Source of the DNA: a bacterium 336/3
GTDB taxonomy: Bacteria; Bacteroidota; Bacteroidia; Cytophagales; Thermonemataceae
DNA: 64,000 nucleotides
Direction of reading: 5' to 3'
NCBI GenBank assembly: GCA_001281695.1
Contig: LJIE01000001.1
Span: 2,184,586-2,248,585 of the forward strand
The position numbers and the translations under genes are program-made. Shown one piece after another: positions 1 through 64,000 of the stretch. The notes under the pieces were generated by a model. The model was given only the letters and a program-made list of their open reading frames with translations. It was not told where the DNA came from and did not search any database. Every line of letters starts with the position of its first letter. The first letter of the stretch is position 1.

Positions 1-453
1 ATTAACTTTCAGCCTATGACCATGGTTTTGGATGTGGGAACAGGAGGGGGCTTCCCTGGCATTCCTCTTGCCATTATGTTTGAAGAAGTAGAATTTCATT
101 TGATAGACTCCATTGGTAAGAAAATCAGTGTGGTAAAAGCCGTAGCCGAAGAATTAGGGCTTAAAAATGTAAAAGCAGAGCAACTCAGAGCTGAACAAGC
201 TCCCAATTCGATGTACGATTTTGTGTTGAGTAGAGGTGTTACTCGTTCACTACCTTTTTATGAGTGGGTTAAAAACAAATTTAGCAAAAATGAGTACAAT
301 ACACTTTCGAATGGTATTTTACACCTCAAGGGAGGCGATTTGGATGAGGAGCTTAAGGAACTCAAGCAGAAACATAAAGTGTATAATTTAAAGAAATTCT
401 TTGAAGAAGAGTTTTTTGAAACTAAAAAAGTGGTGTATATTCCTCGTTTCTAA
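1..453 (+). CDS. rsmG: 16S rRNA (guanine-N7) methyltransferase RsmG, 5' partial
   Basis: RsmG (GidB) uses S-adenosylmethionine to methylate N7 of G527 in 16S rRNA. The frame is open from base 1, so the N-terminus lies outside the window. The visible part begins just before the SAM-binding loop DVGTGGGFPGIPLAI, followed by the acidic strand end HLIDSIGKK and the motif VLSRGVTR that are typical of the family. The C-terminus, ending KKVVYIPRF, matches the usual end of Bacteroidetes RsmG proteins. It lies 6 bp before a membrane protein gene on the same strand. The ATG at 16 is an internal methionine and not the start. Confidence 0.93.
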   Translation: MNFQPMTMVLDVGTGGGFPGIPLAIMFEEVEFHLIDSIGKKISVVKAVAEELGLKNVKAEQLRAEQAPNSMYDFVLSRGVTRSLPFYEWVKNKFSKNEYNTLSNGILHLKGGDLDEELKELKQKHKVYNLKKFFEEEFFETKKVVYIPRF

Positions 454-459
454 TATTTT

Positions 460-1377
460 ATGCAGTATTACTTCTCCTTGCAATTTAAAATACTCAATAG
501 ACATATTAAAGATTTGGCAATACACCCCGCAATCGTTTATTTATTGGCAGGAGGAGTGTTTGCTGTAATATCCAATACTATTTTTATGCAAGTTTATTAT
601 GCTCCATTGGTATATATTGCATTGGCACTTGGTAGTACAATGGGATTGCAAGAAGCTAATAGAAACGCATTTTTAAAATGGAACTATACAACAAAAACCT
701 ATCAAAAAATACGAATCATAGAAAATTTGATAGTAGTTACTCCATTTTTACTGTTTCTTTTGTATAAAACAGAGTTGTTATTTGTAGGGGTACTGATAAT
801 CTTAGCTATACTTTTTTCGTTTGTTCAGCTAAAAAATAGAGGAGATTTTACAATTCCAACACCCTTTTATAAATACCCTTTTGAGTTTATGGTGGGTTTT
901 CGGAATACGTTTTATTTGTTTTTTGTGGCATACGGACTACTTGTGGCAGGTATTTTGAGCAAAAATGTGAACCTGGCTGTATTCGCAATTATAATAGTAT
1001 TTTTAGTTTCTTTGACATTTTATATGAATACTGAAGATAAATTTTATGTTTGGATATATTCACTTTCATCTAAAAAGTTTCTCTTCAAAAAAATAGGTGT
1101 AGCTCTTTTTTACACAACATGCATATTATTGCCCATTTTTATCTCTTTGATTATATTTTTTCCAAAAGAATGGTGGATGATAGGTATTTTTATGGTGTGG
1201 GGATATTTATTGTTGTTGGCAGTTATTCTGATGAAATACTCTGTTTTTCCTGAAAAAGTAATGCTTAAAGAGTCTTTTTTATTTGCCCTTAATTTTCAAG
1301 TTCCACCTTTATTACTCATCCTGATACCCTATTGGTATATTCAATCTCTTAAAAAATTAGATAAAATCTTAAAATGA
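460..1377 (+). CDS. ABC transporter permease-like membrane protein
   Basis: A 305-residue, very hydrophobic protein with about eight predicted membrane segments and few charged loops. I do not recognise a named family from sequence. The next gene is an ABC ATPase whose ATG overlaps this stop codon (ATGA at 1374-1377). That translational coupling suggests this is the membrane subunit of a two-gene ABC exporter. The substrate is unknown. The role is inferred from the partner and membrane topology. Confidence 0.7.
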   Translation: MQYYFSLQFKILNRHIKDLAIHPAIVYLLAGGVFAVISNTIFMQVYYAPLVYIALALGSTMGLQEANRNAFLKWNYTTKTYQKIRIIENLIVVTPFLLFLLYKTELLFVGVLIILAILFSFVQLKNRGDFTIPTPFYKYPFEFMVGFRNTFYLFFVAYGLLVAGILSKNVNLAVFAIIIVFLVSLTFYMNTEDKFYVWIYSLSSKKFLFKKIGVALFYTTCILLPIFISLIIFFPKEWWMIGIFMVWGYLLLLAVILMKYSVFPEKVMLKESFLFALNFQVPPLLLILIPYWYIQSLKKLDKILK

Positions 1378-2054
1378 TAACTATTGAAAACTTATCAAAA
1401 GTCTATGGCAAGCATCAAATTCTAAAAAATATACAGATGTCTTTAGAAAAAGGCAAAGTATATGGAATTGTAGGCGAAAACGGAGCAGGAAAAACAACTC
1501 TTTTTAAGTGTATAGCTGGTTTGGAAGATTTTGAAGGCAGTATTCATAGCCTTTTAGAGCCTATCAAAAATTATATTGGCTACTTGCAAACAGAATCATA
1601 TTTCTTTTCTAAAATGACAGGTAAGGAGTATATTCATTTGTTGTGCCATGCTCGAAATATCCAAAATACAGATTTTGAAAATAAAAATATATTTGATTTG
1701 CCTTTGAATGAGTATGTTACTTCGTATTCGACAGGCATGAAAAAGAAACTAGCTCTTACAGCTATTTTAATGCAAGAAAATCAAATATTTATTTTAGATG
1801 AGCCTTTCAATGGAGTTGATATTCAGAGTAATCTGATGATAGTTGAAATTATTAAAAAACTTAAAATACTTGGAAAAACAGTTTTGATTTCGTCTCATAT
1901 TTTTTCAACACTTTATGAAATATGTGATGAGATTCATTTACTTAGAGAAGGAACATTTATAAAAAAAGCTCTACCAGATGAGTTTAAGGCTTTGGAAGAA
2001 GAAATGCGGGATTTTACAGTTGGGAATTTATTAGAAAGGCTGGATTTGAAGTAA
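1374..2054 (+). CDS. ABC transporter ATP-binding protein
   Basis: A 226-residue ATPase subunit of an ABC exporter. It has Walker A GENGAGKTT near residue 34, a signature region YSTGMKKKLAL in which the usual LSGGQ is replaced by YSTGM (common in CcmA/NatA-type exporters), Walker B IFILDEPFNGVD, and the switch histidine in LISSHIF. It is short and has no extra C-terminal domain. The start overlaps the stop of the upstream membrane protein, its presumed partner. A strong hairpin overlaps the stop codon and ends the transcript. The substrate cannot be told from sequence. Confidence 0.9.
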   Translation: MITIENLSKVYGKHQILKNIQMSLEKGKVYGIVGENGAGKTTLFKCIAGLEDFEGSIHSLLEPIKNYIGYLQTESYFFSKMTGKEYIHLLCHARNIQNTDFENKNIFDLPLNEYVTSYSTGMKKKLALTAILMQENQIFILDEPFNGVDIQSNLMIVEIIKKLKILGKTVLISSHIFSTLYEICDEIHLLREGTFIKKALPDEFKALEEEMRDFTVGNLLERLDLK

Positions 2055-2066
2055 AATCCAGCCTTT
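2038..2066. terminator. Bidirectional terminator between ABC ATPase and TPR gene
   Basis: A 10-bp inverted repeat, GGCTGGATTT at 2038-2047 and AAATCCAGCC at 2054-2063, is followed by a T-rich run. It overlaps the end of the ABC ATPase gene, and the convergent TPR gene ends at 2073, so it can serve both strands. Confidence 0.7.
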
Positions 2067-2072
2067 ATTATG

Positions 2073-3845
2073 TTATTTGATGCTTTGAAGAGCTTTTTGA
2101 GCTTCTTGGTCATCAGGGTAAAATACCAAGAAATACTCTAAATCTTTTTTGGCTTGTTGTTTATTGTTTTTTGCCAAATGAGCCATTCCTCTAAAATAAT
2201 ATACTTCTATGGTATCTGGGTCTAATTTTAACAAATCTTCTGATTCAGTCAGTACTTTATCTATTTGATCATCTCCATACAAATAACCAATCTTATCCAA
2301 ACGATATTCAGGTTCTTTAGGATTGAGGGCAATGGCTTTATCTATGTTTTGAAGAGCTTCTTCCACAGAGTCTATCTCAAAAAGAATATGAGCTTTTTCC
2401 GCATAATATGAAGGGTTCTGTGGATTTGCAGCAATGGTTTTATCCATATAATATACAGCTTGTCCAAAGTTTTCGGCTTCGGCAGCAGCAAGCCCACGCA
2501 TCAAGTATAAATATTCGTAATTGCGTTCTTTGGGTAATTTTTCTGCTTTCTCAAAATCTTTGTTAGAATTCTGAAAATCGCCTTCCATGGCATATACAAT
2601 ACCTCTGATGGTATAACTCTTGGAATTTAATGAGTCCATTTTTAAGGCTTTTTCAACATCTTTTAAGGCTTGTTTTTTATCATTTTCTTGTAAAAGATTC
2701 AGGCTTCTCTCTTGGTAAGCCAAAACTAAAAGGTTCTCCAACTCTGTTTTTGTAAAACTACTATTTAAGAGTTTTCCTGCATCTGTAATAACTTCTGCTT
2801 TTTCATCTTTTGAGTTTTTTTGTAAAAATAATTCAGGCATCATGCTGAGGGCATGGGAGTAGTTGTCTTTAGCTTCCGTTTTTCTTTGGTTGTAATGAGC
2901 AATAATGGCTTTATCATAGTAAAACTCAGCAGGGAGGTCTTGCTTTTTATTTTCAGCTTTAAGGGTTGCTTGCCATGCTTTTTCATATTGCTTGGTTTGA
3001 AAATAGGCAATAGACTCACCATAAGCTAAATACGGATTTTGAGATTCAGGGTAGCTTTGGAAGATTTCTAAGGCCTTTTTGTAGTTTTTGAGCTTGTAAT
3101 GAGCCATTCCCCAATAATAAAAATCGTCTTCTTCAAAGGCATATTTGTCTTTTTTGAGTACAGACTCAAAAGTTTTGATGGTTTCTTGGTATTTATCTTT
3201 TTCGTAAGAGATATAAGCTTTTAGTTTTAAGGCTTCCAAATTGTTTTTGTTTTTTTCAAGAGCTTTATCAGCATAAATGGTTGCTCCATCCAAGTCTTTA
3301 TCAAGCCAATAGGCATAGCTTTTGAGCTGATAAATGGCGTTATTTTCAGGAGAATATTTGAGAGCTTTATCTAAATATTCTTGGGCAGTTTTGGGAAAAC
3401 CTGCTGAGGCATACACATAACCCATATCTGTAAGAGCTTGTACATGGGTACTATCCATTTGTAAAACACGTTGTACATCTCTAAAAGCCTGTTCAAATAA
3501 GTCTAAATTTACTTTTGCTCTGGCTCTGCCCAAATAGGCAAGTGTATCTTTGGGATAATGATGAATCAGTTTGGAAAAACTTTTCTCAGCCTTTTGGAAA
3601 TCTTCTTCCTCAAGCTCAAAAAAAGCCTTACTGTAAAGGGCGTCATGCCAAGTAGAGTCTATTTTGAGGCACTCAGCCAAATAGGTGTATCCTTCTTTGA
3701 AATCATTTTTTTCAAAAGATTTTATAGCCTTTTCGTAATTTTTTTCTAAATCTTTTTGTTTAGTTTGTGCAGTAGTTTTTAAGAAAACTATAAAAAGCAA
3801 AGAAATTGAGAACAAGAATCGCATTTTTGATGTATTTTTGAACAC
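2073..3845 (-). CDS. Secreted tetratricopeptide repeat protein
   Basis: A 590-residue protein with an N-terminal signal peptide ending near TTAQ (residue 27). At least a dozen TPR units follow across the whole length, seen as repeats of the type ALxxxGxxYxxxGxxxxAxxxxxxAL, for example AYLGRARAKVNLDLFEQAF and YYFRGMAHLAKNNKQQAK. TPR proteins of this type are periplasmic or outer-membrane-attached scaffolds. No catalytic domain or lipobox is visible. It is divergent from gldC with only 54 bp between them. The partner and function are not predictable from sequence. Confidence 0.85.
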   Translation of the reverse strand: MFKNTSKMRFLFSISLLFIVFLKTTAQTKQKDLEKNYEKAIKSFEKNDFKEGYTYLAECLKIDSTWHDALYSKAFFELEEEDFQKAEKSFSKLIHHYPKDTLAYLGRARAKVNLDLFEQAFRDVQRVLQMDSTHVQALTDMGYVYASAGFPKTAQEYLDKALKYSPENNAIYQLKSYAYWLDKDLDGATIYADKALEKNKNNLEALKLKAYISYEKDKYQETIKTFESVLKKDKYAFEEDDFYYWGMAHYKLKNYKKALEIFQSYPESQNPYLAYGESIAYFQTKQYEKAWQATLKAENKKQDLPAEFYYDKAIIAHYNQRKTEAKDNYSHALSMMPELFLQKNSKDEKAEVITDAGKLLNSSFTKTELENLLVLAYQERSLNLLQENDKKQALKDVEKALKMDSLNSKSYTIRGIVYAMEGDFQNSNKDFEKAEKLPKERNYEYLYLMRGLAAAEAENFGQAVYYMDKTIAANPQNPSYYAEKAHILFEIDSVEEALQNIDKAIALNPKEPEYRLDKIGYLYGDDQIDKVLTESEDLLKLDPDTIEVYYFRGMAHLAKNNKQQAKKDLEYFLVFYPDDQEAQKALQSIK

Positions 3846-3899
3846 AAATTTAATAAAATTCTTGAACCTTTTGATAATTCAACATTTAAACCTTTTTTT

Positions 3900-4241
3900 A
3901 TGCGACAAGAAAAAATTACTCTTGACATTGTATTAGACGACCAAAATGTTTGTGAAAAAATAGAATGGGATGCAACACAAAAGCCAGAACCGGGAACAGA
4001 GCAAGCTAAAGCTATTTCACTAGCAATTTGGGATGGGTGGGGAAAAGGCACATTAAAAATTGATTTATGGACAAAACAAATGGAAGTGCTTGAAATGAAG
4101 CGTTTTTGTATCGAAACCATTTCGGGACTTGCCGACATGATTCGTATTGCCACAGGTGATGAAGTCATGGCTATGGATATGGAAAATATCTGTAAACGTA
4201 TGCAAGACAGGCTCGAAGAAGAAGTAAAACAAGCAAAATAA
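3900..4241 (+). CDS. gldC: Gliding motility protein GldC
   Basis: A 113-residue cytoplasmic protein matching GldC of gliding Bacteroidetes. The family pattern is visible in EKIEWDATQ, in EQAKAISLAIWDG, in the block IDLWTKQMEVLEMKRF and in the C-terminal DEVMAMDMENICKRMQDRL. GldC is needed for efficient gliding in Flavobacterium, although its biochemical role is not known. The length matches the family (about 110). The gene stands alone, without gldB, and ends at a bidirectional terminator shared with ytxJ. The first ATG after the divergent promoter region was taken as start. Confidence 0.9.
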   Translation: MRQEKITLDIVLDDQNVCEKIEWDATQKPEPGTEQAKAISLAIWDGWGKGTLKIDLWTKQMEVLEMKRFCIETISGLADMIRIATGDEVMAMDMENICKRMQDRLEEEVKQAK

Positions 4242-4243
4242 AT

Positions 4244-4273
4244 AAAAAAAGACGTTTTCTAACGTCTTTTTTT
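4244..4273. terminator. Bidirectional terminator gldC/ytxJ
   Basis: Seven A, GACGTT, a TTCT loop, AACGTC, then seven T form a symmetrical hairpin with U-tracts on both strands. It lies between the convergent gldC and ytxJ. Confidence 0.9.
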
Positions 4274-4601
4274 ACACACTTAAATTTTTAATTTCTTGGT
4301 AATCAATTCCATAATGCGAGTCATGATAAATACAATTCCCCTCTGCTAAAAGCAATGCTTGTGGTGATTGATGCTCCACCCCAAATACCTCAGCAATCTT
4401 ATTGGAAATATCTCTGTATTTTATCAAATCCAAATAATAAGCGTCTACTTGTTGCATATCTGTATCATTCCATTGGCGTTGTAAACGATCTAATGCTGTG
4501 GCACTGATAGAGCAACGTGTACTATGCTTAAAAATAAGTGCTTTAGACTTTTTTTTAATGTCTTCCAATTGTTCTTGGTTTTCTAAAGGTATCCAATTCA
4601 T
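4272..4601 (-). CDS. ytxJ: Bacillithiol system redox-active protein YtxJ
   Basis: A 109-residue thioredoxin-fold protein of the DUF2847/YtxJ family. The diagnostic motif FKHSTRCSISATA follows the first beta strand and carries the single active-site cysteine in a TRCxIS context, as in YtxJ and other monothiol bacilliredoxin-like proteins. The cis-loop region is SPQALLLAEG. The family is associated with bacillithiol-using Firmicutes and Bacteroidetes, where it may remove bacillithiol from proteins. This is known for the family and inferred here. It is a single gene, convergent with gldC. Confidence 0.88.
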   Translation of the reverse strand: MNWIPLENQEQLEDIKKKSKALIFKHSTRCSISATALDRLQRQWNDTDMQQVDAYYLDLIKYRDISNKIAEVFGVEHQSPQALLLAEGNCIYHDSHYGIDYQEIKNLSV

Positions 4602-4651
4602 ACATTTTTATTTTTATAAGAAACAATCATTCTTTGAAAATAGTTTTTATC

Positions 4652-4659
4652 TAAATTTG
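4652..4659 (+). promoter_or_regulatory. Candidate Bacteroidetes -7 box upstream of the fused ABC ATPase
   Basis: TAAATTTG matches the TAnnTTTG -7 consensus exactly and lies 53 bp before the ATG at 4713. A TTTG at 4633-4636 is only 15 bp upstream, shorter than the usual 17-23, so the -33 element is uncertain. Confidence 0.4.
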
Positions 4660-4712
4660 CACAAAAAAGGTTTTTTTTTTAGATTTCAGAAAATATTGAA
4701 GCCCATTTTATT

Positions 4713-6563
4713 ATGCAGCAAGCTAATTCTAATGATATACTCTTAGAAATAAAAGATTTAAGTGTTACTTTTACTACAAGTAAAGGGACTGTACAAGCTG
4801 TAAAGAATGTCAGTTTTACTTTGTATAAAGGTGAAACACTTGGAATAGTTGGGGAATCAGGTTCAGGAAAATCTGTAACTACACTAGCAATCTTAAGACT
4901 TATCCAAGAAGGTGTAGGAAAAATTACAAGTGGTGAAATTATCTTTCATTCTCCTAAAATTGGAAAAGTAAATATTTTGGAACTTTCAGAGGCTCAAATG
5001 CGAAAAGACATTAGAGGAAATGACATAGCCATGATTTTCCAAGAACCCATGACCTCGCTTAATCCTGTATATACTTGTGGTGAGCAAGTAACAGAAACCA
5101 TTCTTTTACATCAGCCTGTAACGAAAGAAGAAGCTAAAAAAAGAGCTATTGAGCTTTTTGAAAAAGTAAAACTACCTGATCCTGAACGCATTTTTAGAGC
5201 CTATCCACACGAAATTTCAGGTGGGCAGAAACAAAGAGTAATGATTGCCATGGCTCTTTCATGTCAGCCAGCTTTACTCATTGCAGATGAGCCAACTACA
5301 GCCCTTGATGTAACTGTTCAGGACGAAGTGTTAAAACTGATTCAAGAGCTTCGAGATGAGCTTGGAATGGCTATTATCTTTATTACTCACGATTTGGGAG
5401 TTATTGCTGAAATCTCTGATAAAATCATGGTAATGTATAGAGGCTCAGCAGTAGAGAAAAATGATACTTGGGAGCTTTTTTATCAACCTTTGCATCCTTA
5501 TACAAAAGGTTTATTGGCTTGCAGACCAAGAGCCAATATGAAAATGAAAATTTTGCCTGTAGTTGCTGATTTTATGGAAGTAAGCCCTAATGGTGAAATT
5601 ATTGAAAAACATAAATACGGTTCTATTGGTGAAGCCTTGATGATGACTCTTGAAAGTGATGAAGATATTACAGATCGAAAAATAGAGTTGACTCTGCAAA
5701 CAAAACCTTTGTTAGAAGTTTATAATCTCAAGAAATATTTTCCTACTAAAACAAAAGGATGGTTTAAAAAAGAAGTTGTAGAGTATAAAAAAGCAGTAGA
5801 TGATGTAACTTTCAATGTGTATCCAGGTGAAACACTTGGGCTTGTAGGAGAATCGGGTTGTGGTAAAACAACACTTGGTAGAATGTTATTAAACCTCATT
5901 ACTCCAACATCTGGTGAGGTAATTTTTGGTGGACAAAATATTTATCAGCTAAAAGCTCAGGAAATTAGGGCTTTACGTAAAGATATGCAAATCATTTTTC
6001 AAGATCCATATTCATCATTAAATCCACGACTCACTGTAGGAGAGGCAATTATGGAGCCTATGAAGGTGTTTGGTATTGGAAATAATGATAAAGAAAGAAA
6101 AGATAGAGTAATTGATTTGTTGGAAACAGTGAACCTAAAAGCATCACATTTTACTCATTATCCACACGAGTTTTCAGGTGGGCAACGCCAACGTATTGCT
6201 ATTGCAAGAGCCTTGGCTTTGGAGCCTAAATTTGTGGTTTGTGATGAATCTGTTTCAGCTCTAGATGTTTCTGTACAAGCTCAGGTGCTTAATTTGCTCA
6301 ATGAACTTAAAGAGAAATACCATTTTACCTATATCTTTATTTCACACGATTTGTCTGTTATACGTTTTATGGCAGATAGAATTTTGGTGATGAATAAAGG
6401 CAAAATCGAGGAAATAGGTTATGCTGAAGATATTTATAATAGTCCACAGCAAGAATACACAAAAAAGCTTATTAGTGCTATCCCTGAATCAGATTTGGAA
6501 GAAATCAGGAAGATTCAGAACAAACGAAAAATGGCAAGAGGTATCAAAAATGTGCAATTTTAA
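4713..6563 (+). CDS. Fused oligopeptide-type ABC transporter ATP-binding protein (DppD-DppF fusion)
   Basis: A 616-residue protein with two complete ABC ATPase modules in tandem, like GsiA or YejF, that energises uptake of peptides or related solutes. Module 1 has Walker A GESGSGKS near residue 50, signature ISGGQKQR and Walker [13 protein letters not shown]. Module 2 has Walker A GESGCGKT, signature FSGGQRQR and [12 protein letters not shown], where Ser replaces the usual Pro after the Walker B glutamate. A linker of about 60 residues includes the C-terminal [13 protein letters not shown] type extension that is typical of oligopeptide ATPases. No permease or binding protein gene is adjacent, so those subunits must be elsewhere. 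The following GNAT gene overlaps the stop codon. Confidence 0.92.
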
Positions 6564-7000
6564 TGATTCAGGTACATAAAATCAACGATGCTGAAGAAAC
6601 CAAGTATGCTATTGGTATCAGAGAACAAGTATTTGTGATAGAGCAAAAAGTTCCTAAAGAAGATGAGTACGATAGTCATGAACAAGAAAGCCATCATTTT
6701 TTAGCATATTACGAAAATATGCCTTGTGGAACTGCTCGTTGGCGATATACTGAAAAAGGAATTAAACTCGAAAGATTTGCTGTTTTGGAAGAATTTAGAG
6801 ATAAAAAAGTAGGTAAAGCAATTTTAGAAAATGTCCTGAATGACATAAAAAATCATCCTGAAAGTAAAAATAAAGCACTATATTTGCATGCTCAAATACA
6901 AGTGGTAGGTTTTTACGAAAAATTTGGTTTTCAAAAATTTGGAGAACCCTTCCAAGAATGTGATATTTGGCATTACAAAATGCAAAAATTAGAAGATTAG
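6563..7000 (+). CDS. GNAT family N-acetyltransferase
   Basis: A 145-residue single-domain GNAT acetyltransferase. The acetyl-CoA pyrophosphate-binding motif appears as RFAVLEEFRDKKVGKAIL, followed by LHAQIQVVGFYEKFGFQ, the usual beta-5/alpha-4 region with the catalytic-type tyrosine. The N-terminal part (AIGIREQVFVIEQKVP) resembles ElaA and related GNATs. It is translationally coupled to the ABC ATPase (TAATG overlap), but the acceptor substrate cannot be inferred. Confidence 0.88.
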   Translation: MIQVHKINDAEETKYAIGIREQVFVIEQKVPKEDEYDSHEQESHHFLAYYENMPCGTARWRYTEKGIKLERFAVLEEFRDKKVGKAILENVLNDIKNHPESKNKALYLHAQIQVVGFYEKFGFQKFGEPFQECDIWHYKMQKLED

Positions 7001-7007
7001 TTATTAA

Positions 7008-7688
7008 ATGAAAAGTGTTATGAAAAAGTTTAGTTTTATTATTACTGGATTATTGATGTGTTTTTATTCCTCTTTTGCTCAAATAGATTATGGTTTGAGA
7101 GGAGGTATTAACCTTTCTACTATTATTGGAGGCGATTCTAAATTATTCCAAACAATAGATGGTAAAGGAGCTACTGTGAATACACAATTTAAAGTTGGTT
7201 ATCAAGGAGGTTTTTATGCAAGAATGCCTATTAATGAAAATTTCTTTTTTAGACCAGAAATAGGGATTTCCAACAGAGGAGTGTCTAACAAAAAAGCTGT
7301 TTATCAGTTTATTGACGCCAAATTCAATCGATATGATTTTACCTATATAGATGTTCCTTTGTTGTTGCAAATTGGTAATGCTGAAGAAGGTTTACATTTG
7401 TTTGTCGGTCCACAGTTTTCTTATCTTATTAATTCCAGAAAAAGATTAGAGAATGAATATGGAGAAATTAAAAATGTAATTGGAAAAGAACCAAGTAAAA
7501 CAGCTATATTTGCTGTATTAGGAGTGGGTTATGAGCTACCTAGTGGTATCAATTTTGGACTAAGAGCTGAATATGGGGTTACCCCAATAGCTTCAGGGAT
7601 AAGTGCAAATGTATTTGCTACTCAAATATCTGTGGGTTATACACTTTCTTCTATGTCTATTTATAGAAGAACACATCGAAATAGATAA
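7008..7688 (+). CDS. PorT-like outer membrane beta-barrel protein
   Basis: A 226-residue protein with a signal peptide ending SSFAQ, then alternating amphipathic strands with the pattern seen in PorT-family small barrels: IDYGLRGGINLS at the mature start, FFFRPEIGISNRG, YIDVPLLLQIGN and FGLRAEYGVTPI. The YIDVPLLLQ strand is characteristic of this Bacteroidetes barrel family. The function is unknown for most members. An alternative ATG lies at 7020 and would give a tighter signal peptide. It lies 7 bp after the GNAT gene and is followed by a terminator. Confidence 0.82.
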   Translation: MKSVMKKFSFIITGLLMCFYSSFAQIDYGLRGGINLSTIIGGDSKLFQTIDGKGATVNTQFKVGYQGGFYARMPINENFFFRPEIGISNRGVSNKKAVYQFIDAKFNRYDFTYIDVPLLLQIGNAEEGLHLFVGPQFSYLINSRKRLENEYGEIKNVIGKEPSKTAIFAVLGVGYELPSGINFGLRAEYGVTPIASGISANVFATQISVGYTLSSMSIYRRTHRNR

Positions 7689-7709
7689 TTGAAATAATAA
7701 TAATAATTA

Positions 7710-7746
7710 AAACTTCATCTAAAATAATTTAGGTGAAGTTTTTTTA
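7710..7746 (+). terminator. Rho-independent terminator after the PorT-like gene
   Basis: A 14-bp stem (7710-7723 with 7728-7741, one G-T wobble), a 4-nt loop and a run of T. Confidence 0.85.
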
Positions 7747-7829
7747 TAAAATAATTAGAATTTAGTTGAATTACTTTTGTATTTTTTTTACTTTGCAATC
7801 AAAAGTGAATACTAAACACCCTACTAAAA

Positions 7830-8132
7830 ATGAAAGAATTACTAAAACAAATCAACAAATCGTTTGACAACAAAATTCGTTTGGCTATTATGGCTGTATT
7901 GGTGCAAAAAAAAGCTGCTACCTTCAATGAACTCAAGAAAATTTTGGGTACAACAGATGGCAATTTATCAAGTAATGCTACTGTTCTAGAAGAAAACCAA
8001 TACATCGAAGTAAAAAAACAATTTATCAAAAAGAAATCAAACACATCTTATCATATTACAGAGCAAGGCAAACTCTCATTCAAATTGCACATAGAGGCTC
8101 TGAACAAAATTATACAAGGACATATCAAGTGA
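7830..8132 (+). CDS. Winged-helix transcriptional regulator, HTH_34/MarR-like
   Basis: A 100-residue one-domain DNA-binding protein. Residues 10-75 form a winged helix: RLAIMAVLVQKKAATFNELKK, then the recognition helix region TDGNLSSNATVLEENQYI, then the wing KSNTSYHITEQGKLSF. This is the HTH_34 arrangement of small ArsR/MarR-like regulators with no separate sensing domain. Its stop overlaps the GTG start of the next gene (GTGA), so the two form an operon. The target is unknown; autoregulation is plausible but not shown. Confidence 0.88.
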   Translation: MKELLKQINKSFDNKIRLAIMAVLVQKKAATFNELKKILGTTDGNLSSNATVLEENQYIEVKKQFIKKKSNTSYHITEQGKLSFKLHIEALNKIIQGHIK

Positions 8133-8572
8133 TACAAGGGCTCAACATACCACAATATGAGCATCAGTTTCAAAAAGTAGCTGAAAAACTGTATATTTAT
8201 GATATTATTCGAAAAAAGTATATTTTGTTGAGTCCAGAAGAATGGGTTAGACAACAATTTATTCGTTGGCTCATTGAGGAGCACCAATATTCTAAAAACT
8301 TAATGCAAGTAGAAAGAGGGCATCACTACCAAAGTAGACAAAAAAGAACAGATTTGGTGGTTTATGATCGTTTGGGAATGCCACTGATGCTTGTTGAGTG
8401 TAAAGCTATGGATATTACGATCTCCGAAAAAACACTCCAGCAAGCTGCAATCTACAATAAAACGCTTCAAGCCAAATATGTAACTGTTACAAATGGACTT
8501 TGCTATGCAGTTTGTTTGGTGAATGATGGAAAATTAGTATTTTTAGAACAAATTCCAAGTATTGAACAATGA
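8129..8572 (+). CDS. Type I restriction HsdR N-terminal-like PD-(D/E)XK nuclease-fold protein
   Basis: A 147-residue stand-alone domain resembling the N-terminal nuclease domain of type I restriction R subunits (HSDR_N_2). The catalytic pattern is visible as KRTDLVVYD followed by MLVECKA, giving the D...ExK of the PD-(D/E)XK fold, with the helix SEKTLQQAAIYN after it. No helicase, methylase or specificity subunit is nearby, so this is not a complete restriction system. Such orphan proteins are common in Bacteroidetes and have no proven role. The start codon is GTG and overlaps the stop of the upstream regulator. Confidence 0.82.
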   Translation: MIQGLNIPQYEHQFQKVAEKLYIYDIIRKKYILLSPEEWVRQQFIRWLIEEHQYSKNLMQVERGHHYQSRQKRTDLVVYDRLGMPLMLVECKAMDITISEKTLQQAAIYNKTLQAKYVTVTNGLCYAVCLVNDGKLVFLEQIPSIEQ

Positions 8573-8612
8573 ATATTGTTTAATACTTATTGCTCATTGA
8601 TAAATAAAAACT

Positions 8613-11489
8613 ATGTTTCGTTTTTTTAGAAATCTAAACCTAAGTGCCAAATTCTTGGTTTTTACAACTTTGGTACTATTAGTTATTTTTGGGGGTCTTT
8701 CTTTTTGGATTTACTCAAGCGATAAAGAAGCTGCTATTGAGCAAGCTGATAATCGAATGTATAGCCAATTAGAAGACTTAAATACCCTTTTAGAGTTAGA
8801 ATATAAGGCTAAACAAACAGAAGTAGATAAAGCCTTGAAAATCTCATCAAATTTGATTAAAGGTTTTGGTGAAATCAATGAAATAGACGAAAAATTACAA
8901 GTAGTAGCTGTTAACCAAACTACAAGAAATCAGAAAATTGTGGATGTAAAAAAATGGTCAGCTGACAATAATATTTTACAAGAAAATGTGAAAATTGTAG
9001 ATAGTATCAAAGGACTTACAGGAAGTGAAACAGCTATTTTTCAGAAAATTACAGATGGTTATATGCGAATAGCTACTACAGAGGTAAATCCAGTAAATGG
9101 AAAACGTTTTGTTGGATTATATATTCCTTCTGGTTCATCCATTGTACAAACAATTGAAAGAGGACAAGTATATAGAGGTAGAATAGAGTTCAATAATGAA
9201 TATTTTATTGTGGCTTATGAGCCTATTCGTATTGATAATGAAATCAAAGGTATTATTTATACAGGGGTGCGAGAAAAAGATGTTGTGTATTTACGAAGAA
9301 AATTTAAAGAAAAAAAATATTATACATCTGGCTATCCTTTTGCAATGGCTTTCTCAGGTGATTATGTAATCCATCCTATTGATGAAGGAAAAGTAGCTGA
9401 CAAGAAATTTATAGAATACGCTCAAAAAAATAAAAGAGGGAAATACAGATACAAATTCCCTGATACAGAAAACGGTGTTTGGAAATGGACATATTTTACT
9501 TATTATGAGCCATTTGAGCTTATCATAGGAGCTACCATTGATGAGGCTCAACTCTTGGATAATGCCCTCAATAATGTTCGCAATACACTACTAGTAGGTT
9601 TTGTTATAGCCTTATTTATATATCTAATTGGAATAGGAGTGATTGTAAGTTATATTACAAAAGCTATTAACAAAATTGTTGAGAAGCTTAAAGCAATGAC
9701 AGAAGGGAGAAGGAGCGAAAAAATAGATATTCATACGAGTGATGAAATAGGTGTGATGGCAGACTCTCTCAATAGACTCATTGATGGTTTGGAAAGTTAT
9801 AAAGAATTTGCTCAGAATATTGGAAAAGGTAATTTAAAAGCTTCTTTTGAGCCTTTGAGTCAAGAAGATGAATTGGGCAACTCTTTGCTTGAAATGCGAG
9901 ATAGTCTTCAGAATGTAGCTCAAAAAGAGCAAAAAGAAAAATGGCTTACGGAAGGATTTACACAATTTGCAGACGTACTCAGAAAGAATAATGATAACAT
10001 ACAAGCCTTATGTTTTGATATTATCACAAACCTTGTGAAAAAACTTAATGCCAATCAGGGAGGGATATTTTTATTGCAAAATGATGATTTACAAGAGAAT
10101 GATAATGGATACTTGGAAATGATAGCTTGTTATGCATATGATAGACAAAAAATCATGAAAAAACAGGTTAAAATAGGAGAGGGACTATTGGGGCAATCTT
10201 TTCAAGAAGCAGATACACTCAATGTTCGTGAAATACCTGATAACTACATACATATAACTTCAGGTTTGGGTGAAGCTAATCCATCTAATATTTTAATTGT
10301 ACCTCTTAAAACCAATGAAAGTACACTAGGAGTTATCGAACTTGCTTCTTTTGAAATATTTGATGATTTGAGTGTAGAATTCGTTGAAAAAGTTTCAGAG
10401 AGTATAGCCATTACCTTGTTTACTGTAAATAATAACCTTCAAACTAAAAATCTTTTGAAGGAATCAAGAGAGCTTACTCAACAAATGCGTGAGAAAGAAG
10501 AAGAAATGAGGCAAAATATGGAAGAGCTTGAAACTACCCAAGAAGAAATGAGTAGAAGCGATAAAGAAACGAAAAGGGTATTGCTTGAAGCTAAAAATCA
10601 GAAAGAAATGATGGATGCCCTTATCAATAACACAGATGATTTTATTATTGCTTTAGACAAAGACTATAAAATAACTATTTACAATGATGTAGCTAAAAAC
10701 TGGTACCAAGAAAAAACTTACAATAGACTTACAATTGGAGCTAATGTATTGAGTATTATGCCAGTAGAACAGAGAGAAAACTTTAAAGAAAACTATAGTA
10801 GAGCATTATTGGGAGAGCGTTTCGTTGCAGAAGAAAAAATAGATGGAGAAATCTACGAATTCAGATACAATCCTATCCAAGATGAGCAAGGAAAAGCAGC
10901 AGGGGTTTCTATTTTCCGAAGAAACATCACAGAAAGAAAGCAAACTGAACAATCAAACAGAATGGCAATACTTGAACTGCAAGAAAGTGAAGATCAAGTC
11001 CGCCAAACGCTCAAACAATTGCAAGAATCGCAAGATGATGTGAGAAGAAAACTTTTTGCTTTGGAACAATATGACAAAGCTATTCTTGAAAGTAACTTTG
11101 CAAAAGTAGAATTAAGTCTGGATGGGTTTATTATCAATGCTAATCCAACATTTTGTAATATTCTACAATATGAAATACAAGAAATAGTAGGAAAACCTCA
11201 TAGAAGTTTCTTGGACGAAGAAACAGCTAATTCACCTGACTATTTGAACTTTTGGCGTAACTTGCGAGTAGGAATAGCTCAAACAGGGGAACAAAAACGC
11301 TTGGATAAATATGGACATTCTATTTGGTTATGGGCAACTTATTCGCCAGTAAAAAATAAAGAAGGAAAGGTAACAAGTATTATCAAACTTGCTACAGATA
11401 TTACACCTTATAAACTCCAAGAGCAAACTCTTCAAATTAAACTTGAAAAGCTCCAAAAAGAAATTGATAAATTGAAAGAAAATAAATAA
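8613..11489 (+). CDS. Large Cache-HAMP-GAF-PAS-PAS sensory membrane protein without an output domain
   Basis: A 958-residue sensor. Order: membrane helix about 12-34; extracytoplasmic Cache_3-Cache_2-type domain about 45-315, with the family-like segment YMRIATTEVNPVNGKRFVG and GYPFAMAFSGDYVIHP; second membrane helix about 322-346; HAMP about 347-400; GAF about 445-620; coiled coil; PAS about 680-790; coiled coil rich in Glu/Gln; PAS about 840-935; a final coiled coil. No DHp/HATPase, GGDEF, EAL, PP2C or MCP signalling domain is present after the last PAS. It ends in the ordinary way at a stop codon 7-10 bp before murB. It may act as a scaffold sensor for a separate kinase, which is inference. 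Confidence 0.85.
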   Translation: MFRFFRNLNLSAKFLVFTTLVLLVIFGGLSFWIYSSDKEAAIEQADNRMYSQLEDLNTLLELEYKAKQTEVDKALKISSNLIKGFGEINEIDEKLQVVAVNQTTRNQKIVDVKKWSADNNILQENVKIVDSIKGLTGSETAIFQKITDGYMRIATTEVNPVNGKRFVGLYIPSGSSIVQTIERGQVYRGRIEFNNEYFIVAYEPIRIDNEIKGIIYTGVREKDVVYLRRKFKEKKYYTSGYPFAMAFSGDYVIHPIDEGKVADKKFIEYAQKNKRGKYRYKFPDTENGVWKWTYFTYYEPFELIIGATIDEAQLLDNALNNVRNTLLVGFVIALFIYLIGIGVIVSYITKAINKIVEKLKAMTEGRRSEKIDIHTSDEIGVMADSLNRLIDGLESYKEFAQNIGKGNLKASFEPLSQEDELGNSLLEMRDSLQNVAQKEQKEKWLTEGFTQFADVLRKNNDNIQALCFDIITNLVKKLNANQGGIFLLQNDDLQENDNGYLEMIACYAYDRQKIMKKQVKIGEGLLGQSFQEADTLNVREIPDNYIHITSGLGEANPSNILIVPLKTNESTLGVIELASFEIFDDLSVEFVEKVSESIAITLFTVNNNLQTKNLLKESRELTQQMREKEEEMRQNMEELETTQEEMSRSDKETKRVLLEAKNQKEMMDALINNTDDFIIALDKDYKITIYNDVAKNWYQEKTYNRLTIGANVLSIMPVEQRENFKENYSRALLGERFVAEEKIDGEIYEFRYNPIQDEQGKAAGVSIFRRNITERKQTEQSNRMAILELQESEDQVRQTLKQLQESQDDVRRKLFALEQYDKAILESNFAKVELSLDGFIINANPTFCNILQYEIQEIVGKPHRSFLDEETANSPDYLNFWRNLRVGIAQTGEQKRLDKYGHSIWLWATYSPVKNKEGKVTSIIKLATDITPYKLQEQTLQIKLEKLQKEIDKLKENK

Positions 11490-11499
11490 GCTATTTTTG

Positions 11500-12513
11500 A
11501 TGTTAGTACAAAAAGATATCTCATTAAAGCCTTACCATACATTTGGTATAGAAGTTAAAACAAAATACCTTATAGAAGTTCATAATATAGAAGATGTTAA
11601 AGATGCTTTGAATTTCCAAAAACAACAAAATTTGGAGTTACTAATTTTAGGAGGAGGGAGTAATCTGCTTTTTACGAAAGATTTTGAAGGTGTAGTAATA
11701 AAAGTAACTTTGAAAGGCATAGAAAAAATAAAAGAAGATGAAAATTCTGTTTGGCTAAAAGTAGCTGCAGGGGAAAATTGGCATGAGTTTGTACTTTTTT
11801 GTATTGAAAATGGATGGGGAGGAGTGGAAAATCTTTCTCTAATTCCTGGGACAGTGGGAGCTGCTCCTATGCAAAATATTGGAGCGTATGGTGTTGAAAT
11901 CAAAGAAACATTTGATTCTTTGGAGGCTTATCATTTACAAAGTGGAGAAATTCATCAATTCTCAAAAGAACAATGTAAATTTGGTTACAGAGAAAGTATC
12001 TTTAAGAATGAAGTAAAAGGTCAATATTTAATTACATCTGTTGTTTTTAAACTCTCTAAAAAACATCTTTTGAACTTTTCTTATGGAGATATTCAACAAG
12101 TTTTGGCAAGAGAAAATATAGAACCTTCTATCAGTAATATTAGTCAAGCAGTTATTGAAATAAGAAGTAGCAAACTACCAAATCCTAAAGAAATAGGAAA
12201 TGCAGGTAGTTTTTTCAAAAATCCTTTTATAGAAAAAACACATTTTGAAAAACTCAAAGACTTATACCCCCAAATACCTGTGTATCCTGTGGATGAAAAA
12301 TTGGTAAAAATACCTGCTGGTTGGCTTATAGAGCAATGTGGGTGGAAGGGTTATAAAAATGGAGACGCAGGTGTACATGCAAAGCAGGCTTTGGTACTTG
12401 TAAATTATGGCCATGCAAAAGGAGTAGAAATAGGGGAGTTATCTGAAATGATAAAAAAATCTGTATCCGAAAAATTTGGTATAGCTTTACACACGGAAGT
12501 TAATATTGTATAA
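11500..12513 (+). CDS. murB: UDP-N-acetylmuramate dehydrogenase MurB
   Basis: MurB reduces UDP-GlcNAc-enolpyruvate to UDP-MurNAc with NADPH and FAD in peptidoglycan synthesis. At 337 residues it is of the E. coli-like type I length. Visible motifs are the FAD-binding LILGGGSNLLF, SLIPGTVGAAPMQNIGAYG, the YRESIFK tyrosine loop, GNAGSFFKNP with the active-site serine, and AGWLIEQCGWKG near the C-terminus. A TTG precedes the ATG in frame at 11497, but the ATG at 11500 gives the usual N-terminus. It lies directly between the sensor gene and a histidine kinase gene and is probably co-transcribed with the kinase. Confidence 0.96.
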   Translation: MLVQKDISLKPYHTFGIEVKTKYLIEVHNIEDVKDALNFQKQQNLELLILGGGSNLLFTKDFEGVVIKVTLKGIEKIKEDENSVWLKVAAGENWHEFVLFCIENGWGGVENLSLIPGTVGAAPMQNIGAYGVEIKETFDSLEAYHLQSGEIHQFSKEQCKFGYRESIFKNEVKGQYLITSVVFKLSKKHLLNFSYGDIQQVLARENIEPSISNISQAVIEIRSSKLPNPKEIGNAGSFFKNPFIEKTHFEKLKDLYPQIPVYPVDEKLVKIPAGWLIEQCGWKGYKNGDAGVHAKQALVLVNYGHAKGVEIGELSEMIKKSVSEKFGIALHTEVNIV

Positions 12514-12544
12514 AAGACATAAACCTCTTTTTTGCTAAATCTCA

Positions 12545-13714
12545 ATGAATTTATATCAAAACAAGTTTGAGTTTAAAATTGTCATTGTTGGCATAGCTCT
12601 ATTTATAGGCTTTGCATCTCTTTACTATACGAATGTACTTGTACAAAAATTAGTATCAAGAGAAAAAGAACAAATTAGTTTGTTTGGGCAGGCTCTTCGC
12701 TATACATTAGATAGAGACAATGAACAGCCTATTACCTTTATATTTAGAGAGATAGTAAGAGCCAATAACTCTATCCCTACAATTGTAACAGATGAGAATG
12801 ATAATATTTTGATTGACAGAAATATTGATTTGACTGGATTGAATGAGGAAAGGAAACAATTATTACTTGAAAAAGAACTTTTAAAAATGAAAGAGGAGTT
12901 TCCTCCTATCAAAATTGATGTTGGAGAAAATAGATATAATCTACTTTATTATAGAAGCTCTGACCTTATTTATCAACTCAAATATTATCCTTACGCACAA
13001 CTTACAGTTATAGCCATATTTGGCTTACTAACTTACATGGCTTTTAGTTATTCTCGAAAAGCTGAACAAAACAGAGTATGGGTAGGACTTGCCAAAGAAA
13101 CTGCCCATCAATTAGGTACACCTATATCATCACTGATGGCTTGGTCAGAGTATCTGAAAACAGAAAAAAGTTGGAATGAGGAAGTTTTAGAAGAAATAGA
13201 AAAGGATGTTTATCGCTTAGAAATGATAGCAGCCAGATTCTCAAATATTGGTTCTCAGACAGCTCTCGTTCCAGAAAATATTGCATTAGTTTTACAAGAA
13301 ATTATAGATTATTTACGTCCTCGAATTTCTCCAAAAGTTAGTATTGAAATCCTAAACTATTTACCTGCTCAAACTGAGGTGAAAATTAATCGTTACTTGT
13401 TTGAATGGGTAATAGAAAACCTTATTAAAAATGCTGTAGATGCAATGACAGGGGCTGGTAAAATTCAGATAGAAATGCGTGTCTCTGCAAAAGAAAAAGA
13501 CTTATTTATAGATATTTCTGATACAGGAAAAGGAATTCCAACTGCAAAAATTAAAAGGGTGTTTGCACCAGGGTTTACCACTAAAAAAAGAGGTTGGGGG
13601 CTGGGACTTACACTTGCCAAACGTATCATAGAAGAATACCACAAAGGAAAAATCTTTGTGAAATCTTCTGAAATTGACAAAGGAACAAAATTTAGGATTA
13701 TTTTGCATCAGTAA
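12545..13714 (+). CDS. Membrane sensor histidine kinase
   Basis: A 389-residue kinase with two membrane helices (about 10-32 and 148-168) enclosing an extracytoplasmic region of about 115 residues, then a DHp domain with phospho-acceptor His188 in KETAHQLGTPISSLMAW and a HATPase domain. The N box is ENLIKNAVDAM, the G1 box DTGKGIP, and the G2 region KRGWGLGLTLAKRI. There is no HAMP or PAS and no adjacent response regulator. The ETAHQLGTPISSL H box is typical of a widespread Bacteroidetes kinase group found next to murB-type genes. The stimulus is unknown. Confidence 0.92.
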   Translation: MNLYQNKFEFKIVIVGIALFIGFASLYYTNVLVQKLVSREKEQISLFGQALRYTLDRDNEQPITFIFREIVRANNSIPTIVTDENDNILIDRNIDLTGLNEERKQLLLEKELLKMKEEFPPIKIDVGENRYNLLYYRSSDLIYQLKYYPYAQLTVIAIFGLLTYMAFSYSRKAEQNRVWVGLAKETAHQLGTPISSLMAWSEYLKTEKSWNEEVLEEIEKDVYRLEMIAARFSNIGSQTALVPENIALVLQEIIDYLRPRISPKVSIEILNYLPAQTEVKINRYLFEWVIENLIKNAVDAMTGAGKIQIEMRVSAKEKDLFIDISDTGKGIPTAKIKRVFAPGFTTKKRGWGLGLTLAKRIIEEYHKGKIFVKSSEIDKGTKFRIILHQ

Positions 13715-13794
13715 AATAATAATACTTTCAATAACATTATAAAGTCCAATCCGTTATATATTCTAAATATTTAAACATCAAACAAAACAAAATT

Positions 13795-14640
13795 ATGAAG
13801 TATTTATTTTCCGTTCTATTCTTTTTAACGACTCTTTTTTCGTTTGCTCAAGATTTACCACAAGCAAGTCCTATTTCAAAATTGGAGCAACGCATAGGGC
13901 TTACAGATGTAACGATTAAATATTCACGCCCAAGTATCAAAGGACGTAAAGTATGGGGGGACATTGTGCCTTATAAAGCTGTTTGGCGTACAGGAGCAAA
14001 TGCTTGTACAATCATCACATTCTCGGATAATGTAAGTATTAATAGCCAAACGGTACCAGCAGGAGACTATTCCCTGTTTGTGATTCCAACAGAAACAGAC
14101 TGGACAGTTATTCTAAATAAAAATACAAAATTATGGGGAAGTGATGGTTACAAACAGGAAGAAGATGTAATTCGTTTTACTGCAAAACCTGATATGAATG
14201 CAGCTTTTGTTGAAACAATGCTTTTTGCATTTGATAATATCAAGATAGATGGAGCGGATTTAAGTTTAATGTGGGAAAAAATGAAACTTACATTTAGAGT
14301 GAATATTGATACAGATACCAAAGCTATTGTAAATATTAAAAAGGCTGTTGCAGAGGCAGAAAATACTTATCGTACTTATAATGCATCAGCAACCTATTTA
14401 TTGGATGCTAATAAAGATTTTCCTCAAGCTTTGGATTGGGCTAAAAAATCAGTAGCCATGCAAGAAAAATTCTGGAATGTTTATACACTTTCAAGAGCTT
14501 ATGCTGCCAATAATATGTACAAAGATGCTATTTTAACAGCAGAAAAATCTCTTAAATTAGCTCAAGAAAGTAAACAAGAAGCTTACATCAAACTCAATCA
14601 GAAAAATATTGAGGAGTGGAAAAAGAAGAAAATAAAGTAA
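13795..14640 (+). CDS. DUF2911 domain periplasmic protein
   Basis: A 281-residue exported protein with a signal peptide ending FSFAQ (about residue 19). Residues 25-175 form the DUF2911 domain, recognisable by ITIKYSRPSIKGRKVWG-type sequence, then VPYKAVWRTGANACTIITFS and LPAGDYSLFVIP-like segments (here VPAGDYSLFVIP). The C-terminal 100 residues are helical, with a TPR-like pair (DANKDFPQALDWAKKSVAM and NNMYKDAILTAEKSL). DUF2911 proteins are common in Bacteroidetes and have no known activity. The gene is monocistronic and ends at a terminator shared with the Lrp gene. Confidence 0.92.
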   Translation: MKYLFSVLFFLTTLFSFAQDLPQASPISKLEQRIGLTDVTIKYSRPSIKGRKVWGDIVPYKAVWRTGANACTIITFSDNVSINSQTVPAGDYSLFVIPTETDWTVILNKNTKLWGSDGYKQEEDVIRFTAKPDMNAAFVETMLFAFDNIKIDGADLSLMWEKMKLTFRVNIDTDTKAIVNIKKAVAEAENTYRTYNASATYLLDANKDFPQALDWAKKSVAMQEKFWNVYTLSRAYAANNMYKDAILTAEKSLKLAQESKQEAYIKLNQKNIEEWKKKKIK

Positions 14641-14650
14641 AATATAAAGC

Positions 14651-14679
14651 AAAAAGGGTAGAGTTTTCTACCCTTTTTT
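14651..14679. terminator. Bidirectional terminator DUF2911/lrp
   Basis: AAAAAGGGTAGA, a GTTT loop, then TCTACCCTTTTT make a 12-bp stem with U-tracts on both strands, between convergent genes. Confidence 0.88.
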
Positions 14680-15142
14680 AGTCTAATAACAATGGTCTAT
14701 TCAATCTTTCTTCTAATGATATAAAAGTTTCTGTTCTCTGAATACCACCAACTTTCTGAATTTTTTCGTTCAAAACCTCTCTCAAATGGTTGGTATCTTT
14801 GCAAATGATTTTCGCAAAAATACTATAAGACCCTGTGGTATAATGTAAATTAACTACTTCAGGGATAGCTTCCAAGGCACTGACAGCTTCATCATATAAG
14901 GAACTCTTATCCAGATAAATACCAATAAAAGCCGTAATGTCCCAGCCTAATTTATGATAATCTACTTTGAGTTGTGAACCTTGTACCACACCCAAACGTT
15001 TGAGTTTTTCCATGCGTACATGTACTGTCCCATTCGATACAAAAGCCTTTTCCGCAATGCTTGTATAAGCCAAATTCGCATCTTGTAAAAGCAAATTGAT
15101 GATGCGAAAGTCTGTTTTGTCAAATTGATAATTTTGAGGCAT
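14678..15142 (-). CDS. Lrp/AsnC family transcriptional regulator
   Basis: A 154-residue regulator with an N-terminal winged helix-turn-helix (about 9-58; DFRIINLLLQDANLAYTSIA then FVSNGTVHVRMEKLKRLGVV) and a C-terminal RAM effector domain (about 70-145; AFIGIYLDKSSLYDEAV, VNLHYTTGSYSIFAKIICKD). Lrp/AsnC proteins are octameric regulators that usually sense amino acids and often control amino acid metabolism and their own genes. The gene is divergent from the tandem tRNA-like genes that start 137 bp away, so the AT-rich region between may hold control sites for both. The effector is unknown. Confidence 0.94.
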   Translation of the reverse strand: MPQNYQFDKTDFRIINLLLQDANLAYTSIAEKAFVSNGTVHVRMEKLKRLGVVQGSQLKVDYHKLGWDITAFIGIYLDKSSLYDEAVSALEAIPEVVNLHYTTGSYSIFAKIICKDTNHLREVLNEKIQKVGGIQRTETFISLEERLNRPLLLD

Positions 15143-15278
15143 ATTTAAAACATGTTTTTATAAAAATAAGTATAATTTTAATAATATTTTGTCAAAATTA
15201 TAATTTTTTAAAACTTTTTTTAAAAAATTTGCAAATAAAAAATCATTCCTTTAAAATTGTATCAACAAACAAACACAA

Positions 15279-15425
15279 TGTAGAGTGATGAAATTGGCAG
15301 ACATACCCTCCTCTCTCGAGGGTGGAGAAAAAGAAATAAATTAGTCTGCTCGGTAGTTATAGACGTATAACTACGAAGCACACTAACTAATCTCTCCGTA
15401 GGTGGTTCGAATCCCCTCTCTACAG
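15279..15425 (+). tRNA. tRNA-like gene 1, anticodon CTC (Glu codon GAG), 77-nt structured variable region
   Basis: A 147-nt unit that folds as a tRNA. Acceptor stem: 7 bp, 15279-15285 with 15418-15424, starting U1-A72, discriminator G73 at 15425, CCA not encoded. T8 and G9 are followed by D stem ATG/CAT (15288-15290, 15302-15304) around an 11-nt loop containing TTGG. Anticodon stem CCCTC/GAGGG (15306-15310, 15318-15322), loop CTCTCTC, anticodon CTC at 15313-15315. T stem 15400-15405 with 15413-15417 has one bulged T, and the T loop is TTCGAAT. The variable region (15323-15399) has nested stems 15324-15328/15393-15397, 15340-15345/15386-15391, 15347-15350/15377-15380 and a 9-bp hairpin 15353-15361/15366-15374. 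Odd points are a pyrimidine at position 37, the T-stem bulge and the giant variable arm. The D arm is Leu-like and the acceptor end Gln-like. Decoding function is unproven. Confidence 0.72.
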
Positions 15426-15437
15426 CAAAAATTATAA

Positions 15438-15584
15438 TGTGAAGTGATGAAATTGGCAGACATGCCCTCCTTTCTCGAGGGTGAGGAACAAGAAATAAAT
15501 TGGTCTGCTCGGTAGTGATAGATATACCACTACGAAGCACACTAACTAATCTCCTCGTGGATGGTTCGAATCCTCCTTTCACAG
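15438..15584 (+). tRNA. tRNA-like gene 2, anticodon TTC (Glu codon GAA), 77-nt structured variable region
   Basis: The second copy is also exactly 147 nt and starts 12 nt after the first. It has the same fold: acceptor 15438-15444/15577-15583, D stem 15447-15449/15461-15463, anticodon stem 15465-15469/15477-15481 with loop CTTTCTC and anticodon TTC at 15472-15474, T arm 15559-15576 with the same bulged T, discriminator G at 15584. Relative to copy 1, stem changes are mostly compensated: acceptor pairs 4 and 5 (A-T to G-C, G-C to A-T), outer variable stem GGAGA/TCTCC to GAGGA/TCCTC, T-stem AGG..CCT to GGA..TCC, and hairpin pair 6 T-A to G-C. One A-C mismatch is present in the inner hairpin. 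The anticodon loops differ only at position 34. This covariation supports a functional structured RNA; a translational role is inference. Confidence 0.72.
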
Positions 15585-15592
15585 CTAAAAAT

Positions 15593-15640
15593 AATAGGAG
15601 CTATCAGAATATTATTCTGAATAGCTCCTATTTGTGTTTT
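15593..15640 (+). terminator. Terminator after the tandem tRNA-like genes
   Basis: A long hairpin: about 12 bp of outer stem (AATAGGAGCTAT at 15593-15604 with ATAGCTCCTATT), a bulged A at 15620, then 6 bp (CAGAAT/ATTCTG) around ATT, followed by TTTGTGTTTT. It starts 9 nt after gene 2, consistent with one transcript holding both tRNA-like units. Confidence 0.8.
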
Positions 15641-15728
15641 AAACTTGCTGAAAATAAGATACGATCTTGGAATATTGTACGAAAAAATAATATATATTTG
15701 ATAAAATTAAAGTGAGGTTTATATAGCT

Positions 15729-16139
15729 ATGATTTCACGAAATAATATCAACTCTTCAAAGAAAAAACAAGAAATATTCATAACAGCACGTGAGAAGGCT
15801 AAGCTGAGTTTCATGCTTATGTCTGGAGATATTGACAATATACTATTAGCTTTTGAGATGATTATAAATTTAAGAGAAGACTTACGCTGGATTATTTGGA
15901 GAGCTAAAGAAAAACTAAAGCATTTGGTGATTTTTTTTGAGGACAGAGAGACCCAAATAGATAATTTGATAGGTCAATATCAAACAGATAGAATTATTAT
16001 TAAAGTTGATATGTCCAAATGGGATAAAATAGCAGAGTACCATAAAAAGAAACTGGAAGATGTAAGGCTTAAAAATAATTTATTCAATATAGTTTTCAAT
16101 GCAAATACATCAAGGCTTAACACGAAATATTATTTTTGA
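15729..16139 (+). CDS. Hypothetical 136-residue protein next to the tRNA-like pair
   Basis: I do not recognise this protein. It is 136 residues, basic and helix-rich, with no signal peptide, no membrane segment and no cysteine. The central part FEMIINLREDLRWIIWRAKEKLKHL is amphipathic. The N-terminus (SSKKKQEIFITAREKAKL) is Lys-rich, which would suit nucleic-acid binding but proves nothing. It starts 88 bp after the terminator of the tRNA-like genes on the same strand. The base composition is as AT-rich as its surroundings. It may be a real orphan gene, since it is by far the longest frame in this gap and begins with an ATG. Confidence is limited by the lack of recognisable homology. Confidence 0.5.
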   Translation: MISRNNINSSKKKQEIFITAREKAKLSFMLMSGDIDNILLAFEMIINLREDLRWIIWRAKEKLKHLVIFFEDRETQIDNLIGQYQTDRIIIKVDMSKWDKIAEYHKKKLEDVRLKNNLFNIVFNANTSRLNTKYYF

Positions 16140-16203
16140 ATAATTAGTAAATATTATTTCCCTTGATACCATAATACATCACATATGGCTATAATAAAAC
16201 AAC

Positions 16204-16243
16204 AATAACCCTCTTGAATTTAACTTTCAAGAGGGTTATTTTT
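16204..16243. terminator. Bidirectional terminator before the S8 peptidase gene end
   Basis: AATAACCCTCTTGAA at 16204-16218 pairs with TTCAAGAGGGTTATT at 16226-16240 (15 bp, 7-nt loop), followed by T. It lies between the orphan ORF and the convergent protease gene. Confidence 0.88.
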
Positions 16244-16257
16244 ATAAATAAAGCATT

Positions 16258-17826
16258 TTATTTACTCATTTTCTCTGCCATTTTAAAGGCTTCAAAAGTA
16301 TTTACAATACCACCAGAAATACAAAGGTCTGTCATTAAAGCATTTGCACCTTTTTCACCTGGTTTGTTAATTTTCTCTGTGGATTTGATAGAAGATTTCA
16401 TTAAAATCTCTTTTACTTGTGCTGCTGTCAGTTTTGGATAATATGACATAAGCAAAGCAGCAACACCTGAAGTAGTAGGAGCGGCCATACTTGTACCACT
16501 TGCATTTTTATAGGCATTGTTATCAGGTACAGTAGAATAAATATCTACACCAGGAGCAAATACATCTACTTTACTTTTACCATAATTAGAGAAATTTGCT
16601 ACAAACTGTGCATTGTCATTAGACCATCCTGAAGCCCCAATTTCTAACCAAGTGGTAGATTCTTTACCTGTATCTAGGTATTTTCTATTAGGAAAATTAT
16701 TCTCTACCTCTAAATTTTTAGCATCATTACCTGCTGCATGTACTAATAAAACACCCTTCGATTCGGCATAACGAACAGCCTCATCTACAAATTTTTTATC
16801 AGGAGAGTAAGATTTTCCAAAACTCATATTGATGATATGAGCACCATTGTCCACAGCATAATAAATAGCATTGGCAACATCTTTATCACGCTCATCGCCA
16901 TCAGGAACAGCACGAACAGGCATGATTAAAACATTATTTGCAACACCTTTAATACCTAATTTATTATCTCTGTTTGCAGCAATAATTCCAGCTACGTGAG
17001 TACCATGAAAAGCATCAGGACCTTTTACATCTGTATTTCCATAGCCTTTTTCTCTCAAAAGAGTAGGATTATCACCTACAATTTTTCTAGGATCAAAATT
17101 TGGATTATAACCATATTCTAAAGCACTTTTAATACCTTTTGTGTAATAGTCCTCCAATTCTTCTGGACTTGCTACTTGATAAAGATACAAAACAATATTT
17201 TTTGCTTCTGTTACTTTGCTATCAGAGCTACTAATAGCCTTTACATTATCCGCAGTAAAAGGCTTTGAACCCAATTCTTTACGAATAGTTTGCACAGCTT
17301 CGTATAAAGGTTTTAATTGAACAGACTCTTCTTCCTTTTCTTTTCTTTTTTCTTCAAGTTCTTTTTTTATTTTTTCAAAATAGGCGTACTCTGGATCTGA
17401 AGTATTGGCATTTTTCTCAAATTTCTTTGACAAACGTACATATTCACGAGTAAGTTCATAGCTGTCTTGTGCTACATTTTTGCCATCTTTACCACCCAAG
17501 AAACTCCAACCATTTACATCATCTATAAATCCATTGTTATCGTCATCTTTGCCATTACCTGCAATTTCTTTTGTGTTTTTCCAGATTTTACCTTTCAAAT
17601 CTTCATGGGCGATATCCACACCTGAATCAATTACGGCAACAATAATGGTTCTGCCTTTTTTCTTCTTGATAAGCTCACTATATACTTTTTCAGAACTTAC
17701 ACCACGAACATTATCTTTTTTAGGGTCAAGATTGAACCAATTTTCAGGAGCTTTTTTCGTATCTTGGGCTTGTAGGGAAATTGTTCCCATTACCAAAGCC
17801 GTAGAGAGTAAAAATTTCAACTTCAT
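16258..17826 (-). CDS. S8 family (subtilisin-like) serine peptidase, exported
   Basis: A 522-residue secreted protease. The signal peptide ends SLQAQ (residue 21). The catalytic triad is Asp67 in AVIDSGVDIAHEDL, His274 in HGTHVAGIIAAN and Ser446 in GTSMAAPTTSG, with the oxyanion Asn in VHAAGND. About 200 residues lie between Asp and His, including a charged coiled coil (about 125-175) that is not part of the core fold; such inserts occur in Bacteroidetes homologues. There is no recognisable I9-type propeptide between the signal and the catalytic Asp, and no T9SS C-terminal domain, so the protein is probably periplasmic. The gene is monocistronic. Confidence 0.94.
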   Translation of the reverse strand: MKLKFLLSTALVMGTISLQAQDTKKAPENWFNLDPKKDNVRGVSSEKVYSELIKKKKGRTIIVAVIDSGVDIAHEDLKGKIWKNTKEIAGNGKDDDNNGFIDDVNGWSFLGGKDGKNVAQDSYELTREYVRLSKKFEKNANTSDPEYAYFEKIKKELEEKRKEKEEESVQLKPLYEAVQTIRKELGSKPFTADNVKAISSSDSKVTEAKNIVLYLYQVASPEELEDYYTKGIKSALEYGYNPNFDPRKIVGDNPTLLREKGYGNTDVKGPDAFHGTHVAGIIAANRDNKLGIKGVANNVLIMPVRAVPDGDERDKDVANAIYYAVDNGAHIINMSFGKSYSPDKKFVDEAVRYAESKGVLLVHAAGNDAKNLEVENNFPNRKYLDTGKESTTWLEIGASGWSNDNAQFVANFSNYGKSKVDVFAPGVDIYSTVPDNNAYKNASGTSMAAPTTSGVAALLMSYYPKLTAAQVKEILMKSSIKSTEKINKPGEKGANALMTDLCISGGIVNTFEAFKMAEKMSK

Positions 17827-17852
17827 CTTTTATAATTTTAAGATTTATAATT

Positions 17853-17860
17853 CAAAACTA
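17853..17860 (-). promoter_or_regulatory. Candidate -7 box for the S8 peptidase gene
   Basis: On the minus strand the sequence reads TAGTTTTG, an exact TAnnTTTG match, 27-34 bp before the ATG. No well-spaced TTTG -33 element is seen. Confidence 0.3.
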
Positions 17861-17951
17861 CTATTTTTATTCAAAAACAGAATATTTTTTATATATTTTG
17901 TACAATTTTTGCAGAAATATATGTATCTATACACATCAATCAGCAACTTTT

Positions 17952-19178
17952 ATGCAACCTTATAGCAAACGCTATACTATTTTTAAATATTGTTTAAATA
18001 TTTTTTTTCTATGCCTTTTTGTAGGTAGTAATAGCTATGCTCAAAAGACAAAAAAAAATATACAAGATATCATAGAACAGGGCGAAGCAGAGTGGGAGGT
18101 ATCCAACTACAAAGAATCTATTGTTTGGTTTACAAAGGCTATTCAAGCCGACTCAACCAATGGCGAAGTATTTTTCAAAAGAGCAAAATCATATATACTT
18201 GCTGAAGAATATCAAAAAGCAGAAAGAGACTTATACATCGCAGATAGTTTGCAATATAAACAAATAGAAACACCTTTTTATTGGGGATTGATATATTTTA
18301 AACAAGAACAATTTGAAAAGGCTCTTTCTTTCTTTGAACAGGCATTTCAAAAAGGCTACCAAAATGACTCTTTTTATGCATATCTAGCTGAAACATATAC
18401 TTCCTTAAATAAAAATAAGGAAGCTCATGAGTTTTATGATAAAGCCATTGCTCTCAATGCCACAGATATAGATTTGTATTGGCTTAGAGCAAATTTTTAT
18501 GTAAAACAAGAAGAACATGCCAAAGCCCTTGCTGATCTGGATAAGATTACAACTTTACAATCACGTTATTGGAAAGCATATCAATTAAAAGCAGATATTT
18601 ACTTTTGGCAAAACAAAGATACTCAGAGCCTTGAAAATAGATTGTTGTATTTTAAATACTTACCTGACAAGAAAAAAATAACATCTTCTGATTATAGCAT
18701 TATAGCCATGAATTATGCTGCAAACAAGCAATTTGCTAAATCAGTGGAGTATAGTACCAAAGCCATTGAGTTGAATAAAGAAAATCAGGAATATTATTTT
18801 GAAAGAGCAACTTATTATATTCAAATAAAGAATTATCAAAAAGCCCTTACAGATTGTCAGAAAGCTATTGAATTAGATGGAGAAGATATAGTTTATTTTA
18901 GGCAAAGAGCGTTTCTATATAGAATACTTAAAAAATATACAGAAGCTCTTGCTGATTATGAATTCTTAGCTCAGCAAGATGAAAAAGATGCTGAAAATCA
19001 TTACTATGTAGCTGAAATAAAATATTTGCTTAAAAAAGAACCCAAAGAATTTCAAATAGATGTACAAACTGCATTTCAATTGGGTTACCCCAAAGAGCAA
19101 ATGCATTTAGAATTGCAAAAATATGCAGAACGAAAATTAGGAATGGCTCGATTTTTCAAAAGGAAAACAAAATCTTAA
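17952..19178 (+). CDS. Exported tetratricopeptide repeat protein
   Basis: A 408-residue protein. The ATG at 17952 was chosen because it places a hydrophobic signal sequence (FKYCLNIFFLCLFVGSNSYAQ region) at the N-terminus; the longer frame would need a TTG start at 17898 and adds a non-signal extension. From residue 35 to 390 there are about nine TPR units, for example YKESIVWFTKAIQADSTNG and YQKALTDCQKAIELDGEDI. No enzymatic domain is present. It is followed by a small lipoprotein and a histidine kinase on the same strand, 57 and 14 bp apart, so the three may be co-transcribed. Confidence 0.85.
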   Translation: MQPYSKRYTIFKYCLNIFFLCLFVGSNSYAQKTKKNIQDIIEQGEAEWEVSNYKESIVWFTKAIQADSTNGEVFFKRAKSYILAEEYQKAERDLYIADSLQYKQIETPFYWGLIYFKQEQFEKALSFFEQAFQKGYQNDSFYAYLAETYTSLNKNKEAHEFYDKAIALNATDIDLYWLRANFYVKQEEHAKALADLDKITTLQSRYWKAYQLKADIYFWQNKDTQSLENRLLYFKYLPDKKKITSSDYSIIAMNYAANKQFAKSVEYSTKAIELNKENQEYYFERATYYIQIKNYQKALTDCQKAIELDGEDIVYFRQRAFLYRILKKYTEALADYEFLAQQDEKDAENHYYVAEIKYLLKKEPKEFQIDVQTAFQLGYPKEQMHLELQKYAERKLGMARFFKRKTKS

Positions 19179-19235
19179 AATACAAAACATAATACCAAAA
19201 CAATTAAACATTTAACTTTATCCTAATTAAATCGT

Positions 19236-19757
19236 ATGAAGCAATTATTCCTTTATTTAGCTCTGATAATCTTTTTCGCATCTTGTGGTGAAAAAGAAAA
19301 GAAAGTAGAAAAAAAACAAGAAGTAGTTATCAATGAAAATATACCCATTGATACGATGGGAGCTTGGGTACGCCTTGTTATGAAAGAAAGCAAAGGAGTA
19401 ATGCGTGGCTTTGAATTGGGAGATGCTTTAGATTCCATTAAAAAATATGAAAAAGCTAAAATTCATGATGAAAGCCAAGATAAAAAATTTATTACCTATA
19501 CAATAGATTTTGATGATGATTTCGTAGATATTACCTACCAATATAATGAACAAAAAAAGATAAAAACAATCAGAATAAATGCAGTAGTAAATGGAATGGA
19601 AAGCTTTTTAGAAGATTTTTCTAAATTCTATGATATTCGCTATGGAGTAGGAAAAACCCTCAATGATAGCACCCGTTCTTGGAAAAGTAAAAAAGGTTAT
19701 CAAGTTAAATTGATTAAAAAGAAAAAAGAATCTGGAGCTGTTATTATCATTGAGTAA
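19236..19757 (+). CDS. Hypothetical lipoprotein
   Basis: A 173-residue protein with a lipoprotein signal: a hydrophobic stretch and lipobox FASC with Cys17, followed by a Lys/Glu-rich linker (residues 18-35). The remaining 130 residues form a compact alpha/beta domain with alternating strands (KFITYTIDFDDDFVDITYQY) that I cannot assign to a family. The linker after the cysteine lacks the S(D/E) export signal known from some Bacteroidetes surface lipoproteins, so the location is probably the periplasmic face. It lies between the TPR gene and a kinase gene. Confidence 0.75.
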   Translation: MKQLFLYLALIIFFASCGEKEKKVEKKQEVVINENIPIDTMGAWVRLVMKESKGVMRGFELGDALDSIKKYEKAKIHDESQDKKFITYTIDFDDDFVDITYQYNEQKKIKTIRINAVVNGMESFLEDFSKFYDIRYGVGKTLNDSTRSWKSKKGYQVKLIKKKKESGAVIIIE

Positions 19758-19771
19758 AATTTATTGAGTTT

Positions 19772-21487
19772 ATGGATGAGTTTGTTAAATATGAAACAGA
19801 ACTCTCTCCTGATGGTTATGACCTGATGGTAGTGGCATCTTTAATGGGTGAAGTATTTGATATAGAACTTATAAAGCGTTTTAAAAATTGGGATAATATT
19901 GAACTTCTTCTTGAAGAATGTTTAAGTAAGCAGATTATAGATTCAGAGGAACATGACAATCAATTGATTTTTAAATTTCAACTTCATCATGTTTATCAAT
20001 ACTTCAAGAAACAAGTATCACAAATCAGGAATATAGAACTTTTACGACAAGTAGTTTCCCTTCAAAGTAAAGAATATGCCATTGCAGAAACAAGAATCAA
20101 GGATTTTATTCAAAAAAATTATGATGGAGTAAATATTCTGAAGTATTTATTAAACCATAAATCTATTATTGAAGGTATTTGGAAGGAAGCACTTCCTCTC
20201 ATTAGTGAAAATCTTTATAAAATCGTTCATGCTCATCAAATCAGCATTTGGGCATATCAAGATAACAACAACAGTATTCAATGTATAGAAATGTATGATA
20301 CTGAAAAGCACCTGCATTTACATATAGAGGGCAAACCTGAAGGTGTTCTTTGGGCTAAAGATCATCCTCATTATTTTGAAAAACTGGCAAGTGGTCAGAT
20401 CATTGTAGCCAATAATGCTAGAACAAATGCAGCCACCTACGAGCTAACAGAACGTTATTTTAAACCTATGAATGTCTATGCTTTGCTAGATGTTCCCTTT
20501 TTTTTGAATGGTAAATTAGCTGGAGTAATTTGCTTTGAGAATAAAATTCCAAAAGTTTGGAGTCCACATGAAATATTTTTTGCTTTGAGTATAGGAGCAT
20601 TTATTTCTCTAACTTATCAAGCACTTCAAAGAAAACGTTCTGAAAATATGCTTCGAGAAGCAAATGAGTATCTCTCTAAGCTTAATAAAGAGGTTTACGA
20701 GAAGAATCAACAACTTCAAAAAGCAAATAATGATATCCAAGAAACGAATGAGAATCTTGAAAAAATAGTAGAACAAAGAACCCAAAATTTGCAATTAAGT
20801 AATGCTCAATTGACAGCTCTTAATGAAGAATTAGATACGTTTTTTTATCATGCTGCCCATGATTTGCGTCGCCCACTAACAAATATTTTGGGTTTGTTGG
20901 AATTGGGTAAAATGCATGAACCCAGCTCTGAAATGATACAATTGTTTGTATATATCAACGAAACAGTGATGGGAATGGATGCCATGCTCCGTAAATTAAT
21001 TAGCTTGAGTGCTATTACGGTCAGACAACCTATATTAGAAAAAATTAATTTTGAGGAAATGATAAGTCTTATTCAAAATGACTTGGAGAGACTTATTGTA
21101 AAAAAGGAAATTTGTTTTGAAGTTTCCATAGAACCCAATCTTCATTATATATCTCAAACAGAGGCTGTAAAAGGTATTTTGTCAAATTTAATTGAAAATG
21201 GACTGATATTCAGTCATTCACAGGGAGATAGTTTTGTAAAATTATCTATTTACAAACAGAATGAGCATATTTTTATAAAAGCAGAAGACAATGGAATAGG
21301 AATTGCCCAAGAATATCACCAACAAATATTTCAATTGTTTTTTAGAGGTCATATCTTATCACAAGGCAATGGTTTAGGGCTGTATATTGTTAAAAAAGCA
21401 GTTGAACAATTGCAAGGTTTTATTTATGTAGAAAGTGAAGTGAAAAAGGGTAGTATATTCACTATAAAACTGCCTTATATTTTTTGA
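19772..21487 (+). CDS. Cytoplasmic GAF-domain histidine kinase with N-terminal helical module
   Basis: A 571-residue soluble kinase. Residues 1-85 (LMVVASLMGEVFDIELI...LLEECLSKQIID) resemble the winged-helix end of the AAA/STAND module found in large Ser/Thr kinase-GAF-histidine kinase fusions, but the ATPase part is absent. A GAF domain spans about 130-285, followed by a coiled coil (285-350), a DHp domain with His362 in HAAHDLRRPLTNILGLL, and a HATPase domain with N box SNLIENGLIFSH, DNGIGI and GNGLGLYIVKKAV. There is no membrane segment. No response regulator is adjacent. The stimulus is presumably a small ligand of the GAF domain. The gene ends in a terminator. Confidence 0.9.
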   Translation: MDEFVKYETELSPDGYDLMVVASLMGEVFDIELIKRFKNWDNIELLLEECLSKQIIDSEEHDNQLIFKFQLHHVYQYFKKQVSQIRNIELLRQVVSLQSKEYAIAETRIKDFIQKNYDGVNILKYLLNHKSIIEGIWKEALPLISENLYKIVHAHQISIWAYQDNNNSIQCIEMYDTEKHLHLHIEGKPEGVLWAKDHPHYFEKLASGQIIVANNARTNAATYELTERYFKPMNVYALLDVPFFLNGKLAGVICFENKIPKVWSPHEIFFALSIGAFISLTYQALQRKRSENMLREANEYLSKLNKEVYEKNQQLQKANNDIQETNENLEKIVEQRTQNLQLSNAQLTALNEELDTFFYHAAHDLRRPLTNILGLLELGKMHEPSSEMIQLFVYINETVMGMDAMLRKLISLSAITVRQPILEKINFEEMISLIQNDLERLIVKKEICFEVSIEPNLHYISQTEAVKGILSNLIENGLIFSHSQGDSFVKLSIYKQNEHIFIKAEDNGIGIAQEYHQQIFQLFFRGHILSQGNGLGLYIVKKAVEQLQGFIYVESEVKKGSIFTIKLPYIF

Positions 21488-21537
21488 TAAAAATTAAAAA
21501 AATATAGAAATATTACATGTAGATTTTATTTTCTTTT

Positions 21538-21571
21538 CAAGACTTTTTTATAGATAAAAAGTCTTTTTTTT
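21538..21571 (+). terminator. Terminator after the GAF histidine kinase
   Basis: AAGACTTTTT at 21539-21548 pairs with AAAAAGTCTT, followed by eight T. The whole gap 21488-21817 holds only this hairpin and the promoter described next; the rest is plain AT-rich sequence. Confidence 0.8.
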
Positions 21572-21746
21572 ATGTCATATCCTTAAAATATATTTTTGAG
21601 TTATTTATGTTTTTATGCATTAAAAATCTGATAAACAGGTAATTGTATAAAATATATCATAATTTTGAAATATTATTTGGTGCTTTGATTTTTGACAATT
21701 TTTTAAATATGTTTTTGCTGAAAAAACAAAATTTTAAATTATTTTT

Positions 21747-21778
21747 TTTGGAAATTACAAAATGTTACATTTTATTTG
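21747..21778 (+). promoter_or_regulatory. Candidate promoter of the M43 metalloprotease gene
   Basis: TTTG at 21747-21750 and TTTATTTG at 21771-21778 (one mismatch to TAnnTTTG) are 20 bp apart, as in Bacteroidetes promoters. Transcription would start near 21784, about 34 nt before the ATG. Confidence 0.45.
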
Positions 21779-21817
21779 CAATGCTTAATAAAACAACATT
21801 CTTTTAAATCATTTCTT

Positions 21818-23782
21818 ATGAAAAAATTTATAGCCCTCGGCTTTGCAGCATTTATGGCTGGTGCGACCTACGCACAACGTTCTTGCCACAGTATGGAGGT
21901 TTTGGAGCATAACAAGCAACACGACCACCAATTAGAACAAAGAATGAATCAAATAGAGCGTAATACAGAAAGTTTTATTCAGAATAGAGCAAATCAGCGT
22001 GTTACTGGTGTTGTGAGAATTCCCGTGGTAGTTCACGTAATTTATAATACATCTGTTGCTGCTGAAAACATCAGTGATGCTCAAATTCAATCACAAATCG
22101 CTGTTTTAAATGAAGATTTTAGAAAAACTAATGGAGATGTAAGCCAAGTTCCATCTTTGTTTGCTCCATTGGCTGTTGATACAGAAGTTGAATTTTTCTT
22201 AGCTACAACAAGCCCAACAGGTACAGCTACAACAGGTATTACAAGAAAATCATCTACAAGAGCTTCTTGGGGTACTGCTGATGCCATGAAATCAACTTCT
22301 CAAGGTGGAGTAGCCCCTTGGGATGCGACTCGTTACCTCAATATATGGGTATGTAATATTGGTGGAGGTATTTTAGGATATGCTCAATTCCCTGGTGGTA
22401 GCACTTCTACTGATGGGGTTGTAATTTCTCCTCAATATTTTGGTTCTTCCAGCAAAGGTACAGGCTTTTATTTGTCTGCTCCTTTTGATAAAGGTCGTAC
22501 AGCAACACACGAAGTAGGTCACTGGTTAAACCTTCGTCATATTTGGGGTGATGCAAATTGTGGTAATGACTTTGTTACAGATACTCCTACACAACAAACT
22601 TCTAATGGTGGTTGTCCAACATTTCCTAAACCTACTTGTGGAAATACAAGTGATATGTGGATGAACTATATGGACTACACTGATGACCGTTGTATGTATA
22701 TGTTCTCATCAGGACAAAAAGACCGTATGAGAGCAACTTTTGAAACTGGTGGTGGACGTTCTGGCTTTGTAAGTGGTACAACACCTCCTCCAACTTGTGC
22801 TACTCCTGCAAGCTTAACAACTTCTTCAATTACTTCTTCAGGTGCAACATTGAATTGGGGTACTGTTTCTGGTGCAGCTTCTTATGATGTAAGAATTAGA
22901 ACTGTTGGAGCGACTACTTGGACAGACTTCCTAGGAAGAACAGGTACTTCTTTGGCTGTATCAAGCTTAACAGCTTCAACCAATTACGAATGGCAAATCA
23001 GAACAAATTGTTCAGGTTCTTCAAGTGCATATTCTTCAAGTGTTACCTTTACAAGCTCTGGAACTACAACTCCAACTTATTGTGCTTCAAGAGGTACAAA
23101 CAATACTTATGAGTGGATTGACTTAGTATCATTAGGAAGTATCAATCGTACATCTGCAAGAGAAACAAATGGATATTTGAATACAGGACTTTCTACAAAT
23201 TTAGTAAGAGGAACATCACAAACCATTTCTTATAGTGCTGCTTTCTCTTCAACTGCTTATACAGAATACTGGAAAGTGTATATTGACTGGAACAGAGATG
23301 GAGATTTCTTAGATGCTGGTGAAACAGTTGTAAATAGAACATCATCAAGCAGTGCAACACTAAGTTCAACATTTACTGTACCAAGTACAGCAGCTTTAGG
23401 GCAAACTCGTATGAGAGTATCTATGAGTGATGCAAGTCAAAGTTCTTGTACAACATTTACTTATGGAGAAGTAGAAGATTATACAATTAATGTTACTGCA
23501 ACAGCAAGAGAAGATATCAACGCTCAATTAGAAAATACTTTTGGAGTAGAAATTTATCCAAACCCTGCAAATACAGTAGCTAATATCAAACTTTCAGGTG
23601 CTGAGGGCTCTAATAGCGTACAAATCTATGATATGGCAGGAAGAACAGTATTTACAGCTAATGTAGAAGGCAACAACGAATTATCAGTAGATTTGAGCCG
23701 TTTTGAAAAAGGCTTGTATATTATCAATATCACTACAGATAAAGGTACAACAGAAAGAAAGAAATTATTAGTTCAGAAATAA
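21818..23782 (+). CDS. Secreted M43 (pappalysin/cytophagalysin) metalloprotease with Fn3, GEVED and T9SS sorting domains
   Basis: A 654-residue extracellular zinc protease. The ATG at 21818 gives a signal peptide ending GATYAQ; the longer frame needs a TTG start that overlaps the -7 box. The catalytic zinc motif HEVGHWLNLRH lies near residue 230, followed by IWGDANCG. The Met-turn region is MNYMDYTDDRCMYMF. After the protease come a fibronectin III domain (about 325-415), a GEVED domain (about 425-560; DWNRDGDFLDAGE and YGEVEDYTI are diagnostic) and a C-terminal type A T9SS domain (VEIYPNPA..., ending KLLVQK). It is therefore predicted to be exported by the type IX system and released or anchored at the surface. 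Confidence 0.95.
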   Translation: MKKFIALGFAAFMAGATYAQRSCHSMEVLEHNKQHDHQLEQRMNQIERNTESFIQNRANQRVTGVVRIPVVVHVIYNTSVAAENISDAQIQSQIAVLNEDFRKTNGDVSQVPSLFAPLAVDTEVEFFLATTSPTGTATTGITRKSSTRASWGTADAMKSTSQGGVAPWDATRYLNIWVCNIGGGILGYAQFPGGSTSTDGVVISPQYFGSSSKGTGFYLSAPFDKGRTATHEVGHWLNLRHIWGDANCGNDFVTDTPTQQTSNGGCPTFPKPTCGNTSDMWMNYMDYTDDRCMYMFSSGQKDRMRATFETGGGRSGFVSGTTPPPTCATPASLTTSSITSSGATLNWGTVSGAASYDVRIRTVGATTWTDFLGRTGTSLAVSSLTASTNYEWQIRTNCSGSSSAYSSSVTFTSSGTTTPTYCASRGTNNTYEWIDLVSLGSINRTSARETNGYLNTGLSTNLVRGTSQTISYSAAFSSTAYTEYWKVYIDWNRDGDFLDAGETVVNRTSSSSATLSSTFTVPSTAALGQTRMRVSMSDASQSSCTTFTYGEVEDYTINVTATAREDINAQLENTFGVEIYPNPANTVANIKLSGAEGSNSVQIYDMAGRTVFTANVEGNNELSVDLSRFEKGLYIINITTDKGTTERKKLLVQK

Positions 23783-23797
23783 GAATTCTATATCAAT

Positions 23798-23827
23798 AAA
23801 AAAGGTGCTAAAATTAGCACCTTTTTT
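23798..23827. terminator. Bidirectional terminator after the M43 gene
   Basis: AAAAAAGGTGCTAA and TTAGCACCTTTTTT (14-bp stem, 2-nt gap) between convergent genes. Confidence 0.9.
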
Positions 23828-24123
23828 TATTGTACAAATGTGTGTTGTTCTAAAGAAAAAGCAATGGGCTTATCATTAAACAATATTTTTGTTTTAGCCC
23901 AAGTGGATTGAAATAAATCTGATTTTCTGTAATTCTCTAAATGCTCAGGGCTTTCCCAATGGCTGTATGTACAAAAAATGTGTTTGTTATCAGCATCACA
24001 GAGCAACTCTAAATGTTTACAGCCTTCAAAATTGCGAATAAGGTGCTTACTTTGTTCAAAAATTTCTAAAAAATCATCTGTTTTATCTTTCTGAAAAAAC
24101 ATTCTGACAATACGTACAATCAT
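23827..24123 (-). CDS. Antibiotic biosynthesis monooxygenase (ABM) family protein
   Basis: A 98-residue dimeric ferredoxin-like ABM domain protein. Visible features are the N-terminal strand MIVRIVRMFFQ, the helix TDDFLEIFEQSKHLIRNFEGC, then the strand HLELLCDADNKHIFCTYSHWES and the helix LENYRKSDLF. Related proteins include quinol monooxygenases such as YgiN and many of unknown substrate. The ATG at 24123 was preferred over a GTG two codons upstream. It is divergent from ribBA. The function beyond the fold is not known. Confidence 0.85.
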   Translation of the reverse strand: MIVRIVRMFFQKDKTDDFLEIFEQSKHLIRNFEGCKHLELLCDADNKHIFCTYSHWESPEHLENYRKSDLFQSTWAKTKILFNDKPIAFSLEQHTFVQ

Positions 24124-24209
24124 AGACACTAAGTTTATAAACCAATTACCAAAAAAAATCGTTTTCTTTGCAAAGAAAATTATTTTTTGGAATACCTTAT
24201 CTTTTATTT

Positions 24210-25442
24210 ATGGAAAATAAACAACCAGCTAGTTCAATACATCTTGATACCATTGAAGAAGCTCTTGAAGCTCTTAAAAAAGGTGAAGTAATTATAGTAG
24301 TAGATGATGAAAATAGAGAGAATGAGGGAGATTTTATATGTACTGCAGAAACTATTACCCCTGAAATCGTGAATTTCATGGTGAAAGAGGCAAGAGGCTA
24401 CTTGTGTGTAGCTCTCACTGAAGAACGTTGTGATGAACTTAAATTGGATATGATGGTGGGGCAAAATACAGATCCCAACAAAACAGCCTTTACAGTAACG
24501 GTAGATTTATTGGGGCATGGAAATACAACAGGTATTTCGGCTCAGGATAGAGCAAGAACCATCAAAGCTCTTGTGAATCCACAAACAAAACCAGAAGATT
24601 TAGGCAGACCTGGGCATATCAATCCATTAAAGGCTAGAAAAGGAGGTGTTCTAAGGAGAACAGGGCATACAGAAGCTACTGTGGATTTGGCTCGCTTGGC
24701 AGGTTTTCAGCCTGCTGGTGTACTCATAGAAGTGATGAATGAAGATGGTACTATGGCAAGACTTCCTGAGCTTAGACAAATAGCAGATAAATTTGGTTTA
24801 AAACTCATTTCTATTGAAGATTTGATTGCATACAGACTACAAAATGAAAGTCTTATTCGTTGTGAAATAGGAGTAGAAATGCCTACTACTTGGGGAGATT
24901 TTGATTTGGTTGCATATAGACAAGTCAATACTGAAGAAATTCATCTAGCCCTTGTAAAAGGTACTTGGGAAGAAAATGAACCTATATTGGTACGTGTACA
25001 CTCTTCGTGTGTAACAGGTGATATTTTTGGCTCTTGTCGTTGTGATTGTGGACCACAACTCCACACAGCTATGAAAATGGTAGAAGAAGCAGGTAAAGGT
25101 ATTGTCCTATATATGAATCAAGAGGGTAGAGGTATTGGACTTGTCAATAAATTAAAGGCTTATAAACTACAAGAACAGGGTTTGGATACTGTACAGGCTA
25201 ACGAAGCACTAGGATTCAAAATGGATACAAGAGATTATGGTATAGGAGCTCAAATACTGAGAGATTTAGGCGTAAAAAAAATAAAATTGATTTCTAATAA
25301 TCCTAAAAAAAGGGCAGGACTTGTGGGTTACGGTTTGGAAATAGTAGATACAGTTCCTATTGAAATTACTCCCAATCCACATAATCAGAAATATTTAGAA
25401 ACTAAAAGAGATAAGATGGGACACAATATTTTAAAAGATTAA
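24210..25442 (+). CDS. ribBA: Bifunctional 3,4-dihydroxy-2-butanone-4-phosphate synthase / GTP cyclohydrolase II
   Basis: A 410-residue fusion enzyme that starts both branches of riboflavin synthesis: ribulose-5-phosphate to DHBP, and GTP to the diaminopyrimidine precursor. The N-terminal RibB domain (about 1-205) has [14 protein letters not shown] and [17 protein letters not shown]. The C-terminal RibA domain (about 215-400) has the zinc cysteines in [17 protein letters not shown] and the RGIGLVNK loop. All key residues are present in both halves. The ATG at 24210 was chosen because the frame upstream would need a TTG. No FMN riboswitch is seen upstream. The gene is monocistronic with a clear terminator. 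Confidence 0.96.
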
Positions 25443-25459
25443 ACACAGATAAAGACGTA

Positions 25460-25497
25460 AAAAAAGCGAAATCTCAATTAGATTTCGCTTTTTTATT
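25460..25497. terminator. Bidirectional terminator ribBA/ppiD-like
   Basis: A 15-bp perfect stem, 25460-25474 with 25480-25494, loop CAATT, with A and T tracts on both sides. Confidence 0.9.
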
Positions 25498-25512
25498 ATT
25501 TAAACAATTTAA

Positions 25513-27648
25513 TTAGTTCAAACGATAAGTCATGTCTTGTACTCTATACAACTCTTGCAAAGCTTGGTAAGAGAAGCTTGTTGCATTTTGTTTTTGACTT
25601 GTAAGTAAAGTGTTTTTGTATTGAGTATAGTCAGCAATTTGTGCAGCTGGTGTTTGTTCTGTAACTTCTACAATCATCACACCATTTTCATCTGAAAAAG
25701 CACCAGTTTTCTTTCCTTTTTTCGTGCCAAATGCTTTACCAACACCTGTAGGAGTGAAGCCTGCATTGCCCAAAACAGGGTTTTGCAAAGTAATATCTTT
25801 AGCTTCAGAAGCTACTGCTCCAGCACCATATTTTTTAGCAATTTCATCTAAATTTACATTTCCAGCAGCCTTCACTTTTGCTAAAATCATATCTCTCTTC
25901 TTCATATTACGAACTTCGTTAGTCAAAACCTCACGGAAATATTCTAAATCAGCTTCATCTTTTTCACTTTTTGCTGTAAGAATAGGAATTACAAATAAAC
26001 CTTGTTCTGCAATACGAATAGGTTGTTGAGGAACTTCACCTACTTTTGCATCATTGAATGCCCAAGAAACAAGAGGTTTTGCATTAGCTGTAATGCCTTC
26101 AACAGATTGAGCATTAGGAGAAACCTTTTTAGCTATTTTCTTGATAAGAGCAGGATTGTTTTTTACTTTTTTATTGAAATCATCATAAGATTTGATACCT
26201 AATAAAAACTCTTGAGCTTTGAAACTTACATCATCAGTTGTTTCTTGTGTAGCGATAATAGGACGCTCTACAACAGCTAATTTATATTTTTTATTGGTTT
26301 TAGTTTCTGTAACCTTGATGATATGAAAACCATAATCTGTTTCTACCACACTGCCCACGATACCTTTGTCTGTTGCTCCAAATACAGCTTTTCCAAACTG
26401 AGGAACCATCGTTTTCTCATCAAACCAACCTAAATCACCACCTGTATTTTTGGTTGCATCAGTATTGATTTCACCAGCTTTTTTCTCAAAATTAGCTTCA
26501 CCCTTCTTAATTTGCTCTAAAAGGTTATTAGCTACTTTGCGTAAGCTATCTTTTACAGCAGGGGCAGCACCTCTTGGTACTTGAATTAAAAGGTTTTTAG
26601 CACGAGCAAAATAAGTACTATCTTCTTTAATATCAGATACTTTTACAATCATGTAACTGTTTTTATTTAAGAAAGGGCCTACAACAGCACCTTTAAGTAA
26701 AGGTCTATCTTCAGAATAAACTCCATCAGGAATATCTTTAGGACTACGATAGCTAAAGTTTCTTTCTGTACCTCTTGATTTTGATAAAGCAAAGACTGAA
26801 TCGTTTTTAGCCAAAGCTAATTCTTTGCTCAATTTTCTTAATTCTTCAGCAAACTCTGTACTGTCTTCTTTAGAAGGAGCAACACTAAAAATAACGTATT
26901 CTAATGAACGAGATTCTTCAGCTTTGAAACGTTTTTTGTTTTCTTTCAAATAAGCCGTTAGTTCAGCATCTGTAACTTTTACTGTGCTATCTACAATGCT
27001 ACTGAAGGGAATATGTAAAAATTTAGCTGAAACTTTACTATTTTGATTTTCATAATCTCTTTTAGCTTCTGCTTTTGTAACATAAGTAGTTTGTGTAAGC
27101 AAAGCATTGTATTTTTGTTGCATTCTACCTTGTACAAGATTTTGCTTAATAAAATTATCCCAATTAGATTTAGCTACTGGATTAGTTTTAAGAGACTTTA
27201 TATATTCTTTTAAGCGACTTTTACTGAATTTTTTTGTAGTTGAATCTTGAAATGTAGGTTCACCTGATATGCTTGGATGAATAAACATAGAATCTTTTTC
27301 TCCTAACATAGCTTTTATTTCTTCTTCGCTAACTGTTATCCCTACTTTTTCGTATTCAGCTTGAGTCATATGTTTATTAACATATACTTGAAAAGCATAG
27401 GCAATTATTTGAGATTCTGTTGCATTTTGATTTCTTGAAGCTATATCTCTTTGAATATCAGCTATTTCAGTTTTTAAATCTTCTGTAGTAATTTCTTTGC
27501 CATTAAATTTACCTATTACTTTTGCTTCACCACCTCTGGTGAACTGTGTGAAAAAATCACTACCAATTACAAAAAGAATAAGTCCAATAGCGATAACTGT
27601 AACAACTACGCCCGCAGATTTTTCGCGAATCTTACCTAAAAGTGCCAT
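25513..27648 (-). CDS. PpiD-like periplasmic peptidyl-prolyl isomerase / foldase
   Basis: A 711-residue membrane-anchored periplasmic chaperone of the SurA/PpiD type. One N-terminal membrane helix (about 13-33; AGVVVTVIAIGLILFVIG) is followed by a SurA_N-like helical chaperone region (to about 330). A parvulin (PPIC) domain follows at about 340-450, with FARAKNLLIQVP, GGDLGWFDEKTMVPQFG and YGFHIIKVTE. The C-terminal half is a second, degenerate parvulin-like and helical region. It helps outer-membrane proteins to fold after Sec export (known for the family). The gene is monocistronic with a promoter at 27693-27724. Confidence 0.9.
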   Translation of the reverse strand: MALLGKIREKSAGVVVTVIAIGLILFVIGSDFFTQFTRGGEAKVIGKFNGKEITTEDLKTEIADIQRDIASRNQNATESQIIAYAFQVYVNKHMTQAEYEKVGITVSEEEIKAMLGEKDSMFIHPSISGEPTFQDSTTKKFSKSRLKEYIKSLKTNPVAKSNWDNFIKQNLVQGRMQQKYNALLTQTTYVTKAEAKRDYENQNSKVSAKFLHIPFSSIVDSTVKVTDAELTAYLKENKKRFKAEESRSLEYVIFSVAPSKEDSTEFAEELRKLSKELALAKNDSVFALSKSRGTERNFSYRSPKDIPDGVYSEDRPLLKGAVVGPFLNKNSYMIVKVSDIKEDSTYFARAKNLLIQVPRGAAPAVKDSLRKVANNLLEQIKKGEANFEKKAGEINTDATKNTGGDLGWFDEKTMVPQFGKAVFGATDKGIVGSVVETDYGFHIIKVTETKTNKKYKLAVVERPIIATQETTDDVSFKAQEFLLGIKSYDDFNKKVKNNPALIKKIAKKVSPNAQSVEGITANAKPLVSWAFNDAKVGEVPQQPIRIAEQGLFVIPILTAKSEKDEADLEYFREVLTNEVRNMKKRDMILAKVKAAGNVNLDEIAKKYGAGAVASEAKDITLQNPVLGNAGFTPTGVGKAFGTKKGKKTGAFSDENGVMIVEVTEQTPAAQIADYTQYKNTLLTSQKQNATSFSYQALQELYRVQDMTYRLN

Positions 27649-27692
27649 TTTACTAATTAAATGTTTGTTTTAAATTTTTTAAAATCAGGTTG

Positions 27693-27724
27693 CAAAATAA
27701 GTATAAAAACAGCTAAAAAGCAAA
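27693..27724 (-). promoter_or_regulatory. Candidate promoter of the ppiD-like gene
   Basis: Read on the minus strand: TTTG (27724-27721), 20 bp, then TTATTTTG (27700-27693), one mismatch to TAnnTTTG, about 45 bp before the ATG. Confidence 0.4.
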
Positions 27725-27791
27725 TTTTTATATAATAAGTTTTAAATAGAACAGTATTTTGAATTTTATAGAATTACTTCTTGAAAAGAAA

Positions 27792-29066
27792 TTATTTTCT
27801 CAAAATAGTTTGTGTCCTATCTGGTCCTACAGAAACAAGTGTAATAGGAACACCCAAAGTCTTTTCAACAAATTCGATGTATTCTATAAATGTTTGGGGT
27901 AAATCTTGAACATTGCGTTTAGCAGTTAAATCAGTTTTCCAACCTTTAAATGTTTGATAAATAGGAGTAACAGGTTCAGAAATCAAGCAATAAGGCATTT
28001 TATCTGTAATTGTACCATCAGAGAGTTTATAATGAGTACAAACTTTTACTTCATCCAAAATACTTAGAACATCTGCTTTCATCATAAAAAGTTCAGTTAC
28101 ACCACTAATCATGATAGCATAGCGTAAAGCTGGTAAATCGAGCCAGCCACAACGACGTGGTCTGCCTGTAGTTGCTCCAAATTCACGTCCTTCTTTACGA
28201 ATTTGCTCTCCAAGTTCATTATCTTGCTCCGTAGGGAAGGGACCACTGCCTACACGAGTGCAGTAAGCCTTGAAAATACCCATTACTTTCCCTATTTTAT
28301 TGGGAGCAAGCCCTAAACCAGTTGAAGCACCTGCGGCAGAGGTATTTGAACTGGTTACAAATGGATAAGAACCAAAATCAATATCTAAAAGAGAACCTTG
28401 AGCTCCTTCAGCCAGCAGGGTTTTTCCTGATGCAAGAGCTTCATTTACAAAATATTCGGTATCTGCAAGTTCAAATGTTTTGATAAATTCAATTGCTTCA
28501 AAAAAGTCTTTTTCTAAAGCAGGCAAATCGTAATCTGTATAATTGTATTGTTTGAGCAGATTCATGTGTTTTTGAAGTAGTCTATTGTACTTTTCTTGAA
28601 AATCTGCTTGTAGAATATCACCCACACGCAAACCATTTCTGCCAATTTTATCCATGTAGGCAGGTCCAATGCCTTTGAGAGTAGAGCCTATTTTATCTTT
28701 GCCTTTGGAAGCTTCAGAAGCTGCATCCAAGACTCTGTGAGTTGGGATGATAAGTTGAGTTTTTTTAGAAATAAGCAAGTTTTTACGAATATCATCAATA
28801 TTTCTGTTTAAAGCATTGATTTCCTTACGAAAAACAATTACATCAAGCACCACGCCATTACCAATGACATTCATACTTTCTGGATGGAAAATGCCAGAGG
28901 GAATTTGATGTAACACATATTTAGCACCATCAAACTCAAGTGTGTGTCCTGCATTGGGACCACCCTGAAAACGTGCTACTACTTGATAATGAGGAGCTAA
29001 GAAATCAACTACTTTGCCTTTGCCCTCGTCACCCCATTGTAAACCTAAAAGTATATCTGCTTGCAT
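27792..29066 (-). CDS. purA: Adenylosuccinate synthase PurA
   Basis: PurA joins IMP and aspartate with GTP, the first committed step from IMP to AMP. The 424-residue protein has the P loop GLQWGDEGKGK at the N-terminus with the catalytic Asp, GPNAGHTLEF with the catalytic His, GIGPAYMDKIGRNG, the ATTGRPRRCGWLD segment and the GTP-specificity region near VSVGPDRTQTI at the C-terminus. The length and motifs are normal. It is a single gene transcribed away from the membrane protein gene at 29166. The 125-bp gap before the PpiD-like gene has no strong terminator. Confidence 0.97.
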   Translation of the reverse strand: MQADILLGLQWGDEGKGKVVDFLAPHYQVVARFQGGPNAGHTLEFDGAKYVLHQIPSGIFHPESMNVIGNGVVLDVIVFRKEINALNRNIDDIRKNLLISKKTQLIIPTHRVLDAASEASKGKDKIGSTLKGIGPAYMDKIGRNGLRVGDILQADFQEKYNRLLQKHMNLLKQYNYTDYDLPALEKDFFEAIEFIKTFELADTEYFVNEALASGKTLLAEGAQGSLLDIDFGSYPFVTSSNTSAAGASTGLGLAPNKIGKVMGIFKAYCTRVGSGPFPTEQDNELGEQIRKEGREFGATTGRPRRCGWLDLPALRYAIMISGVTELFMMKADVLSILDEVKVCTHYKLSDGTITDKMPYCLISEPVTPIYQTFKGWKTDLTAKRNVQDLPQTFIEYIEFVEKTLGVPITLVSVGPDRTQTILRK

Positions 29067-29134
29067 GATTGAAATATGTTTTGAAAAACTTTTGCAAGAG
29101 TAGAAAAAAAAAAGAAGATAAAGAAATTCTATTC

Positions 29135-29142
29135 TATATTTG
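29135..29142 (+). promoter_or_regulatory. Candidate -7 box upstream of the GT-C-like membrane protein
   Basis: TATATTTG, an exact TAnnTTTG match, 24 bp before the ATG at 29166. A -33 TTTG at the right distance is not seen. Confidence 0.4.
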
Positions 29143-29165
29143 CCTTTAAAATCATATATAGATTA

Positions 29166-30866
29166 ATGATATATATATTATTGAATTGGTTAAATGCTTT
29201 ATTTTTAACTTATACTTTTGGGGAACTTTTTTACTTAGGGTTAAAAAAAATAACAAAAACCAATATTATTATAGCTAAACCAGTCATTATAATGTTAGGA
29301 TTTGTTGTACTCAATTTCTTAACAGATATAATAGCTGTATTTGCTCCTATTAATATATTTACTCAAGGTATTATAGAAATATTGGCATGTATTATATTTT
29401 TTATTTTATGGAAAACCAGAAATATTACTCTGAACATAAAGAATTTAAACACTACATGGCTAGAAAAGATATTCTATTTACTTTATGGATATATATTTAT
29501 TTTTGTTTGTGTTCGCTGCTTTTATCCCACATCTCATTATGATGAAGGGCTTTATTATATTCAGCATGTTCGTTGGATTCAAAACTATGGTTTTGTACCT
29601 GGTTTAGCAAATCTGCACTTGAGGTTAGGATTTAATAGCAACTGGCATAATCTGGCAACATTGTTTGATTATCCTTTTCTTAGTAAAAACTTTTTTAATG
29701 ACTTGAATGGCTTTTTATTTTTGATATTTGGTGCATATTGTTGGACAGGCATTATTCAGTTGTTTTCTAAAAAATATACATTAATAGCTTTATTAAAAAT
29801 TTTTGCTTTTGTATCCTTGATATATCCCAATCCTTATTTTTTTTCTGCACACAATGGGATTTTTATTAATACAATTAGCCCTGATTGGGCTTCATTTATC
29901 TTTGTGGCTACTACTTTTATTTTATTTATAGAAAGTTATGAAAAAACAAATGCTGAGTATCCATTCTATTTATTTTTGATTGTTATTTTTTCTACATACT
30001 GTTTTTCAATAAAAATAGCCAATATCGCTATAACAGGATTAGTTTTATATGCAGTTATATGGTTATGGATGAAAAAAATGTATAAATTACTATTATTGTT
30101 ATTAGCAGTAGCATTTATATCAATAATTCCGTGGTTGATTTCCAATATTATTTTATCAGGTTGTATTCTGTTTCCTGTTAGTTTTTTACAAATAGGTGTT
30201 CTAGATTGGGCTGTTCCTAAACATATAGTAGAAAGTTTTGCTTATGAAACAAAAACATGGGCGAAAACAGGTGGAGCAATAGAAGTATATAACAAACTGA
30301 CCTTTAAAGAACTCATTATTTATTGGTATCATAAACAAGAAGCTTGGTTAAAAATATTTTATCCTGTAATAATCATGGGATTCTTCATACTTATATTATT
30401 TTTGTGCTATGAATTAATAAGATTAAAAAATAGATTTTTGAGAATGTATGGAAGTATTATTCCAATTTTACTCTCTAACATATTAGGAATTGTTTTTTGG
30501 TTCTTTACTGCACCAGATTTTAGATTTGGAGCAATATATATCATATTTATAGGCATATTATCTATATCACTGTTTATACAAAAAATAAAAAATATAAACT
30601 ATGTTAAAGTGATAATTGTGGTCGTTGGTATTATATATATCATACCAGCTTTAACTTTGAATGATATTTGGGGGATATTCTCGCATGTTGATTTCCCTAC
30701 AATACCATCTACAGGGATACAATTAAAAGAAAATATTTACATACCATTACAAACAGATCAGTGTTTTGATGCAAAACTGCCTTGTACCCCTGATACAGAA
30801 TTGGTGAAAGGTAGAGTTTTACTCAGAAAAGAAAATGATTTAAGTAAGGGATTTATTTTAAAATAA
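29166..30866 (+). CDS. Polytopic membrane protein, GT-C glycosyltransferase-like
   Basis: A 566-residue protein with about 12 membrane helices. The first large loop contains the block SHYDEGLYYIQHVRWIQNYG, whose acidic residues after helix 3 or 4 resemble the catalytic loop of GT-C lipid-sugar-dependent glycosyltransferases (GT39/ArnT-like), followed by NSNWHNLATLFDYP. The C-terminal 60 residues are soluble. It sits 3 bp before a GT2 enzyme related to dolichol/polyprenyl-phosphate sugar synthases, the usual supplier of lipid-linked sugar for GT-C enzymes. The pairing supports a role in surface glycosylation. The substrate is unknown. The GT-C assignment is inference. Confidence 0.65.
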   Translation: MIYILLNWLNALFLTYTFGELFYLGLKKITKTNIIIAKPVIIMLGFVVLNFLTDIIAVFAPINIFTQGIIEILACIIFFILWKTRNITLNIKNLNTTWLEKIFYLLYGYIFIFVCVRCFYPTSHYDEGLYYIQHVRWIQNYGFVPGLANLHLRLGFNSNWHNLATLFDYPFLSKNFFNDLNGFLFLIFGAYCWTGIIQLFSKKYTLIALLKIFAFVSLIYPNPYFFSAHNGIFINTISPDWASFIFVATTFILFIESYEKTNAEYPFYLFLIVIFSTYCFSIKIANIAITGLVLYAVIWLWMKKMYKLLLLLLAVAFISIIPWLISNIILSGCILFPVSFLQIGVLDWAVPKHIVESFAYETKTWAKTGGAIEVYNKLTFKELIIYWYHKQEAWLKIFYPVIIMGFFILILFLCYELIRLKNRFLRMYGSIIPILLSNILGIVFWFFTAPDFRFGAIYIIFIGILSISLFIQKIKNINYVKVIIVVVGIIYIIPALTLNDIWGIFSHVDFPTIPSTGIQLKENIYIPLQTDQCFDAKLPCTPDTELVKGRVLLRKENDLSKGFILK

Positions 30867-30869
30867 AAA

Positions 30870-31598
30870 ATGATAACCATTCAAAAACTATCTATTATTA
30901 TTCCTGCATATAATGAGGGAAAAACTATTCACAGAATCTTGGATAAGATAAAAGCTGTAGAATTAGTAAATAATATTCAAAAAGAGGTAATTATAGTAAA
31001 TGATTGCTCCAAAGATAATACAGAGGAAGCTATTAGTCATTATCAAGCTCAAAATCCTGAATTGAATATTCAATATTTCAAACACGAAGTAAATAAAGGC
31101 AAAGGGGCTGCTTTACATACAGGTATTGAAAAAGCCACTGGTGAATATTTGATTATACAAGACGCAGATTTGGAATATGACCCCAAAGAGTATAATATAC
31201 TTTTACAGCCTGTTATAGATGGTTTTGCTGATGTTGTGTTTGGCAGTAGATTTATGGGAGGCAATCCGCACCGTATTCTTTTCTTTTGGCATACAATTGG
31301 AAATAAATTCCTGACTTTTCTTTCAAATATGTTTACCAATCTGAATTTGACAGATATGGAAACTTGTTATAAACTCTTCAACTCAGAAACTATCAAAAAA
31401 ATAAAATTGAGAGAGAATAGATTTGGGTTTGAACCAGAAGTAACAGCTAAAATTGCAAGGGTTCCTAATATTAGAATTTACGAAGTAGGAATCTCTTATT
31501 ATGGAAGAACGTATGCAGAGGGCAAGCATATCAATTGGAAAGATGGTTTCAGAGCTATTTATTGCATTTTGAAATACAATTTGTGGTCGAAAAAATAA
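30870..31598 (+). CDS. Family 2 glycosyltransferase, polyprenyl-phosphate mannose/glucose synthase-like
   Basis: A 242-residue GT2 enzyme of the DPM1/GtrB-like type. It has the GT-A start SIIIPAYNEGKTI, the NDCSKDNT loop, the metal-binding QDADLEYDP, then VVFGSRFMGG and the ETCYKLF...NRFGFEPEVTAKI region that is conserved in the family. There are no C-terminal membrane helices, as in the soluble DPM1 class. It is predicted to transfer a sugar from a nucleotide donor to a polyprenyl phosphate at the cytoplasmic membrane. It is coupled to the upstream GT-C-like gene and followed by a terminator hairpin. Confidence 0.9.
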   Translation: MITIQKLSIIIPAYNEGKTIHRILDKIKAVELVNNIQKEVIIVNDCSKDNTEEAISHYQAQNPELNIQYFKHEVNKGKGAALHTGIEKATGEYLIIQDADLEYDPKEYNILLQPVIDGFADVVFGSRFMGGNPHRILFFWHTIGNKFLTFLSNMFTNLNLTDMETCYKLFNSETIKKIKLRENRFGFEPEVTAKIARVPNIRIYEVGISYYGRTYAEGKHINWKDGFRAIYCILKYNLWSKK

Positions 31599-31603
31599 AA
31601 TGA

Positions 31604-31657
31604 AAAAATCAGGTAATAGACTATTTCTTTAAATTATTACTATTGCTTGATTTTTCC
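31604..31657 (+). terminator. Long imperfect hairpin after the GT2 gene
   Basis: A 16-bp stem with two G-T wobbles (31604-31619 with 31640-31655) around a 20-nt loop, ending in a T run. It is probably a terminator. Confidence 0.6.
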
Positions 31658-31676
31658 TTCAAAAAATCGTAAATTG
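31647..31676 (+). promoter_or_regulatory. Candidate promoter of the UvrD-like helicase gene
   Basis: TTG at 31647-31649, 20 bp, then TAAATTG at 31670-31676, close to TAnnTTTG but one base short. The ATG is at 31720. Confidence 0.3.
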
Positions 31677-31719
31677 CTAACCAAAATTATAGATTTACTC
31701 GACAACAGGTTAATAGTTT

Positions 31720-33972
31720 ATGGATTACTTAGAAGGTTTGAACGAGCCCCAAAGACAGGCAGTTATCTTTACAGATGGACCATTGATGATTATTGCAGGG
31801 GCTGGCTCAGGGAAAACACGTGTACTTACTTACAGAATAGCACATCTTATTTATCATGGGGTTGATCCTTACAATATTTTAGCTCTTACTTTTACTAACA
31901 AAGCCGCCAATGAAATGCGTGAACGTATTGAAAAGGTGATCGGAGAAGATGCTAAAAACATTTGGATGGGAACTTTCCACTCTATTTTTGCCAAAATACT
32001 ACGCATTGAAGGTGATAAAATAGGCTATACCAGAGATTTTAGTATTTATGATACGGAAGACACCAAATCGTTGATTAAAAGTATTGTAAAAGAGTTGAAT
32101 CTTGATGATAAACTCTACAAGGCATCTACAGTATATAGCAGAATTTCAGGGGCTAAGAATAGATTGGTTTCCCATAAAGAATATACAAGCAATCCCATTT
32201 ACAGAGCTGATGATGAGAGTTATCAGAGACCAGAAATAGGTAGAATCTATCAAATCTATCAAGAAAGGCTTTTTAAAGCCAATGCAATGGATTTTGATGA
32301 TTTGCTATTCAATACCAATGTACTTTTCAGAGATCACTTGGATGTTCTTAACAAATACCAACACAAATTTAAGTATGTGATGGTAGATGAGTTTCAGGAT
32401 ACCAATATTTCTCAATACCTTATTACAAGAAAATTGGCATCTGTATATCAGAATATTGCTGTGGTGGGAGATGATGCACAAAGTATTTATGCTTTCAGAG
32501 GGGCTGATATTCAGAATATCTTAAACTTTGAAAGAGATTATCCCACACTCAAAACCATTCGTTTGGAACAAAATTACCGTTCCACAAAAACGATTGTACA
32601 AGCAGCCAATTCTGTTATCTCTAAAAACCAAGCCCAACTGAAAAAGAATGTTTGGACAAGCAACGAATCTGGTGATTTGATAGAGCTTGTAAAAGCTACT
32701 TCTGATGCAGAAGAGGGTAGAATGATAGCCCAATCTATCTTTGAAGATAAAATGCAGTTCAAATATAAAAATGCTGATTTTGCTATTTTATACAGAACCA
32801 ACGCCCAATCTCGTTCTTTTGAAGAGGCTTTGCGTAGAATGGGAATTCGTTATCAGGTAGTTGGAGGACTTTCATTCTATCAACGCCGAGAAATTAAAGA
32901 TTTGATAGCCTATTTGCGTTTTACTATCAATCATAATGACGAAGAAGCATTTAAACGTATTATTAATTTGCCCAAACGTGGTATAGGTGATACGACTATC
33001 GCCAAAGTGGTAGTAATTGCAGATGAGCAAAAAATTGCTATTTGGGATGTTTTGAGCAATGCTATGAAATATATTGGAGGTAGAGCAGCTATTGCTTTAG
33101 ATAATTTTGCAATGCTTATCAAAACCTTCGAGATTGCAGCAAATCAGAAAAATGCTTATGATGCAGCTCTTGAAATAGCTAAAAACTCTGGTTTACTGAA
33201 AGAATTGTATGAAGATAAATCTATTGAAGGGCTTGCTCGTTACGAAAACGTACAAGAATTGCTCAATGCTATCAAAGAATTTGTAGATAATCCCGAAAAT
33301 ACAGATAAAAATATAGGAGCTTTCTTGCAAGAAGTGTCTTTATTGACTACGCTTGACGAAACAGCAGAAGAAGGCGAAGATGTGAAAGATACGGTTACAC
33401 TCATGACTATTCACTCTGCCAAAGGCTTAGAGTTTAAAAATGTGTTTGTGGTGGGTATGGAAGAAGATTTATTTCCTTCGCAGATGATGATTGGTAGTCG
33501 TTCGGAATTGGAAGAAGAACGTAGATTGTTTTATGTAGCGATTACAAGGGCAGAAAAGAAATTAACACTGAGTTATGCATCTTCACGTTATCGTTTTGGA
33601 CGAATCAAAGATTGTGAACCGAGTAGATTCTTAGATGAAATAGACCCTCGTTGCATTAAACAAAAAAGTGCTAGCCTAAAAAGTAGTTTTGGAGTAGGTG
33701 AGGAGTTGGGACTTAAAAACCTGATAAAAAGTAACAACACTACTCAACAGACAGTCGTAAAGAAAGCAACTTATAAACCATCTCCAGACTTCAAAGCAAG
33801 TGATACAACATACCTCTCAGCAGGAATGAAGGTAGAACATTTAAAGTTTGGTTATGGATTGGTATTAGAGGTTCAGGGAGAAGATAAAGACCGAAAAGCT
33901 CGTATCAATTTTGAGGAAGCAGGCGAAAAACTCTTGTTACTCAGCTTTGCCAAATTAAAAGTACACGACTAA
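31720..33972 (+). CDS. UvrD/PcrA-type ATP-dependent DNA helicase
   Basis: A 750-residue superfamily 1A 3'-5' helicase for nucleotide excision and mismatch repair or replication restart. Motifs in order: Q motif LNEPQRQAV, I AGAGSGKTRVLTYR, Ia LTFTNKAANEMRER, II VMVDEFQDTN, III GDDAQSIYAFRGAD, IV LEQNYRST, V TIHSAKGLEFKNVFV, VI RLFYVAITRAEKK. The C-terminal Tudor-like region VEHLKFGYGLVLEVQGE is the PcrA type that binds RNA polymerase in other species. The length is normal for PcrA. The gene is monocistronic. Whether it should be called uvrD or pcrA cannot be decided here. Confidence 0.95.
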   Translation: MDYLEGLNEPQRQAVIFTDGPLMIIAGAGSGKTRVLTYRIAHLIYHGVDPYNILALTFTNKAANEMRERIEKVIGEDAKNIWMGTFHSIFAKILRIEGDKIGYTRDFSIYDTEDTKSLIKSIVKELNLDDKLYKASTVYSRISGAKNRLVSHKEYTSNPIYRADDESYQRPEIGRIYQIYQERLFKANAMDFDDLLFNTNVLFRDHLDVLNKYQHKFKYVMVDEFQDTNISQYLITRKLASVYQNIAVVGDDAQSIYAFRGADIQNILNFERDYPTLKTIRLEQNYRSTKTIVQAANSVISKNQAQLKKNVWTSNESGDLIELVKATSDAEEGRMIAQSIFEDKMQFKYKNADFAILYRTNAQSRSFEEALRRMGIRYQVVGGLSFYQRREIKDLIAYLRFTINHNDEEAFKRIINLPKRGIGDTTIAKVVVIADEQKIAIWDVLSNAMKYIGGRAAIALDNFAMLIKTFEIAANQKNAYDAALEIAKNSGLLKELYEDKSIEGLARYENVQELLNAIKEFVDNPENTDKNIGAFLQEVSLLTTLDETAEEGEDVKDTVTLMTIHSAKGLEFKNVFVVGMEEDLFPSQMMIGSRSELEEERRLFYVAITRAEKKLTLSYASSRYRFGRIKDCEPSRFLDEIDPRCIKQKSASLKSSFGVGEELGLKNLIKSNNTTQQTVVKKATYKPSPDFKASDTTYLSAGMKVEHLKFGYGLVLEVQGEDKDRKARINFEEAGEKLLLLSFAKLKVHD

Positions 33973-34010
33973 GAAATTTTAGACAAGAGAATCAAGATAC
34001 AAGACTTGAT

Positions 34011-34050
34011 AAACTCTCCAAAAGTTATAAACTTTTGGAGAGTTTATATT
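34011..34050. terminator. Strong bidirectional terminator helicase / sprF-like
   Basis: A 16-bp perfect stem (34011-34026 with 34030-34045) with a 3-nt loop between convergent genes. Confidence 0.85.
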
Positions 34051-35018
34051 TAAGGAATACTTTGTTCGCTATCATTGATGATGGGTTTGTCATCAATTTT
34101 TATCTTTCCAATAGGCTTTTTGAGGGTAACGATAAACTCATTGGCATTTTTGTACTTAAACAAATGATTTTGAGAAGCAAAGCTGTACGAAAATCCCATT
34201 GTAAAGGTAGGACTATTCATATCTAAAGCTAATGTATAAGCTTGATTATGAGCATACCAGCCACTAACGCCCCAAGAGCCATACCTAAAAAGTGTCCCTG
34301 AATTATCTGAGAAAAACCTTCTCAAACTTATCCCATAATTGGTAAAATCTACTCCATTTTGAATGATACTTCTTACATTTGGAATAAGAGCATATTTCTT
34401 GTTTTTCCAAGCTTCAAAACCTGCGATGAGTGTAGTACGAGGTTTTTCTGAAAATAGATAATTTTCTAAATAGCGTTCATTTTTTAACCAATTTGAACCC
34501 GAAACACCTATAAACCAACGTTGTCTGTAAGAATTATCTTGATAATTTTGGTAAACCATAGTTCCACCAGACCAGCCCAATACATAATTTGTTCCCAAAA
34601 GATTATCTTCTTTTTCTCTTGAACCTCCTTGTATTCCCAAAGCCAAAGAAATTTGTTTTGCTTTATAAACTGGCACATTAAAGGCTGCTAATAAATCGAA
34701 GGCTTGTACTTTTCCAAAATAATTTTGTCTATCTCTATAAACATTTATGCCAATTGTACCATAATGCTCTCCATTGTTCATAATTGGATATAATGCAGAA
34801 AGCATAATGGTTTTATGACTTAATCCAGAGGCAACAGCTTGTTTTCTACTATGAAAGCTTACACTTGCTTCTTTTTGCATACCTGCAAGAGCAGGATTTA
34901 CTCCAAAAGCATTATAGTTGTAGAGATTATATCTAAAATCTTGAGCTTTAGTTGTTTGATAACAGAAAAAAACTAAAAAAATAGACAAAAAATATCTTTT
35001 GGAGTAATTTAAAATCAT
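34050..35018 (-). CDS. PorP/SprF family type IX secretion-associated outer membrane protein
   Basis: A 322-residue outer-membrane barrel protein with a signal peptide ending TTKAQ. The N-terminal mature motif (YNLYNYNAFGVNPALAGM) is the PorP/SprF signature, and the rest alternates amphipathic strands ending MGFSYSFASQNHLF. In gliding Bacteroidetes these proteins act with SprB-like or T9SS cargo proteins at the surface. The usual partner (a large gliding adhesin) is not adjacent. Its ATG overlaps the stop of hemB (4 bp), so it is co-transcribed behind hemB. Which cargo it serves is unknown. Confidence 0.88.
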   Translation of the reverse strand: MILNYSKRYFLSIFLVFFCYQTTKAQDFRYNLYNYNAFGVNPALAGMQKEASVSFHSRKQAVASGLSHKTIMLSALYPIMNNGEHYGTIGINVYRDRQNYFGKVQAFDLLAAFNVPVYKAKQISLALGIQGGSREKEDNLLGTNYVLGWSGGTMVYQNYQDNSYRQRWFIGVSGSNWLKNERYLENYLFSEKPRTTLIAGFEAWKNKKYALIPNVRSIIQNGVDFTNYGISLRRFFSDNSGTLFRYGSWGVSGWYAHNQAYTLALDMNSPTFTMGFSYSFASQNHLFKYKNANEFIVTLKKPIGKIKIDDKPIINDSEQSIP

Positions 35019-35983
35019 AATATTTTGGCGATTTCTTTGGCAAAATAAGAAAGAATAATATCTGCACCGGCTCTCTTAATACTCAAAAGAGCTTCTAAAA
35101 TAGCTTTTTCACCAAGCCAGCCGTTGGCAATAGCAGCTTTGAGCATGGCATATTCGCCACTTACGTTGTATGCAGCGATTGGAATATCAAAATTATCTTT
35201 AAGTAAACGAATTACATCCAAATAAGGAAGAGCAGGCTTTACCATAAGCATATCAGCACCCTCTTCGTAGTCTAAAGATGCCTCTAAAAGAGCTTCCTTA
35301 TAATTTGCAGGGTTCATTTGATAGGTTTTCTTATCTCCAAATTTAGGAGCAGACTCTAACGCATCTCTGAAAGGGCCATAAAAAGCACTTGCATATTTGG
35401 CTGTATAGGCTAAAATAGAAACATTGGTATATCCATTGGCATCTAAAGTATTCCTAAGATAACCTACACGCCCATCCATCATATCTGAGGGGGCAATGCA
35501 ATCTGTACCTGCCTGAGCTTGAGCCAAAGCCATTTTTCCTAAAGCCTCAAGCGTTTCATCATTTAAAATTTCGCCATTGCGTACTATGCCATCATGTCCG
35601 TCAGAACTGTAAGGGTCAAGGGCAATGTCTGTAAAAAGCATAACATCAGGAAAATTCTTTTTGATTTCTCTGATAGCTTTTAAATACAAGCCATTTTCAT
35701 TGTAACTCTCTGTACCAACACTATCTTTCAGGCTTTCTTCTATCTGAGGGAAGGGAGCAAAAGCCTTGATACCCAAATTTCTACATTCATTAATTTCATC
35801 CAAAAGTGTATCCAACGAAAATCGGTAGATATTGGGCATTGATGGGATTTCAACTTTTTTATTTGTACCCTCACACAAAAACACAGGAAATATAAAATCA
35901 TTTTTAGATAGCCAAGTTTCTTGTGTAAGGTTACGAATTACCTCATTTTTACGGTTTCTACGAGGGCGACGAGATAAAAACAT
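35015..35983 (-). CDS. hemB: Porphobilinogen synthase (delta-aminolevulinate dehydratase) HemB
   Basis: HemB condenses two 5-aminolevulinate molecules to porphobilinogen in haem synthesis. The 322-residue protein has the N-terminal RRPRRNR arm, the Schiff-base lysines in YTAKYASAFYGPF and MLMVKPALPYLDVI, and GDKKTYQMNPAN. The metal site reads ALDPYSSDGHDGIV, with Asp residues where zinc-dependent enzymes have three Cys, so it is the magnesium/potassium type. It lies between accD (5 bp away) and the sprF-like gene, which it overlaps, suggesting an accD-hemB-sprF transcript. Confidence 0.96.
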   Translation of the reverse strand: MFLSRRPRRNRKNEVIRNLTQETWLSKNDFIFPVFLCEGTNKKVEIPSMPNIYRFSLDTLLDEINECRNLGIKAFAPFPQIEESLKDSVGTESYNENGLYLKAIREIKKNFPDVMLFTDIALDPYSSDGHDGIVRNGEILNDETLEALGKMALAQAQAGTDCIAPSDMMDGRVGYLRNTLDANGYTNVSILAYTAKYASAFYGPFRDALESAPKFGDKKTYQMNPANYKEALLEASLDYEEGADMLMVKPALPYLDVIRLLKDNFDIPIAAYNVSGEYAMLKAAIANGWLGEKAILEALLSIKRAGADIILSYFAKEIAKIL

Positions 35984-35988
35984 ATTTT

Positions 35989-36846
35989 TTATTGCTTATT
36001 ATTTGCAATCATATTAAATAATGAAGTCAATTGGTCTTTAAGGTCTTTGCGATGCACAATGAAATCCAAAAATCCATGTTCCAATACAAATTCAGAAGTT
36101 TGGAAACCAGAAGGCAAATCTCTACCAATGGTTTCTCTGATAACTCTTGGTCCTGCAAAGCCAATCAAAGCACCTGGTTCAGCAATATTGAAGTCTCCAA
36201 GCATAGCATAAGAGGCTGTTACACCACCCGTTGTAGGGTCAGTGAGCAACGAAACATAAGGTACACCAGCTTTATCCAAAAGAGCTAATTTAGCAGAAGT
36301 TTTAGCCATTTGCATAAGTGAAAAGCCAGCTTCCATCATACGAGCTCCACCTGAACGAGAAATCATCAGGAAGGGTAATTTATTGGCTAAAGCATGGTCA
36401 ATAGCTCTTGAGATTTTTTCGCCTACCACAGAACCCATTGAGCCACCAATGAAACTAAAATCCATACAAGCCACAACAATTTCTACACCATTCATTTTGC
36501 CATGAGCAGTACGTACAGCATCTTTGAGGTTTGTTTTCTTTTGAGAATCTTTAACACGACTGGGATAGTCTTTGGTATCGAAGAATTTGAGAGGGTCAGC
36601 AGAACTCATTGTAGCATCAAGCTCAGTGAATTCGTTGTTATCAAATAAAACTTCAAAATACTCTTCAGAACCAATGCGTTCGTGGTGTCCACAATTAAGG
36701 CAAGTATAAAAATTTTCTTGAAGTTCTCGAGTAAGCATTACTTTTTTACACGAAGGGCATTTGTACCATAATCCATCAGGAGATTCTTTCTTTTGTGATG
36801 TAGGAGTCTGGATACCTTTTTCTTGTCTAATAAACCAACTACTCAT
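35989..36846 (-). CDS. accD: Acetyl-CoA carboxylase carboxyltransferase subunit beta
   Basis: AccD is the beta subunit of the carboxyltransferase that makes malonyl-CoA, the first step of fatty acid synthesis. The 285-residue protein starts with the zinc ribbon (CPSCKKVML, then CLNCGHH) and continues with the crotonase-like carboxyltransferase domain: [36 protein letters not shown] and [15 protein letters not shown]. All four zinc cysteines are present. The partner accA is not in the window. The gene is first in a probable operon with hemB. Confidence 0.97.
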
Positions 36847-36972
36847 TTGTTTTTTTGTTAATATAAATGGTTGAAAATCTAATTCTTTGCAATATTTTTA
36901 CAGAAAAATGCCTCCAAAAATACAAAGTTTTTTCAAAAAAACGGATTTTGAGGCTAAAACTTTACACAAATT

Positions 36973-38004
36973 ATGCAAATCACCTATACACCTTATACAT
37001 TTGATTTCAAATTTGAGGCAGGTACCTCAAGAGGAGTCCTTACGCAAAAAAAGAATTATTTTATTAAAATAGTTGATAAACAAGGAAATACAGGTATAGG
37101 AGAGGTGAATGTACTCAAAGGCTTGAGTATAGATGACAGAGAAGACTTTAAAGAAAAATTGGAAATTATCTTAAAACAATATCAGGAAAACGAAATAGAT
37201 GAACACTTACTAAACAAATTTCCTTCAGTTCGTTTTGCCCTTGAAACAGCTCAAAAAGACCTTGAAAATGGAGGTAATAAAATTATTTATCCTACAAAAT
37301 TTACGGAAGGGACACATTTTATTCCTATCAATGGGCTGATATGGATGGGAAATAAAGAGCATATGCTTTCACAAATTGCAGAAAAAGTGAAATCTGGTTT
37401 CAATTGTCTCAAAATGAAGATTGGAGCAATCAATTTTGAAGAGGAACTCGAAATTTTACGTTTCATCCGAAAAGAGTTTTCAGAAAAAGATATGATTCTA
37501 AGGGTAGATGCCAATGGTGCTTTTAGCCCAGAAACAGCTTTGGAAAAACTCAAAAAACTATCTGATTTTCAGCTACATTCTATTGAGCAACCCATACAAC
37601 CCACGCAATACGAACAAATGGCATATTTGTGTGAACATTCGCCTGTCCCCATTGCTTTAGATGAAGAATTAATTGGTATTCAAGATTATAATGAAAAAAA
37701 GAAACTCTTAGAAACTCTCAAACCTCCTTATATTATTTTGAAACCTGCTTTGCTTGGTGGCTTTCAGAAGAGTGAAGAATGGATTGAATTGGCTGAAAAA
37801 CAGCAGATAAATTGGTGGGTTACTTCAGCTCTAGAAGGTAATATCGGACTCAATGCTATTGCCCAATGGACAAGCCATTTGGCTTACAAAGGGCATCAGG
37901 GGCTTGGAACAGGGCAACTCTACACCAACAACATTCCAAGCCCATTGGTAGTGGATAAAGGCCTTTTAAAATATGATAAAACATTTGGTTGGGGAAAGGT
38001 TTAA
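36973..38004 (+). CDS. menC: o-Succinylbenzoate synthase MenC (enolase superfamily)
   Basis: MenC dehydrates SHCHC to o-succinylbenzoate in menaquinone synthesis. The 343-residue protein has the enolase-superfamily pattern: lysine in LKMKIGA, metal ligands Asp in LRVDANGAF, Glu in SIEQPIQP and Asp/Glu in ALDEELIG, then a Lys in ILKPALLGG. The C-terminal block TSALEGNIGLNAIAQW is typical of MenC rather than of dipeptide epimerases. The ATG at 36973 gives the usual N-terminus; an ATG at 36907 is in another frame. menA lies 2 kb downstream but not in the same operon. The gene overlaps the convergent MlaF-like gene by 4 bp. Confidence 0.88.
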   Translation: MQITYTPYTFDFKFEAGTSRGVLTQKKNYFIKIVDKQGNTGIGEVNVLKGLSIDDREDFKEKLEIILKQYQENEIDEHLLNKFPSVRFALETAQKDLENGGNKIIYPTKFTEGTHFIPINGLIWMGNKEHMLSQIAEKVKSGFNCLKMKIGAINFEEELEILRFIRKEFSEKDMILRVDANGAFSPETALEKLKKLSDFQLHSIEQPIQPTQYEQMAYLCEHSPVPIALDEELIGIQDYNEKKKLLETLKPPYIILKPALLGGFQKSEEWIELAEKQQINWWVTSALEGNIGLNAIAQWTSHLAYKGHQGLGTGQLYTNNIPSPLVVDKGLLKYDKTFGWGKV

Positions 38005-38750
38005 TTCTTCTTCAAATCCCTTACCAATTGAGAGCAGAATAGGAATTCTTGTAACGAAGGAACTTCTGTATCTAAAATGTTATGCTTTGTACCTTCCCAA
38101 ACTTTTAAACCTTTGTATAAGAACATGATATAATCGCCAATACCCATTACAGAGTTCATATCGTGGGTAACGACTACTGTGGTGGTTTGGTATTCTTCTG
38201 TAATTTCTTGGATAAGTTCATCAATTTTGATTGCTGTGAGAGGGTCTAGACCAGAGTTGGGTTCGTCACAGAATAAATACTTGGAATTGAGAACAATAGC
38301 TCTTGCAATACCTACACGTTTTTTCATACCACCCGAAATTTCTGAAGGCATGCGTTTGGCTGCATGATCAAGCCCAACACGTTTCAAACAAAATGCTACT
38401 CTATCTTCTTTTTCGCTTTTACTCATGTTGGTAAGCATGTGTAAAGGAAAAATTACATTTTCTTCTACGGTTTTGGAGTCGAAAAGGGCAGAACCTTGAA
38501 AGAGCATTCCTATTTCCTGACGAATATCTCGTTTGGTTTCATTATCGCCATCAGTAAAATCTCTACCATCAAACAAAACAGAGCCTTGTTCGGGATGAAT
38601 GAGTCCTACAATACATTTTAAAAGTACACTTTTTCCTGTTCCACTACCACCAATAATAAGGCTACATTTCCCTTTTTCAAATGCACCATTGATATTATCT
38701 AAAATCGTTCTTCCTTCAAACGATTTACATACATTTTTAATTTCTATCAT
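38001..38750 (-). CDS. MlaF-like ABC transporter ATP-binding protein
   Basis: A 249-residue ATPase of the Mla/Mce (Ttg2A) phospholipid-transport group. Walker A is GGSGTGKSVLLK, the signature ISGGMKKRVGIARAI has the SGGM variant typical of MlaF, and Walker B is LFCDEPNSGLDP. The H loop is VVTHDM. In many genomes a MlaE-type permease gene is next to it. Here the upstream neighbour is trxA on the other strand, so the permease must be elsewhere. The role in lipid trafficking between membranes is inferred from the family. Confidence 0.88.
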   Translation of the reverse strand: MIEIKNVCKSFEGRTILDNINGAFEKGKCSLIIGGSGTGKSVLLKCIVGLIHPEQGSVLFDGRDFTDGDNETKRDIRQEIGMLFQGSALFDSKTVEENVIFPLHMLTNMSKSEKEDRVAFCLKRVGLDHAAKRMPSEISGGMKKRVGIARAIVLNSKYLFCDEPNSGLDPLTAIKIDELIQEITEEYQTTTVVVTHDMNSVMGIGDYIMFLYKGLKVWEGTKHNILDTEVPSLQEFLFCSQLVRDLKKN

Positions 38751-38943
38751 AGCTTTCTGTAACTAATGCTCAAAAATAGGTTTATTTCCTCAAACAAACA
38801 AAAAACGATTCTACTTTGGAACTTTCTTTTTGTTGAAAATGTATTAATAAAAGAATAAACAAAAGCCTCAAAAATGAGTTTTATTTTTTTGAGAAATGTT
38901 TTTTGTTCAAAATAAAAGTTCTATTATATAAAAAATTAAAATC

Positions 38944-39261
38944 ATGGGTAAAAAAACTGTAGAAATCACAGATGCAAACTTTCAAGACATTATCAACTCT
39001 GATGTGCCTGTACTTGTAGATTTTTGGGCTGAATGGTGTGGTCCTTGTTTGATGCTTGGTCCAACTGTTGAAGAATTGGCTGAAGAAATGGAGGGTAAAG
39101 CAATTGTAGGTAAATTGAATGTAGATTTGAACCCCAACGTTACGGCTCAGTTTGGTGTAAGAAGCATCCCAACCTTGCTTGTATTTAAGGGTGGAGAGAT
39201 GATCAACAAACAAGTAGGAGTTGTTCCTAAAGCAACATTAGCAAAAATGTTAGAAGTATAA
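38944..39261 (+). CDS. trxA: Thioredoxin
   Basis: A 105-residue thioredoxin with the standard redox motif WCGPC in VDFWAEWCGPC, the buried Asp before it, and the cis-proline in VRSIPTLLVFKGG. There is no signal peptide, so it is cytoplasmic. It would serve as a general disulfide reductant with thioredoxin reductase. The gene is alone between divergent and convergent neighbours, with 193 bp upstream in which I see no clear promoter match, and it ends at a strong terminator shared with infC. Confidence 0.97.
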   Translation: MGKKTVEITDANFQDIINSDVPVLVDFWAEWCGPCLMLGPTVEELAEEMEGKAIVGKLNVDLNPNVTAQFGVRSIPTLLVFKGGEMINKQVGVVPKATLAKMLEV

Positions 39262-39288
39262 AAAAAGAGGCTTTCAGCCTCTTTTTTA
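39260..39288. terminator. Bidirectional terminator trxA/infC
   Basis: AAAAAAGAGGCT, loop TTC, AGCCTCTTTTTT: a 12-bp stem with U-tracts on both strands. Confidence 0.92.
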
Positions 39289-39294
39289 TTGTAT

Positions 39295-39846
39295 CTATTT
39301 TTTGCCTTTTACAACAGGGGCGATAATTACAATCATCTTTTTGCCTTCCATTTGCAGGGCGTGTTCGGGTTTGCCAAAATCTGCGAGTTGCTCAATGAAT
39401 TTCTTCAAAATCTGCTCTCCACGTTCTTTAAAAACAATCGTTCTACCAACAAATTGTACATAAGCTCTTACTTTTGAACCTTCTTTAAGAAAACTTTCAG
39501 CATGTTTGAGCTTGAAGTTGAAATCGTGGTCATCAGTGTTAGGTCCAAATCTAATTTCTTTCACAATTGTCTTCTGAGCCTTTGCCTTCATTTCTTTCTG
39601 CTTCTTCTTATGCTCATACTTAAATTTGGAATAATCCACAATTCTACAAATAGGTGGGTCAGATTTTGCATTGATTTCCACCAAATCCAAGCCTTGCTCT
39701 TGTGCAATACTTAGTGCATCTTTGATGTCATAGACACCTACTTCTACGTTTTCGCCTACCAAACGAACTTGCGAAACTCTGATTTTTTCGTTTATTCGGA
39801 ATAGCTCCTCTTCTTTGCCCTTCCGAAAGGGTGTTCTTGGATTAAT
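39295..39846 (-). CDS. infC: Translation initiation factor IF-3 with an AUU start codon
   Basis: IF-3 binds the 30S subunit and checks the start codon and initiator tRNA. The protein is 183 residues from an ATT codon at 39846-39844: the N-terminal domain includes ELFRINEKIRV and VRLVGENVEVG, the linker is Lys-rich, and the C-terminal domain has IVKEIRFGPN and FVGRTIVFKERG. No ATG exists in the N-terminal part. Reading on from the 156-residue ATG-like frame loses the conserved INEKIR block, so the ATT is supported. A strong Shine-Dalgarno GGAGGT (39856-39851) lies just upstream, and IF-3 discriminates against AUU in other bacteria, giving autoregulation. rpmI and rplT, which usually follow, are absent. 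Confidence 0.93.
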   Translation of the reverse strand: MNPRTPFRKGKEEELFRINEKIRVSQVRLVGENVEVGVYDIKDALSIAQEQGLDLVEINAKSDPPICRIVDYSKFKYEHKKKQKEMKAKAQKTIVKEIRFGPNTDDHDFNFKLKHAESFLKEGSKVRAYVQFVGRTIVFKERGEQILKKFIEQLADFGKPEHALQMEGKKMIVIIAPVVKGKK

Positions 39847-39850
39847 AATG

Positions 39851-39856
39851 ACCTCC
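39851..39856 (-). promoter_or_regulatory. Strong Shine-Dalgarno that fixes the AUU start of infC
   Basis: On the minus strand the sequence is GGAGGT, then C, then ATT ATT AAT. The second ATT is 5 nt from GGAGG, the best spacing. Such a strong site is rare in Bacteroidetes and supports non-AUG initiation. Confidence 0.75.
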
Positions 39857-40057
39857 TTTTTTAGTTGAAATTATAATTGCAAATATGTACAAAAAAGATG
39901 CAAATGGCAATATATTAACAAGAAAAATTAAATAAATAGTAGAATATTTTTTGATGATGGGAATGATTAGCTCAAGTTTTACAGAAATGAGAAAGAAAAA
40001 AAGGATAAGGAGAAAGTCTTTTTTCTTACTTGTTATTACCTTTTTCTAATCAAAGGT

Positions 40058-40088
40058 TTTGTGAAAAGAAAAAATACCTGTAATTTTG
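40058..40088 (+). promoter_or_regulatory. Promoter of menA
   Basis: TTTG at 40058-40061, 19 bp, then TAATTTTG at 40081-40088: both boxes match the Bacteroidetes consensus. It decides the menA start, because the longer frame starting GTG at 40061 would begin inside the promoter. Confidence 0.7.
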
Positions 40089-40105
40089 CAGAAATTTTAT
40101 TTTGT

Positions 40106-41014
40106 ATGAAAGCTTGGCTCAAAGCCTTTCGCCTCAGAACGCTTCCCTTAGCTCTTACCAGTATTGGTATGGGTGCTATTTTAGCGACTATGTACCAAAA
40201 ATTTAATATTTTTGTATTTCTCTTGAGCATTCTTACGACGATTTTCCTGCAAATTCTTTCTAACATCGCAAACGACTATGGCGACTCTGTCAGTGGTGTG
40301 GATAGCATGGAAAGAGAAGGGCCTACCCGAACAGTACAGACTGGAGAAATCTCAAAATCTACGATGAAAAAAGCAATATTTATATTTATTGCTTTGAGTT
40401 TCATCTCAGGGATAAGCCTTTTGTATATGGCATTTTTTTACACTCAAACAGAAAATTCTTGGCAATATTTCCTTAGCTTTTTAGGAATAGGCTTGTTGGC
40501 TATTGTGGCAGCCATTGCCTATACTGTGGGCAAACGCCCTTATGGTTATATGGGCTTAGGTGATTTATCTGTTTTGTTGTTTTTTGGTTGGGTAGGTGTG
40601 ATAGGCTCCTTTTTCTTGCATACACATACTTTTGAGTGGGATCTGCTTCTGCCTGCAACTTCGTGTGGACTGTTCTCGGTGGCTGTACTCAATGTAAATA
40701 ATATCAGAGATATTGAATCAGACAAAAAAGCTGGAAAAAACTCTATTCCTGTTCGTTTAGGAAGAGAAAAAGCTGTTTTATATCATTATTTTATCTTAGG
40801 AACTTCCATTTTATTTACACTATTGTATGCTATGAAGCATTTTCAAGAGTGGTATCAATATGCCTTTTTACTAACAATACCTTTGCTAATTCGTAATGCA
40901 TGGGCTGTAAAAAAACTAAAAGGATTAGCTTTAGATCCTTTTTTAAAACAAATGGCTTTAACAGCTCTTTTATATGTCATTACCTTTGGTTTAGGAATCT
41001 GGCTTCGGTCTTGA
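40106..41014 (+). CDS. menA: 1,4-dihydroxy-2-naphthoate polyprenyltransferase MenA
   Basis: MenA joins the isoprenoid tail to dihydroxynaphthoate in menaquinone synthesis. The 302-residue UbiA-type membrane protein starts MKAWLKAFRLRTLPLAL, the typical MenA N-terminus, and has about nine helices. The first Asp-rich site is NIANDYGDSVSGVD, and the second is NNIRDIESDKKAGKNS. The intervening GPTRTVQTGEIS and YTVGKRPYGYMGLGD are family blocks. The ATG at 40106 was chosen over the GTG at 40061 because of the promoter. Together with menC it shows a classical menaquinone pathway. Confidence 0.95.
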   Translation: MKAWLKAFRLRTLPLALTSIGMGAILATMYQKFNIFVFLLSILTTIFLQILSNIANDYGDSVSGVDSMEREGPTRTVQTGEISKSTMKKAIFIFIALSFISGISLLYMAFFYTQTENSWQYFLSFLGIGLLAIVAAIAYTVGKRPYGYMGLGDLSVLLFFGWVGVIGSFFLHTHTFEWDLLLPATSCGLFSVAVLNVNNIRDIESDKKAGKNSIPVRLGREKAVLYHYFILGTSILFTLLYAMKHFQEWYQYAFLLTIPLLIRNAWAVKKLKGLALDPFLKQMALTALLYVITFGLGIWLRS

Positions 41015-41041
41015 AACCCAAAATATTTTTAATTAACTTTG
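41011..41041 (+). promoter_or_regulatory. Promoter of gcvP
   Basis: TTG at 41011-41013, 20 bp, then TAACTTTG at 41034-41041, an exact -7 match. It overlaps the end of menA and a possible TTG start at 41039, so the ATG at 41084 is the better start. Confidence 0.65.
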
Positions 41042-41083
41042 CGTCCAATTTTAGAAAACATCAAAGCATTTCGTAAAAATCCA

Positions 41084-43990
41084 ATGAAAATCAACCTCAC
41101 ACAATCCGAAAAATTTGAAAACCGTCATCACGGATATTTTGGAAAAGATTTCCAAGAAATGTTGGCTACTGTAGGAGTGAAATCGTTAGACGAACTCATT
41201 GAACAAACCGTACCGGCTTCTATCCGCCTCAAATCGCCCTTGAAAGTAACAGAGCCACAAGGCGAACACGAGTTTTTACAAAATTTCAAAAAAATAGCTC
41301 AAAAAAATAAGGTTTTCAAATCTTATATCGGAATGGGTTATTACGATACTTTTACACCCAATGTTATTCTACGCAATATATTAGAAAATCCAGCTTGGTA
41401 CACAGCCTACACACCTTATCAGGCAGAAATTGCTCAAGGTCGTTTGGAGGCTCTTATCAATTACCAAACAATGGTGATTGACCTTACAGGTATGGAAATT
41501 GCCAATGCGTCTCTTTTGGATGAGGCAACAGCAGCAGCAGAAGCCATGAACATGCTTTATGCTCAGAAAAAAGCTGAAAAGAAAGATGCCCATACTATTT
41601 TTGTATCACAAGAATTATTCCCACAAACCATTGATGTACTCAAAACAAGAGCGATTCCTGTGGGTATCAATATTGAGGTGGGTGACCATAACAAAGTAGA
41701 TTTAACTCGTAAAGATTTGTATGCTGTTTTTGTACAATATCCTGCTCAAAATGGAGATGTGTACGATTACACTGATTTTATAGCAACAGCCAAAGAACAA
41801 AACGTATTTGTAGCTGTAGCTTCCGATTTACTGGCTCTTACAATCTTGAAATCACCAGGTGAAATGGGTGCTGATGTGGTGATAGGTAGCTCTCAGCGTT
41901 TTGGTGTACCTATGGGTTATGGTGGACCTCATGCTGCATTTTTCGCTACAAAAGAAGAATACAAACGCCATATACCTGGCCGTATTATTGGTGTTTCTAT
42001 TGATGCTCATGGAAATAAAGCGTACAGAATGGCTCTCCAGACTCGTGAGCAACATATTCGTCGTGAAAAAGCAACTTCCAATATCTGTACAGCCCAAGTA
42101 TTACTTTCTGTAATGGCTGGTATGTATGGTGTATATCATGGAGCAGAAGGTTTGCAACAAATTGCACAAAAAGTTTATGGATTGGCTGAACTCTTGAAAA
42201 AAGGATTAACAAGCCTTGGCTACACAGTTCAAAACCAAAACCATTTTGATACACTTAAAATAGCTGTAACTGATAAAACGGCTATCCAGAAAATAGCTGA
42301 AGCCAAAGAAGTAAACTTCCGTTATTTTGAAAATGAAAATTCAATATCTGTTGCTTTAGACGAAACTACGACAATAGCAGATATTAAAGTTGTTTTACAA
42401 ATTTTAGCAGAAGCAAAAAATACAAATTTAAGTTTTGATGTAGAGCAAGAAAGTCAAAATATTAGCTTGAGCCTGCCCGAAAACTTAGTGAGAAAGTCAT
42501 CTTACATGACTCATCCTGTTTTCAATACGTATCATACTGAGCATGAAATGCTTAGATACATGAAACAGCTTGAAAACAAAGATTTATCATTGGTACATTC
42601 TATGATTTCTTTGGGTAGCTGTACCATGAAACTCAATGCTACTGCCGAAATGATTCCTGTTACTTGGGCTGAAATGGGTAAAATACATCCTTTTGTACCT
42701 CAATATCAGGCTTTAGGCTATAAAGAAATGATAGACTCTCTTTCTACTTGGCTTGCTGAAATTACTGGTTTTGATGCTGTTTCGATGCAACCCAATTCAG
42801 GAGCTCAAGGAGAGTATGCTGGTCTGATGGTGATTCGTGCTTACCACGAAAGTAGAGGAGAAGGACACAGAAACATAGCTCTGATTCCTGCTTCGGCTCA
42901 TGGAACGAACCCTGCTTCGGCTGTCATGGCTGGTATGCATGTGGTAGTTACCAAAACAGATGAAAACGGAAATATTGATGTAGCTGATTTAAAAGCAAAA
43001 GCAGAGCAATACAAAGATAGTCTTTCTTGTTTGATGGTTACGTATCCCTCAACACATGGTGTGTTTGAAGAATCTATCCAAGAAATATGTGCTTTGATAC
43101 ACAGTTATGGTGGACAAGTATATATGGATGGTGCAAACATGAATGCTCAGGTAGGGCTTACTTCACCTGGTAACATTGGTGCTGATGTTTGTCACTTGAA
43201 TTTACATAAAACATTCTGTATTCCTCACGGTGGTGGTGGACCTGGTATGGGACCTATCTGTATGAAGGCTCATTTGGCTCCATTTATGGCAAACCATAGT
43301 GTTGTGAAATTTTTAGATAATAATATGTCGGCTGTTTCGGCTGCACCTTTTGGTAGCTCAAGCATTTTAGCGATTTCTTATACCTATATTGCTATGATGG
43401 GAGGAGCAGGCTTGACAAGAGCTACACAAATGGCTATTTTGAATGCTAACTACATCAAAGAACGTTTGGCAGGTCATTATCCTGTATTGTACTCTGGAAA
43501 AAATGGCAGAGCAGCTCACGAAATGATTTTAGATTGCAGACCCTTCAAAGCGTTTGGTGTTGAAGCAGAAGATATTGCAAAACGTTTGATGGATTATGGT
43601 TTCCATGCTCCTACACTTTCTTTCCCTGTGGCAGGTACACTCATGGTAGAACCTACAGAAAGTGAAAGCAAAGCAGAATTAGACCGTTTCTGTGATGCCA
43701 TGATTGAAATTAGAAATGAAATCAGAGAAATTGAGCAGGGTAAATATGACCAAAAAGTAAATGTGCTTAAAAATGCACCTCATACAGCTCAAATAGCTCT
43801 TGCAGAAAACTGGACGTTGCCTTACACTCGTGAAAAAGCTGTATTCCCGCTTGCATACGTGAAGAAAACCAAGTTCTGGCCTGCTGTAAGCCGTATTGAT
43901 AGTGCTTACGGTGATAGAAATCTGATTTGTAGCTGTATTCCTGTAGAGGCATACGCTCAAGAAGAAAAAACAGCAGGTGCAACTGCTTAG
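41084..43990 (+). CDS. gcvP: Aminomethyl-transferring glycine dehydrogenase (glycine cleavage P protein)
   Basis: The P protein decarboxylates glycine with pyridoxal phosphate and passes the aminomethyl group to lipoyl-GcvH. The 968-residue protein is the fused (alpha plus beta) form. The N-terminal half begins [12 protein letters not shown]; the C-terminal half carries the PLP lysine in [19 protein letters not shown]. Other blocks are [24 protein letters not shown] and [14 protein letters not shown]. The length is normal for the fused type. gcvT and gcvH are not in the window. It has its own promoter and a strong terminator, so it is monocistronic here. Confidence 0.96.
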
Positions 43991-44008
43991 TAATTTGATT
44001 AAAATGAT

Positions 44009-44046
44009 AAAAGTCTCTAAAAATTAATTTTTAGAGACTTTTTATT
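44009..44046. terminator. Bidirectional terminator after gcvP
   Basis: A near-perfect 17-bp palindrome (AAAAGTCTCTAAAAATT and its complement) with A and T tracts at both ends. Confidence 0.88.
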
Positions 44047-44050
44047 TATT

Positions 44051-44806
44051 TCATTTTTTGCCTGAGACTACTTTTAGTTCTTCAAACATACAATTTCTAT
44101 CTTTATCTAAAAGATACAAAGTATCTTTATTTTCTAAAATTATACAAGATTGTTCAAAGGAAAAATCTTCATCTACATTAATACTATAACCAACTAAATC
44201 TCCTTTATTATTAAAAAGATTCATCCTTTCTATAATACCATTTTCATTTGAGTCAAAAGTTTCACTACTTTTATATCCTTTGACATAGCCAACACTTTTT
44301 TCAAAATTCAAATCGTAATTTCTATCATAAGAAATGGTAGTAACATCTGATGATTTTTTTAGAACAGTCTTTAAAGCTGTGGCGTCTATATTCCAGTGAT
44401 AAGTATAATTTTTATCTTCTTGATAGTTTTTATTAGCATACCAATAGCGAAGAGCCACAAGAGTCATAACAATAGCATAAATAACTAAAAATGTTTGAGT
44501 ACGATTTTTCTTTGCTTTTGGAGCTTTGTCGATTTCTGTGTTTGTACAATTATTTTCAGTTATTTCACTACTCAATTCTGAGTCAGAATATTCTTTTTTT
44601 TCTAAAAAACTTTCTACTTTCTCACTGTCCTGCTCTAAAACGGTTATTTCTCCATATATTCCAACAAAATTTAAAGAAGGATATAAATTATTTTCTACTC
44701 GACGAGCTATATACCATATTTTATTAGCCTCTAAAAGAGCCACTAATTTAAAATATGTAAGTTCATTGTCTATTTTAAAAATTACTTTTTCGTTTTGATT
44801 TTCCAT
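44051..44806 (-). CDS. DUF2007-like membrane-anchored hypothetical protein
   Basis: A 251-residue protein from the ATG at 44806. Residues 5-70 (FKIDNELTYFKLVALLEANKI and NFVGIYGEITVLEQDSEKVE) resemble DUF2007, a small putative signalling domain. A Lys-rich linker and a single membrane helix (TFLVIYAIVMTLVALRYWY) follow at about 105-125. The C-terminal 125 residues form an extracytoplasmic domain of alternating strands that I cannot name. An ATG at 44836 is also possible, but it overlaps the upstream TPR gene by 20 bp and adds no conserved sequence. The function is unknown. Confidence 0.7.
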   Translation of the reverse strand: MENQNEKVIFKIDNELTYFKLVALLEANKIWYIARRVENNLYPSLNFVGIYGEITVLEQDSEKVESFLEKKEYSDSELSSEITENNCTNTEIDKAPKAKKNRTQTFLVIYAIVMTLVALRYWYANKNYQEDKNYTYHWNIDATALKTVLKKSSDVTTISYDRNYDLNFEKSVGYVKGYKSSETFDSNENGIIERMNLFNNKGDLVGYSINVDEDFSFEQSCIILENKDTLYLLDKDRNCMFEELKVVSGKK

Positions 44807-44816
44807 AGATTCAATT

Positions 44817-45485
44817 CTATTTTTGAGCTTCTTCAACTTCTTTTATAAGCAAATTGGCAAGAACTGTTTTGTTTTGGAGGCTATATAAGTTTATAAGATA
44901 ATTACAAACAAGGAGATATTCAGAGTGTTTTTTGCCATAAATTTTCTCTAAAATGTTTTTTGCACTCAAAAATAAAGGTTCAGCCTCTTTAAATTTTTTC
45001 TGTTCGTAGAGATTAATAGCAAGACTACTTGTTGCTATTGCATAATCGGGGTGTTCCTTACCCAAGAGCTTTTCTTGGATATTTTTTACTTCTACAAGTA
45101 AAGGCTCAGCTTTTGTATATTGTTTTTGAACATAATAAACATCAACAGCTAATTTGTTGCACATTAGGGCATATTCTCTGCTTTCCTTTCCTGATTTTTT
45201 CTCGGCAAGGGTTCTGGCTTCTTTGTAAAGGGCTTCTGCTTTGGGGAATTGTTGTTGTTTGCAATACAGATAAGCTAAGGAATTGCTTGTTTTAGCATAT
45301 TTTTCATCTGTTTTACCAAACTCTTTTTCAGCCTGCTTTAATGCCTGCTCATAAACACTAAGGGCATCTGTAAAATTACCAGCTCTGTAAGCTTGTAAAG
45401 CTTGTTCATTTAGTTTTTCCCAATTGTTTTGAGCCTTGAGTGAAAATGAAAAACACAATGATATGAAAATAAGAAGTTTGTACAT
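44817..45485 (-). CDS. Exported TPR_12-type tetratricopeptide protein
   Basis: A 222-residue periplasmic protein with a signal peptide ending SLKAQ and four to five TPR_12/kinesin-light-chain-type repeats: AGNFTDALSVYEQALKQAEK, QFPKAEALYKEARTLAEK, QYTKAEPLLVEVKNIQEK and KFKEAEPLFLSAKNILEK. Repeats are 42-45 residues long, the length usual for this subfamily. It precedes the DUF2007-like gene on the same strand by a few bases, so the two are probably an operon. The partner is unknown. Confidence 0.85.
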   Translation of the reverse strand: MYKLLIFISLCFSFSLKAQNNWEKLNEQALQAYRAGNFTDALSVYEQALKQAEKEFGKTDEKYAKTSNSLAYLYCKQQQFPKAEALYKEARTLAEKKSGKESREYALMCNKLAVDVYYVQKQYTKAEPLLVEVKNIQEKLLGKEHPDYAIATSSLAINLYEQKKFKEAEPLFLSAKNILEKIYGKKHSEYLLVCNYLINLYSLQNKTVLANLLIKEVEEAQK

Positions 45486-45594
45486 GAATTATAGTGTTAA
45501 ATGGTGAATTACAAATGCTAAATTTTAAATGGTAAATAATTGAAAATAAGTTGTGTCTTTTCTCCTTTTTCCTTTCTCTTGCTTCCTGTTAAAT

Positions 45595-48500
45595 TTACTC
45601 TCCCACAAGTTTCTGAACACCTAAAAATGCCCAGTCTATGGCAAGTCCAAAAACAATACCAAAGCCAAAACCATAGTTGATGAGTTGTTTGAAATACAAA
45701 CCTGCAAAACTATTAAAAAGTTCTTCCACTTCTTTGGGATGCATGGATTCAATTTCTTGCACCACAACTCTGTGTAAATCAATGGATAATAGTAATTGAG
45801 GTAAGTTTTCATCTAACGCTTCAAAAACAGCTTCAAGTATCTGAAAAGTAAAATATTCTTTTGTTTCAGGATGAATAAGTTTTAATGTTTTGGGCAGTAT
45901 TTCATCTGCAATATCTTGAATACTTGTTTTTAAAAGCTCCTTTATTTCAGGCTTTTGAAGCATTTCTTGCATGACTTTGTGCAAGTCTTTATGCAAAGTA
46001 TCTGTAGCAATATACTGATTAAGAGGCTGTTGTTTTAAATGCTTAAAAGCTTCATCTATCCATTTACTTTTTTCTTCTTCAAAAACAGGAGTTGCCAAAA
46101 TATGAGTTACGATCTTCTTGGCTATGAGCTGGCTATCTTCATGTATCCAATGTTGTGAGTAGTTTTCAGCAAATTGTTTAAAATTTTCTGTCAAAAAGTT
46201 ACTTGTTTTTGAAATCAATTGATTGTTAGGGTTTGATAAAATCCCCTTGATATGCCCTTGAATGAGCTTTATTTCTGACTGAAACGTATTTTCAAGGTTT
46301 TGAATGCCAAAAATATCTTCGTTTTTGATAAAATCGAGTAGGGGAGTTTCAAGCAGACTATATTCTAAAAATATTTCAGCTACTTTTCCTGTGGCTTCTT
46401 GCAAATCAGGATTTGATAAAAAACCTTCAATCCAACGTTTTAAAGAGTTTTCGTTTACACCCAACTGCAAATTTTCCAAATGGATTTCACCAATATAATT
46501 TACTTCTTGTTTGACAAGCTGAATCAGATCAGGCATTTGTTTCTTGAAAAAGTTTGGAATACCATAGGTAGCAAGCTCCAAAACAGTTTCTCTAATCACT
46601 GTTTTGTAAATAAACGCTGCTTTGTTTTCTTGATAAGCTCTTTCATAAACTTCGTTGGCAAGTTCTCTTTTATTTTCAGCAAGCCAGTCAATACCTTTTT
46701 GCAAGAGTTGTTCAATGAGGTTTAAAGAATTTTCTTGTAAAAACTGGACAAGTCTGCCACCCAAAATTTCTGAAATTTTCTTCTGTGGGTCTATTTCTTG
46801 TTCCAAACGTTTTGCTAAACCGTTGTAAATTTGTTCTTGCGTATTTGTACTACTCATGCGTGTACGCAAGAAATTTGCAAAATTACGTTTGATATTTTCA
46901 ATTTGGTCTTTTTGTAAAACTTCTGAAATCCTCTTTTCTACAAGTTTCTGATAACGAGCCAACAAGTACTTTTTGAGAGCAGGAAGCCATTTTTCCGTAG
47001 AATCTTCGTTACTGAACACCTCAGCTTGATTCCTAAAGAATTTTTGAAGAGCCTCTTCCGTTTTTGTCCATGTATTGGCAGGCAAAATTCCCGCTAAACT
47101 TTTTGGAGGATTTTGCCCTAGATTTAATACTTTGGCAATGGTATCATCAGCTTGGGCTTGAAGACGGTCATTGGATAAATACGCCTTGAACCGATTTTTT
47201 AACTGGCTTGTATCTGTTTGAGCCAAATTCTGATTCAAAAGGGTTTCTATTTTTCCTTCAATTGCTTTATAAAGATTTTCTTGTTTATTATCTAAATAAT
47301 TTAGTGTTTTTGTTTGTAAATAATTGGTAATATTATTTTGATTTTTGGAGATAATACCCTCTAAAAGACCATATTCGTTTTTCTGAATGAGCTCAAGCAA
47401 AGAAGTTCTCAAAACCTTTCTGCTTCCATGAAAATTACTAATGATGCTTTCTTTCTGTAAAAGGTTATCTTTTACAAAACGCCCCATATTTTGGGCAAAT
47501 TTACTTTTGTTTTTGGTAATTACCCCAGGTGTAAATGGAAGCGTAATTCCTGCAAGTTTTTTCTTTTCGTAGGGTCTGAAAATCATTTTGAGGGCAAGCC
47601 AGTTGGTGCCATAACCAGTGATACCATACACCAAACCATTGACAGTATTGCCTAAATACACATTTTCCATTTGTGGGATTGCAAGCAAAGCCCCTCCAGC
47701 CACACCACCCAATAAAGCTCCTAACATATTGATAGGTCCAAGCTCTTTACCCATGAAGTTTTCAACCATATCCCTGATTTTTTCGGGTGGTTGTGAACTC
47801 AAATTCTGTTTTACAAGAATTTCAATTCTGCCTTTTAAAAGGGTCTCAAGTTCTAAAAGTAATGTTTCTTGTAAATATTTTGCTGTTTGTTGATGTAGTG
47901 TTTCATCAGCATTGAGAAAAGATAAATAATTTTGTAGAGGCTGATGCGAAAATTCTTGCCAAAAACCTTGCAAAGCCTTCTGGACTTCCTTACTGATTTG
48001 CTCAACTACTTTTTGAGTTTGGTTTTCTGAAAAAAGCTCATCAATACGAATTTTTTGTAAGTTCTCCTGAATAATTTTTTCTAAATTCTTGCTCAAATTT
48101 TCTTTAATAGTATTATCTACCAATGTATCTTTTGCTTTCTGGGTAAGCCATTGAGCCAAATTATTAAAATCTGTGTTAGAAAAAATGCTTTCAAGAGCAT
48201 TTTGAGAAAAGGTAGCTTGTTTTTCCTTGATTTTTTGAATGATAAAATCTTCTAAATGAACTTCTTGTAATAAGTTATACAACCAATTACCACTTTTGAG
48301 TTTATCAAGCTGTTTCTGAATGAAATTCTCTATTTGCGAGGAACTAATAAAATCCCCCATATTTTTATCTAAATAACTATCTAAAAATGAGGGTTTTATT
48401 TGTATAAGTAATTGATTGAAATTTTGCCCAATAGCATTGCTTAAAAAATCAATAACTTTTTGGGGTTCTACTTGCGAAATGATTTTACTAATGGTATTGG

Positions 48501-49683
48501 ATTTCAGATAATCTACCAAATAATTGGTAGCTATTTGGGCAAGTTCACCTGCATCATATTTTTCAATATAATTGATGATTTTCTTAACAACCTCAGCATT
48601 TTCGCTCACACTACCAATAAAAATATCAAGAAGCCAATCTTGTAAAGCAAATTGAGTATTATTTCTAAATGTCTGATCTATTAAACTATCAATTTTTGGC
48701 TTTTGTTCTTGAATAAAAACAATGAAAGTCTGTAAAATTTTTGGTAACTGCTTTCTTAAGAAATTTTCAAAATTCCTCTCAAGAGTAGGGCTAAGTAATT
48801 CAAAAACAGTTGTTTGTTCTTTTTGTAATGTTTGTAAAATAAATTTTGAAAGTGTTTGAATAATCAAATTACCTTTATTGGAATTGAGCAAATTAGAAAT
48901 TTGCACAAGCACTTCTTGCAGAACACTATGCCATTGCTCTTGAGAGATGAGACTTTTAATGGGTTTTTGAGCAAGACTTTGGCTTAAAAATCTGACAAAT
49001 ACATCTAAATCTGCTTGTTGTAAAATGTCTTGCGAAAAAGTTGTGTATTTGGTACTTTCTACTAAAAAATTATAATAAGCCTCTACAATTTTTGTAAAAT
49101 CTTCTGAAACTTTTTTGACCAAATCATCTCCAAATATCTCTAAAAGACTTTGTTTGCTAATGGATTTCAGTAAGTTCTCTAATGAGAGCTGAATATCAAT
49201 TTTTTCGGGTAAGAGTAATAGCTCATGAGTTGTATTTTTAGCTAAAGCCTGAATTTGCTCGTCAGAAACTACTTTTGTAAACTCTATTTCTTTTAAAAAA
49301 TTACTAAAATTTTGATGAATGGTATGATTGAAGGCATTTACTAAACTACCAGAAATATTTTCCCAAGAATTTTGAGCCATAGGCACATCTGCCATCGAAA
49401 GGTTAGAAAGCAGATTTTTTAAATGGTTTTTATAAAAATCTTGTACACTTAGCTCAACAGATTTTCTAAAGTCTTCATTTTGGAATTCTTTAGAGAGTGT
49501 ATGATGATTAATGATTTCTTTTTCAACGAGTTTGCTGATATTTTCAACGAATTGTTCATGAGTCTTGAGAACAATTCCTCCCAAACCAAAGCGTTTTTTG
49601 AATAGCATCTGGACTGCCAAATCGTTGGTGATATACCCCACAAAAGACCCAGAAACTATTTTTGCAAGCGATTCTATAATCAT
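45595..49683 (-). CDS. Double-length DUF445 (YheB-like) membrane protein
   Basis: A 1362-residue protein. Members of DUF445 (YheB/YjiN type) are usually about 400 residues. Here two copies of the membrane-proximal signature occur: GSFVGYITNDLAVQMLFKK at about 12-30 and YGITGYGTNWLALKMIFRP at about 680-700, the second followed by the conserved GITLPFTPGVITKNKSKFA. A second glycine-rich hydrophobic stretch precedes copy 2. Each is followed by hundreds of residues of amphipathic helix, rich in Gln/Asn/Lys. A final membrane helix (GFGFGIVFGLAIDWAFLGVQ) ends the chain. The function is unknown; the long helices suggest a periplasmic or inter-membrane structural role, which is speculation. Confidence 0.85.
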   Translation of the reverse strand: MIIESLAKIVSGSFVGYITNDLAVQMLFKKRFGLGGIVLKTHEQFVENISKLVEKEIINHHTLSKEFQNEDFRKSVELSVQDFYKNHLKNLLSNLSMADVPMAQNSWENISGSLVNAFNHTIHQNFSNFLKEIEFTKVVSDEQIQALAKNTTHELLLLPEKIDIQLSLENLLKSISKQSLLEIFGDDLVKKVSEDFTKIVEAYYNFLVESTKYTTFSQDILQQADLDVFVRFLSQSLAQKPIKSLISQEQWHSVLQEVLVQISNLLNSNKGNLIIQTLSKFILQTLQKEQTTVFELLSPTLERNFENFLRKQLPKILQTFIVFIQEQKPKIDSLIDQTFRNNTQFALQDWLLDIFIGSVSENAEVVKKIINYIEKYDAGELAQIATNYLVDYLKSNTISKIISQVEPQKVIDFLSNAIGQNFNQLLIQIKPSFLDSYLDKNMGDFISSSQIENFIQKQLDKLKSGNWLYNLLQEVHLEDFIIQKIKEKQATFSQNALESIFSNTDFNNLAQWLTQKAKDTLVDNTIKENLSKNLEKIIQENLQKIRIDELFSENQTQKVVEQISKEVQKALQGFWQEFSHQPLQNYLSFLNADETLHQQTAKYLQETLLLELETLLKGRIEILVKQNLSSQPPEKIRDMVENFMGKELGPINMLGALLGGVAGGALLAIPQMENVYLGNTVNGLVYGITGYGTNWLALKMIFRPYEKKKLAGITLPFTPGVITKNKSKFAQNMGRFVKDNLLQKESIISNFHGSRKVLRTSLLELIQKNEYGLLEGIISKNQNNITNYLQTKTLNYLDNKQENLYKAIEGKIETLLNQNLAQTDTSQLKNRFKAYLSNDRLQAQADDTIAKVLNLGQNPPKSLAGILPANTWTKTEEALQKFFRNQAEVFSNEDSTEKWLPALKKYLLARYQKLVEKRISEVLQKDQIENIKRNFANFLRTRMSSTNTQEQIYNGLAKRLEQEIDPQKKISEILGGRLVQFLQENSLNLIEQLLQKGIDWLAENKRELANEVYERAYQENKAAFIYKTVIRETVLELATYGIPNFFKKQMPDLIQLVKQEVNYIGEIHLENLQLGVNENSLKRWIEGFLSNPDLQEATGKVAEIFLEYSLLETPLLDFIKNEDIFGIQNLENTFQSEIKLIQGHIKGILSNPNNQLISKTSNFLTENFKQFAENYSQHWIHEDSQLIAKKIVTHILATPVFEEEKSKWIDEAFKHLKQQPLNQYIATDTLHKDLHKVMQEMLQKPEIKELLKTSIQDIADEILPKTLKLIHPETKEYFTFQILEAVFEALDENLPQLLLSIDLHRVVVQEIESMHPKEVEELFNSFAGLYFKQLINYGFGFGIVFGLAIDWAFLGVQKLVGE

Positions 49684-49760
49684 AGCTGATACTTTAACCT
49701 ATTCAAAAATATGGAATAAGTTTGGATGAACAAAAAATAAAATATTTGAAAATGAGAATT

Positions 49761-50813
49761 TTAAACAAGATTCCTTTCTACACCTTCCACTTCCAAGATA
49801 AAATCAGCACCAAAAGCCATAGAAGGTGTTAAAAAGCCTGCTGGTAAATTATCAGATAACAATCTTTGGGTTGCCATTAAAGCTGTAATGGCTGTAAGTT
49901 TATAGCCTTCGGGCGTGGTAAGCCTTGCTTCAACAGATTGACCAGTGTTGTTGGTAACTTTTCCCCATAAATAGCTTTTTCCTGTTTCTCGCACAGTTTC
50001 GTTGGGTCCAATGATTTTCTTATTAATAAAATTCTGAAAAAACTTTTGAACAAATCCTAAACCTAAAAGCCAAGAAAAATAATTACTACGCTTCATCCAT
50101 GTAATCATTTTTTTTGGTTGAGCCATAAAAACCTTAATATTAGGGATTTGAGTGCTATAATAAGCCGTAGAAACATCACCCCAAGGAATGCAAACAGAAA
50201 GAGCTTTCTTTACACCATAATCAATGGTTTTTACTTCATAAGCAGAAGCAACAGGTTTGATTTTTCCATTTTCTCTGATAGCACCACCTTTATGTAAACC
50301 TCGAGCCATTGTAAGAGCTGTACCCCTCGAAACTCCACCAGAACCCATGAAAGCAAGTTCTAAATTTATAGCATCAGGTAATTGATTTTTTAAAAAACTA
50401 GCCAAACAATCAGAAGGAACAACATCAAAACCAACCCCAGACAGAAGTGTAATGCCTGCTTGCTTTGCCTTTTCATGTTGATGAGCTACATATTCAAATA
50501 CTTCAATTTCACCTGTAATATCTAAATAATGTGTTTGTGTTTTAAGACAAATATTTAATACCGTGGGAGTTGTAAGAGCAAAAGGTCCTGCACAATGTAA
50601 AAGAGCTTTCACATTTTTCAAGGCATTCTCTAAAGCAGAAGTATCTGAAAGGTCAAAGGCAAGCCATTCTAAACCTAATTTATCTGCCAAATCTTTGGTT
50701 TTTTGACTATCTCTTCCCGCTAAAATAGGTTTTAAACCTTGCTTTACAGCTAATTCAGCAATCAATTTGCCTGTATAGCCATAAGCTCCATAAATTAAAA
50801 AGTTTTGTTTCAT
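49761..50813 (-). CDS. Saccharopine dehydrogenase-like / trans-acting enoyl reductase family protein
   Basis: A 350-residue NAD(P)-binding protein. The Rossmann start is NFLIYGAYGYTGKLIAELA, with LAGRDSQKTKDLAD following, the pattern of saccharopine dehydrogenase-like proteins and trans-acting enoyl reductases. The mid part includes LLHCAGPFALTTPTVL, HYLDITGEIEVFE and SGVGFDVVPSDCLA, all conserved in this group, while GSGGVSRGTALTM is in the substrate domain. The enzymatic reaction in Bacteroidetes is not established. It lies directly upstream of the kinase gene (same strand, 0 bp gap), so both are probably co-transcribed. Confidence 0.85.
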   Translation of the reverse strand: MKQNFLIYGAYGYTGKLIAELAVKQGLKPILAGRDSQKTKDLADKLGLEWLAFDLSDTSALENALKNVKALLHCAGPFALTTPTVLNICLKTQTHYLDITGEIEVFEYVAHQHEKAKQAGITLLSGVGFDVVPSDCLASFLKNQLPDAINLELAFMGSGGVSRGTALTMARGLHKGGAIRENGKIKPVASAYEVKTIDYGVKKALSVCIPWGDVSTAYYSTQIPNIKVFMAQPKKMITWMKRSNYFSWLLGLGFVQKFFQNFINKKIIGPNETVRETGKSYLWGKVTNNTGQSVEARLTTPEGYKLTAITALMATQRLLSDNLPAGFLTPSMAFGADFILEVEGVERNLV

Positions 50814-52157
50814 TTAAAATAACATATCAAGAGGTATAACAATGGAAACGGTTGTGCCTTTTTGTTCAATACTTTCTACTTCTAAGGTACTATTACATCT
50901 TTTCAATAAACCTTGGCACAAATTTAGTCCTAAACCTGTTCCTTTCTCATAATTTGTTCCTTTATTGGAAAAAACAATACCTTTCTTTATATTCTCCAAG
51001 TTTTCAGAAGAAATGCCTACACCATTATCTATAATTTGTATTTGTAGATTATTTGAATTAATAATTGTTTTAATCAGAATAGCTGTATTTTCAGGACTAA
51101 ATTTAACAGCATTTGAAATAATATTTCGAATAACTATTTCTAAAATTTGCCTATCAAAATTGATAGAAACATCATTGGTAACTTCTAAAATAGCTTGAAG
51201 ATGAATATTTTTATTGGTAGCTATAATTTCTAAATTGGATATTTGATTTTCAATGTAAGAGTTAAGTTCTATTTTCTCCAAATGTATAAAAGTGTCTCCA
51301 AACTGACTTTTCGACCAAAAAAGTAAATTATCTACCAATGAGAGTGTATAACTTAAATTTTTATACATATCAGGAACAACTTCTTGGAGCTGTTCTATAG
51401 GCATATCTCTTTGATAAACAAGCTCTACAATGGCTTTACTTGAAGTAAGAGGGCTTCTTAAATCATGAGCAATAATTGAAAATAAGCGATTTTGTGAAGC
51501 ATTCATTTTTTGGAGTTGTTCATTCTGATTAGAAAGTTCTAGACTATTTTGAGCCAAAACTTCATTTTGTTTTAATATCTCAGCATCTTTCAAATTTATC
51601 TTTTCTTGCTTTTTATCATAACTTTTTTTCAGAACAGACATTACAAAAAAAGCACCATAAGATAATGTTATATAAGTGATAGCCAAATCTATAATTTTAT
51701 CTTCTTTGGTTTTATGTAAATCTACCCAATGAGGATATTTATATTCGATTAATACAACAATTAAAATAATTATACAAATAGATAAAACACTCCAAAGCTG
51801 TATTTTTTTTGGTAAAATAATGGCAAAAACCATTGCTAAGACTACATAAAATATGCCTATACGCCCTTCAATACCTCCATTCAAAAACCAAAACCATGTG
51901 AGAAAAAAAATGGTCATGAAAGAATAACCAATGACGGCTATTTTAAATTGCTGAAGAATAAAAGCTAAATAATACCAAAATACATTTAGTATCAGAACCC
52001 CCACACAAACCCAAGCTAAAAAATTGAACCCAATATAAAAGTTAATAGGAATAGCTATTAAAACAAGAAATAAGGTCAGTCGGATAATATAAATAAATAC
52101 TTTTTCTTCTATGTTGAGATGAGCAATATTAAAAAGTGTTTTTAATATATTTTGCAT
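50814..52157 (-). CDS. Integral membrane sensor histidine kinase
   Basis: A 447-residue kinase with about six membrane helices in the first 175 residues (7TM/MASE-like but unassigned) and no periplasmic loop of size. A coiled coil (180-225) leads to a DHp domain with His231 in SIIAHDLRSPLTSSKAIVEL, then a HATPase domain with RNIISNAVKFSP, DNGVGIS and KGTGLGLNLCQGLL. It therefore senses within or at the membrane. There is no adjacent response regulator. The stop is directly followed by the enoyl-reductase-like gene. The target is unknown. Confidence 0.92.
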   Translation of the reverse strand: MQNILKTLFNIAHLNIEEKVFIYIIRLTLFLVLIAIPINFYIGFNFLAWVCVGVLILNVFWYYLAFILQQFKIAVIGYSFMTIFFLTWFWFLNGGIEGRIGIFYVVLAMVFAIILPKKIQLWSVLSICIIILIVVLIEYKYPHWVDLHKTKEDKIIDLAITYITLSYGAFFVMSVLKKSYDKKQEKINLKDAEILKQNEVLAQNSLELSNQNEQLQKMNASQNRLFSIIAHDLRSPLTSSKAIVELVYQRDMPIEQLQEVVPDMYKNLSYTLSLVDNLLFWSKSQFGDTFIHLEKIELNSYIENQISNLEIIATNKNIHLQAILEVTNDVSINFDRQILEIVIRNIISNAVKFSPENTAILIKTIINSNNLQIQIIDNGVGISSENLENIKKGIVFSNKGTNYEKGTGLGLNLCQGLLKRCNSTLEVESIEQKGTTVSIVIPLDMLF

Positions 52158-52196
52158 AATGTTTTTTTCAAAGTCATTTTTATATAAAAATGAATA

Positions 52197-52228
52197 TTAA
52201 CTTTATAAGTTCAAGATTATAAAGTTAA
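52197..52228. repeat. 12-bp perfect inverted repeat between the lamin-tail gene and the kinase gene
   Basis: TTAACTTTATAA at 52197-52208 and TTATAAAGTTAA at 52217-52228 around an 8-nt loop. It may be an AT-rich terminator of the lamin-tail gene or an operator upstream of the kinase gene. Confidence 0.55.
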
Positions 52229-52256
52229 GGAAAAATTACAATATATTAAACGTTCG

Positions 52257-55200
52257 TTATTTTTTATTGGTTACAGCAACAGTTTCTTTAAAACTCTCTT
52301 GTTTGCCTGTTAAATCAAATATCTGGAAAAGAACAACATAATAGCCTGTTCTTACTCTTGAGCCATCTTCATTCACACCATCCCAATTCAAAAAGCCTTC
52401 ATTGGCAAGTGTTTGATTTCTCGCTAAGTATTTGATAAGTCTTCCTTGTGAATCATAAACAGTTACATTGGCTACATTACCTTGTCCTGTAAATTTGTAA
52501 TTGATACTGGTAAAATCAGCTTGTCCATCATTGTCAGGTGTGAAAACCTTGGGTTCAATTGTAATGGTACCACTTTGAGATTGGTTAATTTTATTTTGCG
52601 AATTTGCATAACCTGGTGTAGCAAAACCAACACTACTTGCTGCTGAAAACCAGCTACTTGGATTGTTTGTAGGCAAGCTAAAACCTAAACGTTCCAAAGA
52701 AACGCCTTCTTCATCATCCAGCAATTCAAAATGAAAATCATCTTTGTAATCAAAACGCTCAGTTGTTCTATTCAAATTATCTATGACAACTACTATTCCT
52801 TCATCATCATTGTAGCTGGGCATACTATTTGCCTGTAAAAATGGTTTTCCCTCAGATAAAGGATAATTTGATTGAATATTTAAAATATCTGTTGAAATAG
52901 CTACATAACTCTTGGGAGCAAGTACATAATTATCAGTAGTAATAGGATTTTTACTGTCAATAGCATTGTTTACAATACGAGCTAATGACCAGTCTTTCAG
53001 GTTTATATATTTATCAGATTGATTATAAAGTTCTACAAAATCAGAACCTCCAGTCCTTGGATTAAATAAAACTTCATTTAGAATAATATCAGTTGAATCA
53101 GCTTGTTCGGGTAATCCAAAATCTGCAAAGTTAGCATCTGCAATCAAGTTTCCGCTACAATCTGTAATGCTTTGTACAGTCAGTCTATATTTTTCACGAG
53201 GCTGTAAAAGAGGACTTACTGTTAATATAACTTGTTTAAAATCAGGGCTTACAACGGTTTTACTTTGAACACTAATACCTTTATCAATAGAATAAGTAGC
53301 ATTTACAGCTGAAAGACTATCCAAACGTTCATTGAAATTTATAGTAATAGTTTGATTATTAGTTGCATCTACACGCAAAAGTATAGGGGCTATATTATCA
53401 GGCTTTACTTCTTTTACAGAATTTTGTTGTGTAGGTGTTCCTCCATTGCTGTTGGTAGAGGCTATCCAGTTGCCTGTTTCACCACAAGGATTTTCCGTAT
53501 CAATCATTTCCAAAGCCCAACCACCTTCTTTTTTGGTGGCATCATTGTACCAGCTATCGCTATAAGTTACAGTAAAAATAAGTCTGCCATCAGCTCCTCT
53601 AAGAGTCAAACGTTCTCCACTGTTGTTCAAACTTGGCAAACTTGGTACACCTACTACATTGTTATAAGCATTAAAATCAGCTAATACACTATTATTCACT
53701 AAAATTAGATACTGATTAGGCAAAATATTTACATTAGACAAAGTAGCAGATCCCGTATTATCAAAAAATTTACAGCCATTTAAACTAATAACTTTGTTTG
53801 TTCTGTTATAAAGTTCTACATATTCTTGTTCAGGAAGACCTACACGAGGTTCAGGGTCAGCAAAAATTTCTGTAATAATTACTTGATTAAAGGTTGGTAC
53901 AAGTCCAACACCTACTTGTAGTATAGTATTTGTATTGATTTGATTACCAGCACAATCGTTTATACTATTTAAAGTAATAGTATAAATATCGCCAGCAACG
54001 AGAGGAGTAGCCAAAGTCAATTGTACTTCTTTTTCTGAGATAACAGATACATTTGAAATACCAATGCTTCCAGAAACTACATAAGAGCCTAAAAGTAAAC
54101 TTGTCTGGTTCATGCTTTCTGAAAATACAATTCTTACAACAGTAGGAGTAATGATGGAATTACTGAATACTGTAGGCTTTTGTGTATCAGGAGTATTATT
54201 GAAAACAGAATTCTGTTGAGCAGGAGTTCCTCCAGAAGCATTGTTGGAAGCTCTCCAATTATTTTCATCACTACAAGGTAGCGTGGGATTGATAAGCTCT
54301 AAGCTCCAGCCTCCATCATCTTTGTTGCTATCTTTATACCAAGAAAGAGCATAAGTAACCACATCTACATCCAAGAAATTATCTACATCTCTTAATGTAA
54401 TAGTTTCTCCTGTGTTCGTTAGAGCATCCCAAACAGGCATCCCTATTACATTTCCTGTAAATAAAGAAGCATTGGCTTGTGGACACAACAAAACATATCC
54501 ACCTGCAGGTAGAATGTAGTTATTGCTTGTAATAGTTCTTGTATTAAGGGTATAATTTCTAAGATTGATATTCTTACTCGATTTGTTATGGATTTCTACA
54601 TACTCGGAAGCTGGCAAACCTACTTGAGGAGTTTCATCAGCCATGATTTCATTGATAATTATGTCTCTATTGAGAGCACTGCTTACTTGTAAATAATTAA
54701 AATTGGTTTGAGTAGAACTTTGATTATTTCCTGCAAAATCTATAATATTGGTAGCTGTAACAGTATAATTTTGATTATTGACAAAAGGAGTGGCAAAAGT
54801 AAGGGTTACCTGCGAAAAATTTCCAGCATTTCGAGTAGCTGTTAAAGGTGTTCCAATACCTCCATTAACACTATAATTGGCTGTATTTTGGGCAGAAGTT
54901 AAAGAGACACTTTCACTAAAAAATACATCTAACTGATTGTTTATAAGCGTAGAAGCACTCGAAAGGGTAGGAGCTGTTACATCAGGAGTGGAAATAGAAC
55001 CAAAAAGTTCTACATTATCTACTCTGAACGTTCCTGCTACACCACTTGCTCCAAAGGCATAAATTCTGAACTCAATATTTCCAGAACGATTATAAAAGTT
55101 TTCATCTAGGGCAATAGCTCTGTTGGTGAGTGTAGTAGTTCCTGAATTGGTATATGAACCTAAATTGGTTGTAAATCCATCTAAACTGGAACGTAAAACC

Positions 55201-55538
55201 CATTGATTGGGTCCTGTGCCACTTCGGGTTTCATCCAATTCAAAACTTGTTAAATTTAAAACAAAACCTGTATTAGCAGAAACTGTGAATGAAAAATATT
55301 TTGTTAAATCTATGGAAGGCACATTCCAAGCACTTGCCCCAAAATTATCAGTTGAAGTAATAGCAGTAACACCTGCACTTCTTGAAAACACTGTTACAGA
55401 ACCATTAGAGGGTTGAGTATCAGTAGCAAAAGTTATTGGCGTACCCGTAGCTCCAGTAAAACTAAAACGAACAACTTGAGAATAGATATTTTGTAAAAAA
55501 AATAAACTACAAAACAAAATTGTAAAAACCTTAACCAT
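52257..55538 (-). CDS. Large secreted lamin-tail-domain protein with gliding/T9SS-type C-terminus
   Basis: A 1093-residue exported protein. The ATG at 55538 gives a signal peptide ending NIYSQ; an extension to 55559 would start at TTG. An N-terminal beta-rich domain (20-190) precedes Ig-like/SbsA-type domains and three lamin-tail domains, each recognisable by a block such as IIINEIMADETPQVG...EYVEIHNK, VIITEIFADPEPRVG...EYVELYNR and IILNEVLFNPRTGG...FVELYNQ. The C-terminal about 90 residues (TVYDSQGRLIKYLARN, then GFLNWDGVNEDGSRV and TGYYVVLFQIFD) are the FlgD/CHU_C-like domain typical of gliding-associated and type IX cargo. The protein is probably a cell-surface adhesin or structural protein; the target is unknown. 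Confidence 0.92.
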   Translation of the reverse strand: MVKVFTILFCSLFFLQNIYSQVVRFSFTGATGTPITFATDTQPSNGSVTVFSRSAGVTAITSTDNFGASAWNVPSIDLTKYFSFTVSANTGFVLNLTSFELDETRSGTGPNQWVLRSSLDGFTTNLGSYTNSGTTTLTNRAIALDENFYNRSGNIEFRIYAFGASGVAGTFRVDNVELFGSISTPDVTAPTLSSASTLINNQLDVFFSESVSLTSAQNTANYSVNGGIGTPLTATRNAGNFSQVTLTFATPFVNNQNYTVTATNIIDFAGNNQSSTQTNFNYLQVSSALNRDIIINEIMADETPQVGLPASEYVEIHNKSSKNINLRNYTLNTRTITSNNYILPAGGYVLLCPQANASLFTGNVIGMPVWDALTNTGETITLRDVDNFLDVDVVTYALSWYKDSNKDDGGWSLELINPTLPCSDENNWRASNNASGGTPAQQNSVFNNTPDTQKPTVFSNSIITPTVVRIVFSESMNQTSLLLGSYVVSGSIGISNVSVISEKEVQLTLATPLVAGDIYTITLNSINDCAGNQINTNTILQVGVGLVPTFNQVIITEIFADPEPRVGLPEQEYVELYNRTNKVISLNGCKFFDNTGSATLSNVNILPNQYLILVNNSVLADFNAYNNVVGVPSLPSLNNSGERLTLRGADGRLIFTVTYSDSWYNDATKKEGGWALEMIDTENPCGETGNWIASTNSNGGTPTQQNSVKEVKPDNIAPILLRVDATNNQTITINFNERLDSLSAVNATYSIDKGISVQSKTVVSPDFKQVILTVSPLLQPREKYRLTVQSITDCSGNLIADANFADFGLPEQADSTDIILNEVLFNPRTGGSDFVELYNQSDKYINLKDWSLARIVNNAIDSKNPITTDNYVLAPKSYVAISTDILNIQSNYPLSEGKPFLQANSMPSYNDDEGIVVVIDNLNRTTERFDYKDDFHFELLDDEEGVSLERLGFSLPTNNPSSWFSAASSVGFATPGYANSQNKINQSQSGTITIEPKVFTPDNDGQADFTSINYKFTGQGNVANVTVYDSQGRLIKYLARNQTLANEGFLNWDGVNEDGSRVRTGYYVVLFQIFDLTGKQESFKETVAVTNKK

Positions 55539-55545
55539 AGTGCAG

Positions 55546-55572
55546 ACTTGCTTAATCAATAAAAAAGCAAGT
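55546..55572 (-). promoter_or_regulatory. Leader hairpin just before the lamin-tail gene
   Basis: ACTTGCTT at 55546-55553 and AAGCAAGT at 55565-55572 form an 8-bp stem that would lie 7 nt before the start codon in the transcript. It could limit translation. No protein site is recognised. Confidence 0.4.
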
Positions 55573-55636
55573 TATAAAAAAAATATATATGTTTAATAGC
55601 TTTTACAATTAAGAATGTATGAATAATTTAAAAGAG

Positions 55637-56143
55637 CTATTTAATAACCCTTACCATATCTACAATCAGAGGCTTCCAATAATCAGAAAAAAGCTGACTT
55701 TCCATGACACCTTTGGAAGTAGAAGCATGGATAAAAATTACATTCTTAGAAGGCTCATTGATAGCACTTACAAGCCCTACATGCGTAATTTTACTGCTCG
55801 ATTTTTTAGAAGCTTTGAAAAATACCAAATCTCCAATCTGTAAATCTCCAGCTTTTACCTTCATGCCCGATTTTGTCTGGTCACCTGCAATACGAGGCAA
55901 TTTTACAGAAATACTCTCATAAGCTCTGCAAGTAAGCCCAGAACAGTCAATACCTTTTTTATCATTGCCTGCATACTTATAAGTTGTTCCTAAATACTTT
56001 TTAGCTTCTTCTACTACAGTCATGGCTTTAGTTTTTTGGGTAGAAGTAAGACTTAAAGCATTATTGGATGAATTTTTGGGTAAACCTTTGAAACTACAAC
56101 TGGTAGCCAAAATGATTGAGAAAAATAATGCAAAACGTATCAT
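55637..56143 (-). CDS. NlpC/P60 (C40) cell wall peptidase lipoprotein
   Basis: A 168-residue endopeptidase that cleaves peptide cross-links in peptidoglycan. The ATG at 56143 gives a lipoprotein signal with lipobox LATSC. The NlpC/P60 domain has the catalytic Cys in GIDCSGLTCRAY, the His in THVGLVSA and a third polar residue in IFIHASTSKG. It lies 59 bp after cdaA on the same strand and may be co-transcribed. A longer frame to 56194 exists but would bury the lipobox. The product is predicted to sit on the inner face of the outer membrane. Confidence 0.92.
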   Translation of the reverse strand: MIRFALFFSIILATSCSFKGLPKNSSNNALSLTSTQKTKAMTVVEEAKKYLGTTYKYAGNDKKGIDCSGLTCRAYESISVKLPRIAGDQTKSGMKVKAGDLQIGDLVFFKASKKSSSKITHVGLVSAINEPSKNVIFIHASTSKGVMESQLFSDYWKPLIVDMVRVIK

Positions 56144-56201
56144 AGCCAATGCTAAATGAATAATTATTAAATGATTTAATTGATGAATGTTCAATGGTAT
56201 G

Positions 56202-57041
56202 TTACCCTGCAGCTTCCATCTCTATCTCTCTGATACTAGTACTTTTTTCTGAAAGATATTTGGTGAGTTTTGTTCTAAGTTCTTGATAACTAAGTCCTTG
56301 ATTGATAACACCATTGCGAACAATAGAAACTTGACCAGTTTCTTCGGAAACTACCATTACAATAGCATCTGTTACTTCAGTAAGCCCAATTGCCGAACGG
56401 TGGCGTAACCCCATAGAAGCTGGTATTTGGTCATTTTCGGAAACAGGCAAAATACAACGAGCAGCTGTAATTCTACCCATCGGACTAATGATAACAGCTC
56501 CATCATGCAGAGGACTGTATTTATTGAAAATAGACATGATAAGCCTTTTAGACAAAATAGCCTCCAATCTATCACCCGATTCGGCATAAAACTTCATTTC
56601 TGAACTTCTTGCAAATACAATCAGAGCTCCTGTATTGCTACTACTCAAAGCCCTTGCTGCTTCTACAATCGAATTAATATCTATTTTAGTGGTTTTTCCT
56701 GATCTTCGCCAAGGCATAGAAGCCCAGAAATTATCATCACCAAATACTTGAGAACGTCCTACCAATAGTAAAAACTTTCGAATTTCTTGTTGGAATAAGA
56801 TTAGCATGGCAATAACTCCCACCCCAAAAAACTGTCCTAAAATAGTACTTAAAAGCTTGAGTTGAAATAAGTTTACTGCCAGATAAACCAAAGTCAAGAG
56901 AACCAAACCTATTAAAATTCTTACAGCAATGCTTCCTTTTAAAAGTTTATAAAATTGGTAAATCAAATAGCTCACAAGTAAGATGTCAAGCACATCTATC
57001 CAAGTAATATTGATAAACCCTATTTTAAATAAAAAAGTCAT
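56202..57041 (-). CDS. cdaA: Diadenylate cyclase CdaA
   Basis: CdaA makes c-di-AMP from two ATP. The 279-residue protein has three N-terminal membrane helices (residues 5-95), then the DisA_N/DAC domain with the catalytic signature LHDGAVII and the RHR motif in GLRHRSAIG. Both active-site motifs are complete. C-di-AMP controls potassium and cell-wall homeostasis in other bacteria. It follows folP closely (18 bp) and precedes an NlpC/P60 peptidase gene, a link to wall metabolism. The usual regulator gene cdaR is absent, as expected for Bacteroidetes. Confidence 0.95.
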   Translation of the reverse strand: MTFLFKIGFINITWIDVLDILLVSYLIYQFYKLLKGSIAVRILIGLVLLTLVYLAVNLFQLKLLSTILGQFFGVGVIAMLILFQQEIRKFLLLVGRSQVFGDDNFWASMPWRRSGKTTKIDINSIVEAARALSSSNTGALIVFARSSEMKFYAESGDRLEAILSKRLIMSIFNKYSPLHDGAVIISPMGRITAARCILPVSENDQIPASMGLRHRSAIGLTEVTDAIVMVVSEETGQVSIVRNGVINQGLSYQELRTKLTKYLSEKSTSIREIEMEAAG

Positions 57042-57059
57042 TGTATTGTATAAGTGTTT

Positions 57060-57884
57060 TTAAATCAGTAAATTATGTAAAATTTTTGCTTCATTTACTT
57101 CTTTTACATCATGTACTCTGAGTATATGAGCTCCTTGACTGAGGGCAAATGTATTGAGTACACTTGTCCCATTAAGAGACTGCTCTGGAGTAACGTCTAA
57201 AGTTTTGTATATCATGGATTTCCTCGAAATGCCAACCAACAAAGGCAAATTCAAGGTTTTGAAATAACTGAGATGTTTGAGCAAATAAAAATTTTGCTCC
57301 TTTGTTTTGGCAAAACCAAAACCCAAATCCAAAATTATATCTTTCACCCCTAATATATGTAATTTTTGAATTCTTTTCTCAAAAAAATGTAAAATTTCTA
57401 ATAAAATATTTTCATAATGTGTCAATTGGTTCATTGTTTGAGGGTTTCCACGGCTGTGCATCAGGATGTAAGGAACTTGTAAATTTGCTACGATTTCAAA
57501 CATTTTATCATCTAATTGCCCTCCCGAAATGTCGTTAATTATATCAGCACCATTCTCAATAGCTTCTTTAGCTACATCAGCCCTAAACGTATCAATAGAG
57601 AGAATGGTTGCTGGAAAATGCTTTTTTATCATTTGAATAGCTGGAATTACTCTGTTTATTTCTTCTTTTTCAGAGACTTCCTGAGCATTTGGACGTGTAG
57701 AATACCCTCCAATATCCAGTATATCAGCACCTTGTAAAATAAGTTTTTCAGCTTGCTCTAAAATATCATTTTCTGAAAGATATTTACCTCCATCATAAAA
57801 AGAATCAGGAGTAATATTTAAAATACCCATGATTAAAGGCTTTTCAAGGGTAATAAGCCTGCCTTTGCAATTGATTGTGAACAT
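57060..57884 (-). CDS. folP: Dihydropteroate synthase
   Basis: FolP condenses 4-aminobenzoate with dihydropterin pyrophosphate in folate synthesis and is the target of sulfonamides. The 274-residue TIM-barrel protein has MGILNITPDSFYDGGKY, DIGGYSTRPNA, ADIINDISGG and DLGFGFAKT, all standard. The residue before STRP is Tyr, as in other Bacteroidetes. It is the first gene of a probable folP-cdaA-nlpC operon. No resistance-type insertion near the sulfonamide site is seen. Confidence 0.96.
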   Translation of the reverse strand: MFTINCKGRLITLEKPLIMGILNITPDSFYDGGKYLSENDILEQAEKLILQGADILDIGGYSTRPNAQEVSEKEEINRVIPAIQMIKKHFPATILSIDTFRADVAKEAIENGADIINDISGGQLDDKMFEIVANLQVPYILMHSRGNPQTMNQLTHYENILLEILHFFEKRIQKLHILGVKDIILDLGFGFAKTKEQNFYLLKHLSYFKTLNLPLLVGISRKSMIYKTLDVTPEQSLNGTSVLNTFALSQGAHILRVHDVKEVNEAKILHNLLI

Positions 57885-58040
57885 ATTTTTGATGGTAAAC
57901 TCTTTAATGCTAAATGGTAAATAAATAAATATTTTATGAAAATCTTATGTCTTGTATCTTAATTCTTGCTTCTAAAAAAATTATTGTCTTGGAAAACTCT
58001 TAAACTTTTCGGTATTTTGTCCACGAAAATATCAAAAATT

Positions 58041-58802
58041 ATGCTAAAAGGAAAAATTGCATTGGTTACAGGAGCTACTTCAGGTATTGGAAGAGCTACT
58101 GCTGAGGTTTTTGCAAAAAATGGTCTGAAAGTAATTATTTGTGGCAGAAGGCAAGAGAAATTGGAAGAAGTGGCAAACTATTTGAAGGGTTTTACAGAAG
58201 TGAAAATACTCCAATTTGATGTGAGAAATCAGCAGGAAGTAAAAACTTGCGTTACTTCTTTGGAAGATGAATGGAAAGATATTGATATTTTGGTAAATAA
58301 TGCAGGCAACGCTCATGGTTTAGACCCTATCCAAACAGGTAAAATTGCTGACTGGGATGCTATGATAGACATTAATGTGAAAGGACTTTTATATGTTTCA
58401 GAATGTATAATCCCTTTGATGACAGCTCGAAATACAGGACATATTGTAAATATTGGCTCTATTGCAGGCAAACAAGTATATGCCAACGGCAATGTGTATT
58501 GTGCTTCTAAATATGCCGTAGATGCCCTCACACAGGGTATGCGAATAGATTTGAACCAATATGGTATCAGGGTTACGCAAATAGCCCCAGGTCTCGTGGA
58601 AACAGAGTTCTCTGTAGTGAGATTTAAAGGTGATGAAGACAAAGCCAAAAAGGTATATCAAGGTTATGAACCCTTGAAGGCTGAAGATATTGCAGACTCC
58701 ATTTGGTACGCTGTCAATGCTCCTAAGCATGTACAAATAGCTGATTTAGTGATACTTCCTACGGCACAAGCCTCAGCCACTGTTGTAAATAGAAAATCTT
58801 AA
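58041..58802 (+). CDS. Short-chain dehydrogenase/reductase (YdfG-like)
   Basis: A 253-residue SDR enzyme. The Rossmann motif is VTGATSGIGRATAE, the NNAG structural motif is present, and the active site is IVNIGSIAG and YCASKYAVDALT (Ser, Tyr, Lys). The RRQEKL after strand 2 points to NADP preference. The sequence GKQVYANGNVYCASK resembles YdfG-type serine/3-hydroxy acid dehydrogenases. The ATG at 58041 was taken because the upstream frame starts at TTG and adds a non-conserved extension. It precedes rpe on the same strand. The physiological substrate is not certain. Confidence 0.92.
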   Translation: MLKGKIALVTGATSGIGRATAEVFAKNGLKVIICGRRQEKLEEVANYLKGFTEVKILQFDVRNQQEVKTCVTSLEDEWKDIDILVNNAGNAHGLDPIQTGKIADWDAMIDINVKGLLYVSECIIPLMTARNTGHIVNIGSIAGKQVYANGNVYCASKYAVDALTQGMRIDLNQYGIRVTQIAPGLVETEFSVVRFKGDEDKAKKVYQGYEPLKAEDIADSIWYAVNAPKHVQIADLVILPTAQASATVVNRKS

Positions 58803-58838
58803 TAAATATACCATTAGCATTGATAAACAATAAATGCC

Positions 58839-59504
58839 ATGAAACACACTCCTTTGATAGCCCCTTCTGTATTAGCTGCCGATTTTGGTAATTTGCAAAG
58901 AGATATTGAAATGCTTAATGAAAGTCAAGCTGACTGGATACATATTGATGTGATGGATGGTGTGTTTGTTCCTAATATTTCTTTTGGAATGCCTGTATGT
59001 CAGGCTATTCAGAAACATGCTAAAAAACCTTTGGATGTGCATTTGATGATAGAACGTCCAGAACGTTATGTAACTGAATTTAAAAACTTGGGGGCATCTA
59101 TCATTTCAGTACATATTGAAGCTTGTGAACATTTACATAGAAATATCCAGCAAATCAGAGATTTAGGGTGTAAAGCTGGTGTGGCTGTCAATCCACATAC
59201 TTCTATTTCTTTGTTAGAAAATATTATTACAGAAGTAGATTTGGTATGCTTAATGTCTGTAAACCCAGGTTTTGGAGGGCAGAAGTTTATTCCACAAACC
59301 TATCAAAAAGTTAGACAACTCAAAGAGTTGATAATCAAAACCAACTCACATGCCTTAATTGAAATAGATGGAGGTGTAAATAGCCAAAATGCTCCATTGC
59401 TTTTGGATGCAGGGGCAGATGTACTGGTGGCAGGAAATTTTGTATTTAGTGCTCAAGACCCCAAACAAGTGATTAGTGAGCTCAAAAGTTGGGTAGTTTC
59501 ATAA
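58839..59504 (+). CDS. rpe: Ribulose-phosphate 3-epimerase
   Basis: Rpe interconverts ribulose-5-phosphate and xylulose-5-phosphate in the pentose phosphate pathway. The 221-residue TIM barrel begins IAPSVLAADFGNLQRDIEML and has the metal-binding set in HIDVMDGVFVPNISFG, VHLMIERPERY, VNPGFGGQKFIP and LIEIDGGVN. All catalytic residues (two Asp, two His) are present. It lies 36 bp after the SDR gene and 19 bp before the O-antigen-ligase-like gene, so it may be co-transcribed with them. The start is the first ATG. Confidence 0.97.
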   Translation: MKHTPLIAPSVLAADFGNLQRDIEMLNESQADWIHIDVMDGVFVPNISFGMPVCQAIQKHAKKPLDVHLMIERPERYVTEFKNLGASIISVHIEACEHLHRNIQQIRDLGCKAGVAVNPHTSISLLENIITEVDLVCLMSVNPGFGGQKFIPQTYQKVRQLKELIIKTNSHALIEIDGGVNSQNAPLLLDAGADVLVAGNFVFSAQDPKQVISELKSWVVS

Positions 59505-59523
59505 TTTTATACTTTTCAAATCA

Positions 59524-60789
59524 TTGAACATCATACAATTTCTCTATACATTGGCTCTAGTAGCCTTTTCTATCACATTACCCATTGATAAACTCATTGG
59601 AGTCAATAGTGTTGCTTTGCTTTTACTTTCTGTTACTTGGCTTGTAGATACAAGTTGGAAAACAAAATGGAAGAATTTGAAAAAAGAGCCTTTTGTATGG
59701 ATTTGGATAGCATTTTTCTTTTTAATGCTTGCAGGTTTGCTTTATACAGACAAAGCAAATATGGCTTGGGGCTGGAATATTCTGCAAAGAATATTACCCC
59801 TCATGGCAATACCCTTAATTTTACTAAGTACCCAACGTTTTGATGATACTTGGATTCATCGTTTTTTCCTGTTGTTTGTACTTGCTTTATTTGGAGCTAT
59901 GGTGTTTGCTCTAGGGAAGGCTTTTTACTTATATACCAAAGAAAATGATATTACAATATTCTACAATGAAAGACTTTCTGGACTTATCCGAATGTCAGGA
60001 ATTTACTTAGCAAGTTTTATAGGAGTAGCGATGCTGATTTTATCGGAGTATATCTATCCTCGAAAAACACAATATAAAAATTGGCAGAAAATATTTTTTG
60101 TATTTCTATTTGCTTTTTTTGGAGTAATGATGTTACTACTCAATATCAGAATGGCGATAGGGGCATTCATGATTGTATATGCCATTTTACTGATTTGGAA
60201 AATAGGATGGAAAGGTGTAGTTATTGCTGGTGTGGGTTTTGTAGTCGTGGGTGTGGTAATTGCCAACAATACCATTCTGAAAACCAAATTCAAAGAAGCC
60301 ATTAACGTAAAAGAAAAAATTATTTTACGAGATACTATAGACCATTCGTTGGATACTTTGGGAAGAGGTTGGGGCGGACGAGCCTTGAGAGTAGCTATTT
60401 GGGATTGCTCAACGGATATTCTGAAAGAAGATTGGCTTTTGGGTGTAGGAACTGGTGATACTCAAACAGAACTTACAAAAGTATATCGCAAAAACAACTT
60501 CTTATTTGCTTCTGAATTTAATGCAGGCTATAATGCTCATAATCAATTTTTAGAAACATGGCTTACAGTAGGAATTGTAGGTTTTATATTGCTTTTGCTC
60601 AACTTTGGTTATTTACTCAAAAAAGCCATTATCCATAAGAATTACCTTTTATTTGGATTTACGCTATTTGTTGTATTAAACTGTATGACAGAGACTTATC
60701 TGCAACGGCAAAAAGGTGTGAGTGTGTATGCTTTTATGGCGAGTATGCTTTTAATGCTTGAAAGGAAAAAAGAAGAAAATAAAGATTAA
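59524..60789 (+). CDS. O-antigen ligase/polymerase (Wzy_C) family membrane protein
   Basis: A 421-residue protein with about 11 membrane helices and the Wzy_C signature in the large late loop: LLGVGTGDTQTEL followed by YNAHNQFLETWLTVGIVGF, where the His-Asn motif is typical of O-antigen ligases. Such proteins ligate or polymerise polysaccharide on lipid carriers at the periplasmic face. The start is TTG, with no in-frame ATG near the beginning. It is downstream of rpe with a 19-bp gap. Ligase versus polymerase cannot be separated here. It overlaps the convergent lipoprotein gene by 4 bp. Confidence 0.86.
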   Translation: MNIIQFLYTLALVAFSITLPIDKLIGVNSVALLLLSVTWLVDTSWKTKWKNLKKEPFVWIWIAFFFLMLAGLLYTDKANMAWGWNILQRILPLMAIPLILLSTQRFDDTWIHRFFLLFVLALFGAMVFALGKAFYLYTKENDITIFYNERLSGLIRMSGIYLASFIGVAMLILSEYIYPRKTQYKNWQKIFFVFLFAFFGVMMLLLNIRMAIGAFMIVYAILLIWKIGWKGVVIAGVGFVVVGVVIANNTILKTKFKEAINVKEKIILRDTIDHSLDTLGRGWGGRALRVAIWDCSTDILKEDWLLGVGTGDTQTELTKVYRKNNFLFASEFNAGYNAHNQFLETWLTVGIVGFILLLLNFGYLLKKAIIHKNYLLFGFTLFVVLNCMTETYLQRQKGVSVYAFMASMLLMLERKKEENKD

Positions 60790-61766
60790 TCATTTTTGCT
60801 TAATACCCAAACATCATTGCTGTAAATAAACTCAGTATGTTCGGGCGTACCACCATATTTGCCACCTGTCATGTAAATTTTATTTTGATAAACAGTAGCA
60901 GCGATGCCTCCACGAGGACTCCAAGGGGCATTTTCGCCTCTCCAAGTTCTGCCATCAGAACTTACAAGTACCTGACTTGAAAACTGTCCGTTTCTGTTAC
61001 AACCCAAAAGCCAAATTTTTCCATCAAATACAAGGGCTGTATAACCAAATATTTTTTCGCCTTTTACAATTTCATCTGTTTCTTTTTGCCAATTGAGAGC
61101 ATCCGTAGAACTCCAAACATCATTATCCAATAAATACAATTTTCCATTCAAAAACACAATTTGGCTGTTACTTCGTTTTCCAAAAGGTAGATTATCTTTT
61201 TGTTTAGTCCATTCGATACCATCTTCTGAACTCCAAATATCTGCATATTGAGTATTTTTATCTTCCCCTCCAATAAGCCAAAGCTTATTGTTAAATACAA
61301 ATGGGTGATAGAAAAAGCGTTTGGGCAGATTGCTATTTGTGGAAATCGTTTCCCAGTTTTTGAAATCGCTTGTTTTATAAATTTCTGGTTTAAATGTAAA
61401 ATTCTCGATATTTCCATTGAAATAACCCAATCCATATACTGCATCCTTAAAATACACATAATCTAAAAATGCTAAATTATTGATAGAATTAGAAAGAGGA
61501 GATTTTTGCCATTCTTTTCCATTTAGAGAAAACCAGTTTCCTTGTGGATGAAAAACCCAGAGAGTATCACGAATACCAAACATCTGAAAATTATAGCTTT
61601 TTCTCCAAACAGCACTATCTAGTACTTTTATCCATGTATATGAGTCTTTTGAAAGAGAAACTGAATCTTCAAGCCTTTTGGTCTTTTTGGTTTGAGATGG
61701 AGAAGTGTTATTCTTACAATTTGTCAAAAATAATACAGTACATACGAAAACAATCAAAACTTTCAT
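60786..61766 (-). CDS. Kelch-like beta-propeller lipoprotein
   Basis: A 326-residue protein with a lipoprotein signal from the ATG at 61766 (lipobox LTNC). The remainder contains repeated kelch/galactose-oxidase-like blades: for example NKLWLIGGEDKNTQYADIWS, GKLYLLDNDVWSSTDALNW, GKIWLLGCNRNGQFSSQVLV and NKIYMTGGKYGGTPEHTEF. The blades end in W-rich strands. No catalytic domain is recognised, and the frame upstream to 61811 is not needed. Beta-propellers of this type bind proteins or glycans. The role is unknown. Confidence 0.85.
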   Translation of the reverse strand: MKVLIVFVCTVLFLTNCKNNTSPSQTKKTKRLEDSVSLSKDSYTWIKVLDSAVWRKSYNFQMFGIRDTLWVFHPQGNWFSLNGKEWQKSPLSNSINNLAFLDYVYFKDAVYGLGYFNGNIENFTFKPEIYKTSDFKNWETISTNSNLPKRFFYHPFVFNNKLWLIGGEDKNTQYADIWSSEDGIEWTKQKDNLPFGKRSNSQIVFLNGKLYLLDNDVWSSTDALNWQKETDEIVKGEKIFGYTALVFDGKIWLLGCNRNGQFSSQVLVSSDGRTWRGENAPWSPRGGIAATVYQNKIYMTGGKYGGTPEHTEFIYSNDVWVLSKND

Positions 61767-61796
61767 ATTCGTAATATTTTGATGAACATGCGAATA

Positions 61797-61840
61797 TAAT
61801 AAAAAAAGCATTAAGATTTTCTTAATGCTTGGAGTATTTT
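61797..61840 (-). repeat. Duplicated hisC 3' end plus terminator, copy A
   Basis: A 44-bp segment, identical except for one base to 62561-62604. It contains a GCATTAAGA/TCTTAATGC hairpin with a U-tract on the minus strand, ending the lipoprotein gene at 61892. Read on the minus strand it still encodes KYSKH and stop, like the end of HisC. Confidence 0.85.
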
Positions 61841-61891
61841 AGCTAATGATGTTGCTTTAATTTATGATATGCAATATAAAAGTATTTTATA

Positions 61892-62515
61892 CTATCTATT
61901 GGGACCACTTAATAAATTAGGCTCTGCATACATAATATTCTTTATTTGATTGATTTGGTTTGCTTTTTCTAAAGCTTCATAACCAGTTTTAATGTTTGGG
62001 ACACGCAAAAGATAACTTTTTGTTATTGAAAGCTTTACAATTTCCAGATTAAAAGCTTTAACAATATTTTCAAAATCTTCGATACTCATGGAATCATCAG
62101 GCTTTACAATTATTTCATCACGTAATACCACGAAAGGACTTGTTTTTGACATGAAAGAGCCAAAAATGGGTGTTGCACTTAAGATATCGCTGTCTGTATT
62201 CAGTAAAGCTAATTGTTTATCAAATGTTTGACAACTAAATGGAATATTCAATATTAATGCTACTTCATTAAAATTAATCTTTGTAGGAGGTATATTCAAT
62301 GTGAAATTTGGGTATCTGCTTATGATTTCTGTTACTTCATCAAGTGTGATATTAGGTTTATTAAATTTTATCCATACTTCTCCTTTTTGTTCTGGTAGAA
62401 AATACTCTTTGTCATCATAGAAGTAAAATCTTGGTTTACATAAAACAGAAGTCTCTTCCTTTTTACAAGCAATCAAACTAAAGCTAAGTGCAAGTAGTAC
62501 TAGTATGATCTTCAT
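61892..62515 (-). CDS. Lipoprotein resembling a stand-alone subtilisin propeptide
   Basis: A 207-residue lipoprotein (lipobox LIAC, Cys17). Two halves are visible. The C-terminal half resembles propeptides of S8 peptidases: DEIIVKPDDSMSIEDFENIV, VKLSITKSYLLRVP and, near the end, IMYAEPNLLSG, close to the (V/I)xYAEPN motif that precedes mature subtilisins of the fervidolysin type. No protease domain follows. The gene is flanked by two copies of the hisC 3' end, implying insertion or duplication. It could be an inhibitor or chaperone for a protease such as that at 16258, which lacks an obvious propeptide. That link is inference. Confidence 0.7.
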   Translation of the reverse strand: MKIILVLLALSFSLIACKKEETSVLCKPRFYFYDDKEYFLPEQKGEVWIKFNKPNITLDEVTEIISRYPNFTLNIPPTKINFNEVALILNIPFSCQTFDKQLALLNTDSDILSATPIFGSFMSKTSPFVVLRDEIIVKPDDSMSIEDFENIVKAFNLEIVKLSITKSYLLRVPNIKTGYEALEKANQINQIKNIMYAEPNLLSGPNR

Positions 62516-62560
62516 AATTTAATATTGTTTATGGAAAATAGGCTAAATTTTGGTGAAAAA

Positions 62561-62604
62561 TAATAAAAAAAGCATTAAGATTTTCTTAATGCTTAGAGTA
62601 TTTT
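62561..62604 (-). repeat. hisC 3' end plus terminator, copy B
   Basis: The original copy: it overlaps the last codons of hisC and forms its terminator (GCATTAAGA, AAA, TCTTAATGC, seven T on the minus strand). Confidence 0.85.
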
Positions 62605-63626
62605 TGTAGAGTTTGAATCAATATTTCATTTTCCTGATGAGTGCCTACACTAATTCGCAAACAGCCTTCAATCACCTTTACTCTGTTACGAACAATAATC
62701 TTTTCTGAAAGCAGATAATCAAATATTTTCTGAGCCTCCTGCATTTTTACAAGTAAAAAATTGGCATCTGAAGGATATACTTTTTCTACAAATGGAAGAG
62801 TATTTAGCTTATTCTCAAGATATTCTCTCTGAGTGATAATTTCTTTCACCATCTCATTTTTCTGAGCCTCTTTCTGCAAACTTTCTTGCACAAGTTCCTG
62901 TGTAGTTTGGCTTATATTATAAGGTGGTTTAATTTTATTAAGAACAGCTATCAAATCTTTATGAGCAAATGCCATTCCCAAACGCAAAGCAGCAAGCCCC
63001 CAAGCCTTTGAGAAGGTTTGAATAATGACAAGACGTGGATATTTTTCCAGATGTTTTACCCATGAAGCCTCAGCACAGAAATCAATATAGGCTTCATCAA
63101 GCAAGGTAATACCCTGAAAATGATCTAAAATGTACTCAATATCTTCTTTTTTGAGCAAATTCCCACTTGGATTGTTGGGTGAACACAAAAATATAATTTT
63201 GGTGTTTGAATTGATAGTTTGTTTTAATTTTTCTAAATCTATCTGAAAATTAGCGTCTAAAGGCACTTTCTGAATTGGTACAGCATTGATATTGGCACTT
63301 ACCTCATACATACCATAAGTAGGAGGCATGATGATGATATTATCTTGATGAGGCTCACAAAATGCTCTAATCAGCAAATCAATGGCTTCATCACTGCCAT
63401 TTCCCAAGAAAATATTTTCCATTCCCACATTTTTAATAAGGGATAATTGGTATTTGATATGTTTCTGATGAGGGTCAGGATAACGATTATAAGGTTTGGA
63501 GGTAACAGAACCTAAAGGATTCTCGTTGGCATCTAAAAAAATGCCTTCAGAGCCACTGTATTCATCTCTGGCAGAAGAATAAGGGGCAAGCTCAATAATA
63601 TGAGGGCGAAGTAACTGGTTAAACAT
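62586..63626 (-). CDS. hisC: Histidinol-phosphate aminotransferase
   Basis: HisC is a PLP-dependent class I/II aminotransferase that converts imidazole-acetol phosphate to histidinol phosphate in histidine synthesis. The 346-residue protein has the N-terminal LDANENPLGS, FLGNGSDEAIDLLIRAF, CSPNNPSGNLL, LLDEAYIDF, the PLP lysine in QTFSKAWGLAALRLG and the C-terminal RISVGTHQEN. The length is typical. No other his gene is in the window on this side. It is followed by a terminator and preceded by a REP-like palindrome. Confidence 0.95.
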   Translation of the reverse strand: MFNQLLRPHIIELAPYSSARDEYSGSEGIFLDANENPLGSVTSKPYNRYPDPHQKHIKYQLSLIKNVGMENIFLGNGSDEAIDLLIRAFCEPHQDNIIIMPPTYGMYEVSANINAVPIQKVPLDANFQIDLEKLKQTINSNTKIIFLCSPNNPSGNLLKKEDIEYILDHFQGITLLDEAYIDFCAEASWVKHLEKYPRLVIIQTFSKAWGLAALRLGMAFAHKDLIAVLNKIKPPYNISQTTQELVQESLQKEAQKNEMVKEIITQREYLENKLNTLPFVEKVYPSDANFLLVKMQEAQKIFDYLLSEKIIVRNRVKVIEGCLRISVGTHQENEILIQTLQKYSKH

Positions 63627-63643
63627 AAAATTTTGATGATATT

Positions 63644-63678
63644 TTGTAGAGGCGAATCATGATTCACTCCATCTACAA
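63644..63678. repeat. REP-like imperfect palindrome
   Basis: TTGTAGAGGCGAATCA at 63644-63659 and TGATTCACTCCATCTACAA to 63678 form a 35-bp imperfect palindrome centred on GAATCATGATTC. It resembles short dispersed elements with terminal GTAGA/TCTAC arms that are known in other bacteria. Only one copy is seen here, so its mobility is not proven. Confidence 0.55.
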
Positions 63679-63680
63679 CC

Positions 63681-64000
63681 TTAATTGTTTACAATTGTTC
63701 CATCTTGGATGCGAATACTTCTATCAGCCATTTGTGATAGTGTAGGGCTATGGGTTACAATCACAAAAGTAGTATTAAATTGCTTACGAATATCAAAAAA
63801 AAGATGATGTAATTCTTCAGCGTTTTTAGAATCCAAGTTACCACTGGGTTCATCGGCAAAAACTACTTTAGGTTGATTGATAAGGGCTCTTGCCACAGCC
63901 ACTCTTTGGGCTTCACCACCCGAAAGTTCAGAAGGCAAATGTGTACCTCTGCCTTTTAACCCCAACGTATCTAAAAGATGTTCCGCTTTTTCATACACTT
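63681..64000 (-). CDS. LolD-type ABC transporter ATP-binding protein, N-terminus outside the window
   Basis: The C-terminal part of an ABC ATPase, open to the end of the window. It has the signature [16 protein letters not shown], Walker [15 protein letters not shown] and the H loop VIVTHSPTL. The block [15 protein letters not shown] is typical of the LolD/MacB/FtsE group. Walker A is not visible. In the usual arrangement a LolCE-type permease gene is nearby. The function is likely lipoprotein release or a related mechanotransmission exporter, but the permease would be needed to tell. Confidence 0.85.

Follow-up and report, generated by a model that had tools for sequence, protein, structure and literature searches.

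A tRNA-like RNA family of Bacteroidota and its possible role as a non-decoding carrier for asparagine synthesis

Two adjacent genes of a Bacteroidota genome encode RNAs that have every stem of a tRNA and carry a large, structured extra arm in the variable region. Do such RNAs decode, and if they do not, what might a cell use them for? An initial annotation, made from the sequence of the locus, had described them as tRNA-like genes with Glu anticodons and had offered roles both inside and outside translation. We addressed this question in a window of 64,000 nt (the whole stretch of DNA that was analysed), in the genome from which it was taken and among related bacteria and viruses. The features of the locus are as follows.

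14678-15142, - strand: AsnC/Lrp-type transcription regulator (Pfam AsnC_trans_reg and HTH_24), divergent from the RNA genes
15143-15278, no strand: AT-rich intergenic region of 136 bp, defined by its position between the divergent regulator and RNA genes
15279-15425, + strand: tRNA-like RNA copy 1 (U1 to G73, 147 nt), from sequence, alignment and pair counts
15311-15317, + strand: anticodon-type loop of copy 1, CUCUCUC
15324-15397, + strand: extra arm of copy 1
15438-15584, + strand: tRNA-like RNA copy 2 (U1 to G73, 147 nt), from the same evidence as copy 1
15470-15476, + strand: loop of copy 2, CUUUCUC
15483-15556, + strand: extra arm of copy 2
15593-15632, + strand: long hairpin just after copy 2 and possible transcription end, from a predicted fold

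The two copies and the family to which they belong

The tandem arrangement of the initial annotation holds, with two units of 147 nt, counted through G73, lying 12 nt apart on the + strand. Both have the canonical stems that had been claimed (a 7-bp acceptor, a 5-bp anticodon stem with a 7-nt loop and a 5-bp T stem), together with the GG-containing D loop, U33 and the T loop TTCGAAT, and their 3-bp D stem is indeed of the Leu type. The 77-nt variable region was likewise found in both, and is far larger than the arms of class II tRNAs. A bulged U in the T stem occurs once in each window copy, as described, but is not constant, since homologues have 0, 1 or 2 bulged bases. Alignment of the copies confirmed the compensated changes, with six pairs that differ on both sides (acceptor pairs 4-69 and 5-68, two pairs of the extra arm and two of the T stem). 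Folding z-scores were -3.29 for copy 1 and -2.11 for copy 2, the units being entered without T1; in unconstrained minimum-energy folds the D stem is absent from both copies and the T arm from copy 2. The hairpin that follows copy 2 has a predicted energy of -22.4 kcal/mol (for 15585-15640) and is possibly where transcription ends; a simple terminator scan found none. On the minus strand, a GTG-started ORF of 106 aa (15262-15582) runs antisense to both RNA copies. It is probably spurious, and frames antisense to such copies may be annotated as proteins in databases.

The usual programs do not recognize these genes. ARAGORN made no tRNA call in the window and none in 20 loci, the window's locus included; the exceptions are two short viral copies (L237 and L289), which it calls tRNA-Asp(gtc). 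An Rfam 15 scan of the window yielded no family above cut-off, RF00023 (tmRNA) included, and a permissive scan gave only sub-threshold matches, for example to miRNA, plastid, snoRNA and sRNA families. The two copies are not among the 64 matches to RF00005 in the 4.71-Mb genome. We rejected tmRNA, GOLLD and other Rfam families as identities for the RNA: in the window, and in those of 18 scanned loci that carry the family, it is covered by no match above cut-off. A literature search outside preprints returned no description of this RNA family, nor of a separate RNA for tRNA-dependent Asn synthesis. The family is apparently undescribed so far, and has possibly been overlooked because tRNA-like hits get masked in RNA screens. 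As a separate observation, about 51 kb upstream of the window (L031, G000:C1:2132000-2135500) there are ordinary-looking tRNA genes with inserts, giving RF00005 matches 124 and 118 nt long; a repeat-like sequence seems to be common to these inserts and the intervening spacers.

With copy 1 as query, blastn detected relatives in 26 genomes out of 59, that of the window being one of them. We then used a covariance model, R1, built from 22 copies (the two of the window and 20 from relatives); copy 1 scores 132.1 bits and copy 2 129.7 bits, both being members of the model. With a cut-off of 1e-16, set by eye (no genome falls between 1.3e-15 and 2.5e-17), about 149 of the 192 genomes drawn from the window's order match R1 and 43 do not. 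The presence of the RNA in most genomes of the order exceeds what chance would give. The three weakest of the 149 are G019, G056 and G191, of which G019 was inspected and proved to hold a real short copy. Weaker matches (E about 1e-6 to 1e-15) were taken as ordinary tRNA-Leu, which is what the one that we read turned out to be. Of 392 genomes drawn from the phylum as a whole, 44 passed 1e-15, or 43 once G535 was removed, its match being an ordinary tRNA-Leu. Score alone can confuse the family with tRNA-Leu, given that one ordinary tRNA-Leu (L376) reaches 66.6 bits with R1. In both draws the first look scored the best 8 or 16 candidates of each genome, and the RNA may have been missed in some of the genomes counted as negative. 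A pattern scan of named genomes returned at least 120 stretches; among the matches listed are Chitinophaga, Niabella, Algoriphagus, Cyclobacterium, Spirosoma, Dyadobacter, Fulvivirga, Pedobacter and Saprospiraceae, all of which we take, from their names, to be Bacteroidota. Tandem copies number up to six in one locus (L040). In the two tandem copies of another locus (L079:1674-1806 and 1854-1986, minus strand) the D arm is changed and the anticodon-type region is enlarged, though it still ends in CTGTCTC.

For comparison of positions we used an alignment (A3) of 101 matches, 95 of them distinct, taken from 62 loci and the window. The matches had been selected by blastn or R1 and not by their loop. 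When the 95 distinct copies are aligned by fitting to the R1 model, two-sided changes occur in 15 of the 24 pairs; column shuffles gave 8.3 on average and slid structures 1 to 5. Of the pair cells, 99.5% are standard. A MAFFT alignment of the 22 copies gave 14 of 24 such pairs versus 6.1 in shuffles. The initial annotation had proposed a check by covariance model among relatives, and homologues with covarying stems were found across the window's order; this covariation and the model matches bear out its claim that the structure is under selection. Our results show a conserved, often multi-copy RNA family that extends across much of Bacteroidota and also to viral contigs.

The viral copies come from a pattern scan of IMG/VR, which gave 95 stretches, 94 of them matched by R1 and 61 distinct. 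The search pattern fixed GUCUC, so that viral loops prove nothing; the acceptor end has U1-A72 in 59 and G73 in 60 of the 61 distinct copies (the remaining one being cut off). An ordinary tRNA lies within 1.5 kb in 53 of the 95 stretches, and some contigs also carry GOLLD and tmRNA, the latter as a separate gene; two of them (L283 and L299) combine the RNA with many tRNA genes, tmRNA and GOLLD RNA. A blastn search of INPHARED phage records with one query gave no match, and the viral evidence hence rests on IMG/VR contigs. Of the 56 viral copies that have the inner motif of the extra arm, 48 show a palindrome of at least 6 nt after it, where shuffles predict 18; these copies are related to each other and were found with one pattern. 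The palindromes differ in sequence (GCGCGC, GUGCAC, UGCAUGCA, GUUGCAAC, GCCGGCCGGC and others). The same test on bacterial copies with the motif gave 12 of 32, close to the 10.7 expected, which makes the palindromes a viral feature only. Pairing of two RNAs through these inner loops would fit their presence.

Constant positions and amino-acid identity

Six elements are invariant in the 95 distinct copies: U1-A72, G2-C71, G73, U35, C36 and C38. The U1-A72 pair and G73, noted earlier for the acceptor ends of the window, are in this way common to all 95. At position 34 we counted G in 82 copies, C and A in 5 each and U in 3, giving a consensus triplet GUC within a consensus loop YUGUCUC, and the window copies have C34 (copy 1) and U34 (copy 2). 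Reading CTC and TTC as a Glu anticodon pair does not carry over to the family, in which position 34 varies and G is commonest; judged from the alignment, the CUC and UUC of the window look like local drift at that position. Of the 95 copies, 79 have U33 and the remaining 16 another base (A, G or C). At position 37 there is U in 94, C in one and a purine in none, so that the pyrimidine described at 37 (U37 in both window copies) is common to the family. Of the 62 ordinary tRNAs called in the window's genome, 58 have U33 and 61 carry a purine at position 37, a combination of canonical elongator features that the family does not have. The pyrimidine at 37 and the variable position 33 support the earlier suggestion of a tRNA used outside translation. 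Variation among the 95 copies is found at positions 32, 33 and 34, in the D and T stems and in acceptor pairs 4-7, while an acceptor of 7 bp and a T stem of 5 bp are kept throughout the A2 and A3 alignments, with no 8/4, 9/3 or longer arrangement.

The 77-nt length of the variable region, in contrast, does not define the family. A3 copies span 111 to 194 nt, and short copies without the long insert exist: L375, in genome G019, is 77 nt long and has no long arm, and the viral L237 and L289 are 91-nt copies with an ordinary class II arm. All three keep U1-A72, G73, U35, C36 and C38; hence the extra arm is optional and the charging-type determinants are not. As to recurrent sequences, the form RRAYAAA occurs in 67 of the 95 copies, CTAA followed by C, T or G in 90, and an inner motif around GGGUUGACCAC in 32. 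Two pairings were considered and dropped: that of the loop GUC with GAC of the inner motif, because copies without the motif keep GUC, and that of CCUCC with Shine-Dalgarno sequences, because the stem varies and partly covaries.

We compared the constant positions with identity elements given in a review (PMC9976931). It names five strong Asp determinants (G73, G34, U35, C36 and C38) with G2-C71 as a minor one, and terms G1-C72 and G2-C71 crucial for bacterial Asp identity; it also states that U1-A72 permits amidation of Asp-tRNA, which G1-C72 and U20a prevent (PMC9976931). In the family, G73, G2-C71, U35, C36 and C38 are present in 95 of 95 copies and G34 in 82, the 13 without it including both window copies. 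G1-C72 is absent, its place being taken in all 95 A3 copies by U1-A72, the determinant of amidation by GatCAB. The D loop continues after GG as CAG in 93 copies and CAT in two, without U20a if position 20a is assigned in the Leu-type loop as we did here. The same two first pairs separate ordinary tRNAs of the window's genome, where tRNA-Asn(GUU) has U1-A72 and tRNA-Asp(GUC) has G1-C72. From its sequence, the RNA appears to join the loop, G73 and G2-C71 of tRNA-Asp to the first pair of tRNA-Asn. Asp charging may be weaker because of U1-A72 in place of the G1-C72 that is crucial for bacterial Asp identity, and the case is weaker for the window copies than for the family since they lack G34.

The AsnC-type neighbour and the gene content of the genomes

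The regulator upstream of copy 1 has as its best NCBIfam model AsnC (PRK11179), with 157.7 bits against a cut-off of 227, while Lrp scores 45.6. The 136 bp between it and copy 1 presumably hold the promoters of both the regulator and the RNA genes. A homologue of the regulator is divergent beside the RNA in 43 of the 62 loci, with gaps of mostly about 120-210 bp; in a few of the remaining 19 the flank is too short for a decision. Among 120 pattern-found loci a divergent AsnC-type neighbour was present in 72; the next commonest neighbour cluster reached 16, and no gene that could serve Asn release is conserved beside the RNA in these loci. No AsnC-type gene was seen in any of the viral stretches examined. 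A search with the regulator gave 40 matches in 39 of 148 genomes. Of 30 regulator loci examined, 15 adjoin the RNA and 15 have no clear RNA match beside them, one of these 15 having a weak match: a filter-free search of the 15 for missed RNA produced one weak candidate (L359, 30.1 bits), the others scoring at most 9.7 bits. This sequence (L359:1241-1354, minus strand), beside an AsnC-type gene, has the acceptor and T arm of the family and a strongly changed middle, and is perhaps a diverged relative. In E. coli, asnC is divergent from asnA, and AsnC responds to asparagine.

We then compared gene content in 80 genomes picked by hand, 40 RNA-positive and 40 RNA-negative, with Fisher values that ignore shared ancestry. 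GatB, from whose gene we judged the presence of GatCAB, was above cut-off in 40 of 40 RNA-positive genomes, the window's included, versus 23 of 40 RNA-negative ones (Fisher 1.7e-6). E. coli-type AsnB showed the opposite distribution, 0 of 40 versus 12 of 40 (Fisher 1.9e-4), with one further RNA-negative genome (G248) just below cut-off. Within the window's order AsnB occurs in 5 of 192 genomes, each of which is RNA-negative (Fisher 4.7e-4, taking both draws of 192 as the same genomes). Outside that order GatB was present in 9 of 9 RNA-positive versus 1 of 13 RNA-negative genomes, and AsnB in 0 of 9 versus 8 of 13. The pattern recurs within families. The f23 genomes include two RNA-positive ones with GatB but without AsnB and two RNA-negative ones with AsnB but without GatB, and in f13 both AsnB-bearing g91 genomes are without the RNA while G036, G154 and G160 have the RNA and no AsnB. 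We rejected the idea that AsnB replaces the RNA at the same place, since no AsnC-type gene lies within about 1.5 kb of five AsnB genes. One AsnB match (G225:C1:285799-287433) contains an internal TGA and a TAA, and is possibly a broken gene or an assembly error.

AsnRS was found in 40 of 40 genomes of either set, implying a need for free Asn in all 80. AsnA (E<=1e-20) is present in 4 of 40 RNA-positive versus 3 of 40 RNA-negative genomes, and the broad AsnB-like TIGR01536 in 37 versus 31. The RNA is hence not the sole possible source of Asn in RNA-positive genomes, where the TIGR01536 protein may make it. Three RNA-positive genomes (G012, G035 and G455) have none of AsnA, E. coli-type AsnB and TIGR01536 at the limits used, and do have AsnRS and GatB. 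Among the RNA-negative genomes, 26 of 40, several of them small, lack E. coli-type AsnB as well as AsnA. GatB is present in 23 of the 40 RNA-negative genomes, and loss of the RNA is thus not tightly tied to these genes.

A proposed function and its alternatives

We propose, tentatively and with slightly less than even confidence, that the family is a non-decoding tRNA-like carrier on which Asp becomes Asn. The AsnC-type, amino-acid-sensing regulator observed next to the RNA would control its transcription. The RNA, whose secondary structure covaries, would adopt an L shape and receive CCA. Aspartyl-tRNA synthetase would then load Asp by way of the determinants found in the copies (G73, G2-C71, U35, C36 and C38, with G34 where present). 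GatCAB would convert this Asp to Asn, a step that we propose because the first pair is the U1-A72 of tRNA-Asn and tRNA-Gln and not the G1-C72 of tRNA-Asp. The Asn would finally be released or passed on, feeding AsnRS, and would be kept from Asp codons by positions 33 and 37, unfit for decoding, and by the large extra arm. By a rough estimate, spontaneous hydrolysis alone would not be fast enough to supply protein synthesis. Tandem copies would fit a carrier needed in quantity, and the window's genus, with its C34 and U34, might be a variant that has relaxed the Asp determinant at this position or shifted to another charging enzyme.

A carrier charged with Asp or Asn could also donate its amino acid to a lipid, the cell wall, a peptide or a protein end, which we consider unlikely. 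Such a donor would have the same identity elements and the same poor decoding features, tRNA-dependent amino-acid transferases exist as a class, and no dedicated releasing enzyme is evident; but no transferase is a conserved neighbour in the 120 loci, and the AsnC-type regulator and the want of E. coli-type AsnB in all 40 RNA-positive genomes point to Asn supply. An RNA under AsnC-type control that mimics a tRNA and, whether charged or not, binds AspRS, GatCAB or another tRNA-binding protein, thereby signalling or buffering the Asp/Asn state, would account for the divergent regulator gene, for an extra arm that is variable and optional, and for viral inner loops whose palindromes could pair two RNAs. 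We think this improbable, as invariant determinants of both charging and amidation exceed the needs of a binding decoy, up to six tandem copies occur per locus, and viral contigs carry the RNA without the regulator in the stretches examined.

That the RNA is a decoding tRNA whose variable arm is oversized, be it one more isoacceptor for Asp or Glu or a recoding tRNA, appears very unlikely to us in spite of its intact cloverleaf with D-loop GG and T-loop TTCGAAT, the U33 of both window copies and of 79 of 95 overall, and the proximity of viral copies to tRNA genes (an ordinary tRNA within 1.5 kb in 53 of 95). Sixteen of the 95 copies have A, G or C at position 33, the pyrimidine at 37 in all 95 sets them apart from ordinary tRNAs, an amidated RNA would place Asn at Asp codons, and ordinary genes for tRNA-Asp(GUC) and tRNA-Glu(UUC) also exist. 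The long arm and G73 would suit an RNA of the allo-tRNA or tRNA-Sec type charged by SerRS, which according to a review of unusual tRNAs (PMC7609411) reads these two features, and GUC is there common among allo-tRNA anticodons. We regard this as very unlikely too: the acceptor and T arms are of 7 and 5 bp and not 8/4 or 9/3, a copy without the long arm keeps the other conserved elements, and U35, C36 and C38 would be invariant for no reason, since SerRS ignores the anticodon. A Y RNA (YrlA) was also considered and rejected. Its Ro-binding motif is GNCGAAN0-1G, with UUGACC as partner-like sequence; the motif is present in 0 of 95 bacterial and 2 of 61 viral copies. UUGACC is found in some copies, and the window's genome does have a gene for a TROVE (Ro60) protein. 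This Ro60-type gene adjoins a tRNA gene cluster (G000:C1:3343459-3347283; L336, L338 and L339).

The proposed carrier resembles several known systems in part. It would share U1-A72, GatB and the expected conversion of Asp to Asn on an RNA with the tRNA-dependent Asn synthesis performed by a non-discriminating AspRS, tRNA-Asn and GatCAB. This pathway is established, as is the way of testing it in JF448, an asnA asnB strain of E. coli that is auxotrophic for Asn, and it is reported or proposed for Bdellovibrio, Staphylococcus aureus and Deinococcus (PMC4206432). Here, by contrast, there is a separate gene with a GUC-type loop readable by a discriminating AspRS, and in place of a tRNA-Asn charged by a relaxed AspRS stands an RNA that seems unfit for decoding and has a large extra arm. 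With tRNA-Asp(GUC) the family has in common G73, G2-C71, the consensus G34 U35 C36 and C38, and it differs in U1-A72, the pyrimidine at 37, the variable 33, the Leu-type D arm and the extra arm, as well as, in the window copies, the lack of G34. The D arm and an arm in the variable region are as in tRNA-Leu and class II tRNAs, unlike G73, the anticodon loop and the size of the extra arm, which is several times longer and has inner motifs. A long variable arm, G73 and GUC are found too in allo-tRNAs and tRNA-Sec (GUC among allo-tRNA anticodons), but allo-tRNAs with GUC combine 8/4 or 9/3 arms with Ser-type identity, as PMC7609411 describes, whereas the family has a 7-bp acceptor, a 5-bp T stem and the loop determinants of another synthetase. 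A charged tRNA held out of protein synthesis, as in the reading proposed here, has a parallel in the staphylococcal non-proteinogenic tRNA-Gly, which differs in its normal size, its amino acid and its use for the cell wall.

Amidation as a pathway and descent from a tRNA are both familiar, and we give nearly an even chance to a tRNA-derived RNA that works there outside translation. In a fuller and more doubtful version, many Bacteroidota and their phages would make Asn on a dedicated and reusable non-decoding RNA by means of AspRS and GatCAB, under AsnC-type control and in replacement of E. coli-type AsnB, and the arm would be an add-on module by whose palindromic loops two phage RNAs pair. 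The AsnC-type regulator would then occupy the site where a synthetase gene might be expected. Whatever it does, the RNA is conserved over much of the Bacteroidota, often in several copies per genome, and we met it neither in Rfam, for the loci scanned, nor in the papers searched. If the proposal is true, an amino acid is made in these bacteria on an RNA cofactor that is no longer part of the genetic code, and the family would be a living example of RNA-bound metabolism, carried by phages too.
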